In this document: piece by piece, positions 1 through 64,000 of the stretch
Numbering within the stretch: position 1 is the stretch's first letter
Layout: every line of letters starts with the position of its first letter
Source of the DNA: Roseateles sp.
GTDB taxonomy: Bacteria > Pseudomonadota > Gammaproteobacteria > Burkholderiales > Burkholderiaceae_C
Direction of reading: 5' to 3'
DNA: 64,000 nucleotides
NCBI GenBank assembly: GCA_016790285.1
Contig: JAEUPJ010000020.1
Span: 248,001 to 312,000 of the forward strand
Program-made: the position numbers and the translations under genes
Notes under the pieces: model-generated
What the model was told of the DNA's origin: nothing
The model's input: only the letters and a program-made list of their open reading frames with translations
Databases searched by the model: none

Positions 1-742
1 GCCACAGTTCATAGACGAACGCCTCGCCGCGGGCGGCGAAATCACGCATCACGTCGGCGTAGAAGCGGCCCTGCGGGCTGTCGCTGCTCACGGCCGTGCC
101 CTCGCGGCCCTTCCAGCCGCGGCTTTCCAGGTCGGCATAGCGCGCCACGGCGGCGTCCATGTCTTCGGGCGCGTGCACGACGGCCAGCCGCTCCGTGCCA
201 CCTTCGGCCTGCAGCCGGCGCAGGTAGCGGCGCATGTTCTGGATGAGCTTGCGCGGCCGCTGGGCCCAGTAGTCGTCAAAGCTGTCGCGCAGCGCGACGT
301 TCATCGTGAGGGCATGCGGCAGTGCCTTGACCGGCTTGCCGGGCAGCTCGCGCAGGTCGCCAAAGCGCGGGTCGTTGCACAGCAGGTCCAGCTCGCTCGC
401 ATAGCCAGGCAGGGCGGCGAACAGGCCACTGAGATCGAGCCCTGCAGGGATGAGGCTCGGGCCGATCTGGGCCTGCGAAGGCAGGAAGCTCGACCACACC
501 CCGAGGCCGCGCGAGTGCGTGTGCAGCAGCACCATGGCCACGGTCTCGCCGTCGTTCGTCGCCACGGCCAGCTGGACGCCGCGTTCGCCGAAATGACGCA
601 GCAGGGCGTCGACGAAGGCGCCGTCGAGCATGCCGTGCCCGCCCATCAGCCAGCCATTGAGGGCGTCCCAGGCGGCACGGTGCGGGCCCAGGCCTTGCGC
701 AGGTGTCAGGGGATGGAGTTGCCAGTCCAGGCCAGAGTTCAT
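1..742 (-). CDS. GNAT/BioF2-like acetyltransferase, exopolysaccharide cluster (partial, 3' end outside window)
   Basis: The frame opens with ATG at 742 and runs off the left edge, giving about 247 residues without a stop. The N-terminal half is variable. From about residue 165 the sequence (WAQRPRKLIQNMRRYLRRL, then SRGWKGREGTA) resembles the CelD/BioF2-like acetyltransferase fold (GNAT superfamily, FemAB-related) that is common in polysaccharide loci. Its ATG overlaps the TGA of the upstream glycosyltransferase (ATGA), so the two are translationally coupled. An acyl or aminoacyl transfer to a sugar or its carrier is inferred from context; the substrate is unknown. The XrtA-associated FemAB subfamily is possible but cannot be decided on a partial gene. 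Confidence 0.6.
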   Translation of the reverse strand, partial: MNSGLDWQLHPLTPAQGLGPHRAAWDALNGWLMGGHGMLDGAFVDALLRHFGERGVQLAVATNDGETVAMVLLHTHSRGLGVWSSFLPSQAQIGPSLIPAGLDLSGLFAALPGYASELDLLCNDPRFGDLRELPGKPVKALPHALTMNVALRDSFDDYWAQRPRKLIQNMRRYLRRLQAEGGTERLAVVHAPEDMDAAVARYADLESRGWKGREGTAVSSDSPQGRFYADVMRDFAARGEAFVYELW

Positions 743-1686
743 CGGGTGTCGAGATCCAGGAAATGGGCGCCGGGTCGGGCGCAGAGTCGGGCGTGGCGGC
801 GGATGCGGGCCAGCTCGCCCAGCACGCGCAGGGTGGCGAGCAGGCTGGCCAGGTAGTCCTTGAGGTTGTGGTTGGCAAGCAGGTCGGCCAGCGGCTGCAC
901 GAGGCCGGCCGCCAGCAATCGCAGGCATTGTCCTGCCAGTCGGCCACCGGGCCGCTTGAGCTCCACCAGCAGCTCGGAGCGCCGGCGCTCGCTGCGAGCG
1001 AACACCTGCTGCCCCCACGACTGTGGCGGCTGTGCGGCCCGGGCCCGCAGGTGCACGATGCGCGCCGCCGGCAGCAGTGCGCTGCGCAGGCCGTGGTGGG
1101 CGAAGCGCTCGATGAGGTCGTCGTCCTCGCCGTACATGAAGAAGAGGGGGTCGAACCCGCCGGCGCGCTGCAGCGCCTCGGCCCGCAGCAGCCACGCCGC
1201 CGCATTGATGCCGCGGATCGGGTAGTGGGGCTGCACGCGGTCGAGGCAGGCGTCCGACAGGTAGCCGGGCGCATGCCGCGCCAGGTAGGCCCGCTGCGTG
1301 TTCGGGTCCACGCGGGTCAGGTCGGGGCTGCAGTGCAGGGGGCTCACGAGGTGAAAGCCCGGCTCGTTCGCCAGGAAATGCACGAGCTGCCCGAGCGCCT
1401 CGGGCGTGACCCAGGCGTCCTGGTTCAGCAGGAACACGGCGTCCGCCCCGGCGCGCAGTGCGGCCGCCATGCCCAGGTTGTTGGCCCGGCCGAAGCCGAG
1501 GTTCGCGCCGGTCTGGATGAGCCGCACCTGCGGGAAGTCGCGCTGCACGAGGGCGACGGTGTCGTCCGTCGACGCGTTGTCGACGACGATGGCCGTACAG
1601 GGGTGCGTGCTGTCGGCCAGCGACTTCAGCGCCGCGCCGATCCACGCGGCGCCGTTGTAGGTCACGATGACGGCATGCACGTTCAT
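739..1686 (-). CDS. Family 2 glycosyltransferase
   Basis: This 315-residue protein has a GT-A nucleotide-sugar fold. It starts MNVHAVIVTYNGAAWIG, followed by VVDNASTDDT near residue 40. The metal-binding acidic motif lies in LLNQD (86-90) and a second acidic cluster in GEDDD (186-190). This pattern is typical of rhamnosyltransferase-like GT2 enzymes that add a sugar to a lipid-linked oligosaccharide on the cytoplasmic side of the membrane. There is no membrane segment. The start is fixed by an ATGA overlap with the stop of the flippase gene, and its own stop overlaps the next gene. Donor and acceptor sugars cannot be read from the sequence. Confidence 0.85.
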   Translation of the reverse strand: MNVHAVIVTYNGAAWIGAALKSLADSTHPCTAIVVDNASTDDTVALVQRDFPQVRLIQTGANLGFGRANNLGMAAALRAGADAVFLLNQDAWVTPEALGQLVHFLANEPGFHLVSPLHCSPDLTRVDPNTQRAYLARHAPGYLSDACLDRVQPHYPIRGINAAAWLLRAEALQRAGGFDPLFFMYGEDDDLIERFAHHGLRSALLPAARIVHLRARAAQPPQSWGQQVFARSERRRSELLVELKRPGGRLAGQCLRLLAAGLVQPLADLLANHNLKDYLASLLATLRVLGELARIRRHARLCARPGAHFLDLDTR

Positions 1687-3131
1687 GAGGCGACCCTGCG
1701 GCGAAGGAGGGCGAGCAGCTCGCCGTAGAGCGGATGTCCCAGCAGCCGCAGCCCGGCGAGCCACAGCGCCACTGTGGTGGCCGCGCAGCCAAGCCACACG
1801 GGCAAGGCCAACGCCTCCCCGGGTGGCCGCAGCCAGCTCGCCGCGACGCCGACGGGCGCCAGGCACAGCAGGGCCAGGACCGCATTGCGCGACAGTGCCC
1901 GCGCCATGCCGGCGAAATCGCTCGGCAGGCAGCGCTGCTTGAACGCATAGAAATACGGCACCGCGACGATGGCCATGGCCAGGAACCCGAGCGCCAGCGG
2001 CTCCAGCGCCCGCCACCACCACAGCACGCCCACGAGCACGAGCGCCTTCACCGGCTGGATGACGAGATCGGCCAGCGCCACGCGCCGCGCGTGGCCGGCG
2101 GCCAGCATGACGGTGGGCACGAGGCTGTTCAACACGCTGACGGCCCCGGCGGCGCAATAGATCGGCACGAGCGGCGCCGATGCGTCCCACTGCGGGCCGA
2201 ACATCAGCCGCAGCACTTCCAGCGCGAAGAGCGCGATGAAGCCGTAGAAGGGCCAGGCCACTGCACTCACGGCCGCCAGGCTCTGCACGTGGCGGTCTTC
2301 CAGTGCGCCACCTTCGCGGTGTGCCTTCGAGAACGCGGGGTAGGCCACCGAGCGCACCGTGCCCATGATGTCGCGGGCGAAGAGGTTCATCAGCCCCTGC
2401 GCGCGGCTGGCGATGGCGACCTGGCTGAAGTCCAGCAGCTTGCCCACCGCCAGGTCGTTGATGTCCATCGACACCGACGTGACGACGTTGGCCGCCGTGA
2501 CCGGCCCGCCGAAACCCACGATCTCGCGCCAGCGGCGCAGCTGGGGCCATGCCAGGCGCCCCCAGGCGCCGGCCAGGCTCGCCCCGATCGCCATCGCCAC
2601 GCTGCCGGCGATGTCCCCCCAGGCGAGGCTCGGGGCGCCGTGCCCCAAAGCGGCCAGGGCGAGCGTCGTGGACGTGCCCACGACGGCGGCGGCGACGTTG
2701 ATGCGCATCAGCACGTCGAACCGCATCTCCCGGCGCAGCAGGGCGATGGAGATGGCGTTGAAGGGCAGGATGAGGAAGTTCAACGAGATGATGCGCACGA
2801 TGCCGGCCAGGCTCTCGTCCCGGTAGAACTGCGCCACCCAGGGCGCGAGCGCGTTGACGAGGGCGAAGAGGCCGCCGCCGAGCAGCAGCGACAGGCCCAG
2901 GGCGCTGCCGATGTCCTCGCGTTCCAGCGTCTTGCGCTGGATCAGGTAGTTCGCAAGCCCGAAGTCCCGCACGACCTGGGCGATGCTGATCAGTGCCATC
3001 GACACCGAGTACAGCCCGATCTGCTGTGGCGTGAGCAGGCGCGCCAGCAGCACGAAGGACAGCAGTTGCAGCCCCGTGAGCAGGTAGCGCTCCAGGAAGG
3101 CAAAGCCGAGGGACCGGCGCACCGAGCCCAT
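1683..3131 (-). CDS. Wzx-like polysaccharide flippase
   Basis: A 482-residue integral membrane protein with many hydrophobic segments from MGSVRRSLGFAFLERYLLTG to the end. It resembles the PST/Wzx branch of the MOP exporter superfamily, which moves lipid-linked oligosaccharide repeat units across the inner membrane before polymerisation. The N-terminal region LLTPQQIGLYSVSMALI is characteristic of these oligosaccharide flippases. It sits between two GT2 genes with 1-4 base overlaps at both ends, so it is one translation unit with them. Length is normal. The exact repeat unit transported is unknown; the neighbouring XrtA-type genes point to an exopolysaccharide. Confidence 0.85.
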   Translation of the reverse strand: MGSVRRSLGFAFLERYLLTGLQLLSFVLLARLLTPQQIGLYSVSMALISIAQVVRDFGLANYLIQRKTLEREDIGSALGLSLLLGGGLFALVNALAPWVAQFYRDESLAGIVRIISLNFLILPFNAISIALLRREMRFDVLMRINVAAAVVGTSTTLALAALGHGAPSLAWGDIAGSVAMAIGASLAGAWGRLAWPQLRRWREIVGFGGPVTAANVVTSVSMDINDLAVGKLLDFSQVAIASRAQGLMNLFARDIMGTVRSVAYPAFSKAHREGGALEDRHVQSLAAVSAVAWPFYGFIALFALEVLRLMFGPQWDASAPLVPIYCAAGAVSVLNSLVPTVMLAAGHARRVALADLVIQPVKALVLVGVLWWWRALEPLALGFLAMAIVAVPYFYAFKQRCLPSDFAGMARALSRNAVLALLCLAPVGVAASWLRPPGEALALPVWLGCAATTVALWLAGLRLLGHPLYGELLALLRRRVAS

Positions 3132-4093
3132 CAGAAGAGGTTCCTCTTGCGCGAGCGGCGGTCCACCCAGGCGGCCAGCTCAGCCGGGCGCAGGCGCGAC
3201 ATCCAGCTGGCCGAGATCGCGCCGCGTGCGCGCCAGATGCGCAGCTCGCGCGCGAAGCGCACCGGGGGTGGTTCGCACAACAGCGGGGCCAGCAGCCACA
3301 GCAGGGCGTCCTGAACGAGCCGGCGGTAGACCCACAAGGGCAGGCCCTGGCTGGCGGGCAGGTCCTGCCAGTCGGAGATGCCGGACTTGAACGACCAGCG
3401 CCGGAAATAGCGCCGCGTCAGCATCGCCGGATCGACGGGCGCCGTGACCTGCAGCTGCGGCTCATAGGCGAGCACTTCGCCGCGCGCGAGGCAGCGCTGG
3501 CCGAACTCGGCGTCCATGTGCCGGAAATGCGCTTCGGAGAACCCCCCGACGCGCTCGAACAGGCTGGCACGCGCCACCAGGTTGGCGCCCGCGGGCGCAT
3601 AGCCGGGCGGCGGCGGTGCGAGCCGCTGCTCGCCCAGGTCCACGCCGCCGACGATGGCGGCCATCGAATCGTCGTACCAGGCCGGGCGCCCCGTGGGCGG
3701 CCACTCCAGCAGCGTGCGCCCGCCGGCCAGGGCGGTCGTGCCGTCGCGAAACGCCGTGCAGGCCTGCACCAGCCAGTCCGGCGGGAAGAGGATGTCGTCG
3801 TCGCTGAAGGCGAGCAGCTCGCAGCCCAGCTCGCGCGCGCGATGGATGGCCGTGTTCAGCGCGAACTGCTTGCCTTGGCGGGGCTCGCACAGCGCGTGCA
3901 GCCGGCCCAGCGGCCAGGCGGGCGCGCGCGCCTTCAGCCGGGCCAGGGTGTCGTCCTGGGAGTTGTTGTCCACGACCAGCACGTCCACCGTGCAGTCATC
4001 GGGCAGGTGTTGGGCGGCGAGGGAGTCCAGCGTGGCAGCCAGCAGGTCGGCGCGGTTCCAGGTGCAGATGACAACGCCAAGTCGAACGGCCAT
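3131..4093 (-). CDS. Family 2 glycosyltransferase
   Basis: A 320-residue GT2 enzyme. VVICTWNRADLLAATLDSL opens the nucleotide-binding fold, VVDNNSQDDT follows near residue 41, and the DxD-type metal site is FSDDD (residues 96-100). The later segment GGFSEAHFRHMDAEFGQR supplies the usual acceptor-side acidic residues. ATG at 4093 is preferred because the core fold starts right after it; upstream in-frame sequence reads as GC-rich noise. The stop overlaps the flippase ATG by one base (TGATG). It is the first gene of the leftward group, divergent from the epimerase at 4344. Sugar specificity is unknown. Confidence 0.85.
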   Translation of the reverse strand: MAVRLGVVICTWNRADLLAATLDSLAAQHLPDDCTVDVLVVDNNSQDDTLARLKARAPAWPLGRLHALCEPRQGKQFALNTAIHRARELGCELLAFSDDDILFPPDWLVQACTAFRDGTTALAGGRTLLEWPPTGRPAWYDDSMAAIVGGVDLGEQRLAPPPPGYAPAGANLVARASLFERVGGFSEAHFRHMDAEFGQRCLARGEVLAYEPQLQVTAPVDPAMLTRRYFRRWSFKSGISDWQDLPASQGLPLWVYRRLVQDALLWLLAPLLCEPPPVRFARELRIWRARGAISASWMSRLRPAELAAWVDRRSRKRNLF

Positions 4094-4343
4094 GGTGGTG
4101 GAGGGGTCAGCGCTTCCCGACGCCGCCGCGCGCGGCGGGGCCGCCGGCGGGCCCGGGTAGGGCGGGGCACGAAGGCGAGGGCAGTGTAGTGCGCAGGCGG
4201 GCGGCGACCACCCCATGAGTGGGCAGTCCGATCGCGGCAGATGTCGCAGGGGCTCCACTATCATGCGGGCCGCCTCGCCCCAGCGTCGCGGCGTTCCCGG
4301 CACGCCCCCATCGACGGTCCAGCCCCCGACTCTCCCGCACAGC

Positions 4344-5381
4344 ATGTCCCTTTCCCGTTCGCGCCCCGCGCGCTGCCTGATCACCGGCGCGTCCGGGTTC
4401 ATCGGAAGCCGGCTGTGCGAGCGCTTCTCGGCGAGCCCGGGCCAGGGCCACGTCCGCATGGTGCGCAGCGCGTCGGCCGCGGCGGCGCTCGCGGCGTCGG
4501 GCCAGCAGGCGGCCGTGGCCGACCTGCTGCAGCCCGCCCAGGTGCTGCAGGCCCTGCAGGGCTGCGACGCCGTCGTGCACCTGGCGCATGGTGACCGCGG
4601 CCCACAGGCGACGCGCAACCTCGTGGAGGCCGCGGCCACGGCCCGTGTCGCGCGCTTCGTGCACATCAGCAGCATGTCGGTGCACGGGCCGGTGCCCGGC
4701 CCCGAGGCCGCGCGCGAGGACACCGCGCGCATCGGCCGCTACGACCACGACTACTCGGACTCCAAGGCCGAGCAGGAGGAGATCGTCCAGGCTGCCGCCG
4801 ACCGCGGCGACCTGCCCGTCGTCATCCTGCGGCCCACCGTGGTCTACGGGCCCGGCGGGCATTTCGTGCGCCAGATCGTCGAGCAGGCGCGTTCCGGGGC
4901 CGTGACCCTCTTCGACGGTGGCCGCGGCGTGTGCAATGCCGTGCACGTGGACGACGTGTGCGCCGCCATCGAGGCTGCGCTGGTGAGCGAGCAGGCGCTG
5001 GGCCAGGCCATGTTCATCAATGCCGACCAGGCGCTGAGCTGGGGCGAGTTCATCCGGGCCTTTGCCGGCCTCGTGCAGCCGCCGCCGCGCTACGTGGACC
5101 TGGCTTCGGCCGACGCGCTGCGCTACTGGGCGGCGCATCCGCCTCAGGTCGTGACGGGCCTCTTGCCCCGCGTGGCGCGCAAGCTCAAGTCGCTGGCCGG
5201 CTGGCAGCCGCCGCCGGCGCCCTGGCCGCCGCTCGGGCGGGTCATGCGCGAGACCTTCCCGATCGCCTTCGCGAACGACAAGGCCAGGCGGCTGCTCGGC
5301 TGGGCGCCGCAGGTCGATTTCGCGCAGGGCGTTGCGTCCTGCGTCCCGTGGTTGCGAGAAGAAGGGTTGCTGTCCGCATGA
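4344..5381 (+). CDS. NAD(P)-dependent epimerase/dehydratase (extended SDR)
   Basis: A 345-residue Rossmann protein. The dinucleotide site is GASGFIGS (residues 15-22) and the catalytic YxxxK is YSDSK (137-141), with an upstream SS pair at 109-110. This is the extended SDR fold of nucleotide-sugar epimerases and dehydratases. The start at 4344 leaves a short N-terminus before the glycine motif; the open frame reaches further upstream without a conserved extension. It overlaps the GMC oxidoreductase gene by ATGA. In this cluster it probably makes or modifies a nucleotide sugar or a lipid-linked sugar, but no specific reaction can be assigned. Confidence 0.8.
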   Translation: MSLSRSRPARCLITGASGFIGSRLCERFSASPGQGHVRMVRSASAAAALAASGQQAAVADLLQPAQVLQALQGCDAVVHLAHGDRGPQATRNLVEAAATARVARFVHISSMSVHGPVPGPEAAREDTARIGRYDHDYSDSKAEQEEIVQAAADRGDLPVVILRPTVVYGPGGHFVRQIVEQARSGAVTLFDGGRGVCNAVHVDDVCAAIEAALVSEQALGQAMFINADQALSWGEFIRAFAGLVQPPPRYVDLASADALRYWAAHPPQVVTGLLPRVARKLKSLAGWQPPPAPWPPLGRVMRETFPIAFANDKARRLLGWAPQVDFAQGVASCVPWLREEGLLSA

Positions 5382-6808
5382 GCCGGTCGCATGTCGTCAT
5401 CGTCGGGGCCGGGCTGGGGGGCTGCATGCTGGCCCACGCGCTGGCCGATACCCACGCCGTCACGCTGGTCGAGCGCGGCGCGGAGGTGGTGGACCCGCGC
5501 TACCCGCTCGTCGACGTCGGCCGCCCCGCCGTCACGGAGCCGCATTTCGGCGCGGGCCTGGGCGGCTCCACGCAGCTCTGGCACAACGGCCTGATCGAGA
5601 TCGAGGACGAGATCTTCGCAACGCAGTGGCCGCTGCCCAAGTCGGCCATCGACCCGTTCTACGAGCAGGCCTTCCCGCTGCTGTCGGGCGTGGCGATCAC
5701 GCCGGTGCGCGAGGCCATCGTGGCGCTGCGCCGCCGCTACGCCGAGCTCGGCGTGCCGGACGGCCTGCTGCAGGGCCTGTACTACCCACAATGGCCGCGC
5801 AACCTGTGGGAGTCCCTGAAGCTGCAGGGCCGCGTGCAGGTCGTGCAGGCCGACGTGGTCGACTTCGAGGTGGCGGCTGACGGGCGCGTCACCCATCTCA
5901 CGCTCGACGAAGCGGGCCGCCAGCGCCAGCTGCAGGCCGACCACGTCGTGCTCTGCGCCGGCGGCCTGGGCTCGCCCGTGCTGCTGCAAAAGCTGGCACA
6001 GCGCCTGCCGCTGCCGGCCCTGCGCCACGCGGGCCTGCACTATGAGGACCACCCGATGGGCTTCGTGGGTGAAGTCCAGGTCACCGTGCCGCTGTACCGC
6101 CTGTGGAACTTCCGCGTGCCCGGCACCGACGGCAACCTGCGCCTGCCGCTGGTGGTCAAGCGGGGCGGCATGCACATCTCCTTCCAGCTGCGGCCGGCCG
6201 CGGCCTACTACCGCGACAGCCGCCGCGAGCGCGTGGGCAGCGTGCTCAACGACCTGCGGCGCAACCCGTGGAACCCGCTGACCTACTTCAAGCTGTTCAA
6301 GCACTGGGACGACGTGCTGGACATCCTGTCGTTCAAGTTCGGCATCCACCTGCCCACGCGCCACTACACGCTGCTGATGTGCGCGCAGATGCCGCCGTCC
6401 GAAGAACTCGCCATCTGGGCCGACGGCGCCACCCGCAAGCGTGACTGGCGCTTCACCGAGGCCTACCAGCAGGATTTGCGCGACTCCGTGCGCGACGTGC
6501 TGGCCTGGCTCGCCCCCATCACGCGCAGCTCGCGCGAGTTCAAGGGCTGGCTCGAAGACCTGCGCACCGGCGCCCACCACTCAGGCACGGCGCGCATGTC
6601 CGCCAGCGCCGACGACGGCGTGTGCGATGTGAACTGCCGCGTGCACGGCCTGGCCAACCTCTACGTCTGCGACGGCTCCGTGATCCCGTCCAGCGGCATC
6701 GCCAACACCGGCCTCACCATCGCGGCGCTCGCGCTGCGCCTGGCCTCGCACCTGAAGGCGGGCCCATCGACATCCTTGCCGACATCCTCGCCGACACCCC
6801 AGCCATGA
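5378..6808 (+). CDS. GMC-family FAD-dependent oxidoreductase
   Basis: A 476-residue flavoprotein. VVIVGAGLGGCMLAHAL at the N-terminus is the FAD-binding Rossmann motif, followed by GAGLGGSTQLWHNG, and the GMC C-terminal half carries AHHSGTARM and the closing segment DGSVIPSSGIANTGLTI. The family oxidises alcohols, including sugars and polyols, to aldehydes, ketones or lactones. It sits in a three-gene + strand operon (SDR, GMC, GT4) with ATGA overlaps at both ends. That placement suggests oxidation of a sugar or of the lipid carrier during exopolysaccharide synthesis. No signal peptide is visible, so cytoplasmic action is likely. Confidence 0.8.
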   Translation: MSRSHVVIVGAGLGGCMLAHALADTHAVTLVERGAEVVDPRYPLVDVGRPAVTEPHFGAGLGGSTQLWHNGLIEIEDEIFATQWPLPKSAIDPFYEQAFPLLSGVAITPVREAIVALRRRYAELGVPDGLLQGLYYPQWPRNLWESLKLQGRVQVVQADVVDFEVAADGRVTHLTLDEAGRQRQLQADHVVLCAGGLGSPVLLQKLAQRLPLPALRHAGLHYEDHPMGFVGEVQVTVPLYRLWNFRVPGTDGNLRLPLVVKRGGMHISFQLRPAAAYYRDSRRERVGSVLNDLRRNPWNPLTYFKLFKHWDDVLDILSFKFGIHLPTRHYTLLMCAQMPPSEELAIWADGATRKRDWRFTEAYQQDLRDSVRDVLAWLAPITRSSREFKGWLEDLRTGAHHSGTARMSASADDGVCDVNCRVHGLANLYVCDGSVIPSSGIANTGLTIAALALRLASHLKAGPSTSLPTSSPTPQP

Positions 6809-7923
6809 CCCTGCAGATCGGCATCATCGCCCGCACCCTCAACGTGCCCCACCTGCGCGGCACGGGCCGCTACGTGCAGGAGCTGCTGCGCAACACGCAG
6901 CCGGGCGACGACGTGCGCTGGACGGCCTATGGCCACGACCCCGGCCAGGCGTTCAAGGTGCCGCAGCCGCTGCAAGGGCGCGCCGAGGTCTTCGACTTCC
7001 GCGGCGACCGCTTCCACCTCTGGGAGCAGCTCGGCCTGCCGATGCGCCTGCGCGGCTCGGGCGTGCAGCTGCTGCACGGGGCCGAGAACACGCTGCCCAT
7101 CTGGCAGCCGGTGCCGTGCATCGTCACCATCCACGACACGGTGCTGTGGGAGGAAGACCGCCGCGGGCTGGACCGCCACTACCTGCACGACGTGCAGGGC
7201 ATGGCCTACCGGCGCTGCGCTCACGTCATCACCATCAGCGAATCCTCGCGCCGTGACATCGCCGCGCGCTGGCCCTTCCTGGCCGACCGGCTCACCGTCG
7301 TGCCGCATGGCATCGGCGACGAGTTCTTCAGCGACCAACGCTCGCCCATGCCGCCCACGCTCGCGCAGTCGCTGGCGGGCGCGCCCTACCTGCTCTACCT
7401 GGGCGGCGCGCAGGCCCGCAAGCGCTTTGACTGGGCGCTGGAGCTGCTGGCCCGCTGCGGGCGCGACGACCTGCACCTGATCGGCTGCGGCTTCGGCGCC
7501 GGCACGGCGCCGCTGGAGCGCGTGCCGCCCGCGCTGCGCGGCCGCGTGCACTTCGCGCCCTTCGTGGACGACGGCGAGCTGGTGACGCTGTACCGCGGTG
7601 CGCAGGCGGCCATCTACCCCACGCTGTACGAAGGTTTCGGTTTCCCCGCCGTCGAGGCGCAGGCCGCCGGCACGCCGGTGCTGTTCAGCCCGGTGAGCAG
7701 CCTGGTGGACCTGGTCGGGCCGCTGGCCTGGACGAACCCGCCCGAGGATTTCGACGGCTGGCTGGCCTCGCTCAAGGAGGTGCTGGCGCTGCCGGCGCCT
7801 GCGCGCGCCGAGAAGGCCGCGCAGGGCATGGCCTGGGCGAGGCGCTTCTCGTGGCGGCGCAGTGTGGAAGGGCACTTCGAGGTGTACCGCGCGGTGCTTG
7901 AGCGGGCGGCGCACGGCCGCTGA
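6805..7923 (+). CDS. Family 4 glycosyltransferase
   Basis: A 372-residue GT-B enzyme. It begins MTLQIGIIARTLNVPHLRGTG, a glycine-rich acceptor-side loop of GT4. The C-terminal donor domain has YPTLYEGFGFPAVEAQAAG, the classical E-x7-E region that holds the nucleotide-sugar (mannosyl- or rhamnosyltransferase-like). FDWALELLARCGRDDLHLIG lies between the domains. It is the last gene of the SDR-GMC-GT4 operon, with an ATGA start overlap. A perfect 18-base palindrome follows the stop and separates it from the convergent GT2 gene. The linkage it forms is unknown. Confidence 0.85.
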   Translation: MTLQIGIIARTLNVPHLRGTGRYVQELLRNTQPGDDVRWTAYGHDPGQAFKVPQPLQGRAEVFDFRGDRFHLWEQLGLPMRLRGSGVQLLHGAENTLPIWQPVPCIVTIHDTVLWEEDRRGLDRHYLHDVQGMAYRRCAHVITISESSRRDIAARWPFLADRLTVVPHGIGDEFFSDQRSPMPPTLAQSLAGAPYLLYLGGAQARKRFDWALELLARCGRDDLHLIGCGFGAGTAPLERVPPALRGRVHFAPFVDDGELVTLYRGAQAAIYPTLYEGFGFPAVEAQAAGTPVLFSPVSSLVDLVGPLAWTNPPEDFDGWLASLKEVLALPAPARAEKAAQGMAWARRFSWRRSVEGHFEVYRAVLERAAHGR

Positions 7924-7926
7924 GAC

Positions 7927-7944
7927 GGCGCCTGATCAGGCGCC
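7927..7944. terminator. 18-bp perfect palindrome between convergent glycosyltransferase genes
   Basis: GGCGCCTGATCAGGCGCC reads the same on both strands. It lies 4 bases past the stop of the + strand GT4 gene and contains the stop codon of the - strand GT2 gene. It can form a 9-bp stem, minus a turn, in both transcripts, but there is no T-run on either side. A bidirectional transcription barrier is plausible, though it is not a classical terminator. Confidence 0.4.
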
Positions 7945-8874
7945 GCGCGCGGGCAGCCAGGATCGCACCAGCAGCTTCCAGGCCGGCACGTGGGCGGGTT
8001 CCAGCTTCAGTGCCTGCCGGGCGCTGGCGCGGCCCGCAGCCCGCTGGCCGGACTGGATCTGCGCCGCGGCGAAGTCGCTCCAGGTCTTGGCCAGCATGTG
8101 CCGCACGACGGCTTCGTCAGCCCGGCGGCCGTCGGGGCCCGCGAAGCCCCAGCGGTCCAGGGCGCTCTGGATGACGCGGCCCTTGTAGTTGGCACTCGGC
8201 GCGCTGCGCGTGATGCTCTGCGGGTGCTGGCGGTACAACGCCAGCGGGCGCGCGACGCGCTCGATGCGGGTGATGCGCGAGGCGCGCAGCCACAGGTCGT
8301 AGTCCTCGCCGATGCGCAGGTCCGTCGGGAAGCCACCGGTCTCGGCCAGCAGGCTGCGCTGCATGAGCACGGTGGAGGTCCACACCACGCAGTCCAGCAG
8401 CAGCTCGGGGTAGAGCCAGCCCGTGGCGCCGGACCATCGCGCGGTGTCACCGGCAGCGCGCTCCAGCTCGGCCAGCAGCGCGGCGTCGGGGCGGGGCTCG
8501 GCGCTCGGCCACACGTGCCAGGCGGTGTAGCTCATGCGGCAGCCGGGCGCGGCGTCCATGGCGGCGAATTGCGCGGCGAGCTTGCCGGGCAGCCAGATGT
8601 CGTCGGCGTCGCAGAAGGCGACCCAGTCGCCGCGTGCCGCTTCGATGCCGGCATTGCGTGCGGCCGCCACGCCGGCATTGGCGCGGCGGATCACGCGCAC
8701 CTGCGGGAAGTCGCGCTCGACGAGCGCGGCCGAGCCGTCCTTGGAGCCGTCGTCCACGACGATCACCTCCAGCTCGGCGCCCGCCTGGGCCAGCACCGAC
8801 TCCAGGGTGGCTGCGACGTAGCGCTCGGCGTTGTAGCAGGGGATGACGACGCTGACGCGCCGCGGGTCGGCCAT
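7936..8874 (-). CDS. Family 2 glycosyltransferase
   Basis: A 312-residue GT2 enzyme. VSVVIPCYNAERYVAATLES and VVDDGSKDGS form the nucleotide-binding fold, and CDADD near residue 91 is the DxD-type metal site. The rest follows the family: GGFPTDLRIGEDYDLWLRAS supplies the ED motif before the acceptor helix, and a C-terminal stretch resembles short helical repeats. It starts three bases after the stop of the TPR-like gene and so belongs to the leftward operon ACP, hydrolase 2, hydrolase 1, TPR protein, GT2. Sugar specificity is unknown. Confidence 0.85.
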   Translation of the reverse strand: MADPRRVSVVIPCYNAERYVAATLESVLAQAGAELEVIVVDDGSKDGSAALVERDFPQVRVIRRANAGVAAARNAGIEAARGDWVAFCDADDIWLPGKLAAQFAAMDAAPGCRMSYTAWHVWPSAEPRPDAALLAELERAAGDTARWSGATGWLYPELLLDCVVWTSTVLMQRSLLAETGGFPTDLRIGEDYDLWLRASRITRIERVARPLALYRQHPQSITRSAPSANYKGRVIQSALDRWGFAGPDGRRADEAVVRHMLAKTWSDFAAAQIQSGQRAAGRASARQALKLEPAHVPAWKLLVRSWLPARGA

Positions 8875-8877
8875 GGC

Positions 8878-9585
8878 TCAGCGCGAGGCGGCAGAGGCCG
8901 GCGCGGCCACTTCAGCGGCCGCAGGCGCGGAGGCCGCGCTGGCCGCGGCTGCTGGCGGCTCCACCCAGCGGCCGGCAGCTGCCAGACGGTCGCGCAGCTC
9001 GCGCCGCTCGAAGCCCATGGCGATCACGCGGTGGGCTTGCACGAGCGCCTTGTCGTAGAGCGCCATGTCCATGTAGAGCATGCCGGCGTTGAACTGGGCG
9101 AAGGGGTTGTCCTGCGTCGTCTCGGCCACGTAGTCCAGGTGCCGCAGTGCTTCGTCGGGCTGCTTGCGCTTGACGAGGAAGTTCACGTAGAGCAGCCGCA
9201 CGATGTGGTCGTTGGCCTTGAAGCGCAGCGCGCGGTCGTAGTAGCACTCGATCGTGTACTGCGCGTCCCGTGCCGGGTTCTTGCGCTCCTTCTCCACGAG
9301 CCGCTCCATCGCGAGCAGCGCGCGCGGGTGGTTGGGGAAGGCGAACAGCGTGTAGCGGATGTCCCCGCCGAAGGAGCCCGTCTTGCCCTCGGTGAGCATC
9401 TCCACGCCGCGCGTGAAGTGGGCGTCCTCGACGATGGACTTCTGCTGCTCGTTGGCCGTGCGGTAGTCGAAGGGGCCGTAGTGCGTCTTGAGCGAGCCGC
9501 ACCGCTGCTCCGACTGCGCCGACGCGGCGCCGCTGAGGGCCAGCAGCAGGGCGGTGATGACGGACAACGAAATCTGCGCTTTCAT
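8878..9585 (-). CDS. Secreted TPR-like protein of the XrtA cluster
   Basis: A 235-residue protein with a clear signal peptide (LSVITALLLALSGAASAQS, cleavage likely after ASA near residue 23). The mature part has helical repeats such as ARDAQYTIECYYDRALRFKAND and NAGMLYMDMALYDKALVQAH, resembling tetratricopeptide units. The tail is low-complexity Ala/Pro/Ser, possibly an unstructured linker. No catalytic motif is seen. Export to the periplasm and its place between the XrtA hydrolases and a glycosyltransferase suggest a scaffold role in polymer assembly or export. That is an inference; I do not recognise a named family. Confidence 0.6.
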   Translation of the reverse strand: MKAQISLSVITALLLALSGAASAQSEQRCGSLKTHYGPFDYRTANEQQKSIVEDAHFTRGVEMLTEGKTGSFGGDIRYTLFAFPNHPRALLAMERLVEKERKNPARDAQYTIECYYDRALRFKANDHIVRLLYVNFLVKRKQPDEALRHLDYVAETTQDNPFAQFNAGMLYMDMALYDKALVQAHRVIAMGFERRELRDRLAAAGRWVEPPAAAASAASAPAAAEVAAPASAASR

Positions 9586-9592
9586 GGCAACG

Positions 9593-10438
9593 TCAAACCT
9601 TGTACAGCCAATTCAATGTGGCGTCCTCGACGGCAGCCGCCTGGGACGGGTCCGAGAACGTGTGGTCGGCCTGCTGCAGGTCGCAGCGCTGCACGCGGCT
9701 CGCGGCGAGCAGGCCTTGCCAGGCAGGGGACGACTCGGCATGCAGGCTGAACTCGCGGGCAGTGTAGTCATCCCCGCTGAGGACGATCAGCACCGGCCCG
9801 CCGAAGGCCTGCAGGCCGGCGGCCATGCGGTCCTGGAAGCTGCGGGTGTCGCTGGCCTGGCGGGCGCCGCGCGCCAGGCGCAGGTTGCTGGCCAGGGACT
9901 GCAACGCCCGGGCACCGACACCACCGCGCAGCAGCTTCAGCCAGAAGCTCTTCTCGCGCAGGCGGCGCCAGTAGTAGTGCTTCACGTGGGCCTGCGCGAG
10001 CGTGGCGGCGGAGCGGGCCCAGGGGTTGAGCAGCGTGACGCCGGCCACGCGCGGGTCGCGGGTGGATTCCAGGTAGAGCAGGGCGGCCGAGGCAGCGTCG
10101 CACAGGCCCCAGAGCGCCACGCGCTTGAGGGCCGGGCGGGCCGCCAGCAGGGCATCGATGGCCGCGGCGATGTCCGCATCCACGCCGAGGAAGTCGCGCG
10201 TGGCGCCACCGCTGTCGCCCATGCTGCGGTAGTCGAAGCGCAGCGCCGCGAAGCCGTGGCGGGCCAGGTGGCGGGCCAGCAGCGTGAACTGGCGGTGGCT
10301 GCCGGCGCGGTACTGCGGGCCGCCGACGATGATCAGCACGCCCACCTCGCCCGGCGTGCCGCTCGACGGCTCGGCCAGGATGCCCACCATCGGCTCTCCC
10401 TCGCAGGCCAGGGGCAGCACGGTTTCCTTGACGCTCAT
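9593..10438 (-). CDS. Alpha/beta hydrolase 1, exosortase A system-associated
   Basis: A 281-residue alpha/beta hydrolase-fold protein. GVLIIVGGPQYRAGSHRQF supplies an oxyanion-type loop and FDYRSMGDSGG the strand after it. WGLCDAASAALLY replaces the usual GxSxG nucleophile elbow with GLCDA, so a cysteine would take the nucleophile position. HTFSD near the C-terminus holds the probable catalytic histidine. The overall pattern matches the hydrolase 1 family that travels with XrtA/PEP-CTERM exopolysaccharide loci. It overlaps hydrolase 2 by ATGA. The substrate is unknown in the whole family; removal of an acyl or peptidyl group from the carrier product is one possibility. Confidence 0.8.
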   Translation of the reverse strand: MSVKETVLPLACEGEPMVGILAEPSSGTPGEVGVLIIVGGPQYRAGSHRQFTLLARHLARHGFAALRFDYRSMGDSGGATRDFLGVDADIAAAIDALLAARPALKRVALWGLCDAASAALLYLESTRDPRVAGVTLLNPWARSAATLAQAHVKHYYWRRLREKSFWLKLLRGGVGARALQSLASNLRLARGARQASDTRSFQDRMAAGLQAFGGPVLIVLSGDDYTAREFSLHAESSPAWQGLLAASRVQRCDLQQADHTFSDPSQAAAVEDATLNWLYKV

Positions 10439-11238
10439 GCCAGCGCCTCCACGGTGCGGGCGATGAGTGCCGGCGCCAGCTCGATCTCGCTCGTGGCCCA
10501 GAAGCCCGGGCCTTGCACGATCTGCGAATGCACCGCCCAGCCGGCGTCCTGCCAGGACTTGATGGCCTGCTCGCTCACGGGCGTGAGGGTGGCGTCCTCG
10601 CGCGTGCTGAGTTCAAGCCACGCCACGCGACCCGGGGCGCCGGTGGGTGCCAGGCGGGCCGCTTCGAGCCCCGTGGCCAGGCCCGCACCCAGGCGGTAGC
10701 CGGCGACGTCGACCGCCCGGCCGGCGGCCAGTTCGGTCTTCATGGCGTCCATCAGGCCCTTGCTGGTGCCGCCGGCCATCTCGGCCGCGAGCTTCAGGCG
10801 CAGGAACTGCTGCAGCGCGAGCTTGCCGCTGGTCATGGGCTGCCAGAAGAGGTGGTTCACGGGCCGGTCCCAGTCGGCCGCCGCAAGCAGGCAGCCCGCG
10901 CGCAGGCCCCACAGCCACAGCGGCGTGCCGGGGAAGCGCTCGTCCAGGCAGGCCAGGCCGAGGCGCACGTCGGCCACCCAGTCGTCCCAGGTGGCGTCGC
11001 CGAAGTCGGCCGAGGAGTCGCCGCAGCCGCGCAGGTCGATCTGCAGCACGGCGTGCCCGGCCTCGGCCAGTGCCCGGCAGGCGAGGGCGGCCATGCGGCG
11101 CGACTTGTTCATCTCCTCCGCGAACGGGTGCAGGTAGAGCACCCGGCTGCGCGGCGTGCCCGCCGGCCGGTGGAGCAGGCACAGGCGCTGCTCGCCACCG
11201 GCGGTGGGCAGGAAGAAGACGTCGGGGTGAGGGGTCAA
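10435..11238 (-). CDS. Alpha/beta hydrolase 2, exosortase A system-associated
   Basis: A 267-residue alpha/beta hydrolase-like protein. VLYLHPFAEEMNKSRRMAA is the family-typical N-terminal loop, and QIDLRGCGDSSADFGDATW follows. WGLRAGCLLA sits at the nucleophile elbow, where the catalytic Ser is replaced by Arg/Ala (GLRAG). The standard Ser triad is therefore not intact, as seen in the XrtA-associated hydrolase 2 family. It is coupled by ATGA overlaps to the ACP gene upstream and to hydrolase 1 downstream. Two diverged hydrolases in tandem suggest a paired or heteromeric enzyme. Function is unproven. Confidence 0.8.
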   Translation of the reverse strand: MTPHPDVFFLPTAGGEQRLCLLHRPAGTPRSRVLYLHPFAEEMNKSRRMAALACRALAEAGHAVLQIDLRGCGDSSADFGDATWDDWVADVRLGLACLDERFPGTPLWLWGLRAGCLLAAADWDRPVNHLFWQPMTSGKLALQQFLRLKLAAEMAGGTSKGLMDAMKTELAAGRAVDVAGYRLGAGLATGLEAARLAPTGAPGRVAWLELSTREDATLTPVSEQAIKSWQDAGWAVHSQIVQGPGFWATSEIELAPALIARTVEALA

Positions 11239-11492
11239 CCGAGGCGGGCGGCGACGAAGTCCGCCAGGGAGCCGACCGTGGCGAAGGTGTCGCCGTCGAT
11301 GTCGTCATCGTCGACGACCAGGCCCAGCTGCTCTTCGAGCGCCGTGATCAGGCTGACCACGGCCATCGAGTCCAGCTCGGGCAGTGCGCCGAGCAGGGCG
11401 GTGTCGCGGGTGAAGGTCTGGGCGCGGCCGTTCAGGCTCAGCACGTCATCGAGAAGCCTCAGCACGTGGCTGAGGACCTGGGCGTTGTCCAT
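11235..11492 (-). CDS. Acyl carrier protein of the XrtA module
   Basis: An 85-residue acidic protein. ELDSMAVVSLITALEEQLG contains the phosphopantetheine attachment serine at residue 42 in the DSM motif; most carrier proteins read DSL. The acidic loop VVDDDDIDGDTF and the helix pattern fit a four-helix carrier. It is the first gene of the leftward operon and lies divergent from the AMP-forming ligase at 11628. The likely scheme is that the ligase activates an acid and loads it on this carrier, and the hydrolases or transferases act on the thioester. This is inferred from neighbourhood. Confidence 0.85.
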   Translation of the reverse strand: MDNAQVLSHVLRLLDDVLSLNGRAQTFTRDTALLGALPELDSMAVVSLITALEEQLGLVVDDDDIDGDTFATVGSLADFVAARLG

Positions 11493-11627
11493 GGGGTCTG
11501 GCGTCCAAAAGTGCAGCCGCTCAGTTTAGCGGGCTGCCCCCTCGGCCCCGGGGTCGGCCACCCCTCGGCCCGGGGGCGCGTGAGATACTTTTTTCACTGT
11601 TCGCACCCCGTTCCACCTCAGAGCTTC
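11493..11627. promoter_or_regulatory. Divergent control region between XrtA carrier protein and ligase
   Basis: These 135 bases separate the two halves of the XrtA module. Rightward, GATACT (11583-11588) could be a -10 element. Leftward, TAAACT (complement of 11523-11528) could serve the carrier protein operon. Neither has a convincing -35 box. The centre holds C/G-rich inverted repeats around CCTCGGCCCCGGGG. No strong regulator site is recognised. Confidence 0.3.
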
Positions 11628-13217
11628 ATGCCCGAATCGACCTTGCTGAACGAGCTGGTGGCCGTTGCCGCCGAGCGCACGCCCGACGCACCGGCCCTCA
11701 CCTATGGCGCGGCGACGCTGAGTTACGGCCAGCTCGACGCGGCCGTGTGCGGCTTCGCCAGCGGGCTGATGCAGCTCGGGCTGGCCCGCGGCGAGCGGGT
11801 GGGCATCTACCTGGAAAAGCGCTTCGAGACGGTGGTCGCGAGCTTTGGCGCCCCGGCCGCGGGCGGCGTCTTCGTGCCGCTGAACCCGCTGCTCAAGCCG
11901 GAGCAGGTCGGCTTCATCCTGCGCGACTGCGACGTGCGCGTGCTCGTCACGTCGCCCGAGCGGCTCGCCCAGCTCGGCGAGGTGCTGACGCAGTGCCCCT
12001 CGCTGCGCCACGTGGTGCTGACCAGCGGCACAGGCACGGCGCCGGTGCCGGTCCATGACTGGGCGACGCTGCTGGCCGCGCCCGCGCGAGCCGGCCACCG
12101 CGTCATCGACACCGACGTGACGGCCATCCTCTACACCTCCGGCTCCACGGGCCGGCCCAAGGGCGTGGTGCTGTCCCACCGCAACATGGTGGCCGGCGGC
12201 AAGAGCGTGGCGAGCTACCTCGAGAACCGCGCCAGCGACACGCTGCTGGCCGCGCTGCCGCTGTCCTTCGACGCCGGCTTCAGCCAGCTCACGACGGCCT
12301 TTCACAGCGGCGCGCGCGTCGTGCTGCTGAACTACCTGCTGCCCAAGGACGTGCTCAAGGCCATGGAGCGCGAGAAGGTCACGGGCCTGACCGCCGTGCC
12401 GCCGCTCTACATCCAGCTCACGCAGCTCGAATGGCCGGCGGCCATCGACCAGCACCTGCGCTACTTTGCCAACACCGGTGGGCGCATGCCGCGCGCGACC
12501 CTCGACCTGCTGCGCGCCAAGGCGCCCTCGGCCAAGCCCTTCCTGATGTACGGCCTGACCGAAGCCTTCCGCTCGACCTACCTGCCGCCCGAGGAGGTCG
12601 ACCGCCGTCCCGATTCCATCGGCAAGGCCATCCCCAACGCCGAGATCCTGGTACTGCGCGAGGACGGCACCGAATGTGCGCCCGACGAGCCGGGCGAGCT
12701 GGTGCACCGCGGCGCCCTGGTGGGCCTGGGCTACTGGAATGACGCCGAGAAGACGGCCGAGCGCTACAAGCCGCTGCCGGCCGGCGTGGGCGGGCGCGAA
12801 GGCGGCCTTCAGCTGCCCGAGTTCGCCGTGTTCTCGGGCGACACCGTGCGGCGGGATGCCGAGGGCTTCCTGTACTTCGTCGGCCGCCGCGACGAGATGA
12901 TGAAGACCTCGGGCTACCGCGTGAGCCCGACTGAGGTGGAAGAGGTGCTTTACGCCACCGGGCTGGTCGGCGAATGCGTCGCCTTTGGTGTCGACCATGA
13001 CACCCTCGGCCAGGCCATCCAGGTCATCGCCACGCCGCCCGAGGGCGCGGCCGAGCTGGATGTGCCCGCGCTGATGACCGCCTGCAAGGCTCGCATGCCC
13101 GCCTACATGGTGCCCCACGGCGTGGAAGCCCAGCGCGGCCCGCTGCCGCGCAACCCCAACGGCAAGATCGACCGCAAGACCCTGTCCACCGACTGGGTCG
13201 CCCGACACACCCAATGA
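11628..13217 (+). CDS. Acyl-CoA/acyl-ACP ligase (AMP-forming), exosortase A system-associated
   Basis: A 529-residue member of the ANL adenylate-forming superfamily. The P-loop is LYTSGSTGRPKG (168-179), followed by MYGLTEAFRSTYLP at the adenine site and FLYFVGRRDEMMKTSGYRVSP as the hinge with the conserved Asp/Arg. NPNGKIDRKTL at the C-terminus holds the catalytic Lys. It matches the ligase that recurs beside XrtA loci. ATG at 11628 gives a standard N-terminus (TLLNELVAVAAERTPDAPAL). Its stop overlaps the decarboxylase start by ATGA. It probably activates a carboxylic acid for the carrier protein encoded divergently; the acid is unknown. Confidence 0.88.
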   Translation: MPESTLLNELVAVAAERTPDAPALTYGAATLSYGQLDAAVCGFASGLMQLGLARGERVGIYLEKRFETVVASFGAPAAGGVFVPLNPLLKPEQVGFILRDCDVRVLVTSPERLAQLGEVLTQCPSLRHVVLTSGTGTAPVPVHDWATLLAAPARAGHRVIDTDVTAILYTSGSTGRPKGVVLSHRNMVAGGKSVASYLENRASDTLLAALPLSFDAGFSQLTTAFHSGARVVLLNYLLPKDVLKAMEREKVTGLTAVPPLYIQLTQLEWPAAIDQHLRYFANTGGRMPRATLDLLRAKAPSAKPFLMYGLTEAFRSTYLPPEEVDRRPDSIGKAIPNAEILVLREDGTECAPDEPGELVHRGALVGLGYWNDAEKTAERYKPLPAGVGGREGGLQLPEFAVFSGDTVRRDAEGFLYFVGRRDEMMKTSGYRVSPTEVEEVLYATGLVGECVAFGVDHDTLGQAIQVIATPPEGAAELDVPALMTACKARMPAYMVPHGVEAQRGPLPRNPNGKIDRKTLSTDWVARHTQ

Positions 13218-14470
13218 CCGAAGCCAAACGTCCGCCGGCCCACGTGGCCATGTCGCAGTTCCCTGTTGCCGACAACGGCGAGTTGGTCGTGGGCGGTCAG
13301 CGCCTGTCGGTGCTGGCCGAGCGCGTCGGCCAGACGCCGTTCTATGCCTACGACCGCGGCCTGCTCAAGGCCCGCGTGGCCGAGTTGCGCGCGGCGCTGC
13401 CCCAGGGCATCGAGCTGCACTACGCGATGAAGGCCAACCCCATGCCGGCCGTGGTCGGGCTGATGGCTGGGCTGGTGGACGGCATCGACGTGGCGTCGGC
13501 CGGCGAGCTGCAGGTGGCGCTGAACGCCGGCGCCGACCCGCGCGAGATCAGCTTCGCCGGCCCCGGCAAGCGTGACATCGAGCTGGGCCAGGCCGTGGCC
13601 GCGGGTGTGCTGGTCAACGTGGAGTCCGCCCGAGAGCTGAAGGTGCTTGCGGCGGCGTCGCAGCGCCTGGGCCTGCCCGCGCGCGTGGCCCTGCGCGTGA
13701 ACCCCGACTTCGAGCTCAAGGGCTCGGGCATGCGCATGAGCGGCGGCCCGAAGCAGTTCGGCATCGACGCCGAGACCGTGCCCGAGGTGCTGGCCGAAGT
13801 GGGCAGCCTGGCTGGCGACGGCGTGGCCTTCGAAGGCTTTCACCTCTTCGCCGGCTCGCAGAACCTCAAGGCCGAGGCCATCTGCGAGGCCCAGCAGAAG
13901 AGCTACGAGCTGGCGCTGCGCCTGGCCGAGGCTGCGCCGTCGCCGGTCAAGTTTTTGAACCTGGGCGGCGGCTTCGGCATCCCGTACTTCCCGGGCGAAG
14001 CGCGACTGGACCTGGTGCCGATCTCGGAGAACCTGGCGGGGCTGCAGGCGCGCGCCAAGGCCGACCTGCCGCAGGCCAAGCTGGTCATCGAGCTGGGTCG
14101 TTATTTCGTCGGCGAAGCGGGCATCTACGTGAGCCGCATCGTCGACCGCAAGGTGTCTCGTGGCCAGGTCTTCCTGGTGGCCGATGGCGGCCTGCACCAC
14201 CACCTGTCGGCCTCGGGCAACTTCGGCCAGGTGCTGCGCAAGAACTACCCGGCGACCATCCAGCCCCAGGGCCGCGTGGAGGCCGCAGTGGAGGCCGCCA
14301 GCGTCGTCGGGCCGCTGTGCACGCCTCTGGACCTGCTGGCCGACCGCATGGAGATGCCGCGCGGCGAGGTGGGCGACCTGGCGGTCATCTTCCAGAGCGG
14401 CGCCTATGGCCGCAGCGCGAGCCCCGAGGGCTTCCTGGGGCACCCGGCGTGCGTGGAAGTGCTGGTCTGA
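13214..14470 (+). CDS. PLP-dependent decarboxylase, exosortase A system-associated
   Basis: A 418-residue fold-type III PLP enzyme of the diaminopimelate/ornithine decarboxylase family. The Schiff-base lysine is K73 in YAMKANP, HLFAGSQN follows the barrel strands, NLGGGFGIPY binds the phosphate, and VVGPLCTPLDLL holds the active-site Cys contributed across the dimer. LysA of E. coli is similar in size (about 420). It is coupled to the ligase by an ATGA overlap. The enzyme would form an amine from an amino acid. Together with the ligase and carrier this suggests an amino-acyl or amine decoration of the polysaccharide, an inference only. Confidence 0.88.
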   Translation: MTEAKRPPAHVAMSQFPVADNGELVVGGQRLSVLAERVGQTPFYAYDRGLLKARVAELRAALPQGIELHYAMKANPMPAVVGLMAGLVDGIDVASAGELQVALNAGADPREISFAGPGKRDIELGQAVAAGVLVNVESARELKVLAAASQRLGLPARVALRVNPDFELKGSGMRMSGGPKQFGIDAETVPEVLAEVGSLAGDGVAFEGFHLFAGSQNLKAEAICEAQQKSYELALRLAEAAPSPVKFLNLGGGFGIPYFPGEARLDLVPISENLAGLQARAKADLPQAKLVIELGRYFVGEAGIYVSRIVDRKVSRGQVFLVADGGLHHHLSASGNFGQVLRKNYPATIQPQGRVEAAVEAASVVGPLCTPLDLLADRMEMPRGEVGDLAVIFQSGAYGRSASPEGFLGHPACVEVLV

Positions 14471-14477
14471 GCCAGCG

Positions 14478-15212
14478 TCACTCCACGTCCGTCCAGACCC
14501 CGTTCTGCAGCACCTGGTGCGGCCTGAAGCCTGACTTGTAGGCCATCTTGGGGCTCTCCTCGATCCAGTAGCCGAGGTAGAGGTGCGGCAGCTTGAGCTC
14601 GCGCGCCTGCTCCACCTGCCACAGCACGCCATAGGTGCCGAAGCTGGCGTCGATGTCGGGGTCGTAGAAGGTGTAGACCGCCGAGAGGCCATCGCTCAGG
14701 ATGTCCAGGATGGAGACCATGCGCAGCGGCGTGCTGCCGTCGGGCATGGTTTCGCGGAACTCCACGAGGCGGGAGTTGATGCGGCTTTGCAGCAGGAACT
14801 GGGTGTACTGGTCGACGCTGTCGTGGTCCATGCCGCCGCCGCTGTGCCGGCCGGCCTGGTAGCGCAGGTACAGGGCGTAGTGCTCGGGCGAGTAGCTCAG
14901 CCGCATCACCTGGGCCTGCAGGTGCTGGTGGGCCTTCCAGGCGCGGCGCTGCGAGCGGGTGGGCTGGAAGCGCTCCACCGGTACGCGCAGGGCCACGCAG
15001 GCCCGGCATTGGTCGCAGTAGGGCCGGTAGGTGAAGAGCCCGCTGCGCCGGAACCCCGCGGCCACGAGGTTAGAGTAGGCGTCCGCGTGGATGAGGTGAC
15101 TGGGCGTGGCGACCTGGGAGCGCGCCTGCCGACCCGGCACATAACTGCACGGGTAGGCGGCTGTGGCGTAGAACTGGATCTGCGCGAGGGGCAGTTCTTT
15201 GGGGTGGGTCAC
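14478..15212 (-). CDS. bpt: Aspartate/glutamate leucyltransferase (Bpt)
   Basis: A 244-residue enzyme that transfers Leu from Leu-tRNA to proteins with N-terminal Asp or Glu, marking them for ClpS/ClpAP. The Ate1-like N-terminal Cys pattern is present (YPCSYVPG, then [18 protein letters not shown]), and YYPD-type residues appear as [15 protein letters not shown] before HLYLGYWI. The start is taken as GTG at 15212, because GTGA overlaps the aat stop and the next residues [17 protein letters not shown] fit the family. It is transcribed after aat as one N-degron unit. Confidence 0.92.
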
Positions 15213-15940
15213 GTGGGGGGGAGGAGGCGCTGCCAGTGGTCCCGATGATAGGTCCAAGGCCCCGGGGTGGCGGCATCGACATGGGTGGCCAGGTGGGCTT
15301 CGAACACGCTTCGGGGGACTTCCGCGGCGCCAAGGGAGGCGAGGTGGCCGGTGTTCTGCTGGCAGTCGATCCACGGGATGTCGAAGCTGCGGCACAGGCA
15401 GACCAGGGCGCACAGCGCGATCTTGGAGGCGTCGGTGCGGCGCATGAACATGGACTCGCCGTAGAACATGCGGCCCAGGTTCACCCCGTACAGCCCGCCC
15501 ACGAGCTCGCCGTCCACCCAGGTCTCGATGCTGTGCATGGCGGGCCACGCCAGGTAGGCGGCCTGCAACTCCGGCACGATCCAGGTGCCGGACTGGCCCT
15601 CGCGCGGGGCGCTGGCACAGGCGCGCAGCACGGCGGCGCGGTCGTGGTCGACCCGGATCTCACAGCCGGGTGTCGCGGCAAAGCGCTGCACCGTCTTGCG
15701 CAGCGAGCGGGAGAGCTTGAAGTGGGCCGTCTGCAGCACCATGCGCGGGTCGGGCGCCCACCACAGCGGCGGCTGACCCGGCCCGTACCAGGGAAAGATG
15801 CCGCGCCGGTAGGCCGCTTCCAGGCGGCGGGGCTCCAGCATGCCGCCGGCCGCGAGCAGGCCCGGGGCGTCGGTGTCGTCGCCCAGCGCGCGGTGGCTGG
15901 GAGGGAAGTCGAGCGAAGCGTCGTCGAGCCAGTCGATCAT
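15209..15940 (-). CDS. aat: Leucyl/phenylalanyl-tRNA--protein transferase
   Basis: A 243-residue enzyme adding Leu or Phe to proteins with N-terminal Lys or Arg, the other branch of the bacterial N-end rule. Family motifs are [58 protein letters not shown] and [15 protein letters not shown]. Length matches E. coli Aat (about 234). It is the first gene of the aat-bpt unit and ends in a GTGA overlap with bpt. The gap to the divergent ArsC-like gene is only 23 bases, so its promoter must overlap that gene's start region. Confidence 0.95.
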
Positions 15941-15963
15941 GGGGCCATGGTACGGTGGCGGCC

Positions 15964-16332
15964 ATGATCACCGTCTACGGCATTCCCAACTGCGACACCG
16001 TGAAAAAGGCCCGTACCTGGCTGACCGATCACGGCCACACCGTCGCCTTCCATGACTTCAAGAAGCAGGGCGTCCCGGCCGAGCTGCTGCCGGCCTGGCT
16101 GGCCGCTTTCGGGCGTGACCGGCTCGTGAACCGCGCGGGCACGACCTGGCGCAAGCTCGACGACGCCGCCAAGGCCGCCGTCGTGGATGACGCGACCGCC
16201 ATCGCGCTGATGCAGGCCGAGCCCAGCGTCATCAAGCGCCCGGTCGTGCGCTGGCCGGATGGCCGCTGGACGCTCGGATTCAGTGCAGAGGCGTTCGAGA
16301 AGAGTGCGTTGAACGCACCAAAAGCGGGCTGA
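15964..16332 (+). CDS. ArsC/Spx-family thioredoxin-fold protein
   Basis: A 122-residue thioredoxin-fold protein. [20 protein letters not shown] carries a single N-terminal Cys (C10) of the CxxxxR-type site, and [16 protein letters not shown] is the C-terminal strand found in YffB-like members. True arsenate reductases keep more active-site features, and no ars genes are nearby. A general thiol or glutathione-dependent reductase role is therefore more likely. ATG at 15964 is chosen over an upstream in-frame ATG at 15955 because the family begins directly with the first strand. The amt gene follows on the same strand. Confidence 0.8.
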
Positions 16333-16380
16333 CTGCCGCCTTGTGGTGCTGCGTGGGTGCCGTTTCGCGCCTCAAAACCG

Positions 16381-16396
16381 GGCATCGAATTTGCAA
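16381..16396 (+). promoter_or_regulatory. Sigma-54-like promoter of the ammonium transporter
   Basis: GGGCATCGAATTTGCA has the invariant GG (16382-16383) and GC (16394-16395) with exactly 10 bases between, and a full TTTGCA -12 half. Two -24 positions deviate from TGGCACG. The predicted start of transcription is near 16407. A nitrogen-scavenging transporter is a classical RpoN/NtrC target, which supports the call. Confidence 0.5.
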
Positions 16397-16463
16397 TTTC
16401 GGTGCGACCCGTCTCGGCTTGGTGCATGGTGCCCAGGCCTGGAGCCGGCGGCCGGAGACAACG

Positions 16464-17669
16464 TTGGAGACCTCGATCAAGCAGGGCGCGGATGCGCTCT
16501 TCATCCTGCTCGGCGCCATCATGGTGCTCGCCATGCATGCAGGATTCGCCTTCCTGGAACTGGGCACGGTGCGCAAGAAGAACCAGGTCAATGCCCTGGT
16601 CAAGATCCTCGTGGACTTCGCCGTGTCCACGCTGGCCTACTTCCTCGTGGGCTATGCCGTGGCCTACGGCATGCACTTCTTCGTCGGCGCCGAGCAGCTG
16701 GCGCAGAAGAACGGCTATGAGCTCGTCAAGTTCTTCTTCCTGCTGACCTTCGCGGCGGCGATTCCGGCCATCGTGTCCGGCGGCATCGCCGAGCGGGCGC
16801 GCTTCGGCCCGCAGCTGGCGGCCACCTGCGTCATCGTCGGGTTCGTGTACCCGCTGTTCGAGGGCATCGCCTGGAACCAGGCGTTCGGCATCCAGGCCTG
16901 GCTCAAGGCCACGACGGGGGCGGAGTTCCATGACTTCGCGGGCAGCGTCGTCGTGCATGCGGTGGGCGGCTGGATCGGCCTGGCCGCCGTGCTGCTGCTG
17001 GGCCCGCGCCTGAACCGCTACCGCAAGGACGGCGCCATGAGCGCGCATCCGCCGTCGAGCATCCCCTTCCTGGCGCTGGGCGCGTGGGTGCTGACGGTGG
17101 GCTGGTTCGGCTTCAACGTGATGAGCGCGCAGACGCTGGACAAGCTCTCGGGCCTCGTGGCCGTGAACTCCCTGCTGGCCATGGCCGGCGGCACGCTGGT
17201 GGCCGTGCTGCTGGGCCGCAACGACCCGGGCTTTGCCTACAACGGGCCGCTGGCCGGGCTGGTGGCCGTGTGCGCGGGGTCGGACGTCATGCACCCGCTG
17301 GGCGCGCTCGTGACGGGCGGCGTGGCGGGGTGGGTGTTCGTGCAGTTCTTCACCCTCACGCAGAACCGCTGGAAGATCGACGACGTGCTGGGCGTGTGGC
17401 CCCTGCACGGCCTGTGCGGCGCCTGGGGCGGCATCGCCTGCGGCATCTTCGGGCAGACCGCGCTGGGCGGCATTGGCGGCGTGAGCCTCGGGGCGCAGGT
17501 CGCCGGTACGCTGGGCGGTGTTGCGTGGGCGCTGGCTGGCGGCTTCGTCGTCTACGGCGTGATCCGCCAGGTGGCGGGCTTGCGCCTGGACGCCGAGCAG
17601 GAGTACGAGGGTGCGGACCTGTCGATCCACAAGATCGGCGCCACCCCGGACCGCGAGGTCAGCTGGTAA
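16464..17669 (+). CDS. amt: Ammonium transporter (Amt/MEP/Rh family)
   Basis: A 401-residue, multi-span inner-membrane channel for ammonium. The two pore histidines lie in HDFAGSVVVHAVGGWIG and VWPLHGLCGAWGGIACG, the family signature positions. About eleven hydrophobic segments follow the short N-terminus. No in-frame ATG fits the family start; TTG at 16464 with GGAG seven bases upstream (16453-16456) gives the expected N-terminus (ETSIKQGADALFILLGA). An in-frame start near 16341 would add a poor 41-residue extension. No glnK is adjacent, unlike many amtB loci. A sigma-54-like promoter lies upstream and a terminator follows. Confidence 0.9.
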   Translation: METSIKQGADALFILLGAIMVLAMHAGFAFLELGTVRKKNQVNALVKILVDFAVSTLAYFLVGYAVAYGMHFFVGAEQLAQKNGYELVKFFFLLTFAAAIPAIVSGGIAERARFGPQLAATCVIVGFVYPLFEGIAWNQAFGIQAWLKATTGAEFHDFAGSVVVHAVGGWIGLAAVLLLGPRLNRYRKDGAMSAHPPSSIPFLALGAWVLTVGWFGFNVMSAQTLDKLSGLVAVNSLLAMAGGTLVAVLLGRNDPGFAYNGPLAGLVAVCAGSDVMHPLGALVTGGVAGWVFVQFFTLTQNRWKIDDVLGVWPLHGLCGAWGGIACGIFGQTALGGIGGVSLGAQVAGTLGGVAWALAGGFVVYGVIRQVAGLRLDAEQEYEGADLSIHKIGATPDREVSW

Positions 17670-17691
17670 GCTGGCCGTCACCCGTCAGAAC

Positions 17692-17713
17692 GGCCCCACC
17701 CGGGGCCTTTTTT
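17692..17713 (+). terminator. Rho-independent terminator of amt, abutting the riboflavin synthase start
   Basis: GGCCCC (17692-17697) and GGGGCC (17702-17707) form a 6-bp GC stem with a four-base loop, followed by six T (17708-17713). The run ends four bases before the ATG of riboflavin synthase at 17718. The same sequence therefore occupies the place where a ribosome binding site should be. Confidence 0.8.
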
Positions 17714-17717
17714 CATC

Positions 17718-18422
17718 ATGTTCACAGGCATCGTCCAGGGCGTCGCCCGCGTCGAAACCATCGAGGCCCGCGAGGGCCTGCACACCCTGCACCTGAAGTT
17801 CCCGGAAGGGTTCGACCAGGACCTGGCCATCGGCGCGAGCGTCTCGTGCGACGGCGTGTGCCTCACCGTCACCGAGCGCCCGGCGCCGGGCGTGGCGAGC
17901 TTCGACGTGATGGCGCAGACGCTCAACCTCACGACGCTGGGCCAGCTCGGCGTCGGTTCGGGCCTGAACGTGGAGCGCGCGGCGAAGGAGGGCGTCGAGA
18001 TCGGCGGCCATCCGCTGTCGGGCCATGTGGACGTGTCCGCCCGCATCGCCGAGATCCGCCGGCCCGACAACAACCACGTCATCCGCTTCGCGCTGCCGGC
18101 ACCGTGGATGCGCTACGTCTTCGCCAAGGGCTACATCGGCGTCAACGGCTGCAGCCTGACGGTCGCCGAGGCCCAGCGCGAGCGGGACGGCTCGGGCTGG
18201 TTCGAGGTCTGGCTCATCCCCGAGACGCTGCGCATGACGACCTTCGGCGACAAGGGCGTGGGCGACGCGGTGCACATCGAGATCGAGCGCAGCACGCAGG
18301 TGGTCGTCGACACGGTGCGCGACGCGCTGGACGAGAAGCTCGGACCGCTGCTGCCGGTGCTGGAGGCGATTGCCAAGGAGCGGGGCATCGAGCTGACGCA
18401 GTTGGTGCTCCCACGGTCTTGA
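17718..18422 (+). CDS. ribE: Riboflavin synthase, alpha subunit type
   Basis: A 234-residue enzyme that dismutates two 6,7-dimethyl-8-ribityllumazine to riboflavin. It has the duplicated lumazine-binding barrel: MFTGIVQG opens repeat 1 with SCDGVCLTVTE, and repeat 2 carries GYIGVNGCSLTV. GGHPLSGHVD lies between. The C-terminus is about 20-30 residues longer than E. coli RibC (EKLGPLLPVLEAIAKERGIEL), a helical tail. No FMN riboswitch fits the 48 bases upstream, and the usual partner genes are not adjacent. The start has no clear ribosome binding site, because a terminator sits there. Confidence 0.9.
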   Translation: MFTGIVQGVARVETIEAREGLHTLHLKFPEGFDQDLAIGASVSCDGVCLTVTERPAPGVASFDVMAQTLNLTTLGQLGVGSGLNVERAAKEGVEIGGHPLSGHVDVSARIAEIRRPDNNHVIRFALPAPWMRYVFAKGYIGVNGCSLTVAEAQRERDGSGWFEVWLIPETLRMTTFGDKGVGDAVHIEIERSTQVVVDTVRDALDEKLGPLLPVLEAIAKERGIELTQLVLPRS

Positions 18423-18485
18423 TGCCTTCTTGATGCCCCCCGCCGCGATCTTGTCGGCGGATTGACGGCCCGATTTCCAGAATGA

Positions 18486-18503
18486 CCTCCATCGCAATGG
18501 AGG
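18486..18503 (+). promoter_or_regulatory. Hairpin sequestering the first ribosome binding site of the kdp operon
   Basis: CCTCCAT (18486-18492) and ATGGAGG (18497-18503) are perfect complements with a CGCA loop. The 3' arm contains the Shine-Dalgarno GGAGG (18499-18503), four bases before the ATG at 18508. In the transcript a 7-bp stem would hide the ribosome binding site of the first gene in the kdp operon. A DNA-level operator is the alternative reading of the same dyad. Confidence 0.5.
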
Positions 18504-18507
18504 TGTC

Positions 18508-18603
18508 ATGGACATCGTTTTTATGGGTCTGGGCGCGGCACTCGCGCTGCTGACCGGGCTGGCCGCCTGGGGCTGCCAAGTCCTGGCGAGGAGGAAGTCA
18601 TGA
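18508..18603 (+). CDS. Small single-span membrane protein, first ORF of the kdp operon
   Basis: This 31-residue ORF ([19 protein letters not shown], then [12 protein letters not shown]) has one hydrophobic helix followed by a basic tail (RRK), which predicts an inner-membrane protein with its C-terminus in the cytoplasm. It has a strong ribosome binding site (GGAGG) and its stop overlaps the kdpF ATG by ATGA, so it is very probably translated. It is too short for most annotation pipelines. The role is unknown; a KdpF-like accessory for the Kdp complex is a guess based on position. Confidence 0.65.
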
Positions 18604-18692
18604 CCGGCTTCGAACTCGCCGCCACCGGGCTCGTCATCGTGCTGGTGGTGTATCTCTTCTGGGCGCTGCTGTTTCCGGAGGACCTCTCATGA
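18600..18692 (+). CDS. kdpF: K+-transporting ATPase, KdpF subunit
   Basis: A 30-residue peptide with a single membrane helix ([17 protein letters not shown]). [11 protein letters not shown] is the family hallmark. KdpF stabilises the KdpABC potassium pump in the inner membrane. E. coli KdpF has 29 residues. Both ends overlap neighbours by ATGA, which fixes the start and couples its translation to the small ORF before it and to kdpA after it. Confidence 0.9.
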
Positions 18693-20485
18693 GTGCCTCT
18701 GCCTGGCTTCAACTCGGCGTCTTTCTCGTGGTGCTGCTGGCCCTGGCCTGGCCGCTGTCGCGCTGGATCCATGCCGTCGTGGAGGGTCGCATCGGCTGGC
18801 TTTCTCGGCTGGAAGTGCGGCTGCTGCGCCTGGCCGGCGTGCAGGCAGACCGGGAGCAGGGCTGGCTGCGCTACACGCTCGGTCTGCTCGTCTTCAATGG
18901 GCTCGGGGTGCTTGCGGTCTATGCGCTGCAGCGCCTGCAGCACCTGCTGCCCCTGAACCCGCAGGGACTGGGCGCGGTGTCGCCGGACTCGGCGTTCAAC
19001 ACGGCCATCAGCTTCGTCACCAACACCAACTGGCAGGGCTATGGCGGTGAGTCGACGATGAGCTATCTCACGCAGATGCTCGCGCTCACGGTGCAGAACT
19101 TCCTGTCGGCCGCCACCGGGCTGGCCGTGGTGGTCGCGCTGGTGCGTGGCTTCGCGCGGCACAGCGCGGGCGCCATCGGCAACGTCTGGGCCGACCTGAC
19201 GCGCGCCACGCTCTGGGTGCTGCTGCCGCTGTCGCTGGTGTTCGCGCTGGTCCTGGCGGGCATGGGCGTCGTGCAGACCTTCAAGCCCTACCAGGACGTC
19301 ACCACGGTGGAAGCTCAGACCTGGCAGGAGCCGCGCATGGATGCCCAGGGCCAGCCCCTCAAGGGCGCCGACGGCCAGCCGGTGATGGACGACAAATCGG
19401 GCCAGACGCAGACGCTCGCCGTCGGCCCGGTCGCGTCGCAACTGGCCATCAAGATGCTGGGCACCAACGGAGGCGGCTTCTTCAACGCCAATTCGGCCCA
19501 CCCCTTCGAGAACCCTTCGGCCGCCACCAACGCGCTGCAGATGCTGTCGATCTTCCTGATCCCGGCGGCGCTGTGCTTCGTGCTGGGCCGCCAGGTGGGT
19601 GACATGCGCCAGGGCTCGGCCTTGCTGGCGGCCATGACGGTGTTGTTCACGGTGGCTGTGGTCATCGCGACCGGTGCCGAGCAGGCGGGCAACCCGCGCC
19701 TGGCCGCGCTGGGCGTGGATGCCACCGCGAGCGCCACACAGCCCGGCGGGAACATGGAAGGCAAGGAAGCCCGCTTCGGTATCGAGGCTTCGTCGCTCTT
19801 CGCCGTCATCACCACCGCGGCGAGCTGCGGCGCGGTGAACGCCATGCACGACAGCTTCACGCCGCTGGGCGGCGCCGTGCCCATGGTGCTCATGCAGCTG
19901 GGCGAGGTGGTCTTCGGCGGCGTCGGTGCAGGGCTGTACGGCATGCTGGTGTTCGCCATGCTGGCCGTGTTCGTGGCCGGGCTCATGATCGGCCGAACGC
20001 CGGAGTACATGGGCAAGAAGATCGAGGCCTTCGACATGAAGATGGTCTCGCTGGCCATCCTGCTCACGCCGCTGGCGGTGCTCGTCGGCACGGCCGTGGC
20101 CGTGGTCGTGGAGCCGGGCAAGGCAGGCATCGCTGCGCCGGGTGCGCATGGCTTCAGCGAGGTGCTGTATGCGCTGTCCTCGGCGGGCAACAACAACGGC
20201 AGCGCCTTCGCGGGCCTGTCGGCCAACACGCCGTTCTACAACCTGCTGCTGGGCCTGGTGATGTGGATCGGCCGCTTCGGCGTCATCGTGCCGGTGCTGG
20301 CCATGGCCGGGTCGCTGGCGGCCAAGAAGCGCCTGGCCCCGGGCGAGGGCACGCTGCCCACGCACGGGCCGCTCTTCGTCGTGTTGCTGATCGGCAGCGT
20401 GCTGCTGGTCGGTCTCCTGAACTATGTGCCGGCGCTGGCCCTGGGGCCTGTCGTCGAGCACCTCATCCTGTGGAGCGCGTCATGA
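18689..20485 (+). CDS. kdpA: K+-transporting ATPase, KdpA subunit
   Basis: A 598-residue, roughly ten-span channel-like subunit that selects and passes K+. Selectivity-filter-like loops are visible: [40 protein letters not shown] and [12 protein letters not shown]. These are four pseudo-repeats of the SKT superfamily. Length is slightly above E. coli KdpA (557). It starts by an ATGA overlap with kdpF and ends by ATGA with kdpB. It works in the inner membrane with KdpB, KdpC and KdpF as a high-affinity pump induced by potassium limitation. Confidence 0.97.
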
Positions 20486-22530
20486 ACGCCGGCTTCTCCC
20501 TGCTCGACCCGGCGCTGACCCGCGCCGCCCTGGTCGACGCCTTCACCAAGCTGGACCCGCGGGTGCAGTGGCGCAACCCGGTCATGGCCGTCGTCTACCT
20601 CGGCAGCCTGTTGACCACGGCGCTGGCCGTGGCCCAGCCCACGGGTTTCGTCATCGCCGTGACGGTGTGGCTGTGGTTCACCGTGCTGTTCGCCAACTTC
20701 GCCGAGGCCCTGGCCGAAGGCCGCAGCAAAGCGCAGGCCGCGTCGCTGCGGGGCCTCAAGAAGGAAACCTGGGCCAAGGTCGCCGAGGGCTGGCAGCCTG
20801 GCACGGGGCGCGGGCAGCTCACCTGGCACCCGCGCGAAGCGAGCACGCTGCGCAAGGGCGAGGTAGTCCTGATCGAGGCAGGCGACGTGGTGCCGGCGGA
20901 CGCAGAAGTTGTCGACGGCGTCGCCTCGGTGGACGAGAGCGCCATCACCGGCGAGTCCGCCCCCGTCATCCGCGAGAGCGGGGGCGACTTCTCCGCGCTG
21001 ACCGGCGGCACCCGCGTGCTGTCGGACTGGGTCATCGCCCGCGTGGCCGTGAACCCGGGTGAGACCTTCGTCGACCGCATGATCGCGATGGTCGAGAACG
21101 CCAAGCGCAAGAAGACGCCCAATGAAGTCGCGCTGACCATCCTGCTCGTGGCGCTCACCCTCGTGTTCCTGGGCGTGTGTGCCACGCTGCTGCCGTTCTC
21201 GCAGTTCAGCGTGGCAGTGGCGGGCGCGGGGGAGCCGGTCAGCCTGGTGGTGCTGGTGGCGCTGCTGGTGTGCCTCATTCCGACGACCATCGCCGGGCTG
21301 CTGTCGGCCGTGGGCGTGGCGGGCATGAGCCGCATGCTGCAGGCCAACGTCATCGCCACGTCGGGCCGCGCCGTGGAAGCGGCGGGCGACGTGGACGTGC
21401 TGCTGCTCGACAAGACCGGGACCATCACGCTGGGCAACCGCCAGGCCGATGCCTTCTGGCCGCTGGACGGCATCAGCGAGGCCCAGCTGGCCGAGGCGGC
21501 GCGCCTCGCGTCGCTCGCCGACGAAACGCCAGAGGGACGCAGCATCGTCGCGTTGGCCGATCGCAAGTTCGGCCCGGCCGCGGCGGCCGAGCGCGGTGAG
21601 TTCGTGCCCTTCACGGCGCAGACCCGCATGAGCGGCGTGGACCTGCCCGGCCGCCTGATCCGCAAGGGCGCTGGCAGCGCCGTGCGCGCCCACGTGGAGG
21701 CCTTGGGCGGGCGCTGGCCGGCGGGCGTGCAGGCGGCGGTGGACGAAGCCGCCCGCCGCGGCAGCACGCCGCTGGTGGTGGCCGACGGGGTGCAGGTGCT
21801 CGGCGTCGTCGAGCTCAAGGACATCGTCAAGCCCGGCATCAAGGAGCGCTTCGCGCAGATGCGCCGCATGGGCATCAAGACGGTCATGGTGACGGGTGAC
21901 AACCGGCTCACCGCCGCCGCCATCGCCGCCGAGGCGGGCGTGGACGACTTCCTGGCCGAGGCCACACCCGAGGCCAAGCTGGCGCTGATCCGCGAGCACC
22001 AGGCCCAGGGACGGCTGGTTGCCATGACGGGCGACGGCACCAACGACGCGCCGGCCCTGGCCCAGGCCGATGTGGCCGTGGCCATGAACACCGGCACCCA
22101 GGCCGCCAAGGAGGCCGGCAACATGGTCGACCTCGACAGCAACCCGACCAAGCTGATCGAGGTGGTGGAAACCGGCAAGCAGATGCTGATGACGCGCGGC
22201 TCGCTGACCACCTTCAGCATCGCCAACGACCTGGCCAAGTACTTCGCCGTGCTGCCGGCGGCGTTCGTGTCGACCTACCCGCAGCTCGGCGCGCTCAACG
22301 TCATGCATCTGGCCAGCCCCAGCTCCGCCATCCTGAGCGCGGTCATCTTCAACGCGCTGATCATCGTCGTGCTCATCCCGCTGGCGCTCAAGGGCGTGCG
22401 CTACCGCGCCATCGGCGCCGCTGCGCTGCTGCGCCGCAACCTGCTCGTCTACGGCCTGGGCGGGGTCATCGTCCCCTTCATCGGCATCAAGGCCATCGAC
22501 CTCGTGCTCGTGGCCCTGGGCCTGGCCTGA
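20482..22530 (+). CDS. kdpB: K+-transporting ATPase, KdpB catalytic subunit
   Basis: A 682-residue P-type ATPase. The phosphorylated aspartate is D310 in DKTGTIT. TGES (ITGESAPVI) is the dephosphorylation loop and [14 protein letters not shown] the hinge motif. ATP hydrolysis here drives K+ through KdpA. Length equals E. coli KdpB (682). The start is the ATG overlapping the kdpA stop, and [21 protein letters not shown] is a normal N-terminus. Unusually, the next gene is a porin-like protein instead of kdpC. Confidence 0.97.
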
Positions 22531-22547
22531 ACTCAACGGATTCCCTC

Positions 22548-23264
22548 ATGAGAACTTCTGTCTGCGCGCTCGCGCTCACCCTGGCCCTGCCGGCTTTTGC
22601 CGACGATGCGGCCAGCCCGCTGTCCTTCAACCTCGGCGCCGTCTCGGACTACCGCTACCGCGGCATCTCCCAGACCCGCCTGAACCCCGCCCTGCAGGGC
22701 GGCGTCGACTACGCCGGCCCGAACGGCTTCTATGCCGGTACCTGGGCCTCGACGATCCAGTGGATCAAGGACGCGGGCGGCGATGCTGCTGCTGAGGTCG
22801 ACGTCTACGGCGGCTACAAGGCCGAGATCGCTCAGGGCCTCACGCTGGATGTGGGCCTGTTGCAGTACGTCTACCCCAGCAACCAGCTCAATCCCAGCGC
22901 CAACACGCTGGAGGGCTACGCCGCGCTGAGCTTCGGGCCGGTCACGGCCAAGTACTCGCGCAGCGCGACCAACCTCTTCGGCTTTGCCGACAGCAAGGGC
23001 TCGGGCTACTTCGACATCACAGCCAGTGTCGATCTCGGTGATGGCCTGACCCTCACGCCTCACGTCGGCCACCAGACCGTCAAGCGCAATGCTGCTGCGT
23101 CCTACACCGACTACGCGCTGACGCTGGCCAAGGACTTTTCCGGCCTGGTCGTGAGCGGCGCCATCGTCGGCACCGACGCGAACAGGACCGCCTACGCCAG
23201 CCCGGTGAATGGCAAGTTCATGGGCAAGACGATGCTGGTCGTCGGCCTGAAGAAGACGTTCTGA
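22548..23264 (+). CDS. TorF-family putative outer-membrane porin inside the kdp operon
   Basis: A 238-residue exported protein. The signal peptide is [18 protein letters not shown]. The mature part alternates hydrophobic and polar residues with aromatic girdles ([40 protein letters not shown]) and ends [10 protein letters not shown] with a C-terminal Phe, typical of beta-barrels. The opening [11 protein letters not shown] is the hallmark of the TorF/Gcw_chp family of putative porins. It lies 17 bases after kdpB and 10 before kdpC, so it shares the transcript. Outer-membrane K+ entry is a plausible role but unproven. Confidence 0.8.
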
Positions 23265-23274
23265 AGGAGCCATC

Positions 23275-23865
23275 ATGACGGAAGAACCCCTGCTGCGCCC
23301 GGCGCTCACCCTGTTCGTCGTGCTGAGCCTGGTGACAGGCCTGGCGTACCCGCTGGTCGTGACGGGCGTGGCGCAGGCCGCGTTCCCCGAGGCTGCCAAC
23401 GGCAGCCTCATCGTGGAGAACGGCAAGCCCGTGGGCTCGGCCCTCATCGGCCAGAACTTCACCGACCCCGGGCACTTCTGGGGCCGCCCCTCGGCGACGG
23501 GCCCCATGCCCTACAACGCGGCCAACTCGGCCGGCTCCAACCTCGCGGCCACGGCGCCTGCGCTGGTGGACGCCGTGAAGGCCCGCATCGAAGCCCTGCG
23601 CGCTGCCGACCCGGGCAACAGCGCGCCCGTGCCGGTGGACCTGGTGACCGCGTCCGCCAGCGGGCTGGACCCCCACATCAGCCGCGCCGCCGCCGACTAC
23701 CAGGCCGCCCGCGTGGCCCGCGTGAGCGGCCTGCCGCTGGCGCGGGTGAAGACGCTGGTGGACGCCCAGACCGAAGGTCAGTGGCTCGGGCTGATCGGCG
23801 AGCCGCGCGTCAACGTGCTGAAACTCAACCTGGCCCTGGACCGTGCGAGGATGACCCCTCGATGA
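23275..23865 (+). CDS. kdpC: K+-transporting ATPase, KdpC subunit
   Basis: A 196-residue subunit with one N-terminal membrane helix ([20 protein letters not shown]) and a soluble periplasmic domain. Family motifs are [33 protein letters not shown] and [17 protein letters not shown]. KdpC raises the ATP affinity of KdpB and is essential for the pump. Length matches E. coli KdpC (190). GAAGGAG lies upstream of the ATG. It is separated from kdpB by the TorF-like gene, but the spacing is operon-like. Confidence 0.96.
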
Positions 23866-23881
23866 CTTCCTGCGCCTGCCC

Positions 23882-24850
23882 ATGCTGATCAACAGCGCCG
23901 TGTACGACGATGGCCGCATCGTGGCCGAGCCCGGGCTGCACGGCGTCGCTGAGGCCTTGAAGAGCCAGAGCGGCTTTGTCTGGATCGCGCTCAAGGACCC
24001 GGGTGACGACGAACTCGACCTGCTCCAGCGCGAACTCAACCTGCCGCCGCTGGCCGTGGAGGACGCCCGCAAGGGCCACCAGCGGCCCAAGCTGGAGGAG
24101 TACGGCGACATCCTCTTCGCCGCCATGCATCTGCTCGAGACCGGGCCGGAAGGGCTGGAGGTGGGCGAGGTGCACGTCTTCGTGGGCCCGCGCTTCGTCG
24201 TGTCGGTGCGTCACCGCAGCGCGCAGGGCTTCCTGGGCGTGCGTGGCCGTGCCGAGCGCGAGCCCGAGCTGCTGCGCCAGGGGCCGGGCTTCGTCTTCTA
24301 TGCGCTGATGGACGCCGTGGTGGACCGCTACTTTCCCCACATGGACGCCATCGAGGCCGAGCTGGAAACGCTGGAGGCCACCATGTTCCAGCCCCGCCAG
24401 GACCGCCAGGCTGTCGTGCAGCAGCTCTTCGGGCTCAAGCAGCGCCTGGCCACGTTGCGCCATGCGGTCACGCCGCTGCTGGAGGTGTCGGCCAAGCTGC
24501 ATGGTGGGCGGGTGCCCGTCATGTGCAAGGCCCTGCAGGACTACTTCCGCGACGTGTACGACCACCTGCTGCGCATCCAGGCGAGCCTGGATGCCGCGCG
24601 CGAAACCATCATCGCGGCGACACAGGTCAACCTCACGCTCGTCACCATCGACGAGTCCCTCGTCACCAAGCGGCTCGCGGCCTGGGCGGCGATCTTCGCG
24701 GCGTCCACGGCGCTGGCCGGGATCTGGGGCATGAACTTCGAGGGCATGCCCGAGCTCAAGTGGGCCTGGGGCTACCCGATGGCGCTGGGCGTGATCGTGT
24801 TCGTGAGCAGCGCGCTGTACTGGCGCTTCAAGCGCCTCAAGTGGCTTTGA
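23882..24850 (+). CDS. corA: CorA-type divalent cation transporter
   Basis: A 322-residue CorA protein. The cytoplasmic N-terminal domain ends in a long stalk helix, and two C-terminal membrane segments carry the signature GMN (residues 283-285, in IWGMNFEGMPELKW). The pentameric channel takes up Mg2+, and sometimes Co2+ or Ni2+. It lies 17 bases after kdpC, and its stop overlaps or adjoins the start of kdpD, so it is embedded in the kdp operon between pump and sensor. This is not the usual kdpABCDE order. Mg2+ and K+ uptake would be co-induced. Confidence 0.92.
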   Translation: MLINSAVYDDGRIVAEPGLHGVAEALKSQSGFVWIALKDPGDDELDLLQRELNLPPLAVEDARKGHQRPKLEEYGDILFAAMHLLETGPEGLEVGEVHVFVGPRFVVSVRHRSAQGFLGVRGRAEREPELLRQGPGFVFYALMDAVVDRYFPHMDAIEAELETLEATMFQPRQDRQAVVQQLFGLKQRLATLRHAVTPLLEVSAKLHGGRVPVMCKALQDYFRDVYDHLLRIQASLDAARETIIAATQVNLTLVTIDESLVTKRLAAWAAIFAASTALAGIWGMNFEGMPELKWAWGYPMALGVIVFVSSALYWRFKRLKWL

Positions 24851-27525
24851 ACGACGAGCGACCCGACCCTGACGCGCTGCTCGCGCAAGTCCAGCGCGAG
24901 GAGGCCGCGGCCCGGCGCGGCCGGCTGAAGATCTTCTTCGGCGCCAATGCCGGCGTGGGCAAGACCTTCGCCATGCTCGCGGCGGCCCAGGCGGCGCGGC
25001 AGCAGGGGCGGGCGGTGTGCATCGGCGTGGTCGAGACCCACGGCCGGGCCGACACCGAGGCGGTGTCGCGCGACCTGGCGCGGCTGCCGCTGAAGGAACT
25101 CGCCCACCGCAACCAGGTGCTGCGCGAGTTCGACCTCGACGCCGCGCTGGTCTGGGGGCGCGCCCACCCCGGCGGCGTTCTGCTGCTGGACGAGCTTGCC
25201 CACAGCAACGCGCCCGGCAGCCGCCACGCCAAGCGCTGGCAGGACGCCGAGGAGCTGCGCGAGGCGGGCCTGGAGGTCTGGACGACGCTGAACGTGCAGC
25301 ATCTCGAAAGTCTGAACGACGTGGTGGGCGGCATCACCGGCATCCGCGTGTGGGAGACGGTGCCCGACCGGGTGTTCGACGCGGCCGACGAGGTCGTCGT
25401 CGTGGACCTGCCGCCCGACGAGCTGCTGCAGCGCCTGAAGGAAGGCAAGGTCTACCTGCCGGGCCAGGCCGAGCGGGCGGCGCAGAACTTTTTCCGCAAG
25501 GGCAACCTGCTCGCGCTGCGCGAACTCGCACTGCGCCGCACGGCCGACCGCGTGGACGACCAGATGCAGGCCTGGCGCCGCGACAACGGGGCGGGCGTCG
25601 TCTGGCCCAACCGCGAGTCGCTGCTGGCCTGCGTCGGCCCGGGCAGCAACGGCGACAAGGTCGTGCGCAGCGCGGCGCGGCTCGCGCAGCAGTTGGGCTT
25701 GGACTGGCATGCGGTGCATGTCGAGACGGCGCAGGCACTCGCCGAGGCCGCTCGCCAGCGCGTGCAGCGCACGCTGGAGCTGGCGCAGTCCCTGGGTGCG
25801 CGTACGGCGGTGCTCTCGGCCCCCGAGGTGGGCGCGGCCCTGGTGGGCTATGCGCGCGAGCACAACCTGTCGCGGCTCGTCGTGGGCCGGCGCGAGCGCG
25901 CCTGGCGATGGCCCGGCCGGCCTTCCCTGGCAGAGGCGCTGAACCGCCTGGCCGAGGACATGGACGTGCTGCAGGTGGCCCTGCCGACCGCGATGCGCGA
26001 GCCCGCTGCGGCGCCCGCGCCCACGGTGCGGGGGCTGCTGGCGCCGCAGGCCGTGCGCGGCTATGGCGCCACCCTGGCGGGCGTGGGGGTGACGACGCTG
26101 GTGTCGCTCGGCCTGCTGCCCTTCATGGCGCCCACCAACATCGCCATGCTCTACCTCCTCAACGTGGTGGGCGTGGCGCTGTGGTTCGGTCGGGCGCCCG
26201 GCGCGCTGGCGGCGCTGGTGGGCGTGGCGGCTTTCGATTTCGTCTTCGTCGAGCCGCGCTGGTCGTTCGCGGTGGGCGACGCCCAATACCTCGTCACCTT
26301 CGCCGTGCTGCTGCTCGTGGGCCTGCTCATCGGCCAGCTGGCCGCGGGGCTGCAGGCGCAGGCGCGCGCGGCCCAGGAGCGCGAGCGCCGCGTGCGCGGG
26401 CTGTACGCGATGTCACGCGACCTGGGCGCGGCGCTGGTGGCCGCGCAGGTGGCCGAGATCGCCACGCGCTTCCTGCGGGCCGAGTTCGGCGTGGCCTCTG
26501 CGGTGCTCGTGCCGCCGCTGGCGGCGTCGCCCGGGCGCGAGGTGCTGGCCGTGCTGCCCGGCGCCAGCGTGGCGCCTGACCTGGGCGTGGCGCAATGGGC
26601 CTTCGACCACGGGCAGCCCGCAGGGCAGGGCACCGACACGCTCCCGGCCAGCCCCTGCCTGATGCTGCCGCTCGCCGCACCCATGCGCGTGCGCGGCGTG
26701 CTGGCCGTGCAAGGCCGGGGTGACACCAAGGCGGCCCGCTGGACGCCCGAGCAGCGCGAGCTGCTGGACACCTGCGCCGCGCTGCTGGCCATCTCGCTGG
26801 AACGCATCCACTACATCGAGGTCGCGCAGCGCAGCACGCTGCAGATCGAAGGCGAGCGGCTGCGCAATTCGCTGCTCACGGCCATCTCCCACGACCTGCG
26901 CACGCCCCTGGCTGCGCTCGTGGGCCTGGCCGACGCGCTGCGGCTCACGCCGCTGCAGCCGCAGCAGGCGGAGGTGGCCGAGGCCATGCGGCGCTCGTCG
27001 CTGCGCATGAGTGCGCTGGTGTCCAACCTGCTGGACATGGCGCGGCTGCAGTCCGGCGCGGTGCAGCTCAACCGCCAGTGGCTGCCGCTGCAGGAGGTGG
27101 TGGGCAGCGCGCTGGCAAACCTGGACGAGGTGCTGACGGGGCGCGAGGTGGCGGTGGCCTTGCCGGCGGAGCTGCCCCTGGTGGAGCTCGATGCCGTGCT
27201 GATGGAGCGTGTGCTCGTGAACCTGCTCGAGAACGCGGCCAAGTACGCCAGCGGCGCCATCCGCATCGCCGCGCGCACGGCGGGGCGCCAGGTGGAGATC
27301 GATGTGGTCGACAACGGCCCGGGGTTTCCGCCGGGGCGTGAGGCCCAGCTGTTCGACAAGTTCGAACGCGGCGACCGCGAGAGCGCCACCCCGGGCGTGG
27401 GCCTGGGGCTGGCCATCTGCAAGGCCATCGTGGAGGCGCATGGCGGCTGCATCAGCGCCCACAATGTGGCCGCCGGCGGCGCATGTGTCCGGGTGGAATT
27501 GCCACTCGGGCAGCCCCCGGCCTGA
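24841..27525 (+). CDS. kdpD: Osmosensitive K+ channel histidine kinase KdpD
   Basis: An 894-residue sensor kinase, the same length as E. coli KdpD. The N-terminal KdpD domain has a Walker A (GANAGVGKT) and LLLDELAHSNAPG; a Usp-like domain follows. Four membrane segments lie around residues 400-500 (GVGVTTLVSLGLLPF, then LVTFAVLLLVGLLIGQ), then a GAF-like region. The kinase H-box is AISHDLRTPLAAL and the ATP site includes NLLENAAKYA and GVGLGLAICKAI. GTG at 24841 is chosen; TTG at 24847, which overlaps the corA stop (TTGA), is an equal alternative. No ATG fits. Confidence 0.95.
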   Translation: MALNDERPDPDALLAQVQREEAAARRGRLKIFFGANAGVGKTFAMLAAAQAARQQGRAVCIGVVETHGRADTEAVSRDLARLPLKELAHRNQVLREFDLDAALVWGRAHPGGVLLLDELAHSNAPGSRHAKRWQDAEELREAGLEVWTTLNVQHLESLNDVVGGITGIRVWETVPDRVFDAADEVVVVDLPPDELLQRLKEGKVYLPGQAERAAQNFFRKGNLLALRELALRRTADRVDDQMQAWRRDNGAGVVWPNRESLLACVGPGSNGDKVVRSAARLAQQLGLDWHAVHVETAQALAEAARQRVQRTLELAQSLGARTAVLSAPEVGAALVGYAREHNLSRLVVGRRERAWRWPGRPSLAEALNRLAEDMDVLQVALPTAMREPAAAPAPTVRGLLAPQAVRGYGATLAGVGVTTLVSLGLLPFMAPTNIAMLYLLNVVGVALWFGRAPGALAALVGVAAFDFVFVEPRWSFAVGDAQYLVTFAVLLLVGLLIGQLAAGLQAQARAAQERERRVRGLYAMSRDLGAALVAAQVAEIATRFLRAEFGVASAVLVPPLAASPGREVLAVLPGASVAPDLGVAQWAFDHGQPAGQGTDTLPASPCLMLPLAAPMRVRGVLAVQGRGDTKAARWTPEQRELLDTCAALLAISLERIHYIEVAQRSTLQIEGERLRNSLLTAISHDLRTPLAALVGLADALRLTPLQPQQAEVAEAMRRSSLRMSALVSNLLDMARLQSGAVQLNRQWLPLQEVVGSALANLDEVLTGREVAVALPAELPLVELDAVLMERVLVNLLENAAKYASGAIRIAARTAGRQVEIDVVDNGPGFPPGREAQLFDKFERGDRESATPGVGLGLAICKAIVEAHGGCISAHNVAAGGACVRVELPLGQPPA

Positions 27526-27539
27526 ACAGGAGCCGATGC

Positions 27540-28223
27540 TTGAGCGCAGCACGCGTGTTGATGATCGAGGACGAGCCGGAGATCCGGCGTTTCGTGCGCA
27601 TGGCGCTGGAGAGTGAAGGCCTGGAGGTGTTCGAGGCGGTCACGTTGCAGCGTGGCCTGATCGATGCCGCCACGCGGCGCCCGGAGCTCGTCGTGCTCGA
27701 CCTCGGCCTGCCGGACGGCGACGGGCTGGACTTCATCCGCGAGTTCCGCGGCTGGTCCCAGGCGCCCATCGTGGTGCTCTCTGCCCGGGAGGGCGAGGAG
27801 CGCAAGGTGCAGGCACTGGACGCCGGGGCGGACGACTACCTCGTCAAGCCTTTCGGCGTGGCCGAACTGCTGGCCCGCGTGCGCGTGCAACTGCGCCGGC
27901 GCGCCGCGGCCGGGGACGCCGACCCCGTGCTCCGCTTTGGCGACGTGGCCGTCGACCGCACCCTGCGCACCGTCACGCGCGGGGGCGAGGCGTTGCATCT
28001 CACCCCCATCGAGTACCGCCTGCTGCAGGAGCTGGCCAATGCGCCCGGCCGCGTGCTGACCCACCAGCACCTGCTCAAGGCCGTCTGGGGCCCGGGCCAT
28101 GCGCAGGATGTCCACTACGTGCGCGTGCACATGGCCAACCTGCGCAAGAAGATCGAGGCCGACGCGAACCGCCCGCAGTGGCTCGTGACCGAGGCGGGCG
28201 TGGGCTACCGGCTCAAGACCTGA
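27540..28223 (+). CDS. kdpE: Response regulator KdpE
   Basis: A 227-residue OmpR-type regulator. The receiver has the acidic pair in MIEDEPEIRR, the phospho-aspartate in VVLDLGLPDGDG and the Lys in YLVKPFG. The winged-helix DNA-binding domain includes LTPIEYRLLQELANAPGRVLTH and ends VTEAGVGYRLKT. The start is TTG at 27540: AGGAG lies at 27528-27532, seven bases upstream, and the nearby ATG at 27536 is out of frame. Phosphorylated by KdpD, it activates the kdp promoter under K+ limitation or osmotic stress. Confidence 0.95.
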   Translation: MSAARVLMIEDEPEIRRFVRMALESEGLEVFEAVTLQRGLIDAATRRPELVVLDLGLPDGDGLDFIREFRGWSQAPIVVLSAREGEERKVQALDAGADDYLVKPFGVAELLARVRVQLRRRAAAGDADPVLRFGDVAVDRTLRTVTRGGEALHLTPIEYRLLQELANAPGRVLTHQHLLKAVWGPGHAQDVHYVRVHMANLRKKIEADANRPQWLVTEAGVGYRLKT

Positions 28224-28241
28224 AGCCCACCGCCCACCGCG

Positions 28242-28260
28242 TGTAGGCAGTTCACCTACA
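28242..28260. repeat. Inverted repeat TGTAGG-N7-CCTACA
   Basis: Perfect 6-base arms at 28242-28247 and 28255-28260 with a 7-base spacer, 18 bases after the kdpE stop. There is no T-run, so a terminator is unlikely. It could be a protein site upstream of the chemoreceptor or a weak transcript-end hairpin. Confidence 0.25.
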
Positions 28261-28375
28261 GCAAGACTGGCAATCCCTGCGCGCGCCGGTCAGGCGTCCC
28301 CGGCTCGCCGCCCTTGGCGCTCTTGCCGAACATCACCTCACCCATCGTTGATCGAGTTTGCAAGGGAGTGGTGCC

Positions 28376-29938
28376 ATGTCGTTATGGAAGAACCTGTCGG
28401 TGAAGGCAAAGCTCAGTGGCGCGTTCGGGTTGCTCATCGTGCTCATCGTGGCGCTGTCAGCCGCTGCGCTGGAGAGCATCCGCGGCGACGGCGAGCGCTT
28501 TCGCGACCATGTCCAGGGCGTGCAGGCCCGGGCTGCCGCGGCCAACGCCGTGCGGCTGGCGGTGGACCGCCGCGCGATCGCCGCGCGCAACCTCGTGCTC
28601 GTGACCCGGCCGCAGGACGTGGACACCGAGAAGGCCGCCGTGGCCTCAGCGGTGGCGGACGTACGACAGTCCCTGGATGCCCTGCAGGCCTTGTCCAACC
28701 AGGCCGGCGTGCCCGTGCGGGCCCGCGACCTCGTCGAGGAGATTGCGCGGGTGGAGCTGCAGTACGGCAATGTCGCCGAGGCCATCCTTGGCCTGGCGCT
28801 CGTCGGGGACCGCGACGCTGCCATCGGCCGCATGAACGAGCGCTGCCGCCCGCTGCTGGCTGCCCTTGTGCAGGCGACCGACGCCTACATCCGCTACACG
28901 GCCGAGACCTCCCAGCGCCTGGTGGAAGACACCAACGCGGCACAGTCGCGCCAGATGCTGCTGCTCGGCGCGGGCTGCACGCTGGCCGTGGTGCTGGCGG
29001 TCGTGGCCGCCATCGGCATCATGCGCGCCATCGTGGGGCCGCTCGGCCAGGCCGTGTCGCTGATCAGCGACGTGGCGCGCGGGCAGCTCGACCAGGCCAT
29101 CCAGGTCGACCGGCACGACGAGTTCGGCCGCCTGCTCGAAGCCATCGCCACGATGCAGGGCGGGCTGCGCGGGCTGGTGGCCAGCGTGCGCCAGGGCGCC
29201 GACAGCCTGTCGCTGGCCAGCGCCGAGATCGCCCAGGGCAACCACCACCTGTCGTCGCGCACCGAGCACCAGGCGAGTGCCCTGCAGCAGACCGCGTCCT
29301 CGATGGAGCAGCTTGGCGTGACCGTGCGGCAGAACGCCGACAACGCCAGCCAGGCCAACCGGCTGGCCGAGGCTGCCAGCAGCGTCGCGCGCCAGGGTGG
29401 GGTCATCGTGGGTGAGGCGGTGGACACGATGCGCGGTATCAGCGAGTCCAGCCAGCGCATCGCCGACATCACCGCCGTCATCGACACGATTGCCTTCCAG
29501 ACCAACATCCTTGCGCTGAATGCCGCGGTGGAGGCCGCCCGCGCCGGGGAGGAGGGCCGCGGCTTTGCCGTGGTGGCCGGCGAGGTGCGGGCGCTTGCGC
29601 AGCGCAGCGGCGAGGCAGCCCGCGAGATCAAGGGCCTGATCGCCGACAGCGCCGCACGCGTCGAGGCGGGCGTCGCGCAGGTCGGTCAGGCGGGGCGCAC
29701 CATGCAGGAGGTGGTGGCCAGCATCGCGCGGGTCACGGCCATCATGGGCGAGATCAGCACGGCGAGCGCCGAGCAGAGCGAGGGCGTGGGCCAGATGGGC
29801 GGCGCGGTTTCGAGCATGGACCAGGCCACGCAGCAGAACGCCGCCCTGGTGGAGCAGATGGCCGCCGCGGCCTCGAGCCTGAAGAGCCAGGCGGTGGAGC
29901 TCGTGAACGCCGTGGGCGTGTTCCGGCTCTCCCACTGA
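28376..29938 (+). CDS. Methyl-accepting chemotaxis protein
   Basis: A 520-residue chemoreceptor. The first membrane helix is in SGAFGLLIVLIVALSAAAL; the periplasmic domain (about 35-185) looks like the four-helix-bundle Tar type (LAVDRRAIAARNLVL-like helices). A second membrane helix (MLLLGAGCTLAVVLAVVAAIGI) leads to a HAMP domain. The signalling hairpin tip is DTIAFQTNILALNAAVEAARAGE. Methylation helices flank it. There is no C-terminal CheR/CheB pentapeptide (the end is VFRLSH). The ligand is unknown. No che genes lie nearby. ATG at 28376 fits the MSLWKNLSVKAKL start common to betaproteobacterial receptors. Confidence 0.93.
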   Translation: MSLWKNLSVKAKLSGAFGLLIVLIVALSAAALESIRGDGERFRDHVQGVQARAAAANAVRLAVDRRAIAARNLVLVTRPQDVDTEKAAVASAVADVRQSLDALQALSNQAGVPVRARDLVEEIARVELQYGNVAEAILGLALVGDRDAAIGRMNERCRPLLAALVQATDAYIRYTAETSQRLVEDTNAAQSRQMLLLGAGCTLAVVLAVVAAIGIMRAIVGPLGQAVSLISDVARGQLDQAIQVDRHDEFGRLLEAIATMQGGLRGLVASVRQGADSLSLASAEIAQGNHHLSSRTEHQASALQQTASSMEQLGVTVRQNADNASQANRLAEAASSVARQGGVIVGEAVDTMRGISESSQRIADITAVIDTIAFQTNILALNAAVEAARAGEEGRGFAVVAGEVRALAQRSGEAAREIKGLIADSAARVEAGVAQVGQAGRTMQEVVASIARVTAIMGEISTASAEQSEGVGQMGGAVSSMDQATQQNAALVEQMAAAASSLKSQAVELVNAVGVFRLSH

Positions 29939-30029
29939 AAGTGCGGGCAGCGCGAACGCAGCGGTCGGGCGGATGCAACTGGTCACCATGGCGCGCCCGT
30001 GGTGATGCCCGTTGGCGCAAGATTGCGTC

Positions 30030-30554
30030 ATGCGTACCTTGGCCGGACCTGCCTTCCTGCTGGCGAGCAGTCTGCTCGCCACCTCCTTCCCGGTGGCGGG
30101 CGCCGAGCTGCCAGCGTCTGCCGCCTGCCACACCGCACTGCAGGCGCTGTCTGACGCCGAGGAGGCCCTGGCCGCCGCATCTGCCGCATCTGCCGCATCA
30201 GTACCGGACGACAGCCGCCAGCGAGCCGTCGCAGCCAAGCTGCTGCCCCAGCGCCAGCGCGTGGCCGACGCCTGCCTGGGCGGGCTGACCACCTCGCCCC
30301 CGCCTTCGCAGCGCACCTGGGTGGGCCCGTTGCCGGCCCGGCCGGTGGCGCCTGCGGCACCGGTCAGGGCGCAGGGTGCCGCTCCCGTCGTCAGCGTGCC
30401 GCTGCCGCGAATTGACCCGCCGGTCACGTTGCAGCATTGCACCGGCTCGAGCTGCCTGGCGAGCGACGGCTCCACCCTCACGCGGGTCGGCCCCAACCTC
30501 GTGGGCCCGCGTGGGGTGTGCACGGCGCAAGGCGGCGTGGTGCGTTGCCCGTGA
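30030..30554 (+). CDS. Secreted hypothetical protein, Ala/Pro-rich
   Basis: A 174-residue protein with a signal peptide (MRTLAGPAFLLASSLLATSF, cleavage near AGA). I do not recognise the family. The mature N-terminal region has a helical stretch with a triple SAA repeat, encoded by three tandem CTGCCGCAT units near 30179-30205. A Pro-rich linker follows (PPPSQRTWVGPLPARPVAP). The C-terminal part has paired cysteines in QHCTGSSCLASDGSTLTRVG and GVCTAQGGVVRCP, suggesting two disulfides in the periplasm or outside the cell. It starts about 90 bases after the chemoreceptor. Function is unknown. Confidence 0.6.
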   Translation: MRTLAGPAFLLASSLLATSFPVAGAELPASAACHTALQALSDAEEALAAASAASAASVPDDSRQRAVAAKLLPQRQRVADACLGGLTTSPPPSQRTWVGPLPARPVAPAAPVRAQGAAPVVSVPLPRIDPPVTLQHCTGSSCLASDGSTLTRVGPNLVGPRGVCTAQGGVVRCP

Positions 30555-30691
30555 ACCACTGAGGTGTAGGCGGAGATGCCGTCGTGGTGTCCCGCTGTGA
30601 GCTCTGTGAGGGTGCGCACAGACGGCTGATTAGGGCGCTGCTTTACTCCGACGGCGCTGGCAAGCGGCCGGCGAACCAACAAGGAGTTTTC

Positions 30692-31480
30692 ATGAAGCAC
30701 CTGACCCACAAGGCGAAGTTTTCCTTCCTGCAAGGCGCGACCGCCGCCATTGCGTTGGCGACCGCCTGTGCCTCGGCCTCTGCGCTGCCGTCCTTCACCT
30801 TCAATCCGACAGCCGCCGGCCTGCTTGGGACGTCCATCAACGCGGACAACATCCTGGTTTCGAGCTTCTCCAGCGTCACCATCGACCCCGCCGGGACCTT
30901 CACGCAAAGCGGCTATCTGCCGGTGACGGGCTTCCAGCTCGGCGGCAACAGCTTCACGCCCGCGGGCCTGAACAGCGACTACGGCATGTACATCGCTTTC
31001 ACCGGCACCGGCACGACGACGGTCAATGACCCGACCACGACGTTCAACTTCGGCAACTTCACGACGCTGAACTACACGCTCTATGGCTACAACGGCACGG
31101 CAAGCTTCGGCTTCAGCGGCAGCACGGCCACCGAGACGGCCAGCGGCGAGGTCGCCCTGGCGCACGGCTCCCTGATCTCGGGCACCGTGCTGACGGTGCC
31201 GGCTGGCAATGGCACCTTCAGCCCCTCGGCCAACGCGATGCTGTCGGTGATGGTCGACAGCCCGGCCTTCTTCACCACGCCCACGCCGTTCTATGGCGCC
31301 GCGCTGACGGCCTTCACGAGCACGCCCTCGCAGGTGGAGCCCTTCGCAGGCGGCTTCATCATCCGCCAGGGTGGCGGCTCGCTGAACTTCGCACCGGTGC
31401 CCGAACCCAGCACCACGGCGCTGCTGATGGGTGGCCTGTTTGCAGTGGGCTTCCTGTACCGCCGTCGCCAGAGCCGGTGA
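30692..31480 (+). CDS. PEP-CTERM sorting domain protein (exosortase substrate)
   Basis: A 262-residue exported protein. The N-terminal signal region runs to about residue 30 (ALATACASASALPSF). The mature part is rich in Thr, Asn, Ser and Gly with little charge, as usual for this class. The C-terminus is the complete sorting signal: VPEPST, a membrane helix (ALLMGGLFAVGFLY) and basic RRRQSR. In XrtA organisms the exosortase cuts at PEP and the protein goes to the surface or matrix. AAGGAG at 30681-30686 fixes the start. It stands apart from the EPS cluster at 1-14470. Confidence 0.9.
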   Translation: MKHLTHKAKFSFLQGATAAIALATACASASALPSFTFNPTAAGLLGTSINADNILVSSFSSVTIDPAGTFTQSGYLPVTGFQLGGNSFTPAGLNSDYGMYIAFTGTGTTTVNDPTTTFNFGNFTTLNYTLYGYNGTASFGFSGSTATETASGEVALAHGSLISGTVLTVPAGNGTFSPSANAMLSVMVDSPAFFTTPTPFYGAALTAFTSTPSQVEPFAGGFIIRQGGGSLNFAPVPEPSTTALLMGGLFAVGFLYRRRQSR

Positions 31481-31538
31481 GCGTGGCGAGCCCCTGCCCC
31501 GCGCAGCGGCCTGCTGACCGGGGCGCGCCGCTCCCCGT

Positions 31539-31967
31539 TCAATCCGCGCTGTCTCGCGGGTGCAGCAGGCGGGAGAACTCCCGCTGCAGCGTGGCGTGGC
31601 AGTCGCAACCGTGGCTGTGCAGGCCCGGCACGTCCAGCACGCTGATGTGGCCGCGTGCGTAGCGGATCAATCCCAGCTGCTGCAGCCGCGCTGCGCACAG
31701 CGTGATGCTCTCTCGGCGCACGCCGAGCAGGGTGGCCATCGCCTCCTGCGTCATCGACAGCTCGTGGCCGGTCTGGCGCTCGATCCGCGCCAGGATGAGC
31801 CGGCACAGCTGCTGTTCGAGGCTGTGGTGGCGGCTGCACAGGGCGGTCTGCATGATCTCGGACACCAGCGCCTGCGAGTAGGCCAGCAGCAACTGACGCA
31901 CAGCAACCTCGCGCGCAAAGGCGTCGGCAAGCATCCGGGCCGGCAGCCGGATGGCGCGACCCGGCAC
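31539..31967 (-). CDS. Crp/Fnr-family regulator lacking the cyclic-nucleotide domain (truncated or remnant)
   Basis: The 142 residues match only the C-terminal half of Crp/Fnr regulators: dimer helix LLLAYSQALVSEIMQTALCSRHHSLEQQLCR, then the winged helix SMTQEAMATLLGVRRESITLCAARLQQLGLIRYARG, and a Cys/His tail. The expected 100-residue beta-roll sensor domain is missing. The reading frame stays open upstream (encoding FPTRCEVHVPGRA just before the GTG at 31967), but that sequence does not look like a sensor domain. An 11-base dyad CACACCGTGTG lies at 31976-31986. It may be a deletion remnant or a constitutive short regulator. It is divergent from the ABC exporter. Confidence 0.6.
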   Translation of the reverse strand: MPGRAIRLPARMLADAFAREVAVRQLLLAYSQALVSEIMQTALCSRHHSLEQQLCRLILARIERQTGHELSMTQEAMATLLGVRRESITLCAARLQQLGLIRYARGHISVLDVPGLHSHGCDCHATLQREFSRLLHPRDSAD

Positions 31968-32149
31968 ATGTACTTCACACCGTGTGGGAAAAAGTTGCAG
32001 AACGTTTTGCCCTTCAGCATCGCCACGGCACCGTCCAGGTCGCCGATTCGCCGGCCTGATCCGCGCGCGCTGCGCCCTGTCGGAACGCGGTGGGATGCCG
32101 CCGTGATCGTCCCTAACCTGCGAGCCATCCAGAACTACAGGAGGTCGCC

Positions 32150-33016
32150 ATGTTGGAAATCCAGGACGTCACGAAGACCTTCGGGCAACACACGGCCGTG
32201 GACGGCGTATCGCTGCGGATGGAGCCCGGCGTGGTCGGGCTCATCGGCCACAACGGCGCAGGCAAGAGCACCTTGATGCAGATGCTGGCCACGCTCATGC
32301 CCCCGACGCGCGGGCGCCTGCTGCTCGATGGCCAGGACATCGTCGCCAAGCCCGAGCTGATGCGCCGTCGGCTGGGCTACCTGCCGCAGGACTTCGGCGT
32401 CTACCCGCACCTCACCGCGCTGGAGTTCCTGCAGTACTTCGCCGCGCTCAAGGGCGTGAAGGGGCGGCAGCGCCTGCTGGAGTTGCTGGAGCTGGTGAAC
32501 CTGCATGACCACGCCCACCGCCCAGCCATCGGCTTCTCCGGTGGCATGCGCCAGCGGCTGGGCATCGCGCAGGCGCTGCTGAATGACCCCGACGTGCTCA
32601 TCGTCGACGAGCCCACCGCCGGTCTGGACCCGGAAGAGCGCCTGCGCTTTCGGCATCTGCTCGGTGACCTGGGGCGCCAGCGCCTGGTGATCGTGTCCAC
32701 GCACATCGTGTCGGACGTCGAGAACATGGCCACTCATCTGGCCATCCTGCGCCGCGGCCGCCTCGTGGCCTACGAGACGCCCGCAACCGTGCTGCGGCGC
32801 GCGGCGGGGCGGGTGTGGACCGCCTCGCTGGCGCCGGCCGAGTACGAGGCACTGCGCAGCCATGTGCAGGTCTTGCAGGCCCAGCCGCAGGGCGCGCGTG
32901 TGCAGGTGCGCATGGCGCACCCGACGCGGCCCTTCGCCGAGGCGCAGGCCGTGCAGGCGACCCTGGAAGAGGCCCTCATGGCCGAGCGCTACGCCGACAC
33001 GCGGGAGGCCGCATGA
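32150..33016 (+). CDS. ABC transporter ATP-binding protein
   Basis: A 288-residue ATPase. Walker A is GHNGAGKST (about 36-44), the signature is FSGGMRQRLGIAQ, Walker B is VLIVDEPTAGLDP, and the switch His lies in IVSTHIVSD. The type resembles ATPases of ABC-2 export systems. AGGAGG lies seven bases before the ATG. The gene overlaps the permease by ATGA. The pair probably exports a lipid, drug or polymer; the substrate is unknown. The truncated Crp/Fnr gene is divergent and could regulate it. Confidence 0.9.
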   Translation: MLEIQDVTKTFGQHTAVDGVSLRMEPGVVGLIGHNGAGKSTLMQMLATLMPPTRGRLLLDGQDIVAKPELMRRRLGYLPQDFGVYPHLTALEFLQYFAALKGVKGRQRLLELLELVNLHDHAHRPAIGFSGGMRQRLGIAQALLNDPDVLIVDEPTAGLDPEERLRFRHLLGDLGRQRLVIVSTHIVSDVENMATHLAILRRGRLVAYETPATVLRRAAGRVWTASLAPAEYEALRSHVQVLQAQPQGARVQVRMAHPTRPFAEAQAVQATLEEALMAERYADTREAA

Positions 33017-34587
33017 ACACCGTGCTCTACCACGCGCTCGTGCTCAACGAGTGGCGGCTGCGCAGCCGGCGCGTGAGCAGCCTGGTCATCTTGCTGGTCG
33101 TCGTGGCGGTGAGCTGGCTGATGGTGCTGGACCCGCGCAGCGGCATGGCCATGATGGTGGTCAACAAGCAGCGCATCGCCTACGAAAGCCCGGCGCTGGC
33201 GTTCGCCACGAGCCTCGTCGCCTCGCTGCTGTTCGGGCTGGCGGGCTTCTACCTCGCGCGCGGGCGGTCGCAGGAGGACCTGCGCTGCGGTACCGCGGCC
33301 GTGCTGGCGGCCACGCCCGTGGGCAATGCGCAGCTGCTGGGCGCGCGCTGGCTGGGGGCCTTCGGCTTCCTGTTCTCGCTGGGCACGGTGGTGATGCTGA
33401 CCGCCTGGGTGCTGCAGCTCGTGCGCGGCGAAGGGCCGCTGCAGCCCTTGCCCTACCTGCAGATGCTGGTGCTGGGCCTGGCCCCCGGGCTGATGTGGTG
33501 TGCGAGCCTGGCGGTGTTGGCAGACGCCTGGGCGCCCCTCATGGGCAAGCGGGGCGACGTGCTGTACTGGGTGCTGTGGGTGCTGCAGTTCGCCTTCCTG
33601 CCGGCGACGCTCGGGCAGGGGGCGGTGCGGCTGACGGGCTGGCAGGTGTTTGACATCAGCGGCGTGTCGCCGCTGCTCGTGGCGTTGAGCCAGCTCATGG
33701 AGGTCAAGCACATCGCCGTCGGCGGCAGCCCCTTCGATGCGTCGCTCCCGATGCTGCACATGCCCGAGGGCCTGTGGACGCCCGAGCTGGTCGCCTTGCG
33801 GCTGGGGGCCATGGTGGTCGCGCTGGCGCCGCTGGTGCCCGCCGTCTGGCTCTTCCACCGGTATGCACCAGGCGCCGTCAAGCTGCGCGACCCCGCCGGG
33901 CGCTCGCGCCTGCTGGCCGTTGCGCACTGGCTGCTGCGCCCCTTGGTGCGCCCGTTCACGGCACTCGTCAGGCTGCTGATGGGCCTGGCGGCCCGGCTGC
34001 CGGGTGTGCCGGGCCGCTGGCTGGCCGACCTGAGCCTGGTACTGCTCAGCCAGCCGGTGCTGGGGCTGGCGATGGCAGCGGGTGCTCTCGCGTGCGCGGT
34101 GGTGCCGGCTGCCCTGTTGCCGGGGCTGCTGGCGGCGACGCTGGCGGCCTGGGGGCTGGCGATTGCCGACATCAGCTCGCGTGACGTGCAAAGCGGCACC
34201 GGCGCCCTGGCCGCCGCCGTGCCGGGCGGGGCGCTGGAGCGGAGCTGGCGCCAGGCGCTGGCGGCGCTGGGGCTGGGCCTCGTGCTGGCCGCGCCGGCCC
34301 TGGCCCGTCTTGCGGGCGCGGCACCGCTGCAGGTGCTGGCCTGCGTGGCGGGGTTGCTCCTGCTCAGTACGGTGGCCGTGTTGCTCGGCCGGCTGACCCA
34401 GGGGGCGCGCACCTTCCTCGGGCTCTTCCTGTTCGCGCTGTACGTGAACCTGCAGCGCACGGGTGTGCCTGGCCTGGACCTGCTCGGGCTCGCAGGCGAC
34501 GCCACCCTGGCCAGCGCGCTCGGCTTTGCCGCGGCGGGTGCGGCCGGCCTGGCACTGCTGGCGGTGCCGGCGTGGCGGCGCCGCTAG
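33013..34587 (+). CDS. ABC-2-type permease, large multi-span membrane protein
   Basis: A 524-residue membrane protein with many hydrophobic segments, from SSLVILLVVVAVSWLMVL at the N-terminus to GLALLAVPAWRRR. It partners the ATPase encoded just upstream (ATGA overlap). The order of segments, with a periplasmic-size loop after the first helix (MVVNKQRIAYESPALAFATS), resembles ABC-2 permeases. No lipoprotein-release or MacB-like domain is seen. Its TAG stop shares the palindrome CTAG with the stop of the convergent MATE gene. The exported substrate is unknown. Confidence 0.75.
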   Translation: MNTVLYHALVLNEWRLRSRRVSSLVILLVVVAVSWLMVLDPRSGMAMMVVNKQRIAYESPALAFATSLVASLLFGLAGFYLARGRSQEDLRCGTAAVLAATPVGNAQLLGARWLGAFGFLFSLGTVVMLTAWVLQLVRGEGPLQPLPYLQMLVLGLAPGLMWCASLAVLADAWAPLMGKRGDVLYWVLWVLQFAFLPATLGQGAVRLTGWQVFDISGVSPLLVALSQLMEVKHIAVGGSPFDASLPMLHMPEGLWTPELVALRLGAMVVALAPLVPAVWLFHRYAPGAVKLRDPAGRSRLLAVAHWLLRPLVRPFTALVRLLMGLAARLPGVPGRWLADLSLVLLSQPVLGLAMAAGALACAVVPAALLPGLLAATLAAWGLAIADISSRDVQSGTGALAAAVPGGALERSWRQALAALGLGLVLAAPALARLAGAAPLQVLACVAGLLLLSTVAVLLGRLTQGARTFLGLFLFALYVNLQRTGVPGLDLLGLAGDATLASALGFAAAGAAGLALLAVPAWRRR

Positions 34588-35888
34588 CGGTTCTCGTCGA
34601 AGACCCGCCGGAGCAGCAGGCCCAGGAGCAGGGCCGCCATCAGCAGACCGGCGGTGGCGGCCTGCCAGAAGCCTACGGCCCCGGCCCCTCCCACGCCGAA
34701 GGCCAGGAAGTAGCCCCCGCCGATGCCCAGGCCCCACAGCGCCACGACGTAGATGACCATGGGCAGCGTGGCCACCTGGTAGGCCCGCAGCACGTAGGCC
34801 GCCACGGTCTGCAGCGCGTCGCCCAGGTGGAAGAACCACAACCAGACGAGCAGCGGCAGGGCGGCTGCGGCGGTGGCCGCGTTGTCGGTGTACAGGCCGA
34901 TGATGGGGCCGCGCGCCAGCGCCACCACCGCACCGACAGCGGCCGCCACGAGCGCCGCCAGCGTCATGGCATGTCGCCCGACGATGCGCGCCTCGCGCTT
35001 CTCGCCCGCGCCCAGGTGCTGGGCCACCAGGGTGCCCGCCGCCGTGGCCTGCGCCAGGGCGATCATGAACATCATGGCCACCAGGTTCACCGCGATCTGG
35101 TGCCCGGCCACGGGGGTGGCCCCCAGCCGCGCGATGAAGAAGGCCATGAAGGTGAAGCCCGTCACCTCCACGAGGATGGAGCCCCCCATCGGCAGGCCGA
35201 GCTTCACGAGGGCGGCGAGCTCGCGCCAGTCCGGCCGCGTGGCCCACAGGTGCGGGATGCGGAACGGGCCGTAGAACGGGTCGCGCCGCAGCAGCCACGC
35301 CGCCACGAGGGCCTGCCCGACCATGGCAATGGCCGTGGCCCAGCCGCAGCCCGCCACGCCCATGGCGGGCACCGGGCCCCAGCCGAACACCAGCAGCGCA
35401 TTCAGCGGCACCTTGGCTGCCAGGCCCGTGAGCTGCATGGCCATGACGGCCTTGGGCCGGCTCACGGCCGTGGAGAAGCCGCGAAAGGCCGTGAACAGCA
35501 GGGCCGCTGGCAGCGCAAACGCCTCGGGCCGGGTGTAGGCCTGCACCTTGGCGGCCTGGATGGCGTCGAGCTGGGCCAGGGCGGCGAACGGCGCGGGGAA
35601 CCACAGCGCCAGGCACCCGGGCACGCACAGCAGCACCGCGAGCCACTGCGCCTGCACGAAGCTGCGGCCGGCGCCCGGCAGGTCCTGCGCGCCGAACTGG
35701 TGGCCGGCGATGGGCCCCACGGCCAGCACCACGCCCATCAGCCCGACGAAGATCGTCACGTAGGCCGCGGAGCCAACCGCCAGCGCGGCGAGGTCCGAGG
35801 GGCCGACACGGCCCATCATCAGCGTGTCGACCGTGCTGAACATCATGACGGCGATCTGGCCGACCAGCACTGGCCACGCCAGCGGCAC
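34584..35888 (-). CDS. MATE-family efflux transporter
   Basis: A 434-residue, roughly twelve-span antiporter. The first helix carries PVLVGQIAVMMFSTVDTLMMG, and the internal repeat begins KLGLPMGGSILVEVTGFTFM. AGHQIAVNLVAMMFM is the family-typical segment. MATE proteins export cationic drugs or metabolites with Na+ or H+. The start is taken as GTG at 35888; the frame remains open upstream into the DUF1289 gene, but no better start is seen. It lies 35 bases downstream of the DUF1289 stop and may be in the trpS unit. Confidence 0.9.
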   Translation of the reverse strand: MPLAWPVLVGQIAVMMFSTVDTLMMGRVGPSDLAALAVGSAAYVTIFVGLMGVVLAVGPIAGHQFGAQDLPGAGRSFVQAQWLAVLLCVPGCLALWFPAPFAALAQLDAIQAAKVQAYTRPEAFALPAALLFTAFRGFSTAVSRPKAVMAMQLTGLAAKVPLNALLVFGWGPVPAMGVAGCGWATAIAMVGQALVAAWLLRRDPFYGPFRIPHLWATRPDWRELAALVKLGLPMGGSILVEVTGFTFMAFFIARLGATPVAGHQIAVNLVAMMFMIALAQATAAGTLVAQHLGAGEKREARIVGRHAMTLAALVAAAVGAVVALARGPIIGLYTDNAATAAAALPLLVWLWFFHLGDALQTVAAYVLRAYQVATLPMVIYVVALWGLGIGGGYFLAFGVGGAGAVGFWQAATAGLLMAALLLGLLLRRVFDENR

Positions 35889-35923
35889 GATGCGGCGCGC
35901 GCTGTCAGCGAAACGGATGCGGC

Positions 35924-36334
35924 TCAGGATCGGGCTCCGCGCTCGGCGTAGCGGTTGAAGCGCCAGGCCGTGCCTTCCTGCGTGATGCGCTGCCAGACGA
36001 CGCGCTTCTCAAACGGCCCCAGGGCCGGCCAGTGCTGCACCTCGTCGAAGGTGCGGCCGCAGCCCTTGCAGATGGGGTCGCCCTGGGCGGTCGAGCAGAT
36101 GGCGATGCAGGGGGAGTCCGGCGTCGTCGCGTACCAGGCGAGCCAGGCGTCGAGGGCGCGGGGCTTGAGGGCGGCGGCGTCGATGGCTGCCTCGCGGCTG
36201 AGCGCCAGCACGGCATAGGCCTCGGCCAGCGCCCGCACTTCGGGCGCGGCGCTGATGCCGTCGGGCGACGGCGATCGCTCGCGCCACCAGTTGATGGCGG
36301 CCTCAAGGTCCGTGACGTGCACGCGCTGCGTCAA
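35924..36334 (-). CDS. DUF1289 domain protein (Fe-S-like Cys motif)
   Basis: About 136 residues. The C-terminal half is the DUF1289 domain: DSPCIAICSTAQGDPICKGCGRTFDEV, with four Cys in the CxxxC...CxxC arrangement that probably binds a metal. The N-terminal part (EAAINWWRERSPSPDGISAAPEVRALAEAYAVLAL) is a helical extension found in some betaproteobacterial members. No ATG fits. TTG at 36334 overlaps the trpS stop (TTGA); GTG at 36322 is the alternative start. It is co-transcribed with trpS. Function is unknown. Confidence 0.8.
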   Translation of the reverse strand: MTQRVHVTDLEAAINWWRERSPSPDGISAAPEVRALAEAYAVLALSREAAIDAAALKPRALDAWLAWYATTPDSPCIAICSTAQGDPICKGCGRTFDEVQHWPALGPFEKRVVWQRITQEGTAWRFNRYAERGARS

Positions 36335-37332
36335 GCCACCAGCCCCATGGTTGCGCGCACTTCGCGCAGCGTCTTGCGGGCCACGGCACGGGCGCGCTCG
36401 GTGCCCACTTCCAGCGTCCACTTCACCTGCTGCGGGTCCAGCGCGGCGGCGCGCTCGCGCCAGGGCGCCTGCTCACGCTGGATGGCCTCGATCAGCGGCT
36501 GCTTGCAGTCCAGGCAGCCGATGCCTGCCGTGCGGCAGCCGGTCTCGCAGGCAGCGCGCGTGGCATCGTCGGTGTAGATCTGGTGCAGCGGCCACACGGG
36601 GCAGCGGGCCGGGTCGCCGGGGTCGCTGCGGCGCACGCGCTGCGGGTCGGTCGGCATGGTGCGGATCTTGGCGGCCGTGACCTCAGGCTCGTCACGCATC
36701 GCGATCGCGTTGTCCAGGCTCTTGCTCATCTTCTGGCCATCCAGCCCGGGCACGCGTGCGGTCTCGGTCAGCAGGGCCTGGGGCTCGACGAACACCGGCG
36801 TCGACTCCGCGTAAAGCCGGTTGAAGCGGCGCGCGACCTCACGCGTGACTTCCACGTGCGCGGTCTGGTCCTCGCCCACGGGCACGCCGGCGGGCTTGTA
36901 GAGCAGGATGTCGGCCGCCTGCAGCAGCGGGTAGCCGAGAAAGCCGTAAGTGGCCAGCTCCGTGTCGGCTGCGACCTGGTCCTTGTAGCTGGGCATGCGC
37001 GCCAGCCAGCTCGACGGCGTGCACATGGCCAGCAGCGTGAACAGCTCGGCGTGCTCGGGCATGCGGCTTTGCAGGAAGAGGGTGCAGCGCTCGGGGTCCA
37101 GGCCCGCGGCCAGCCAGTCGGTGACCATTTCGTAGACGTGACGGCTGAGCGTCTCGCCGCTGGGGCGCTGGGTGGTCAGGGCATGCCAGTCGGCCACGAA
37201 GAAGAAGCCTTCATGGCTCTCCTGCAGGCGCACCCAGTTCTTGATGGCGCCGTGGTAGTGGCCGAGGTGCAGGGCGCCGGTGGGGCGCATGCCGGAAAGC
37301 ACGCGCGGGCGGATGGGGGCGGTTGTGGACAT
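36331..37332 (-). CDS. trpS: Tryptophanyl-tRNA synthetase
   Basis: A 333-residue class I aminoacyl-tRNA synthetase that charges tRNA-Trp. The HIGH motif is HLGH (22-25) and KMSKS is at 201-205. The Rossmann core includes FFFVADWHALTT and VGEDQTAHVEVTREVARRFN. Length matches E. coli TrpS (334). A Cys-rich insert late in the protein (CETGCRTAGIGCLDCKQP) suggests a metal site present in some bacterial TrpS. It is divergent from purN by 37 bases, and DUF1289 follows with a TTGA overlap. Confidence 0.97.
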   Translation of the reverse strand: MSTTAPIRPRVLSGMRPTGALHLGHYHGAIKNWVRLQESHEGFFFVADWHALTTQRPSGETLSRHVYEMVTDWLAAGLDPERCTLFLQSRMPEHAELFTLLAMCTPSSWLARMPSYKDQVAADTELATYGFLGYPLLQAADILLYKPAGVPVGEDQTAHVEVTREVARRFNRLYAESTPVFVEPQALLTETARVPGLDGQKMSKSLDNAIAMRDEPEVTAAKIRTMPTDPQRVRRSDPGDPARCPVWPLHQIYTDDATRAACETGCRTAGIGCLDCKQPLIEAIQREQAPWRERAAALDPQQVKWTLEVGTERARAVARKTLREVRATMGLVA

Positions 37333-37369
37333 GGGGCGCGGATTGTCGCTCGCCTACACTCCCGGCCCC

Positions 37370-38002
37370 ATGAAGCGACTGGTCATTCTGATTTCTGGAC
37401 GGGGCTCCAACATGGAGGCCATCGTGAAAGCCTGTGCGGCCGAGGGCTGGCCGGCGACCGTCGCTGCCGTGATCAGCAACCGACCGGATGCCGGCGGCCT
37501 GCAGTTCGCCGCCGAGCGCGGCATCGCCACTGCGGTCGTCGATCACAAGGCCTACGCCAACCGCGAGGATTTCGACGCCGAGCTGGCACGCGTCATCGAC
37601 GGCTTCGCCCCCGACCTCGTCGTGCTTGCGGGCTTCATGCGCATCCTCACCCCGGGCTTCACGGCCCGCTATGCGCGTCGCATGCTCAACATCCACCCAT
37701 CGCTGCTGCCGGCCTTCACGGGCCTGCACACGCACGAGCGGGCGCTGGAGATGGGCTGCAAGGTGGCGGGCGCGACGGTGCATTTCGTGACCGCTGAACT
37801 CGACCATGGCGCCATCGTCATGCAGGGCGTGGTGCCGGTGAAGCCGGGCGACGACGCCAAGTCGCTGGCTGCTCGCGTGCTGACCGTCGAGCACCGCATC
37901 TACCCCCAGGCCGTGCGATGGTTCGCCGAGGATGCACTCATCTGGACGGGTGAGTGCGTGGCGCACCGCGACGGCGCCGCGCAGCAGTTGTTGCTCAGCT
38001 GA
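37370..38002 (+). CDS. purN: Phosphoribosylglycinamide formyltransferase
   Basis: A 210-residue enzyme of de novo purine synthesis that transfers formyl from 10-formyl-THF to GAR. LISGRGSNMEAIVKAC binds the phosphate. LAGFMRILTPGF precedes NIHPSLLPAFTGLHTHERAL with the catalytic Asn/His, and VTAELDHGAIVMQ carries the Asp. Length matches E. coli PurN (212). The start is ATG at 37370, 37 bases from divergent trpS. Its stop overlaps that of the convergent DUF1345 gene inside TCAGCTGA. Confidence 0.97.
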   Translation: MKRLVILISGRGSNMEAIVKACAAEGWPATVAAVISNRPDAGGLQFAAERGIATAVVDHKAYANREDFDAELARVIDGFAPDLVVLAGFMRILTPGFTARYARRMLNIHPSLLPAFTGLHTHERALEMGCKVAGATVHFVTAELDHGAIVMQGVVPVKPGDDAKSLAARVLTVEHRIYPQAVRWFAEDALIWTGECVAHRDGAAQQLLLS

Positions 38003-38639
38003 CCAGCCCGGCCAGGATGTTGATCGACAGGGCCAGCACGCCCGTGTTGAAGAGAAAGGCAATCAGGGCCTGGAGCAGCACGAGGCGGCGCATGTGCTTG
38101 GCACTCACGACGACGTCCGACGTCTGCGACGTGGCGGCCACCGTGATCGAGAAGTAGAGGAAGTCCGCGTAGTCCGGCGCTTCGTCGTCGCCGGGGAACT
38201 CCAGGCCATGCTTGCCCTTGCCCTGGCGGTGATACAGGCTCGCGTACGCCAGGCCGAATTCCACCGGCAACAGCAGCCATGAGCCGGCAACCGTGGCCAG
38301 GGCCAGCAGCACGTAGCGCGTGTCGTGGCTCTGGCGCGCCGCCTGCAGTTCCAGCGTGATGGCCGCGAGGCTCGCCAAGGCGCCCAGCACCGCTAGCACC
38401 AGCACCACCGGCACGCCCTCGTTGAGCTGTCGCGCGCGGGCTTGCACATCCTGGGCCGTGGCCCGGCCGAGCATCATCCAGAGTGCCAGCGGCAGGTAGA
38501 TCCAGACGACGAGGTTCCAACCGATCAGCAGGCGTGTCTGCAGGCCCGTCACGCCCGGCCAGGCCGCGGCCAGCAGGCTTCCCGCGAGGACGGCCGTCAG
38601 CAGTCGAGGGCGCAGGCGCAACTGGTGCCAGAGGGTCAT
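37995..38639 (-). CDS. DUF1345 membrane protein
   Basis: A 214-residue membrane protein with about five hydrophobic segments. The family signature is near the C-terminus: EFGLAYASLYHRQGKGKHG and DFLYFSITVAATSQTSDV. These resemble the pore-loop part of small channel proteins, but no transport activity is established for DUF1345. It is convergent with purN (8-base overlap) and divergent from the RNA methylase by 26 bases. Function is unknown. Confidence 0.85.
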   Translation of the reverse strand: MTLWHQLRLRPRLLTAVLAGSLLAAAWPGVTGLQTRLLIGWNLVVWIYLPLALWMMLGRATAQDVQARARQLNEGVPVVLVLAVLGALASLAAITLELQAARQSHDTRYVLLALATVAGSWLLLPVEFGLAYASLYHRQGKGKHGLEFPGDDEAPDYADFLYFSITVAATSQTSDVVVSAKHMRRLVLLQALIAFLFNTGVLALSINILAGLVS

Positions 38640-38665
38640 GCGGGGCAGCTTGGGATAATGGGGCG

Positions 38666-39928
38666 ATGCATCCTAATGCCCTGCTGGAGCTGTGCGCCGA
38701 CCTGATCGGTGCCGTCAACAAGCTCGAGGCGCCCGCCGACGCCACCGTTTCGGCCTTCTTCCGTCAACACAAGAACCTCGGCCAGCGCGAGCGCGCCTGC
38801 TTGGCCGAGACCGTCTACGCCCTGTTGCGGGAACGGCTCAAGTTCAACAACCTCGCGCAAAGCGGCAGCGGCCCCATGCACCGCCGTCTGGCCATGCTGG
38901 CGTGGCGCGGCAGCGAGAGCTTCCTGCAAGGCGCGTTGAGCCCGGCAGAGAAGCACTGGCTGACCCAGGTGCAGTCCATCTCCCCGCAGAGCCTGGCGCC
39001 CAAGCTGCGCCACAACATGCCCGACTGGCTGGCGGAGCCGCTGCAGGCGCGCCTGGGCGAGGCGGAGTTCTGGCAACTGGCCGGCGCGCTCAATGAAGCC
39101 GCCCCCCTGGACCTGCGCGTGAACACGCTCAAACTCAAGCGCGAAGAGGCGCAGGCGGCCTTGAAGGCGGCGGGCATTGAGGCCGTGCCCACGCCTTACT
39201 CACCGCTGGGCCTGCGCGTGGATGGCAAGCCGGCGCTGCACAAGCTGGAGCTCTTCACGAACGGCTCCATCGAGGTGCAGGACGAGGGCAGCCAGCTGCT
39301 CGCGCTCTTGCTGGGGCCCAAGCGCGGCGAGATGGTGGTGGATTTCTGCGCCGGCGCGGGCGGCAAGACGCTGGCCCTGGGCGCGGCCATGCGCAACACC
39401 GGGCGGCTGTACGCGTTCGACGTCTCGGGCCATCGGCTGGACGCGCTCAAGCCCCGCCTGGCCCGCAGCGGGCTGTCCAACGTCTACCCGGCCCAGATCG
39501 CGCATGAGCGCGACGAGCGCATCAAGCGCCTGGCCGGCAAGATCGACCGCGTGCTGGTGGACGCGCCGTGCTCAGGCCTGGGCACGCTGCGGCGCAATCC
39601 TGACCTGAAATGGCGCCAGTCGCCCCAGGCCGTGGCTGAGCTGCAGGACAAGCAGCGGGCCATCCTGGCCAGTGCGGCCCGGCTCGTGAAGCCTGGCGGC
39701 CGGCTGGTGTATGCCACCTGCAGCCTGCTGGATGCCGAAAACGAGGTCATTGCCCAAGAGTTCTCGGCGGCCCACCCCGACTTCCTGCCCCTGGCGGCCG
39801 ACGAGGCGCTGGCCAAGGCCCAGGTCGAGCGGTCGGGGGAACTGGTGGAGCACGGAGCACTGCGCATCTGGCCGCACCGCCACGCGATGGACGGCTTTTT
39901 CGCGGTCGCCTGGGAGCGCAAGGCCTGA
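38666..39928 (+). CDS. RsmB/NOP-family rRNA (cytosine-C5)-methyltransferase
   Basis: A 420-residue SAM-dependent RNA methylase. The N-terminal helical region (RQHKNLGQRERACLAETVYALLR) is a shortened NusB-like domain. The catalytic domain has DFCAGAGGKTLAL for SAM, DAPCSGLGTLRRNPD with the releasing Cys, and VYATCSLLDAENE with the nucleophile Cys. It methylates cytosine-5 in RNA, probably 16S rRNA (RsmB or RsmF type). E. coli RsmB has 429 residues. It is monocistronic, with an FNR-like box right after its end. Confidence 0.93.
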   Translation: MHPNALLELCADLIGAVNKLEAPADATVSAFFRQHKNLGQRERACLAETVYALLRERLKFNNLAQSGSGPMHRRLAMLAWRGSESFLQGALSPAEKHWLTQVQSISPQSLAPKLRHNMPDWLAEPLQARLGEAEFWQLAGALNEAAPLDLRVNTLKLKREEAQAALKAAGIEAVPTPYSPLGLRVDGKPALHKLELFTNGSIEVQDEGSQLLALLLGPKRGEMVVDFCAGAGGKTLALGAAMRNTGRLYAFDVSGHRLDALKPRLARSGLSNVYPAQIAHERDERIKRLAGKIDRVLVDAPCSGLGTLRRNPDLKWRQSPQAVAELQDKQRAILASAARLVKPGGRLVYATCSLLDAENEVIAQEFSAAHPDFLPLAADEALAKAQVERSGELVEHGALRIWPHRHAMDGFFAVAWERKA

Positions 39929-39935
39929 AATCGGG

Positions 39936-39949
39936 TTGATCCGGGTCAA
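39936..39949 (+). promoter_or_regulatory. FNR/ANR-like box upstream of the fatty acid desaturase
   Basis: TTGATCCGGGTCAA matches TTGAT-N4-ATCAA in nine of the ten defined positions. It lies 8 bases after the methylase stop and 121 bases before the desaturase ATG. The centre is about 80 bases upstream of the candidate -10, so activation at the usual -41.5 would need another start site. Confidence 0.4.
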
Positions 39950-39999
39950 GGAACGGGTCGATTCGCACGCGACCGCCCGAATGGAGTGCCCTTGACCCC

Positions 40000-40026
40000 T
40001 TGAGTTTGGGGGCACTCCTCTACAAT
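40000..40026 (+). promoter_or_regulatory. Candidate sigma-70 promoter of the desaturase gene
   Basis: TTGAGT (40000-40005) and TACAAT (40021-40026) are 15 bases apart, slightly short. The -10 match is good (one change from TATAAT). ATG at 40071 follows at 45 bases. Confidence 0.4.
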
Positions 40027-40070
40027 TGAAGTTCCTTTGCATGGCCGCTATCGGCCGAGGTCCTGGACGC

Positions 40071-41282
40071 ATGAACGAATTCTTCGACGCGCTGCTGAGC
40101 TGGGTCGCCAACGGCCTGGCTGATTTCAGCGTCTGGCAATTGGTGATCTACACGCTCGTGGTGACCCACATCACGATCGCTTCGGTCACGATCTTCCTGC
40201 ATCGTGCTCAAGCGCACCGCGCGCTGGACCTGGGTCCCATCCCATCGCACTTCTTCCGCTTCTGGCTGTGGCTCACCACGGGCATGGTCACGAAGGAGTG
40301 GGTCGCCATCCACCGCAAGCACCACGCCAAGTGCGAGACCGAGGAAGACCCGCACAGCCCGCAGACCCGCGGCCTGAAGAAGGTGCTGGCCGAAGGCGCC
40401 GAGCTCTATCGCGCCGAAGCCAAGAACGCCGAGACGATTGCCAAGTACAGCCGCGGCACGCCCGACGACTGGATCGAGAACAACCTCTACAGCAAGTACA
40501 GCTGGCAGGGTGTGGCGCTGATGCTGATCATCAACGTCACCCTGTTCGGCGCCCTCGGCGCCACCATCTGGGCCATCCAGATGGCGTGGATTCCCATCTG
40601 GGCCGCCGGCGTGGTGAATGGCATCGGCCACTACTGGGGCTATCGCAACTTCGAGGCGCCTGACGCCTCCACCAACCTGACGCCGTGGACGCTGATCATT
40701 GGTGGCGAAGAGCTGCACAACAACCACCACACCTACCCGACGTCGGCCAAGTTCTCGGTCAAGCCTTACGAGTTCGACATCGGCTGGATGTACATCCGCG
40801 GCCTGGAGATGCTGGGCTGGGCCAAGGTGCGCAAGACGGCGCCCAAGCTGAGCCTGGGCGAGATCAAGCCCGCCGATGCGCGCACGCTGGAGGCGCTGAT
40901 CGCCAACCGCTACGAGGTCATGGCCAACTATGCCCGCGACCTGAAGGGCGCCTGTGCGGCCGAGCTGGCCCGCATCAAGGCAGAAGGCGGCAAGCACAGT
41001 GAGCGCGTGGCGCAGTTCAAGCTGGCCAAGCGCTGGCTGCACCGTGACGAAGACCGTATCCCGGCCGCCATCCAGGGTGATCTGGCCAACGCGCGTGCGG
41101 CCAGCCCCGTCATCGACAAGCTCGTCACCATGCGCGAGGAACTTCGCCAGCTCTGGACCCGTACCAACGTGTCCGCCGAACAGCTCGTGGCCGACCTGCA
41201 GGCCTGGTGCCGCCGGGCCGAGGAAAGCGGCATTGCCGAGCTGCAGGCGTTCTCGATGCGGCTGCGTGCTGCACACGCGTGA
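40071..41282 (+). CDS. Acyl-lipid/acyl-CoA desaturase (membrane di-iron)
   Basis: A 403-residue membrane enzyme that introduces a double bond in fatty acids using O2. The three His boxes are complete: HRAQAH (44-49), HRKHH (81-85) and HNNHH (216-220), and HYWGYRNFEA is the extra conserved site. The C-terminal about 150 residues are soluble, charged and helical, longer than the minimal delta-9 desaturase. ATG at 40071 is preferred; in-frame ATGs at 40026 and 40041 would add up to 15 residues. It has its own promoter candidate and terminator. Confidence 0.92.
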   Translation: MNEFFDALLSWVANGLADFSVWQLVIYTLVVTHITIASVTIFLHRAQAHRALDLGPIPSHFFRFWLWLTTGMVTKEWVAIHRKHHAKCETEEDPHSPQTRGLKKVLAEGAELYRAEAKNAETIAKYSRGTPDDWIENNLYSKYSWQGVALMLIINVTLFGALGATIWAIQMAWIPIWAAGVVNGIGHYWGYRNFEAPDASTNLTPWTLIIGGEELHNNHHTYPTSAKFSVKPYEFDIGWMYIRGLEMLGWAKVRKTAPKLSLGEIKPADARTLEALIANRYEVMANYARDLKGACAAELARIKAEGGKHSERVAQFKLAKRWLHRDEDRIPAAIQGDLANARAASPVIDKLVTMREELRQLWTRTNVSAEQLVADLQAWCRRAEESGIAELQAFSMRLRAAHA

Positions 41283-41310
41283 AACCCGCCTGAACGCGTT
41301 TCGCACATGT

Positions 41311-41339
41311 AAAGGGCGCCCCTGTCGGGCGCCCTTTTT
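41311..41339 (+). terminator. Rho-independent terminator after the desaturase
   Basis: AAAGGGCGCC (41311-41320) pairs over 10 bases with GGCGCCCTTT (41328-41337); the T-run covers 41335-41339. It lies 28 bases after the stop. Confidence 0.9.
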
Positions 41340-41392
41340 CTTGGCTTGTCCTAGACTTGGCGCTACGCAGTCACTGAACTAGGAGGCTCGCC

Positions 41393-41887
41393 ATGAAGAC
41401 TCGCTGGATTGCCCTGGCCACTTTGGCCGCTGCATCGGCCGCCGCCCAAGCGGACGTGCAGGTGAATTTCATCGAACCCGACAAGTTCTCGGACATCAAG
41501 GACAACAACGGCTTTCGCGAGCCCGAAGTGCTGGGCGAACTCAAGACGTTTCTTGTCGCGCAATTCGAGAAGCGGTTGCCGGGCCGTGATGTCCGCATCG
41601 ACGTGACGGACGTCGACCTCGCAGGCGAGGTGGAGCCCTTCCTCTGGCGCGGGCAGTGGCTGCGTGTCATGCGCTCGGTGACGTCGCCGTCCATCGAACT
41701 CAGCTTTGAGGTGCGCGAAGGTGGCAAGGTCGTGCAGCAGGGCAAGACCCGGCTGCGTGACATGAACTACCAGGATGGCTTCAACATGTTCGGCAGCAGT
41801 GAGTCGCTGCGCCATGAAAAGCGCATGCTGGATCGCTGGATGCAGCGCGAATTCAGCACGGCGGTCGCCGTGGCGCCGGCCCGCTGA
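41393..41887 (+). CDS. DUF3016 secreted protein
   Basis: A 164-residue exported protein with a signal peptide (MKTRWIALATLAAASAAAQA). The mature part begins DVQVNFIEPDKFSDIKDNN, the DUF3016 signature. It ends in RDMNYQDGFNMFGSSESLRHEKRMLDRW, with the family's DMxYQ...LxYEK-like pattern. It is small, periplasmic and of unknown role. AGGAGG lies before the ATG at 41393. A bidirectional terminator separates it from rpmG. Confidence 0.85.
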   Translation: MKTRWIALATLAAASAAAQADVQVNFIEPDKFSDIKDNNGFREPEVLGELKTFLVAQFEKRLPGRDVRIDVTDVDLAGEVEPFLWRGQWLRVMRSVTSPSIELSFEVREGGKVVQQGKTRLRDMNYQDGFNMFGSSESLRHEKRMLDRWMQREFSTAVAVAPAR

Positions 41888-41907
41888 ACGGCTGTTGGTC
41901 GACAAAG

Positions 41908-41943
41908 AAAAACCCGCCAGCGTTGCCGCTTGGCGGGTTTTTT
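41908..41943. terminator. Bidirectional rho-independent terminator between DUF3016 gene and rpmG
   Basis: AAAAACCCGCCA (41908-41919) pairs with TGGCGGGTTTTT (41931-41942), a 12-bp stem. The T-run on + and the A-run on the left arm serve both transcripts. The rpmG stop lies at 41982. Confidence 0.92.
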
Positions 41944-41981
41944 GATGCCGGGAGGGCGGGGCGGTCAGGCCGCCCGCGCCA

Positions 41982-42152
41982 TCACTTCAGCTTGATTTCC
42001 TTGTACAGGACGTGCTTGCGCGCCTTCGGGTCGAACTTCATGAATTCGAGCTTTTCGGGCGTGGTCTTCTTGTTCTTGTTCGTCGTGTAGAAGTGGCCGG
42101 TGCCCGCGGTGGACTCCAGCTTGATCTTTTCGCGGCCGCCTTTGGATGCCAT
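41982..42152 (-). CDS. rpmG: 50S ribosomal protein L33
   Basis: A 56-residue basic ribosomal protein: [20 protein letters not shown], then [20 protein letters not shown] and [16 protein letters not shown]. It is the Cys-free, zinc-independent type. Length is standard (55). It follows rpmB by 37 bases on the same strand; rpmB-rpmG is the classical order. It joins the large subunit near the E site. Confidence 0.96.
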
Positions 42153-42189
42153 GGTCGTATTCCTTCAGTGGGTCAGAGACGGGGTCGCT

Positions 42190-42423
42190 TTACAGCTCGC
42201 CCTTGGCGCGCAGGTCGGCGACGACTTGGTCGATGCCGACCTTGTCGATCAAACGCAGAGCGGCGTTCGTGATGCGCAGGCGGATCCAGCGGTTCTCAGA
42301 TTCCACCCAGAAACGGCGGTACTGCAGGTTCGGCAGGAACCGACGCTTGGTTTTGTTGTTGGCGTGGGAAACGTTGTTCCCGACCATGGGCTTCTTGCCC
42401 GTGACTTGACAGACGCGTGCCAT
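42190..42423 (-). CDS. rpmB: 50S ribosomal protein L28
   Basis: A 77-residue ribosomal protein starting [20 protein letters not shown], followed by [19 protein letters not shown] and [18 protein letters not shown]. Length equals E. coli L28 (78). It has only the C8 cysteine, so no zinc ribbon. It is the first gene of the rpmB-rpmG operon and has its own promoter candidate 140 bases upstream. Confidence 0.96.
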
Positions 42424-42563
42424 GACGCTTCTCCTGTTTGACTTCTCGACCAGTCGCCCGAAACTATTTCGGGCAACCCTTTGACCGCAAATGCCTGCTA
42501 AACCCGGCCCGGCTGCCTGAGCAGCCCAGCCAAGGCGCGGTCCATCCGGCAGGCAAGCCCGCG

Positions 42564-42569
42564 AGTATA
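42564..42569 (-). promoter_or_regulatory. -10 element of rpmB-rpmG promoter
   Basis: On the minus strand TATACT (42569 to 42564) is a strong -10. No good -35 lies 17 bases upstream, where the trxB terminator stem sits. The leader to the rpmB ATG would be about 130 bases, long enough for autoregulatory structure. Confidence 0.45.
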
Positions 42570-42573
42570 GCGG

Positions 42574-42592
42574 AAAACCCCAGACGTGGGGT
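42574..42592 (-). terminator. Rho-independent terminator of trxB
   Basis: Minus strand ACCCCA (42592-42587) pairs with TGGGGT (42582-42577) around a CGTC loop, followed by TTT (42576-42574). The stop of trxB is 23 bases upstream. Confidence 0.6.
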
Positions 42593-42614
42593 GCCCGCCG
42601 CGCGCCGGCTGGCG

Positions 42615-43649
<1,035 letters not shown>

Positions 43650-43677
43650 TTACCCGATGCGGCAATGCCTGCCGCGT

Positions 43678-43690
43678 GTGCACAATGCAC
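43678..43690. promoter_or_regulatory. Dyad GTGCA-CAA-TGCAC between trxB and the Crp/Fnr gene
   Basis: Perfect 5-base arms (43678-43682 and 43686-43690) with a 3-base centre, about 60 bases upstream of the regulator's ATG and about 104 from trxB. It could be an operator for the adjacent Crp/Fnr protein; it is shorter than the E. coli CRP site TGTGA-N6-TCACA. Confidence 0.3.
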
Positions 43691-43750
43691 GCCATTTTAG
43701 GCAGGCGAATATCTTCGCGCCGGCCTGGGGCCCAAACCTGGAGAGTGCAT

Positions 43751-44419
43751 ATGGCGATGATTTCCAACCTCGATCTGATCCGTCGCGTGCCGTTGTTCTC
43801 GATGCTGACGACCGACCAGGCGCAGTCCATCGCGGACAGCGTCGTCAAGCGGCGCTTCAAGCGGGGTGAGCTGATCGTCGAGCAGGGCACCAAGTCCAAC
43901 GCCCTCTTCATCCTGCTCAATGGCCGTGCGCGAGTGCTGACGGCCGACCACCGCGGCCGCGAGGTCATCCTGGCAGTGCTGCAGTCGGGCGACTACGTCG
44001 GCGAGATGAGCCTGATCGACAACGAGCCCCACTCGGCCACCGTGCGTGCCGAAGTGCAGACGGACATGCTGGTGCTCGGTCGCATGGAGTTCGCCCGCTG
44101 CCTGCCCGAGAGCAGCAGCCTGTCGTACGGCATCCTGCGCGGCCTCGTGGCGCGCCTGCGCAATGCCGACCGCCAGATCGAGTCCCTCGCGCTGCTGGAT
44201 GTGTACGGCCGCGTGGCCCGCACGCTGCTGGACATGTCGGAAGACGAGAAGGGCATCAAGCTCATCCGCGGCAAGGTCTCGCGCCAGGACATGGCCAAGG
44301 TTGTCGGCGCCTCCCGCGAGATGGTGAGCCGCGTCATGAAGGACCTCGAAGAGCGCGGCGTCATTGAAACGCTTGAGAACGGTTCGGTCGTCATCAAGGA
44401 ACGACTGACCCACGATTGA
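43751..44419 (+). CDS. Crp/Fnr-family transcriptional regulator
   Basis: A 222-residue complete regulator. The beta-roll sensor domain has [20 protein letters not shown] and [21 protein letters not shown], where Glu and the Arg near SATVRA sit at the cyclic-nucleotide phosphate cassette. The helix-turn-helix is [23 protein letters not shown]. It has no N-terminal Cys cluster, so it is not an oxygen-sensing FNR. cAMP or c-di-GMP binding (Clp-like) is possible. ATG at 43751 fits [15 protein letters not shown]. It lies 16 bases before ftsK and may be co-transcribed with it. Confidence 0.92.
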
Positions 44420-44435
44420 CGGCGACAATGCGGGG

Positions 44436-46814
44436 ATGAGTTTTCCCCTCGGTTCCCTGCTGGGCGGTGATGCCGCCGCCGGCGAAGCCGCCAGCCCCGC
44501 CAAGCCCGTCCGCCGCAGCCCCGCCAAGCGCGAGGCAGCACCCCCATCGGCGGCGTCACGGTTGCTTCGCACACCGTTGTGGCTGGCGCTCACGGCCATA
44601 GCCCTGGCCCTGCTCGTGCTGGCCCTGGCCACGCACGACCTGCGCGACGCGGCCTTCAGCACCAGCGGCCAGCGCGAACTGGTCGGCAACCGCGTCGGCG
44701 GCTTCGGCGCGTGGTTGTCTGACGGCCTTCTCTTCATCTTCGGCTTCTCCGCCTGGTGGCTGCCGCTGCTGGCCCTGCGCGCCTGGCTGCGCAGCCTGGC
44801 CGGCCTGTTGCGCCACGACGTGGCCCCGGCACCGCGCTGGAGCCAACGGGCCCGCTGGTGGGCCGGCGTGCTGCTGCTGATCGGCGCGAGCTGCGCGCTG
44901 GAGTGGAGCCGCCTCTACGCCGTCGAGCCGCGCCTGCCGGGCCACGCCGGCGGCGTGGTCGGCTACGCCCTCGGGCCGCTGGGCATGAAGGGCCTGGGCT
45001 TCGCCGGCTCGGGGGTTGTGTGGATCGTGCTGCTGCTCACGGGCCTGGCCTGGGCCTTCCGCTTCTCGTGGGGACAGGTGGCCGAGTCCATCGGCGAACG
45101 TCTGGAGCAGCTGCGCGAGCAGCGCATCGAGCGACGCGAGATCAAGGCCGACCAGAAGGCCGGCGAGCAAGCGGTGAAGGAACGCGAGCAGGAGGTCGAG
45201 GTCGAGCGCCAGATCGAGCGCCAGGTCGAAGCCGAACACGCGCCGCTGGTCATCGAGGCGCCGGTGGTCGAGGTGCCGCAATCCACGCGCGTGGCCAAGG
45301 AGCGCCAGCAGACGCTGTTTGCCGACGTGGGCGATGCCAAGCTGCCGCAGGTCGACCTGCTGGACGCTGCGCCGGGCCGCCAGGAGACCGTCACGCCCGA
45401 GTCCCTGGAGATGACCAGCCGCCTCATCGAGAAGAAGCTGCGCGACTTCGGCGTGGAGGTGCACGTGGTGGCCGCGTCGCCGGGTCCCGTCATCACGCGC
45501 TACGAGATCGAGCCGGCCACAGGCGTGAAGGGCTCGCAGGTGGTCAACCTCGCCAAGGACCTGGCGCGCAGCTTGAGCCTCGTCTCCATCCGCGTGGTGG
45601 AGACCATCCCCGGCAAGAACTACATGGCCCTGGAGCTGCCCAACGCGCGGCGCCAGACCATTCGCCTCTCCGAGATCCTCGGCTCCCAGGTCTACGCGGA
45701 CGCCGCCTCGCAGCTCACGATGGGCCTGGGCAAGGACATCATCGGCCTGCCGGTGGTGGCCGACCTCGCCAAGATGCCGCACTGCCTCGTGGCGGGTACG
45801 ACAGGCTCCGGCAAGTCGGTGGGCATCAACGCGATGATCCTGAGCCTGCTCTACAAGGCCGAGGCGCGCGACGTGCGGCTCATCCTGATCGACCCCAAGA
45901 TGCTGGAGATGTCGGTCTACGAGGGCATCCCGCACCTGCTCGCGCCCGTCGTCACCGACATGAAGCAGGCCGGCAATGCGCTGAACTGGTGTGTCGGCGA
46001 GATGGAGCGGCGCTACAAGCTCATGTCCAAGATGGGCGTGCGCAACCTGGCCGGCTACAACAAGAAGATCGACGAGGCCAAGGCCAACGGCGTCAGCATC
46101 CCGAACCCGTTCAGCCTCACGCCGGAAGAGCCCGAGCCGCTCGAGCGGCTGCCCTTCATCGTCGTCGTCATCGACGAACTGGCCGACCTGATGATGGTCG
46201 TCGGCAAGAAGATCGAAGAGCTGATCGCCCGCCTGGCACAGAAGGCCCGCGCGGCCGGCATCCACCTGATCCTGGCCACGCAGCGCCCCTCGGTGGACGT
46301 CATCACCGGCCTCATCAAGGCCAACATCCCGACGCGCCTGTCCTTCCAGGTCAGCTCCAAGATCGACAGCCGCACCATCCTCGACCAGATGGGCGCTGAA
46401 GCACTGCTGGGCATGGGCGACATGCTCTACATGCCCTCGGGCACCGGCCTGCCCATCCGCGTGCATGGCGCCTTCGTCAGCGACGACGAGGTGCACCGCG
46501 TTGTGGAGTACATCAAGTCCCAGGGTGAACCCAATTACATCGAAGGCATCCTCGAAGGCGGCGTGCTCGACGACATGGGCGGCGAGGCGCCAGCGCCGGG
46601 CGAGGCCAGTGGCGAACAGGACCCCATGTACGACCAGGCCGTGGCCATCGTCCTACAACACCGCAAGGCGTCGATCTCTCTCGTGCAGCGCCATCTGCGC
46701 ATAGGCTACAACCGCGCCGCGCGGCTGCTGGAGCAGATGGAGAACTCGGGCCTCGTCGGTGCGCTGGCAGCCAATGGCAGCCGCGAACTGATCGTTCCCA
46801 AACGCGACGAGTGA
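44436..46814 (+). CDS. ftsK: DNA translocase FtsK
   Basis: A 792-residue division protein that pumps chromosomal DNA and activates XerCD at dif. The N-terminal part has four membrane segments ([19 protein letters not shown] and onward). A charged linker with Glu/Arg/Gln-rich coiled segments follows around residues 215-300. The motor domain has Walker A GTTGSGKS (453-460) and [13 protein letters not shown]. The gamma DNA-reading domain is at the end ([24 protein letters not shown]). The stop overlaps the GTG/ATG start region of lolA. The short linker compared with E. coli (1329 residues) is normal for this group. Confidence 0.97.
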
Positions 46815-46822
46815 CGCGACGA

Positions 46823-47431
46823 ATGAAGACACTCCTGATCTCCCTCACCCTGGCCGCCGCGGCCGGCCTGGCCCAGGCCGACGCCGTCGACGCGCTGCGC
46901 GATTTCGCCCGCGACGTGAAGAGCGGCAAGGCCAACTTCACGCAGACGGTCACTTCGCCCGACGGCAAGCGCAAGAAGGTGTCCTCGGGCAGCTTCGAGT
47001 TCGAGCGGCCCAACCGCTTCCGCTTCGTCTACGCCAAGCCTTTCGAGCAGACCATCGTGGCCGACGGCGTCAAGGTCTGGATCTACGACGCCGACCTCAA
47101 CCAGGCCAGCTCCCGCAAGCTGGGCGACGCACTTGGCGCGACGCCTGCCGCACTGCTCGCCGGTGCGAATCTGGAGCGCGACTTCACGCTCAAGGCCCTG
47201 CCGACCGAGGGCGGGCTCGACTGGGTGCTGGCCGCGCCCAAGCAGGCCGAGTCCACCATCCAGTCGCTCAAGCTGGGCTTCAAGGGGCGTGACCTGGCGG
47301 CCATGGACATCGTCGACGGCTTCGGCCAGCGCTCGCGCCTGGACTTCAGCGCGGTGCAGGCCAATGTCGCAGTGCCGGCGGACCGCTTCCAGTTCAAGCT
47401 GCCGGCCGGTGCCGACCTGATCGAGCAGTGA
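46823..47431 (+). CDS. lolA: Outer-membrane lipoprotein carrier protein LolA
   Basis: A 202-residue periplasmic chaperone that takes lipoproteins from LolCDE to LolB. The signal peptide is MKTLLISLTLAAAAGLAQA. The half-barrel follows (SGKANFTQTVTSPDGKRKK, SGSFEFERPNRFRFVY, PFEQTIVADGVKVWIYDADLNQ). Length matches E. coli LolA (203). The ATG at 46823 is chosen; a GTG at 46811 overlapping the ftsK stop would add four residues. Its stop overlaps rarA by GTGA. Confidence 0.95.
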   Translation: MKTLLISLTLAAAAGLAQADAVDALRDFARDVKSGKANFTQTVTSPDGKRKKVSSGSFEFERPNRFRFVYAKPFEQTIVADGVKVWIYDADLNQASSRKLGDALGATPAALLAGANLERDFTLKALPTEGGLDWVLAAPKQAESTIQSLKLGFKGRDLAAMDIVDGFGQRSRLDFSAVQANVAVPADRFQFKLPAGADLIEQ

Positions 47432-48768
47432 GCGGGTCCCTCTTCGACGACGAGGACCCGCTGCCCGCTGCGGCGGCAGCGCCCAGCGCGCCCCTGGCCG
47501 GCATCCCGCTGGCCGAGCGGCTGCGGCCGAAGACGCTGGACGACGTCATCGGCCAGCGCCACCTGCTGGGCCCCGGCATGCCGCTGCGCGTGGCCTTCGA
47601 CGCGGGGCGCCTGCACAGCATGATCCTGTGGGGCCCGCCGGGCGTGGGCAAGACGACGCTGGCGCGACTGATGGCCGGCGCCTTCGAGGCGCAGTTCATC
47701 GCCATCTCGGCGGTGCTGGGCGGCGTGAAGGAGATCCGCGAGGCCGTCGAGCGCGCCCAGGTGGCGGCCGCCCAGGGCCGGCGCACGGTGGTGTTCGTGG
47801 ACGAAGTGCACCGCTTCAACAAGTCGCAGCAGGATGCCTTCCTGCCGCACGTGGAAGCCGGCCTCTTCACCTTCATCGGTGCGACGACCGAGAACCCGAG
47901 CTTCGAGGTCAACTCCGCGCTGCTCTCCCGTGCCACCGTGCAGGTGCTCAAGAGCCTGGACGCCGAAGAGCTGGGCCAGCTGATCGAACGCGGTGCAGCC
48001 GAACTCGGCGTGCCCGCGCCGACGCCCGAGGCCGCCCAGCGGCTCATCGGCTATGCCGACGGCGATGCGCGCCGCCTGCTCAACGCCTTCGACACGGCCG
48101 CCTCGCTGGCCCAGGGTGTGCAGATCGACGAGGCCCTGCTGGAGCGGGCGCTGGGCGAGCAGCTGCGGCGCTATGACAAGGGGGGCGACCAGTTCTACGA
48201 CGTCATCAGCGCCCTGCACAAATCGGTGCGCGGCAGCCACCCGGACGGCGCCCTGTACTGGTTCGTGCGCATGATCGACGGCGGTGTGGACGCCCGCTAC
48301 ATCGCGCGGCGCCTCGTGCGCATGGCCAGCGAGGACATCGGCCTGGCGGACCCGCGCGCGCTGCGCATCACGCTGGACGCCGCCGAGGCCTACGAGCGCC
48401 TGGGCTCGCCCGAGGGCGAGCTCGCGTTGGCCGAGGCGGTGGTGTACCTCGCCATCGCGCCCAAATCGAACGCGGTCTACAAGGCCTTCAATGAGGTCAA
48501 GGCCTTCATCAAGCAGGACGTGTCGCGGCCGGTGCCCGTGCACCTGCGCAACGCGCCCACCAAGCTCATGAAGGAGCTCGGCTACGGCAAGGCCTACCGC
48601 TACGCCCACGACGAGCCCAACGCCTATGCGGCGGGCGAGCAGTACCTGCCCGACGGCCTGGAAGGGCAGGGCTGGTACGCCCCCGTGCCGCGCGGCATGG
48701 AGGCCAAGATTGCCGAGAAACTGGCCTTCCTGCGCCAGCTGGACGATGAAGCGGCTGCTGGCGGCTAG
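47428..48768 (+). CDS. rarA: Replication-associated recombination protein A (RarA/MgsA)
   Basis: A 446-residue AAA+ ATPase acting at stalled replication forks. Walker A is GPPGVGKTT (69-77) and Walker B VVFVDEVHRFNKSQQD; FIGATTENPSFEVNSALLSR holds sensor 1 and the Arg finger. The C-terminal tetramer domain includes ISALHKSVRGSHPDGALYW. Length matches E. coli RarA (447). The start is GTG at 47428, overlapping the lolA stop (GTGA). The ftsK-lolA-rarA order is conserved across many proteobacteria. Confidence 0.96.
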   Translation: MSGSLFDDEDPLPAAAAAPSAPLAGIPLAERLRPKTLDDVIGQRHLLGPGMPLRVAFDAGRLHSMILWGPPGVGKTTLARLMAGAFEAQFIAISAVLGGVKEIREAVERAQVAAAQGRRTVVFVDEVHRFNKSQQDAFLPHVEAGLFTFIGATTENPSFEVNSALLSRATVQVLKSLDAEELGQLIERGAAELGVPAPTPEAAQRLIGYADGDARRLLNAFDTAASLAQGVQIDEALLERALGEQLRRYDKGGDQFYDVISALHKSVRGSHPDGALYWFVRMIDGGVDARYIARRLVRMASEDIGLADPRALRITLDAAEAYERLGSPEGELALAEAVVYLAIAPKSNAVYKAFNEVKAFIKQDVSRPVPVHLRNAPTKLMKELGYGKAYRYAHDEPNAYAAGEQYLPDGLEGQGWYAPVPRGMEAKIAEKLAFLRQLDDEAAAGG

Positions 48769-49651
48769 CGCGGCGCTGCTGTCGCTGTGGCTCGGTGCTG
48801 CGCAGGCGGCCGACGGTCCCACGCTCACCCGCATCCGAGACACCGGCGTCATCGTGCTGGGCTACCGGCCAGCCTCGCTGCCGTTTTCCTACCTCGATGC
48901 CCAACTGCGCCCGACCGGCTACACCGTCGAGCTGTGCGAGCGCATCGTCACCGCGGTGCGGGACCGGCTGCAGTTGCCCGACTTGGAAGTGCGCCGCGTC
49001 GAAGTGGCGTCCGCGACGCGCATGCCGCTGGTCATCAACGGCACGCTGGACCTGGAGTGCGGCATCACCACCCACACCGCCGAGCGCGCCCGCAGCCAGG
49101 CTTTTTCGCTGACCATCTTCGTGGCCGAGACGCGCCTCATGACACGCGGCGGCGAGCGCGTGCGCAGCCTCTTCGACCTGCGCGGCCTGCCCGTGGCGTC
49201 CACCATCGGCACCACGAGCATCCAGCACCTGGCCAAGGTGAACGAGCAGCAGGGGCTGGGCATCCGCATCCTGGGCGGCCTGGACGATCCCGAGGGCTTC
49301 CAGATGCTCAAGAGCGGCCGGGCCTCGGCCTTCCTGATGGACGACGTGTTGCTGCGCGCCCTGGTGGCCCAGCAAGGCCCGGGCGCGGACGACTATCGGC
49401 TGTCCGACCAGGCGCTGACCGTGGAGCCCTATGCCATCGGCCTGCGCCGGGGCGACCCGCAGTTCAAGGCGCTGGTGGACGAGGTGCTCACGGGCCTGTA
49501 CCGAAGCGGCGAGATCCACGCCATCTACCGCCGCTGGTTCGAGTCGCCGCTGCCGCCGTCCGGGCTGAACCTCAAGCTGCCGATGAGCGCGGCCTTCCGG
49601 CGCGTGATCTCCAACCCGACCGACTCACCGGACCCGGAGCGCTACCGCTAG
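48746..49651 (+). CDS. Periplasmic amino acid-type substrate-binding protein (SBP_bac_3)
   Basis: A 301-residue exported binding protein with a signal peptide (MKRLLAASAALLSLWLGAAQ). The two-lobe fold starts TLTRIRDTGVIVLGYRPASLPFSYLD, which is typical of polar amino acid binding proteins of the GltI type; ECGITTHTAERARSQAFSLT carries the ligand Arg region. It overlaps the end of rarA by 23 bases, so translation is coupled. No permease lies nearby. It may feed a transporter elsewhere or signal to the neighbouring sensor kinase. The long hairpin 49667-49770 follows. Confidence 0.88.
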   Translation: MKRLLAASAALLSLWLGAAQAADGPTLTRIRDTGVIVLGYRPASLPFSYLDAQLRPTGYTVELCERIVTAVRDRLQLPDLEVRRVEVASATRMPLVINGTLDLECGITTHTAERARSQAFSLTIFVAETRLMTRGGERVRSLFDLRGLPVASTIGTTSIQHLAKVNEQQGLGIRILGGLDDPEGFQMLKSGRASAFLMDDVLLRALVAQQGPGADDYRLSDQALTVEPYAIGLRRGDPQFKALVDEVLTGLYRSGEIHAIYRRWFESPLPPSGLNLKLPMSAAFRRVISNPTDSPDPERYR

Positions 49652-49666
49652 GCTTTTGCCAAGGTT

Positions 49667-49770
49667 GGAAACAAAGCCAAAGAGGCACGGAGACACGGAG
49701 ACACGGAGGCAGTCGGTTTGTGCCGGAAACCGAGCTTCTCTGTGCCTCTGTGTCTCTGTGGCTGTGTTCC
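49667..49770. repeat. Long imperfect inverted repeat with GAGACACG-type tandem units
   Basis: Left arm (49667-49709) holds tandem CACGGAGA/GACACGGAG units; the right arm (about 49737-49770) is its near-complement with CTCTGTGCCTCTGTGTCTC. Many of the mismatches are A/G transitions that allow G-U pairs. A perfect inner stem CGGTTT (49714-49719) / AAACCG (49727-49732) closes the centre. It lies between the convergent ends of the binding-protein gene and the sigma-54 regulator gene, leaving no coding content. It may act as a bidirectional transcript end or be a mobile repeat. Confidence 0.7.
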
Positions 49771-49793
49771 TTGGGCGGCCCCAGCTGAACCGT

Positions 49794-51126
<1,333 letters not shown>

Positions 51127-51134
<8 letters not shown>

Positions 51135-52989
51135 CAGCGTCCTCCCAGGATTGCGCAGCCAGATCGAACTCGAAGCTCATGCCGTGTTCACCGTCGGCCA
51201 GCCGCTGGGCGCGCAGCGTGCCGCCGAACTCGTGCACGATCTTCGCCGAGATGACGAGGCCCAGGCCGAGGCCTTCGCCGGCGGGCTTGGTGGTGAAGAA
51301 GGGCTCGAAGAGATGGGGCAGGTCGGCCTCGCTGACCCCCGGGCCACTGTCCTGCACCCGCACGAGCGCCCGGCGGCCGCCGTCCAGCGGCATGGCCTGC
51401 ACGCGCAGGCGCCGCACCGGTTCGTGCTGCATCGCGTCCATCGCATTGCCGAACAGGTTCACGAGCACCTGCTCCAGCCGGTTGGCTTCGGCGTGCACCT
51501 GCAGGCCCGCCGGGATGTCGACGTCGGTATGCAGGTCCATCACGCGGCTGCGGTGGTCCAGCAGCAGGAGGGCGTTGCGCACGCAGTCCAGCAGCGAGAC
51601 GGTGCCGGTGACTTCGTCGTCGGCCTTGCGCGCGAAGCTCTTGAGCTGGCGGGTGATGCGGCTCATGCGCTCGACCATGTCGTCCATGATCTGCAGGTTG
51701 GCCGCCACGGCATCCGCGCGGCCGGTTTCCAGCAGCCGGATGGAGTTGCGCGCCAGCGCGCGCAGGGCGGTGAGCGGCTGGTTGACCTCGTGCGACAGGC
51801 CGGCCGACATCTGCCCCAGCACTGCGAGCTTGCTCGCCTGCAGCAGCTCGCCTTCGGTCTGCAGGCGCTGGGCGATCTGGGTCTTGAGCGCGTCGTTGGT
51901 CTGGCGCAGCTCGGCGGTGCGGCTGTCCACCAGCTGCTCCAGCTGGCCGTGGGCCTGGCGCAGCGCGGACTGCGCCTGCGTGAGCTGGCGCAAAGCCTTG
52001 CGGCGCGACGAGAGGTACAGGCTCAGCAGGCCAATGCTGGCGCCGAAGGCCGCACCGCCCCAGGCCGCGTACTGCGCGCGCTGGTGGACCTCGGTCAGGT
52101 CCGACAGGGCGACGAGCCGCAGGCCCAGTGGCAGGATCTGGCGCTGCTGGGCGAGCATGGGCCGCGCGCGGCTCGCGCCGGGCAGCGTGAGCGAGACCTG
52201 CTGGCCTTGGTGCACCTCCAGCGTGACGGGCAGTTCCAGGTCGCGGCCGATGGCCTGCGGGTAGCGCGCGCTGGCCTCCAGGGCCTTGCGCCGCGAGGGG
52301 TCGGCATGGTCGAGCACCGCGTACTTCCAGGCCTGCACCGAGCTCATGATGACCACGTCCTGCTCGTCGGCCACGAGGATGCGTTCACCCTGCGAGCGCA
52401 GGCCCAGGTCCACCCAGGTCGCTTCCAGCGGCGCGAGGTTGAAGCGCACCACGATCACACCGTTGGACTGCCCGCCCTGTCGCAGAGGGTGCAGCAGGTA
52501 GAAGTCGGTGCTGCCCGTGCTCGGGTCGGCGGCGAAGAAGTGCACACGGCCCTGGGCCACGGCCTCGGCCAGGCGGGGCGGCGGGCTCAAGGTCTCGCTC
52601 GCAGCCAGCACCTCGCCCTGGGGCGTGGCGACGAAGATCTGGTGCGTGCCTGCCCGCACGTTCACGCGCGCCAGCATCTGGCTGGCGGCCCGCCGCGCGG
52701 TCTCGTCACCGGGCGCCTGCATCAGCGCCTGCAAGGTGGGGGCGATCGCCAGCAGGCTGGGCAGCGAGGCGTGTCGGCCCAGTTCGGCCGCCAGGTTGGA
52801 CGCGTACAGCTCCAGCCGCTCGGTGCTCAGCGCCGAGAGCTGGTCGCGGCCGGTGCGCTCACTCAGACGGTGCGCGAGCACGAAGCCGAGCACCATCAGC
52901 AGGCCGGTCAGGAAGAAGTGAAAGCCGGGGCGACCGAGCAGCCTGAACAGGCGCACGGCGCGCGGGCGGAGAGGGGCGTGCGCAACCAT
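51127..52989 (-). CDS. Sensor histidine kinase, DctB-like
   Basis: A 620-residue membrane kinase. TM1 is about residues 22-42 (FHFFLTGLLMVLGFVLAH). A large periplasmic sensor follows to a second segment near 320-335 (WGGAAFGASIGLLSLYL), resembling the double-PAS (dCACHE) fold of DctB. A coiled-coil (QSALRQAHGQLEQLVDSRTAELRQT) leads to the H-box SHEVNQPLTAL (His about 400) and the ATP site (NLFGNAMDAM, GEGLGLGLVISAKI). DctB senses C4-dicarboxylates; here the ligand may be a branched-chain amino or keto acid, judged only by the liv genes. Confidence 0.9.
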
Positions 52990-53060
52990 GTCGAAGGGCC
53001 GTGTAGTGTGCCCACGCGCGCCGCGCTTCGACAGGTCCGCTCAGGGTTTTTTCGCCCCTG

Positions 53061-53073
53061 GCGGAGAACCGCC
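53061..53073. promoter_or_regulatory. Putative activator site 1 (GCGGA-N3-CCGCC)
   Basis: GCGGAGAACCGCC is a near-palindrome (GGCGG/CCGCC with one flanking base). It lies about 155 bases upstream of the sigma-54 promoter and 32 bases before an almost identical copy. Spacing of about three helical turns is typical for tandem enhancer sites of NtrC-type regulators. Confidence 0.5.
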
Positions 53074-53092
53074 CGGCCTGCGTGCGGTTTGT

Positions 53093-53105
53093 GCGGATTT
53101 CCGCC
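53093..53105. promoter_or_regulatory. Putative activator site 2 (GCGGA-N3-CCGCC)
   Basis: GCGGATTTCCGCC repeats the arms of site 1 with a different centre (TTT for GAA). GCGGA and TCCGC also form a 12-bp dyad. It is 32 bases from site 1 and about 123 bases upstream of the -24 element. Confidence 0.5.
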
Positions 53106-53215
53106 CAGTTTTCGGTGCCCGACACTCGTGAAATCTGACCAGGCCGGCTCTCGTGGGACGGATCGAACGGTCAGCCCTTTCAACCCGTCGGTGAATACCC
53201 TCGAAACGCCCTGAT

Positions 53216-53230
53216 TGGCACGAGGGTTGC
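53216..53230 (+). promoter_or_regulatory. Sigma-54 promoter of livHMGF
   Basis: TGGCACGAGGGTTGC matches the RpoN consensus TGGCACG-N4-TTGC at every fixed base, with GG (53217-53218) and GC (53229-53230) 10 bases apart. Transcription should start near 53242, 46 bases before the livH ATG. The adjacent regulator is a sigma-54 activator. Confidence 0.85.
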
Positions 53231-53287
53231 GATTTGCACCGAGTCGCGTGGCGCATGCTGCGCCCAACGAAATCTTCTGGAGCCCTC

Positions 53288-54211
53288 ATGGAGACTCTGA
53301 TTCAACAGATCATCAACGGCCTGGTGCTGGGGAGCATGTATGCCCTCGTCGCCCTGGGCTACACGATGGTCTACGGCATCATCAACCTCATCAATTTCGC
53401 GCACGGCGAGATCCTGATGGTCGGCGCCATGGTCAGCTGGACGCTGGTCACGCTGCTGGCGGACTCCGGCCTGCCGGGCTGGCTGCTGATGGTGATCGGC
53501 CTGGCGGCCGCCATCGTCGTCTGTGCGACCTTGAACTTCGCGGTCGAGAAGATCGCCTACCGGCCGCTGCGCAATGCGCCGCGCCTGGCCCCGCTGATCA
53601 CGGCCATGGGCATGTCGCTGCTGCTGCAGGTGCTCGCCATGATCATCTGGAAGCCCAACCCCAAGCCCTTCCCGTTGCTGCTGCCCACGACGCCGTTCGA
53701 CCTGGGCGGCCCCGTGATCACGGTCACGCAGTGCCTGATCCTCGGCCTGACGGTCGCCATCCTGGCGGCGCTGATGTACCTCGTGAACTACACCAAGCTG
53801 GGCCGCGCGATGCGGGCGACCGCCGAGAACCCGCGCGTGGCGGGCCTCATGGGCGTCAAGCCCGACTTCATCATCTCCACCACCTTCGTCATCGGCGCCG
53901 CGCTCGCCGCCGTGGCCGGCCTGATGTGGGCCGCCAACTACGGCACCGTGCAGCACACCATGGGCTTCATGCCGGGCCTGAAGGCCTTCACGGCAGCCGT
54001 GCTCGGCGGCATCGGCAACCTGGCTGGCGCCGTCGTGGGTGGCGTGCTGCTGGGCCTCATCGAGGCCATCGGTGCCGGTTACCTGGGCGACCTGACCGGC
54101 GGCGTGCTGGGCAGCCACTACGCCGACATCTTCGCCTTTGTGGCCCTCATCCTGGTGCTGACGCTGCGGCCTTCCGGCCTGCTGGGTGAGCGCGTGGCCG
54201 ACCGTGCCTGA
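53288..54211 (+). CDS. livH: Branched-chain amino acid ABC transporter, permease LivH
   Basis: A 307-residue inner-membrane permease with about eight hydrophobic segments. Family motifs: INGLVLGSMYALVALGYTMV, GIINLINFAHGEILMVGA and GKAMRATAEN-like GRAMRATAENPRVAGLMGV, the EAA-type loop that meets the ATPases. Length matches E. coli LivH (308). ATG at 53288 starts the conserved METLIQQIINGLVLG. First gene of livHMGF, behind a sigma-54 promoter. No binding-protein gene (livJ/livK) is in the operon. Confidence 0.95.
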   Translation: METLIQQIINGLVLGSMYALVALGYTMVYGIINLINFAHGEILMVGAMVSWTLVTLLADSGLPGWLLMVIGLAAAIVVCATLNFAVEKIAYRPLRNAPRLAPLITAMGMSLLLQVLAMIIWKPNPKPFPLLLPTTPFDLGGPVITVTQCLILGLTVAILAALMYLVNYTKLGRAMRATAENPRVAGLMGVKPDFIISTTFVIGAALAAVAGLMWAANYGTVQHTMGFMPGLKAFTAAVLGGIGNLAGAVVGGVLLGLIEAIGAGYLGDLTGGVLGSHYADIFAFVALILVLTLRPSGLLGERVADRA

Positions 54212-54223
54212 CGGAGACACGAC

Positions 54224-55306
54224 ATGAACAGCAAGAAACTCTTCACCTTCCTCGCCGCGGCCGTCGGCCTGCTGGTGGTGCCGTTGTTCGCGCAGCAGCT
54301 GGGCAACGGCCCCGTGCGCATCATCGACCTGGCGCTGCTCTACGTGCTGCTGGCGCTGGGCCTGAACATCGTCGTGGGCTATGCCGGCCTGCTGGACCTG
54401 GGCTACGTCGCGTTCTATGCCGTGGGCGCCTACATGTTCGGCCTGATGGCCAGCCCGCACCTGAGCGAGAACTTCGAAAGCTTCCGGGCCGCCTTCCCCG
54501 ATGGCCTGCACTCGCCGATCTGGCTCGTCATTCCGGCCGGCGCGGCGCTTGCGGCACTGTTCGGCGTGCTGCTGGGCGCCCCGACGCTCAAGCTGCGCGG
54601 CGACTACCTCGCCATCGTGACGCTCGGCTTCGGCGAAATCATCCGCGTGTTCCTGAACAACCTGGAGTACCCGCTCAACATCACCAACGGCCCGCGCGGC
54701 ATTGGCCAGATCGACTCCTTCCATGTCTTCGGCGTGGACCTGGGCAAGTCGCTGCAGATCGGCGACTACACGCTGCCGTCGGTCACGCTGTACTACTACC
54801 TCTTCCTGGCACTGGTCGTGGCGGGCGTCGTGGTCTGCTACCGGCTGGAGAACTCGCGCATCGGCCGCGCCTGGATGGCCATCCGCGAGGACGAGATCGC
54901 CGCCAAGGCGATGGGCATCAACACCCGCAACCTCAAGCTGCTGGCCTTCGGCATGGGCGCCACGTTCGGCGGCGTGTCGGGCGCGATGTTCGCGAGCTTC
55001 CAGGGCTTCGTCTCGCCCGAGTCGTTCAGCCTGCAGGAGTCGGTCATGATCGTCGCCATGGTCGTGCTGGGTGGCATCGGCCACATCCCGGGTGTCATCC
55101 TGGGGGCGCTGATGCTGTCGGCCCTGCCCGAGGTGCTGCGCTACGTCGCCGGCCCGCTGCAGCAGATGACCGATGGCCGCCTGGATGCCTCCATCCTGCG
55201 CCAGCTGCTCGTGGCCCTGGCCATGATCGGCATCATGCTGGCCCGCCCGCGCGGCCTGTGGCCCGCGCCCGAGCATGGCAAGGCTGCCCCCAAGGCGGTG
55301 AAGTGA
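54224..55306 (+). CDS. livM: Branched-chain amino acid ABC transporter, permease LivM
   Basis: A 360-residue permease. It shows NIVVGYAGLLDLGYVAFYAVGAYM, LRGDYLAIVTLGFGEIIRV and NITNGPRGIGQI, all LivM hallmarks; GRAWMAIREDEIAAKAMGIN is the ATPase contact loop. It pairs with LivH to form the membrane path for Leu, Ile and Val. E. coli LivM is longer (425) because of an N-terminal extension. It starts 12 bases after livH. Confidence 0.95.
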   Translation: MNSKKLFTFLAAAVGLLVVPLFAQQLGNGPVRIIDLALLYVLLALGLNIVVGYAGLLDLGYVAFYAVGAYMFGLMASPHLSENFESFRAAFPDGLHSPIWLVIPAGAALAALFGVLLGAPTLKLRGDYLAIVTLGFGEIIRVFLNNLEYPLNITNGPRGIGQIDSFHVFGVDLGKSLQIGDYTLPSVTLYYYLFLALVVAGVVVCYRLENSRIGRAWMAIREDEIAAKAMGINTRNLKLLAFGMGATFGGVSGAMFASFQGFVSPESFSLQESVMIVAMVVLGGIGHIPGVILGALMLSALPEVLRYVAGPLQQMTDGRLDASILRQLLVALAMIGIMLARPRGLWPAPEHGKAAPKAVK

Positions 55307-55319
55307 CCAGGAGCCCCGC

Positions 55320-56105
55320 ATGAGCAACCAAGACAACATCGTTCTCAACGTCAGCGGCGCGTCCAAGCGCTTCGGCGGCGTGCAGGCCCTGTCCGACGTC
55401 GGCATCCAGATCCAGCGCGGCCAGGTCTACGGCCTGATCGGCCCCAACGGCGCCGGCAAGACGACCTTCTTCAACGTCATCACGGGCCTGTACACACCCG
55501 ACGGCGGCAGCTTCTCGCTGGGCGGCACACCCTACACGCCGCAGGCGGTGCACCAGGTGGCCAAGGCCGGCATCGCGCGCACCTTCCAGAACATCCGGCT
55601 GTTCGCTGAGATGACGGCGCTCGAGAACGTCATGGTCGGCCGCCACGTGCGCACCAAGTCCGGCCTGCTGGGCGCGGTGCTTCGCACGCCGTCGTTCAAG
55701 GCCGAGGAGGCCGCCATCAAGGCGCGTGCGCAGGAGCTGCTGGACTACGTCGGCATCGGCAAGTACGCCGAGTTCAAGGCCCGCACGCTGAGCTACGGCG
55801 ACCAGCGCCGCCTGGAGATCGCCCGCGCGCTGGCGACCGACCCGCAGCTCATCGCGCTGGACGAGCCCGCCGCCGGCATGAACGCCACCGAAAAGGTCGT
55901 GCTGCGTGAGCTGATCGACCGCATCCGCAACGACGGCCGCACCATCTTGCTCATCGAGCACGACGTGAAGCTCGTCATGGGCCTGTGCGACCGGGTGACG
56001 GTGCTGGACTACGGCAAGCAGATCGCCGAAGGCACGCCGGCCGAAGTGCAGAGCAACGAAAAGGTCATCGAGGCCTATCTGGGCGCGGGCCACAAAGCCC
56101 ACTGA
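55320..56105 (+). CDS. livG: Branched-chain amino acid ABC transporter, ATPase LivG
   Basis: A 261-residue ATPase. Walker A is GPNGAGKTT, the signature LSYGDQRRLEIARAL (an SYGD variant of LSGGQ, normal for LivG), Walker B LIALDEPAAGMN, and the switch His is in LLIEHDVKLVMG. It energises LivHM in the inner membrane together with LivF. Length matches E. coli LivG (255). It starts 13 bases after livM. Confidence 0.96.
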   Translation: MSNQDNIVLNVSGASKRFGGVQALSDVGIQIQRGQVYGLIGPNGAGKTTFFNVITGLYTPDGGSFSLGGTPYTPQAVHQVAKAGIARTFQNIRLFAEMTALENVMVGRHVRTKSGLLGAVLRTPSFKAEEAAIKARAQELLDYVGIGKYAEFKARTLSYGDQRRLEIARALATDPQLIALDEPAAGMNATEKVVLRELIDRIRNDGRTILLIEHDVKLVMGLCDRVTVLDYGKQIAEGTPAEVQSNEKVIEAYLGAGHKAH

Positions 56106-56121
56106 GCGAGGGAAGAACGAC

Positions 56122-56841
56122 ATGACAGCAAAGCAGACCCTGCTCAAGGTCAGCGGCCTGAAGGTCGCTTACGGCGGCATCCAGGCCGTGAAGGGCGTGA
56201 GTTTCGAAGTGCGCGAGGGCGAGCTCGTGTCCCTGATCGGCGCCAACGGTGCCGGCAAGACGACGACGCTCAAGGCCGTCACCGGCCTGCAGCCCATCGC
56301 CTCGGGCGATGTGAGCTACCTCGGCGAGCCCATCAAGGGCAAGGGTGCCTGGGACCTGGCCAAGAAGGGCCTCGTGATGGTGCCCGAAGGCCGCGGCACC
56401 TTCACGCGCATGACCATCATCGAGAACCTGCAGATGGGCGCCTACAACCGCAACGACGGTGAGATCCAGGCGGACATGGACAAGGTCTTCGGCCTCTTCC
56501 CGCGCCTGAAGGAGCGCGCCAAGCAGCTGGCCGGCACGATGTCCGGCGGTGAGCAGCAGATGCTCGCCATGGGCCGCGCGCTGATGGCGCGCCCCAAGGT
56601 GCTGCTGCTGGACGAGCCGTCGATGGGCCTGTCGCCCATCATGGTGGACAAGATCTTCGAGGTCGTGAACGACATCCACCAGCAGGGCGTCACCATCCTG
56701 CTCGTCGAGCAGAACGCCAGCCGCGCGCTGCAGCTGGCCAACCGCGGCTACGTGATGGAGTCGGGCGAGGTCACGATGGAAGGCCAGGGCCAGGCGCTGC
56801 TCAACGACCCGAAGGTGCGCGCCGCCTACTTGGGCGAGTAG
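56122..56841 (+). CDS. livF: Branched-chain amino acid ABC transporter, ATPase LivF
   Basis: A 239-residue ATPase. Walker A is GANGAGKTT, the signature MSGGEQQMLAMGRAL and Walker B VLLLDEPSMGLSP; VPEGRGTFTRMTI is the LivF-specific loop. Length matches E. coli LivF (237). It is the last gene of the operon, followed by a set of repeat hairpins (56857-56921) and a strong terminator. Confidence 0.96.
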   Translation: MTAKQTLLKVSGLKVAYGGIQAVKGVSFEVREGELVSLIGANGAGKTTTLKAVTGLQPIASGDVSYLGEPIKGKGAWDLAKKGLVMVPEGRGTFTRMTIIENLQMGAYNRNDGEIQADMDKVFGLFPRLKERAKQLAGTMSGGEQQMLAMGRALMARPKVLLLDEPSMGLSPIMVDKIFEVVNDIHQQGVTILLVEQNASRALQLANRGYVMESGEVTMEGQGQALLNDPKVRAAYLGE

Positions 56842-56856
56842 ACCGACCACCCCCTA

Positions 56857-56921
56857 CCGGCTTCGCCGGCCCCCTCAAGGGGGCACCGCCGTCGGACTGG
56901 CAAAGCCAGATCCGCGGCGGT
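56857..56921. repeat. REP-like intergenic element with three consecutive hairpins
   Basis: Hairpin 1: CCGGC-TTC-GCCGG (56857-56869). Hairpin 2: CCCCCT-CA-AGGGGG (56870-56883). Hairpin 3 is compound: ACCGCCG (56885-56891) with CGGCGGT (56915-56921), enclosing CTGGC-AAA-GCCAG (56897-56909). Together they fold into a compact, cloverleaf-like structure directly after livF. The form resembles repetitive extragenic palindromes dispersed in Burkholderiales genomes. Confidence 0.6.
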
Positions 56922-56931
56922 CGCTGGATGA

Positions 56932-56958
56932 AAAACGCCTGGCAGTGCCAGGCGTTTT
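56932..56958. terminator. Bidirectional terminator between livF and the leucine dehydrogenase-like gene
   Basis: AAAACGCCTGGCA (56932-56944) and TGCCAGGCGTTTT (56946-56958) are perfect 13-base complements around one base. A-run and T-run at the ends serve both convergent transcripts. Confidence 0.88.
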
Positions 56959-56964
56959 GTTTGC

Positions 56965-58020
56965 TCATGAGGTTCGCACGAGCTTTGAACGAGCCCAATC
57001 GTCCGCAACGCGGGCGGGCGTGGAGTCGGCGGTCTGCACGCGCTGCAGCAGCTCTTCCACGCGCTCGGCGATCTTGCTGACTTCGGCCATCACGGCCGTC
57101 TCTTCGCCTTCGCCGCGGTATTCGCGGGCGACGCTGATGATGCCGCCGGCGTTCACCAGGTAGTCGGGCAGGTAGCAGATGCCGCGGCGCTGGAGAGCGT
57201 CGCCGTCGGCCGGCGTGGCGAGTTGGTTGTTGGCGGCACCCGCAATCAGCTTGGCGCGCAGCGTGGGCACGGTGCGCTCGTTCAGGGAGGCGCCCAGGGC
57301 GCAGGGGGCGAGCACGTCGACCTCGGTGGCCAGGATGTCGGCCACGCTCACCGCGGTGGCGCCGAGTTGCGCCACGGCGCGCTCAACCTTGGCGGCGTCA
57401 ACATCCGCCACGACGAGCTTGGCGCCCGCCTTGTGCAGGAATTCGGCCAGGTGCCAGCCCACGGCGCCCAGCCCCTGCAGGGCGACGCGCACGCCTTCCA
57501 GCGACGATCGGCCCAGCACGATGCGCGCACCTGCCTGGATGGAGACGAACACGCCCCAGGCCGTCTTGGGGCTCGGGTCGCCACCGAAGGCGCCTTCGCG
57601 CGGGATGCCGCTCACGAAGGGCGTCACGGCCTGCATGCCGCGCATGTCGGCGGTAGTGGTGCCGACGTCCTCGGCGGTGATGTAGGCGCCCTGCAGCGAC
57701 TGCACGGCGCGGCCGAAGGCGGCGAACAGGGCAGGGCGGTCGAACGTGCCCTCGGGCTTCAGGATGACGGCCTTGCCGCCGCCGAAGGGCAGGTCGGCCA
57801 GTGCGTTCTTCAGGCTCATGCCTTGCGACAGGCGCAGCGCGTCGTTCAGCGCGGCGAGTTCGGAGTCGTAGTGCCAGAAGCGGCAGCCGCCGAAAGCGGG
57901 GCCCCGGCTCGTGCTGTGCACGGCGAGGATGGCCTTCAGGCCGGTGGCGGGGTCGGTGGCGAGCAGCACGCGCTCATGGGGTGCTTGCTCGGGCAGGCCG
58001 AAGATCGAGGTCGGGGTCAT
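56965..58020 (-). CDS. Leucine dehydrogenase-like enzyme (Glu/Leu/Phe/Val dehydrogenase family)
   Basis: A 351-residue amino acid dehydrogenase. The catalytic lysines are K71 (MSLKNALADLPFGGGK) and K83, 12 apart as in Bacillus leucine dehydrogenase; GLGAVGWHLAEFLHKAG is the NAD site. EDVGTTTADM and YLPDYLVNAGGIIS are family motifs. It would deaminate Leu, Val or Ile to keto acids with NAD+. Length matches leucine dehydrogenases (about 360). It is convergent with livF and downstream of the dioxygenase gene, which fits branched-chain amino acid catabolism. Confidence 0.88.
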   Translation of the reverse strand: MTPTSIFGLPEQAPHERVLLATDPATGLKAILAVHSTSRGPAFGGCRFWHYDSELAALNDALRLSQGMSLKNALADLPFGGGKAVILKPEGTFDRPALFAAFGRAVQSLQGAYITAEDVGTTTADMRGMQAVTPFVSGIPREGAFGGDPSPKTAWGVFVSIQAGARIVLGRSSLEGVRVALQGLGAVGWHLAEFLHKAGAKLVVADVDAAKVERAVAQLGATAVSVADILATEVDVLAPCALGASLNERTVPTLRAKLIAGAANNQLATPADGDALQRRGICYLPDYLVNAGGIISVAREYRGEGEETAVMAEVSKIAERVEELLQRVQTADSTPARVADDWARSKLVRTS

Positions 58021-58115
58021 GACGTGGGGCGCTTTGTGGGCGCAGCAGTGAAAGAAAGACGGCCACGCTTGTGACGTGGCCGTCTGCGATTCTACGGAGC
58101 CGCGTGCCCCAGCAG

Positions 58116-58844
58116 TCAGGGGCCCTGGAATCCGTCCCTTCGCAAGGTGATGACCAGGGTGTCGCGCCAGCCGCGCTCGCCGGTTTCCAGCGGCTGGATG
58201 GGCGTGGTTTCGTGGATGACGCGCTCGTCGTCCAGCAGCAGGGTGGTCCACGGCTGGGTCATCGTGAAGCGCTGGCCCGCGGGCCCGTGGGCCTCGAACA
58301 CGCGCGACTCGCCGCCCTTGATCTGGTGGCGCCCCACCATCAACACGGCCACCAGGTCCACGCCGTCGCGGTGCGCGCCCTCGGGCGTGGGGCGCCCGAT
58401 GCCGTCGCTCGTGTCGATGCGAAACGGGTGGGCCTCGATGAACCACGGGCGCTCGCCCTTGAAGGCCGAGGTGACCCGCGCAAGCCCCAGCAGCAAGGCG
58501 GTCCAGGCCGGCGAGGCCACCATCTCCTGCGCCAGCGGCACATACCAGCGCTGGATGCCGCCGTGCAGGGCGTTGTAGTCCAGCGGCTGCCAGTGCGCGC
58601 GGTGGGGGCTGGCCGTGACGGTGTCGCCGTCGACGACGAAGCAACCATGGCGGCGGAAGCGGTAGCGGCCGCCGTCGCGCAGGTAGCCGTCGGGCGGCAG
58701 GTCGTCCCAGCAAGGGCGCAGGGTCTCGAGCGCCTCGGCGCTCACGCCCAGCACGCCCAGGGACGACGGCGCGAGCACCGCCTCACCGCTGCGTTGCAGG
58801 GCGCCGACAACGTCGGCGGGGTCGGTCCAGGGCGGCTCGAACAT
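58116..58844 (-). CDS. 2-oxoglutarate/Fe(II)-dependent dioxygenase, isoleucine-dioxygenase-type family
   Basis: A 242-residue oxygenase of the 2OG-Fe_Oxy_2 family. The iron ligands are H158 and D160 (GAHRDGVD) with H211 (RVIHETTP); R227 or R235 can bind 2-oxoglutarate. Bacillus L-isoleucine 4-hydroxylase belongs to the same family, which is notable beside liv genes and a leucine dehydrogenase. ATG at 58844 lies 5 bases after the reductase gene's stop (58850), so the two are co-transcribed. Substrate is inferred, not shown; free amino acid hydroxylation is the leading idea. Confidence 0.8.
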   Translation of the reverse strand: MFEPPWTDPADVVGALQRSGEAVLAPSSLGVLGVSAEALETLRPCWDDLPPDGYLRDGGRYRFRRHGCFVVDGDTVTASPHRAHWQPLDYNALHGGIQRWYVPLAQEMVASPAWTALLLGLARVTSAFKGERPWFIEAHPFRIDTSDGIGRPTPEGAHRDGVDLVAVLMVGRHQIKGGESRVFEAHGPAGQRFTMTQPWTTLLLDDERVIHETTPIQPLETGERGWRDTLVITLRRDGFQGP

Positions 58845-58849
58845 GGCGT

Positions 58850-59878
58850 TCAACCAGCCGCGTGCTTGTCGGCTTCCGACGTGAACGCGTCCGCGTAGAA
58901 CTCGTCGGCCGGCAGCTGGCACTCGGCGACGAAGTCCTTCTGCGCCGACTCCACCATGATCGGTGCGCCGCAGGCATACACCTGGTGGCCCGACAGGTCG
59001 GGGTGGTCCTGCATGACCGCGCGGTGGACGAAGCCGGTACGGCCCGTCCAGCCGGCGTCGGGCTCCGACAGCACCGGCACGTAGCGCAGCAGCGGCCATT
59101 CGGCGGCCACCTGGGCCGCCCAGTCGTTCAGGTAGAGGTCGGCCGCCTTGCGGGCGCCCCAGTACAGCACCATCGGGCGGGCCGACTCGATGTGGCGGGC
59201 CCGCTCGATGATGGCCTTGATGGGCGCGAAGCCGGTGCCGCTGGCGAGCAGCACGATGGGCTTGGTCGAATCCTCGCGCAGGAAGAAGCTGCCAAACGGG
59301 CCTTCCATGCGCAAGATGTCCTTCTCCTTGAGCGCGCCGAAGACATGGTCGGTGAACTTGCCGCCGGGCATGTGGCGGATGTGCAGCTCGATCTGACCCG
59401 GCAGCGTGTGCGGCGCGTTGGCCATGGAGTAGCTGCGGCGCGCGCCGTCGCGCAGGATGAACTCGACGTACTGGCCGGCGCGGAACTGGAAGTTCTGGTT
59501 GGCGGCGAGCTGCATCGTCAGCACGGCCACGTCGGGCGCGGGCTTGAGGATGGCCGTCACGCGCGAGGGCAGCTTGAGCACCGGGAACTCGCCGGCACCG
59601 GGCACCGTGCGGGCTTCGAGCGTGCAGTCGGTCTGCGGGCGGGCGCAGCAGGTCAGCACGAAGCCGGCGGCTTCTTCCTCGGCGGAGAGCGCCTTGGGCT
59701 GGTGGTTGCCGTGGATGACGGCGCCTTCGAGCAGCTTGCTCTTGCAGGAGCCGCAGGCGCCGTCCTTGCAGCCGTAGGGCAGGCCCACGCCATTGCGGAT
59801 GGCGGCAGCCAGGAGGGTGTCGTCGGCCTCGGTCGTGTAGACGCGGCCGGCGGGTTGGATGGTGATCTGGAAGGACAT
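58850..59878 (-). CDS. 2Fe-2S/FAD/NAD(P)H reductase, CDP-6-deoxyglucoseen reductase-like
   Basis: A 342-residue electron-transfer flavoprotein. An N-terminal plant-type ferredoxin domain has C37, C42, C45 and C77 (GCKDGACGSCKS...TCCAR). The FAD domain has RRSYSMANAP and the NAD(P) domain GTGFAPIKAIIE. The arrangement equals phenol hydroxylase or methane monooxygenase reductases and AscD/RfbI-type proteins. No dideoxysugar genes are nearby. It may supply electrons to an oxygenase. The stop lies 5 bases before the 2OG dioxygenase gene, although such dioxygenases normally need no reductase. Confidence 0.88.
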   Translation of the reverse strand: MSFQITIQPAGRVYTTEADDTLLAAAIRNGVGLPYGCKDGACGSCKSKLLEGAVIHGNHQPKALSAEEEAAGFVLTCCARPQTDCTLEARTVPGAGEFPVLKLPSRVTAILKPAPDVAVLTMQLAANQNFQFRAGQYVEFILRDGARRSYSMANAPHTLPGQIELHIRHMPGGKFTDHVFGALKEKDILRMEGPFGSFFLREDSTKPIVLLASGTGFAPIKAIIERARHIESARPMVLYWGARKAADLYLNDWAAQVAAEWPLLRYVPVLSEPDAGWTGRTGFVHRAVMQDHPDLSGHQVYACGAPIMVESAQKDFVAECQLPADEFYADAFTSEADKHAAG

Positions 59879-59956
59879 GGGTTCCCGAAAAGGCAGCGGC
59901 CCCGCGAAACATGCCCGGGGCCGTAGACTGCGCCGCATTTTGCCGTAACCCCCGAG

Positions 59957-60817
59957 ATGACCCCACGACTGCTGATCATTGGCTGCGGTGATGTCGGCCT
60001 GCGTGTGTTGAAGCTGCTGGCGGGCCGCTGGCGCGTCGATGCGTTGACGTCTTCCCCGGCGCGGGCGGCTGAACTGCGCGCCGCGGGCGCCGTGCCACTG
60101 GTGGGCAATCTGGACGACGCCGCGACCCTGCACCGCCTCGCGGGCCTCGCAGACCGGGTCTTGCACCTGGCGCCACCGCCGACGCAGGGCGCAACCGACG
60201 AGCGCACCCGCCACCTGCTCGCGGCCCTGGGGCGACGCGCGCCGGAGGTGCTCGTCTACGCCAGCACGACGGGCGTCTACGGCGATTGCAGCGGCGCGTT
60301 CATCGACGAGACGCGCACCCCCGCGCCGTCCACGGACCGGGCACGCCGCCGCGTGGATGCCGAGGCGCAGCTGCGTGCCTTCGGGCGCCGTCACGGCACG
60401 CGGGTGAGCCTGCTGCGCATCCCGGGCATCTACGCGCGTGACCGTGAGGGTGGCCACCCCCGCGAACGCCTGGCGCGGGGCACGCCGGTGCTGCATCGTG
60501 ACGATGACGTCTTCACCAACCACATCCATGCCGACGACCTGGCCCATGCCTGCCTGCTCGCGCTGCTGCGCGGCCGCGCGCAGCGGGCGGTCAACGTCTG
60601 CGACGACAGCCAGATGCTGATGGGCGACTACTTCGACCTCGCAGCCGACCTCTCTGGCCTGCCGCGGCCCGAGCGCATCAGCCGCGCCGAGGCGGCGGGG
60701 CGCATGAGCCCGATGCAGCTGAGCTTCTGGAGCGAATCGCGGCGGCTGTCCAATGCCCGGATGAAGGCCGAACTGCGCCTGGCGCTGCGCTACCCCACGC
60801 CTCGCGAAGGGCTGTAG
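59957..60817 (+). CDS. NAD(P)-dependent SDR-type oxidoreductase/epimerase (YeeZ-like)
   Basis: A 286-residue Rossmann protein. LLIIGCGDVGLRVLKLL carries a GxxDxG variant of the dinucleotide loop (GCGDVG). VYASTTGVYGDCSGAFIDE is the SDR strand 5 region, and the tail IHADDLAHACLLAL with NVCDD follows the epimerase fold. The active-site Tyr-x3-Lys is not clear (ARRRVDAEAQ at the expected place), so classical epimerase chemistry is doubtful. It is divergent from the reductase gene by 78 bases. Function is unknown. Confidence 0.8.
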   Translation: MTPRLLIIGCGDVGLRVLKLLAGRWRVDALTSSPARAAELRAAGAVPLVGNLDDAATLHRLAGLADRVLHLAPPPTQGATDERTRHLLAALGRRAPEVLVYASTTGVYGDCSGAFIDETRTPAPSTDRARRRVDAEAQLRAFGRRHGTRVSLLRIPGIYARDREGGHPRERLARGTPVLHRDDDVFTNHIHADDLAHACLLALLRGRAQRAVNVCDDSQMLMGDYFDLAADLSGLPRPERISRAEAAGRMSPMQLSFWSESRRLSNARMKAELRLALRYPTPREGL

Positions 60818-60823
60818 TGGGCG

Positions 60824-61405
60824 TCAGCCGCGCCCGCGTGGCGAGCGCCAGTGGCGGATCAGCAGCCACGCACCCAGCATGCCGCCCAGGTGGGCGAAGT
60901 GGGCGATGCCGCTGGTGCGGCTGAAGCCGAGGATGAGCTCCAGCCCGCCGAAGACGGCCACGAACACCTTGGCCTTCATGGGGATGGGCGGGATCAGCGG
61001 CACGATGATGCGGTTCGGGAACAGCATGCCGAAGGACAGCAGCAGCCCGAAGATGGCGCCTGAGGCGCCGACCGTCGGCGAGCCCGAGCCCATGGCCCAG
61101 GTGAAGAGCAACTGCACCAGCGCTGCGCTCAGCGTGCTGGCCACGAGGATCTGGATGTAGCGCCGCGGGCCCCAGACCCGCTCCAGCTCGCCGCCGAACA
61201 TCCACAGGCCGAGCATGTTGAAGAGCAGGTGCGTGAAGTCGCCGTGCAGGAAGGCGTAGGTGACCAGTTGCCAGGGCATGAACGCACCCGTAGCCAGCGG
61301 CCAGAGCTCGAACCAGAACGCCAGGCCCGGCAGGAGCTCGAAGAAGCAGAAGAAGCCGACGCAGGCCAGCAGGAAGGCTTTGGTGACCGAAGGCAGCGGG
61401 GGCAT
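60824..61405 (-). CDS. Rhomboid-family intramembrane serine protease
   Basis: A 193-residue membrane protease with six hydrophobic segments. The catalytic Ser is S115 in VGASGAIFG and the His is H171 in IAHFAHLGGMLGAWL; HGDFTHLLFNMLGLWMFG is the conserved first-loop motif. Rhomboids cut type I membrane proteins within the bilayer. ATG at 61405 gives the compact core form without a cytosolic domain. It follows tRNA-Leu on the same strand (95 bases). Its substrates are unknown; PEP-CTERM proteins are processed by exosortase, not by this enzyme. Confidence 0.92.
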   Translation of the reverse strand: MPPLPSVTKAFLLACVGFFCFFELLPGLAFWFELWPLATGAFMPWQLVTYAFLHGDFTHLLFNMLGLWMFGGELERVWGPRRYIQILVASTLSAALVQLLFTWAMGSGSPTVGASGAIFGLLLSFGMLFPNRIIVPLIPPIPMKAKVFVAVFGGLELILGFSRTSGIAHFAHLGGMLGAWLLIRHWRSPRGRG

Positions 61406-61500
61406 GGGAGGCGGCGTGGGGCCCGGCAGGGCGGTGCACCGGGGAGGGCGGTGCTTGCCCGATCGAGTGTATGCGAGGGCCGCGGGGTTGCTGTTTCGTG

Positions 61501-61585
61501 TGGTGCCTCGGGCCGGACTCGAACCGGCACACCTTGCGGCGGGGGATTTTGAGTCCCCTGCGTCTACCGATTTCGCCACCGAGGC
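61501..61585 (-). tRNA. tRNA-Leu (anticodon CAA)
   Basis: Minus strand sequence folds as a class II tRNA: acceptor GCCTCGG/CCGAGGC, D-arm with GGCGAAATCGGTAGAC, anticodon stem GGGGA/TCCCC with loop CTCAAAA (anticodon CAA, codon TTG), a variable arm, and GGTTCGAGTCC in the T-arm. The CCA end is encoded (61501-61503). Length 85 is normal for Leu. Confidence 0.95.
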
Positions 61586-61676
61586 CCGTCGGAAACAGCT
61601 GCTCGCCATCACGGCGAGGGGCGGATTATGCACTCGCCAAGCCTGCGTGAATGCACGCGGCGGCACAATCGGCCGC

Positions 61677-62573
61677 ATGAACTACCCGACCCTCGAAGAC
61701 GTCATCGGTGCCACGCCCCTCGTGAGGCTGCAGCGCCTGCCGGGCAACGACACCCGCGGCAACGTGGTGCTGGCCAAGCTGGAGGGCAACAACCCGGCCG
61801 GCTCCGTGAAGGACCGCCCGGCCATCAGCATGATCAAGCGCGCCGAGGAGCGGGGCGAGATCAAGCCGGGCGACACCCTCATCGAGGCGACATCCGGCAA
61901 CACCGGCATCGCGCTGGCGATGGCCGCGGCCATTCGTGGCTACCGCATGGTGCTGATCATGCCGGAGGACCTGTCCATCGAGCGTGCGCAGACGATGAAG
62001 GCCTTCGGCGCGGAGCTCATCCTCACGCCCAAGACGGGCGGCATGGAATACGCCCGCGACCTGGCGGAGCAGATGGCGCGCGAGGGCAAGGGCCGCGTGC
62101 TCGACCAGTTCGCCAACGCCGACAACCCGCGCGTGCACTATGAGACGACAGGCCCCGAGCTCTGGAAGGACACCGGCGGGCGCATCACCCACTTCGTGAG
62201 CGCCATGGGCACGACGGGCACCATCACGGGTGTGTCCCGGTACCTCAAGGAGCAGAACCCGGGCGTGCGCATCGTAGGCGCGCAGCCGGCGGAAGGCTCG
62301 CGCATTCCCGGCATCCGCAAATGGCCCGAGGCCTACCTGCCCAAGATCTATGACCCGGCCGGCGTGGACGAACTGGTGCTCGTAAGCCAAAGCGACGCGG
62401 AGGACATGGCCCGGCGCCTGGCCCGCGAGGAGGGCCTGTTCGCCGGCATTTCGGCCGCGGGGGCCTGCTGGGTGGCGCTGCAGATTGCCAAGCGGGTCGA
62501 GAACGCCACCATCGCCTTCATCGTCTGCGACCGCGGCGACCGCTACCTGTCCACCGGGGTCTTTCCCGCATGA
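61677..62573 (+). CDS. cysM: Cysteine synthase B (O-acetylserine sulfhydrylase, CysM type)
   Basis: A 298-residue PLP enzyme that makes cysteine from O-acetylserine and sulfide or thiosulfate. The Schiff-base lysine is K45 in NNPAGSVKDRP, TSGNTGIALAMAAA binds the substrate carboxylate, and GTTGTITGVSRYLKE binds the phosphate. MPEDLSIERAQTMKAFGAEL is more like CysM than CysK. Length matches E. coli CysM (303). ATG at 61677; the stop overlaps the Nudix gene by ATGA, so the two are co-translated. Confidence 0.95.
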   Translation: MNYPTLEDVIGATPLVRLQRLPGNDTRGNVVLAKLEGNNPAGSVKDRPAISMIKRAEERGEIKPGDTLIEATSGNTGIALAMAAAIRGYRMVLIMPEDLSIERAQTMKAFGAELILTPKTGGMEYARDLAEQMAREGKGRVLDQFANADNPRVHYETTGPELWKDTGGRITHFVSAMGTTGTITGVSRYLKEQNPGVRIVGAQPAEGSRIPGIRKWPEAYLPKIYDPAGVDELVLVSQSDAEDMARRLAREEGLFAGISAAGACWVALQIAKRVENATIAFIVCDRGDRYLSTGVFPA

Positions 62574-63103
62574 CGGTCGAGTACAAGTTCTGCCCCGCCT
62601 GCGCCACGGCCCTGGCCTGGATCACGGCGGCAGAAGACGGTGGCGACAAGGCCCGGCTGCGCTGCCCGGCCTGCGGCTTCACGCACTGGAACAACCCGAC
62701 GCCCGTGCTGGCCGCCGTCATCGAGTGCGTGGACCGCGATGGCCAGGTGCTGCTGGCCCGCAACGCGGCCTGGCCCGGGCGCTTCTTCGGGCTGATCACG
62801 GGCTTCATGGAGGCCGGAGAGACGCCGGAGGAAGGCATCCGCCGCGAGATCGCCGAGGAGACGGCACTGGGCGTGGACAGCCTTCAGCTGCTCGGCGTGT
62901 GGGATTTCCAGCGCATGAACCAGATCATCATTGCCTACCATGCGGCCGCGCGTGGCGAGATCCGTCTCTCGCCCGAACTGGCCGAGTACAAGCTGCTGGC
63001 GCCGCAGGATGTGCGTTGCTGGCCCCAGGGCACGGGCCAGGCCATGGCAACCTGGCTGCGCAGCCGCGGCATCGAGCCGAAGTGGCTCGAGCACAAGGAG
63101 TGA
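62570..63103 (+). CDS. Nudix hydrolase with N-terminal zinc ribbon
   Basis: A 177-residue pyrophosphohydrolase. The zinc ribbon has C8, C11, C32 and C35. The Nudix box (78-100) is GFMEAGETPEEGIRREIAEE followed by TAL; it keeps G-x5-E-x7-REUxEE but ends TAL instead of xGU. The zinc ribbon recalls NudC (NADH pyrophosphatase), but the NudC SQPWPFPxS motif is absent. Substrate may be NADH, ADP-ribose or another nucleotide. It follows cysM with an ATGA overlap and precedes the TusA-like gene by 10 bases. Confidence 0.9.
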   Translation: MTVEYKFCPACATALAWITAAEDGGDKARLRCPACGFTHWNNPTPVLAAVIECVDRDGQVLLARNAAWPGRFFGLITGFMEAGETPEEGIRREIAEETALGVDSLQLLGVWDFQRMNQIIIAYHAAARGEIRLSPELAEYKLLAPQDVRCWPQGTGQAMATWLRSRGIEPKWLEHKE

Positions 63104-63113
63104 GAATCAAGGC

Positions 63114-63341
63114 ATGGACGTCCAACGCGAGATCGACACCCGCGGGCTGAACTGCCCGCTGCCCATCCTCAAGGCCAAGAAGGCCCTGGCCGAGTTGCAA
63201 AGCGGCGACCTGCTGCGCGTGGTCGCCACCGACCCGGGCTCGATGCGCGACTTCCAGGCCTTCGCCCGCCAGACGGGCAACGAACTCGTCGCCCAGGAAA
63301 CCCGGGCCGACGAGTTCATCCACGTGCTGCGCCGCCGCTGA
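63114..63341 (+). CDS. TusA-family sulfur carrier protein
   Basis: A 75-residue SirA/TusA-like protein. The CPxP motif is C14-P-L-P (LNCPLPILKAKKAL), the persulfide site. TDPGSMRDFQAFARQTGNEL completes the two-layer fold. TusA relays sulfur for tRNA 2-thiolation and other routes. Closeness to cysM hints at sulfur metabolism in general. ATG at 63114 fits the family start. It is convergent with galU by 18 bases. Confidence 0.92.
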   Translation: MDVQREIDTRGLNCPLPILKAKKALAELQSGDLLRVVATDPGSMRDFQAFARQTGNELVAQETRADEFIHVLRRR

Positions 63342-63359
63342 GCGGCCGGCCGTGCAGGG

Positions 63360-64000
63360 TCAGAGCGACAGGCCCTGCAGGAACTCCCGGAAGCCCGGGC
63401 CCAGTTGCGGGTGCGCCAGCGCCAGCTCGACGTTGGCCTGCAGGAAGCCTTCCTTGCTGCCGCAGTCGTAGCGCTTGCCTTCGTAGCGGTAGGCGAACAC
63501 CTTTTCGCGGCGCAGCAGGCCGGCGATGCCGTCGGTCAGCTGGATCTCGCCGCCCACGCCGCGCGGCTGGTTGGCGATCTCGTGGAAGACGCCCGGCGTC
63601 AGGATGTAGCGGCCCGCCACGCCCAGGCGCGAAGGCGCCGCTTCCGGCGCAGGCTTCTCGACGATGCGGTTCACGTCCATCAGGTGGTCGTTCACCTGGG
63701 TGCCGGCCACGATGCCGTAGCGGCGCGTGTGCTCCGCGGGCACTTCCTGCACGGCCAGGATGGAGGCGCGCCAATCGGCGAACTGCTCGACCATCTGCTT
63801 CAGGATGGGCGTCTCGCCCACCATCAGGTCGTCGGCCAGCAGCACGGCAAAGGGCTCGTTGCCCACCAGGCGCTGTCCGCACAGCACCGCGTGGCCGAGG
63901 CCCAGGGCCTGGGCCTGACGCACGTAGATGCACTCCATGTCGTCGGGCTTGACGCTGCGCACGACGTCCAGCAGCTCCTGCTTGCCGGCCTGCTCCAGCG
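63360..64000 (-). CDS. galU: UTP--glucose-1-phosphate uridylyltransferase (partial, 5' end outside window)
   Basis: The visible part is about 213 residues of the C-terminal two-thirds of GalU. DMECIYVRQAQALGLGHAV is the glucose/UTP site, FAVLLADDLMV the metal-binding Asp, and QLTDGIAGLL plus YDCGSKEGFLQANVE close the fold. The enzyme makes UDP-glucose for polysaccharide and LPS synthesis and could feed the EPS cluster at the left end. The gene starts beyond base 64000. The stop is at 63360-63362. Confidence 0.95.
   Translation of the reverse strand, partial: LEQAGKQELLDVVRSVKPDDMECIYVRQAQALGLGHAVLCGQRLVGNEPFAVLLADDLMVGETPILKQMVEQFADWRASILAVQEVPAEHTRRYGIVAGTQVNDHLMDVNRIVEKPAPEAAPSRLGVAGRYILTPGVFHEIANQPRGVGGEIQLTDGIAGLLRREKVFAYRYEGKRYDCGSKEGFLQANVELALAHPQLGPGFREFLQGLSL

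Follow-up and report, generated by a model that had tools for sequence, protein, structure and literature searches.

A candidate sigma-54 control region between a DctB/DctD-like pair and livHMGF in Roseateles

In Pseudomonas, according to excerpts of the papers, two sites resembling TTCGG-N4-CCGAA lie above the -12/-24 promoter of aatJ, at which the AauSR pair acts (PMC7962211); AauSR controls ABC uptake of glutamate and aspartate and MifSR controls uptake of 2-oxoglutarate (PMC7962211, PMC8694187), and the sensors AauS, DctB and MifS fall into one dCache clade, a grouping with 29 of 100 bootstraps (PMC8694187). Excerpts of two further papers link DctBD to the transport of aspartate and dicarboxylates, the amino acid transport category not being over-represented (PMC3162934), and tabulate an NtrC/sigma-54-dependent binding protein for Leu/Ile/Val/Thr/Ala in B. 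cenocepacia (PMC5491218). The term "branched-chain" does not occur in the excerpts of PMC12316311 and PMC5979394, and among the matches listed for the open-access PMC literature (titles and the starts of abstracts) there is no description of a DctBD-like pair that controls liv genes.

The locus considered here lies in a window of 64,000 nucleotides (contig JAEUPJ010000020.1, positions 248,001 to 312,000), which is part of a 5.88 Mb draft genome of Roseateles sp.; all coordinates are those of this window, and numbers with L, G or C are our own handles. An earlier note, written from the window alone, had proposed a sigma-54 switch in front of livHMGF next to its probable activator pair.

The pair, its neighbouring binding protein and the transporter

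The minus strand carries a sensor histidine kinase gene (51127-52989) that overlaps by 8 bp the gene of a response regulator, the probable activator (49794-51134), and the divergent operon is the DctB/DctD-like kinase and sigma-54 activator that the earlier note had described. The regulator has a receiver, a sigma-54 AAA+ domain and a Fis-type HTH (Pfam PF00072, PF00158, PF25601, PF02954) and the kinase has a DctB-fold dCache sensor, both being features of the DctBD/AauSR/MifSR group. The receiver resembles that of DctD (1qkk, E 4.9e-33). A PDB comparison re-examined Foldseek's own matches, and that other folds are missing from it carries no information. The H box of the kinase (SHEVNQP) and the Asp box of the regulator are both present, and 31 of 71 columns of the regulator C-terminus, which includes the HTH, are invariant in 19 sequences, TLYDKL among them. 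The AAA+ loop that contacts sigma-54 has the consensus GAFTGA; it reads GSFTSA here and in most relatives and GAFTSA in some, with the threonine retained. A search of the genome at E 1e-90 or better yields a single further regulator, 42% identical to this one. The DctB sensor motif WRPYF/FRDYF has a role in carboxylate binding; it is missing from the kinase, where the alignment shows a gap of about 10 residues at the motif or directly ahead of it, and the RxYF motif of DctB is missing from all 29 aligned sensor sequences. Near the start of the kinase gene TAGTGTGCCC (53005-53014) is exact in 13 of 20 aligned sequences, AGTkTGCCy being found in 20/20, and it is possibly part of a minus-strand kinase promoter.

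Tail to tail with the regulator gene stands the gene of an orphan family-3 solute-binding protein of the glutamate/aspartate type (48746-49651, plus strand; PF00497, on a longer frame from 48626). This arrangement is kept in 18/18 loci (L032-L049), among them five (L045-L049) whose examined stretch showed no rarA, and on this gene order the binding protein appears to belong to the module as a conserved member. Its closest solved structures are 2ia4/2vha (E 1.2e-64), which we take to be a glutamate/aspartate-binding protein, and its two nearest paralogues in the genome are 38-39% identical, one of them (L114) standing with two permease genes. No sigma-54 match was seen in the 700 bp upstream of the binding-protein gene in 11/11 loci scanned, and a dyad pair of the kind described below was rejected there, the best single dyad words in these 11 loci having 3-6 mismatches.

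On the other side of the intergenic region, four plus-strand genes follow in the order livH (permease, 53288-54211, PF02653), livM (permease, 54224-55306, PF02653), livG (ATPase, 55320-56105, PF00005 and PF12399) and livF (ATPase, 56122-56841, PF00005), the two BPD_transp_2 permeases and two ATPases that characterise LivHMGF of the HAAT type. The NCBIfam models LivH, LivM, LivG and LivF are the best-scoring ones, yet all four curated cut-offs are missed (237.6 bits against 379, 261.9 against 366, 290.8 against 362 and 263.7 against 441 respectively), and because of these scores a branched-chain substrate is no more than likely. The liv operon has no Peripla_BP_6 binding protein; the genome has 17 matches to this family, 16 of them above the cut-off, the nearest being on the same contig at a distance of about 102 kb. 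Convergent with livF is a gene of the Glu/Leu/Phe/Val dehydrogenase type (about 56965-57985, minus strand), and of the 12 named loci with a livF, five have such a gene beside it.

The control region before livH

The kinase sensor region was found in 18 of the 19 other genus genomes searched, the sole miss being a genome that is 83% complete, and outside the genus it was matched at 52-54% identity in 2 of 40 genomes (G026, G032). Named records with close relatives of the kinase are, where named to genus, mostly Roseateles or Pelomonas, and one metagenome record is labelled Methylotenera; strains of Roseateles puraquae (L044) and R. saccharophilus (L043) are among the carriers of the locus. Altogether 39 kinase loci were examined (L002-L022 and L032-L049), of which 36 have a livH match (none in L016, L035 and L048), and these 36 collapse to 24 distinct intergenic regions, 18 from the genus and six from other genera (L021, L022, L045, L046, L047 and L049, with kinases 52-63% identical to that of the window).

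The -24/-12 promoter of livH, TGGCACGAGGGTTGC, lies on the plus strand at 53216-53230, 72 bp before the livH start codon, and has the boxes TGGCAyr-N4-TTGC; the earlier note had claimed a full match to the RpoN consensus at this position, and it is indeed there with 0 mismatches. Above it are two dyads, the downstream one GTGCGGATTTCCGCCC (53091-53106), a probable activator site, and the upstream one TGGCGGAGAACCGCCC (53059-53074), 32 bp above it. They had been described as two 13-bp dyads GCGGA-N3-CCGCC, and these strings do begin at 53061 and 53093 as claimed, but the natural units are 16-mers and the upstream one is the weaker. With one mismatch allowed, 3.07 occurrences of the promoter pattern are expected by chance within the window and one was found, without mismatch, and GCGGA-N3-CCGCC is expected 1.55 times and was found three times, a count reached by 24 of 100 shuffles; since these counts match the shuffled expectation, the evidence of the single sequence is not above chance. 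Comparison with relatives lifts promoter and dyads far above it.

A pattern slightly wider than the one given above, TGGCA[CT][AG]-N4-[TA]TGC, is present in 24/24 intergenic regions at 65-97 bp from livH, and the 18 genus members all agree in 13 of the 15 columns of the box. The downstream dyad is invariant in 16/16 columns of the same 18, as against 106 of 298 for the intergenic region overall, and the longest invariant run of the region (23 bp, 53084-53106; permutation p 5e-5) spans it entirely. The upstream dyad, which was found by its offset from the downstream one when the 24 regions were compared, is invariant in 8/16 columns, shows 4-6 mismatches to the 16-bp consensus in genus members and has broken arms in several relatives, for example TGGCGAAGAACCGCCT in L012. 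In the distant lineages the dyads were placed by direct scanning of the 24 regions, and a site equivalent to the downstream dyad is present in the six regions from other genera. The spacing from dyad to dyad is 32 bp in 22 of the 24 regions and 33 bp in the other two (L019, L020). Conservation in relatives had been named beforehand as a point on which the proposal could be refuted, and the dyads are kept in 24/24 regions with this near-fixed mutual spacing. Upstream of the dyad the invariant run of the genus extends into a direct repeat, GTGCGGTTT GTGCGGATT (53082-53099), possibly an extra half-site, which was not seen in L021 or L022.

A further conserved element, TCGGTGAATACCC (53188-53200), lies 28 bp above the -24 box and, in six genus members in which this gap is 11 bp longer, 39 bp above it. 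In the form TCGGTG-N2-TACCC it is found in 24/24 kinase-type intergenic regions; it was not found by a similar pattern in the further family loci L089, L092, L102 and L105, L089 reading TCAGTGAATACCC. The copy in the window is the sole exact one in the genome. As an element of a regulon it was rejected, with no second exact copy and six copies with one mismatch against two in all for a reversed control, and as an IHF site it gave no good match when compared by eye with the consensus. Look-alikes in reverse orientation, GGGTAwnCACC, occur before livH in a few loci that lack the kinase.

The distance from the start of the downstream dyad to the promoter box varies in steps. It is 125 or 126 bp in 11 genus regions and 136 or 137 bp in the other seven, 93 (L021), 94 (L022, L049), 113 (L047) and 114 (L045, L046) in the other lineages and, by subtraction, 135 (L089), 104 (L102), 168 (L105) and 80 (L092) in the further family loci. 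The values 80, 93-94, 104, 113-114, 125-126, 135-137 and 168 fall near one helical phase, that of L092 lying about 3 bp off it. Circular statistics on 14 entries, which are not all independent, gave a best R of 0.86 (p 5e-5, the lowest value that 20,000 random sets allow) with the best period taken between 10.2 and 10.8 and random integers of 80-169 as the null; without L092 R is 0.91, and with one entry per distance class (n=7) p is 0.004. In L020 the additional helical turn is placed elsewhere than in the gap between the 53188 element and the promoter.

livH loci with and without the kinase

A livH search over 150 family genomes gave matches in 125 at the set limit, and thirty loci were fetched, each being the best match of one of the 30 best genomes with second copies left out; one of them (L090) begins at a contig end and was therefore dropped. 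The 29 loci that remain divide into 7 that include a kinase homologue and 22 that lack one. The dyad pair, defined as summed mismatches of at most 8 and a spacing of 31-33 within the last 330 bp, is present in 7/7 loci with the kinase and 0/22 without it (Fisher p 6e-7, with the score limit and the consensus fixed after part of the sequences had been seen, and with only four of the seven kinase loci, L089, L092, L102 and L105, independent of the sequences from which the consensus was drawn). The sigma-54 pattern is found in 6/7 and 0/22 respectively, the exception being L105, which reads TGGCACGGCATGTGC. The dyads of L092 are poor, with 8 mismatches in total, and the nearest locus without the kinase, L087, scores 9 with one near-perfect dyad, GTGCGGAATCCCGCAC. 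Across these 29 loci the dyad pair marks only those with the kinase, which supports the proposal of a sigma-54 switch before livHMGF served by the adjacent pair.

The loci without the kinase have features of their own. Fifteen of the 22 have, in the 250 bp preceding livH, a CCTAnAAT box, which all seven kinase loci lack. In five of six that were inspected in detail (L085, L087, L091, L093, L094) the ORF before livH is of one shared type, which we take to be rarA/mgsA, the sixth (L088) having a different gene there; the window keeps its rarA/mgsA gene at 47428-48768, separated from livH by the genes of the binding protein, the regulator and the kinase. From this we infer that the module is probably a later arrival between rarA and livH, the promoter being replaced. 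One genome of another genus (G026) carries both forms, a livH after rarA with no dyad pair under the limit (L087) and a livH opposite the kinase with the pair present (L021). In seven loci without the kinase (L085, L087, L088, L098, L104, L106, L110) a -10-like box is seen by eye before livH, and after it a GC-rich hairpin with a T run that resembles an attenuator or a small RNA; no Rfam family reached its gathering score upstream of livH in 8 loci, seven of them without the kinase and L085, L087 and L088 among these. A plasmid search with the intergenic region gave no match.

Within the genome the strict sigma-54 pattern TGGCAYRNNNNTTGC has 21 matches, against 3 for a reversed control, and the dyad pair accompanies only one of the 21, that of livH, with a score of 4 where the others score 10-15. 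A regulon shared with a livK-type binding protein was rejected, since of the 17/17 Peripla_BP_6 loci scanned a strict sigma-54 box is found only in L058, which has no dyad word and which presumably encodes a urea-binding protein linked to NtrC; in L059, L063 and L066 there are looser sigma-54-like and dyad-like words, but over 300 bp separate them or their order is wrong. Further targets of the regulator gained no support either, as the dyad pattern with up to one mismatch has 7 genome matches against 6 for the reversed control; two of the seven are the livH site on its two strands, and L072, the one inspected by eye of the other five, has no obvious promoter setting.

Readings of the region and comparison with known systems

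Because of the conservation, the helical steps, the uniqueness in the genome and the co-occurrence with the kinase, the DctBD-like pair most likely activates livHMGF via sigma-54, and we give a probability of about 0.83 to the reading that 53059-53230 is the complete sigma-54 control region of livHMGF and is worked by the divergent pair. The domains of the regulator, the H and Asp boxes, the conserved HTH end, the sigma-54 genes of the genome and the likeness of the sites to those of AauR speak for it too; against it stand the low sequence conservation of the upstream dyad in the genus, the GSFTSA loop, the promoter of L105, the poor dyads and off-phase distance of L092, the late choice of score limit and consensus, and the near-perfect dyad of L087. 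In the proposed mechanism the membrane kinase would sense a periplasmic signal and phosphorylate the regulator, dimers of which would occupy the two dyads, these being about three helical turns apart and therefore on the same face of the DNA; the regulator would then assemble its AAA+ ring, contact sigma-54 polymerase at 53216-53230 through a DNA loop and open the livH promoter. The promoter is predicted to depend on RpoN, and the genome has two genes with a sigma-54 DNA-binding domain (G000, C33:10804-11262, L141, and C39:98579-99052, L142).

As for the signal, a role of the orphan binding protein as co-sensor would be a guess. It may be, although we consider it rather unlikely, that the DctB/AauS-type kinase reads the ligand-loaded Glu/Asp-type binding protein (48746-49651) and not a carboxylate directly, in which case extracellular acidic amino acids would switch on an importer of the branched-chain type and the locus would be an aat-like one whose AatQMP has been replaced by LivHMGF under a captured sigma-54 promoter. 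Since the orphan protein is conserved, it may be asked whether DctB-type kinases sense with the help of a binding protein.

It would seem improbable that the sigma-54 promoter is real but driven mainly by NtrC in response to nitrogen status, with the dyads serving autoregulation of kinase and regulator. The dyads do lie between divergent genes and so also 70-117 bp above the kinase start, and the presumed urea-binding protein linked to NtrC has a strict sigma-54 site in the genome; NtrC-dependent liv components are tabulated in the excerpt from B. cenocepacia (PMC5491218). Against this, the dyads hold helical phase to the livH promoter, and in the 29 family loci the dyad pair and the livH sigma-54 promoter go together. 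In an informal comparison the dyad is also unlike the consensus of the NtrC site.

It is highly improbable that the dyads belong to some third-party protein which happens to accompany the module: the element at 53188-53200 suggests that other proteins may act at the region, but binding protein, regulator, kinase and livH are consecutive, with no room for another regulator gene, in the 18 loci L032-L049 where these are covered, and the core CGG-N4-CCG is also that of the sites of AauR, which falls into the same regulator group. A further possibility is that the motifs arose by chance in GC-rich DNA and that livHMGF has a sigma-70 promoter, like its counterparts in loci that lack the kinase. This would suit the chance-level counts in the window and the CCTAnAAT box of 15/22 such loci, yet it is scarcely tenable given the conservation over 24 regions, the 23-bp invariant run (p 5e-5), the spacing, the phase, the co-occurrence with the kinase and the absence of that box from the seven kinase loci of the same set.

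Control of livHMGF by the divergent pair would offer a testable dedicated circuit for this type of importer, no dedicated sigma-54 pair for LivHMGF being described among the literature matches listed. It points to a natural rewiring, in which a sigma-54 enhancer promoter stands before the liv operon where the kinase is present and a sigma-70-like box in many relatives that lack it, and the set of distances, varying in helical steps, lends itself to testing on natural variants whether enhancer-binding proteins loop the DNA. The earlier note's description of the locus holds, although it had missed the binding-protein gene of the module (48746-49651) and the second conserved element (53188-53200). 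The view that control of a branched-chain amino acid transporter would be a different wiring stands when set against DctBD proper and needs qualifying more widely, as in the excerpts cited at the outset AauSR and MifSR already control Glu/Asp ABC and 2-oxoglutarate uptake. The proposal is better founded than its author could have known, yet less exotic than stated.

Among the known systems, AauSR with aatJ-aatQMP likewise has a DctB-clade dCache kinase, a sigma-54 regulator and two CGG-N4-CCG sites above the -24/-12 promoter of an ABC amino-acid importer, and the present module shares with it a Glu/Asp-type binding protein. The importer here is however LivHMGF of the HAAT type and not AatQMP; the sites are GTGCGG-N4-CCGCCC and TGGCGG-N4-CCGCCC and not TTCGG-N4-CCGAA, the core CGG-N4-CCG being common to both; and the binding protein is without permeases of its own and without a visible sigma-54 site before its gene. 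Unlike DctB/DctD, the pair adjoins no C4-dicarboxylate transporter gene, its neighbours being livHMGF and the family-3 binding protein, and RxYF is absent from its sensor as from the other aligned ones. MifS/MifR belongs to the same regulator group, and in other genus members there are paralogous pairs, presumably Mif, that adjoin a permease gene, which we take to be of the MHS carboxylate type; the regulators of these pairs are 52-55% identical to that of the window over the part compared (L024-L027, L029-L031). NtrC/sigma-54 in B. cenocepacia, as far as the excerpt goes, also governs expression of an amino-acid binding protein, but as a global nitrogen regulator, whereas the pair here is adjacent and apparently dedicated. 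Relatives of the pair control the uptake of dicarboxylates and glutamate, and the parts of this locus are therefore familiar, whereas their combination is not.
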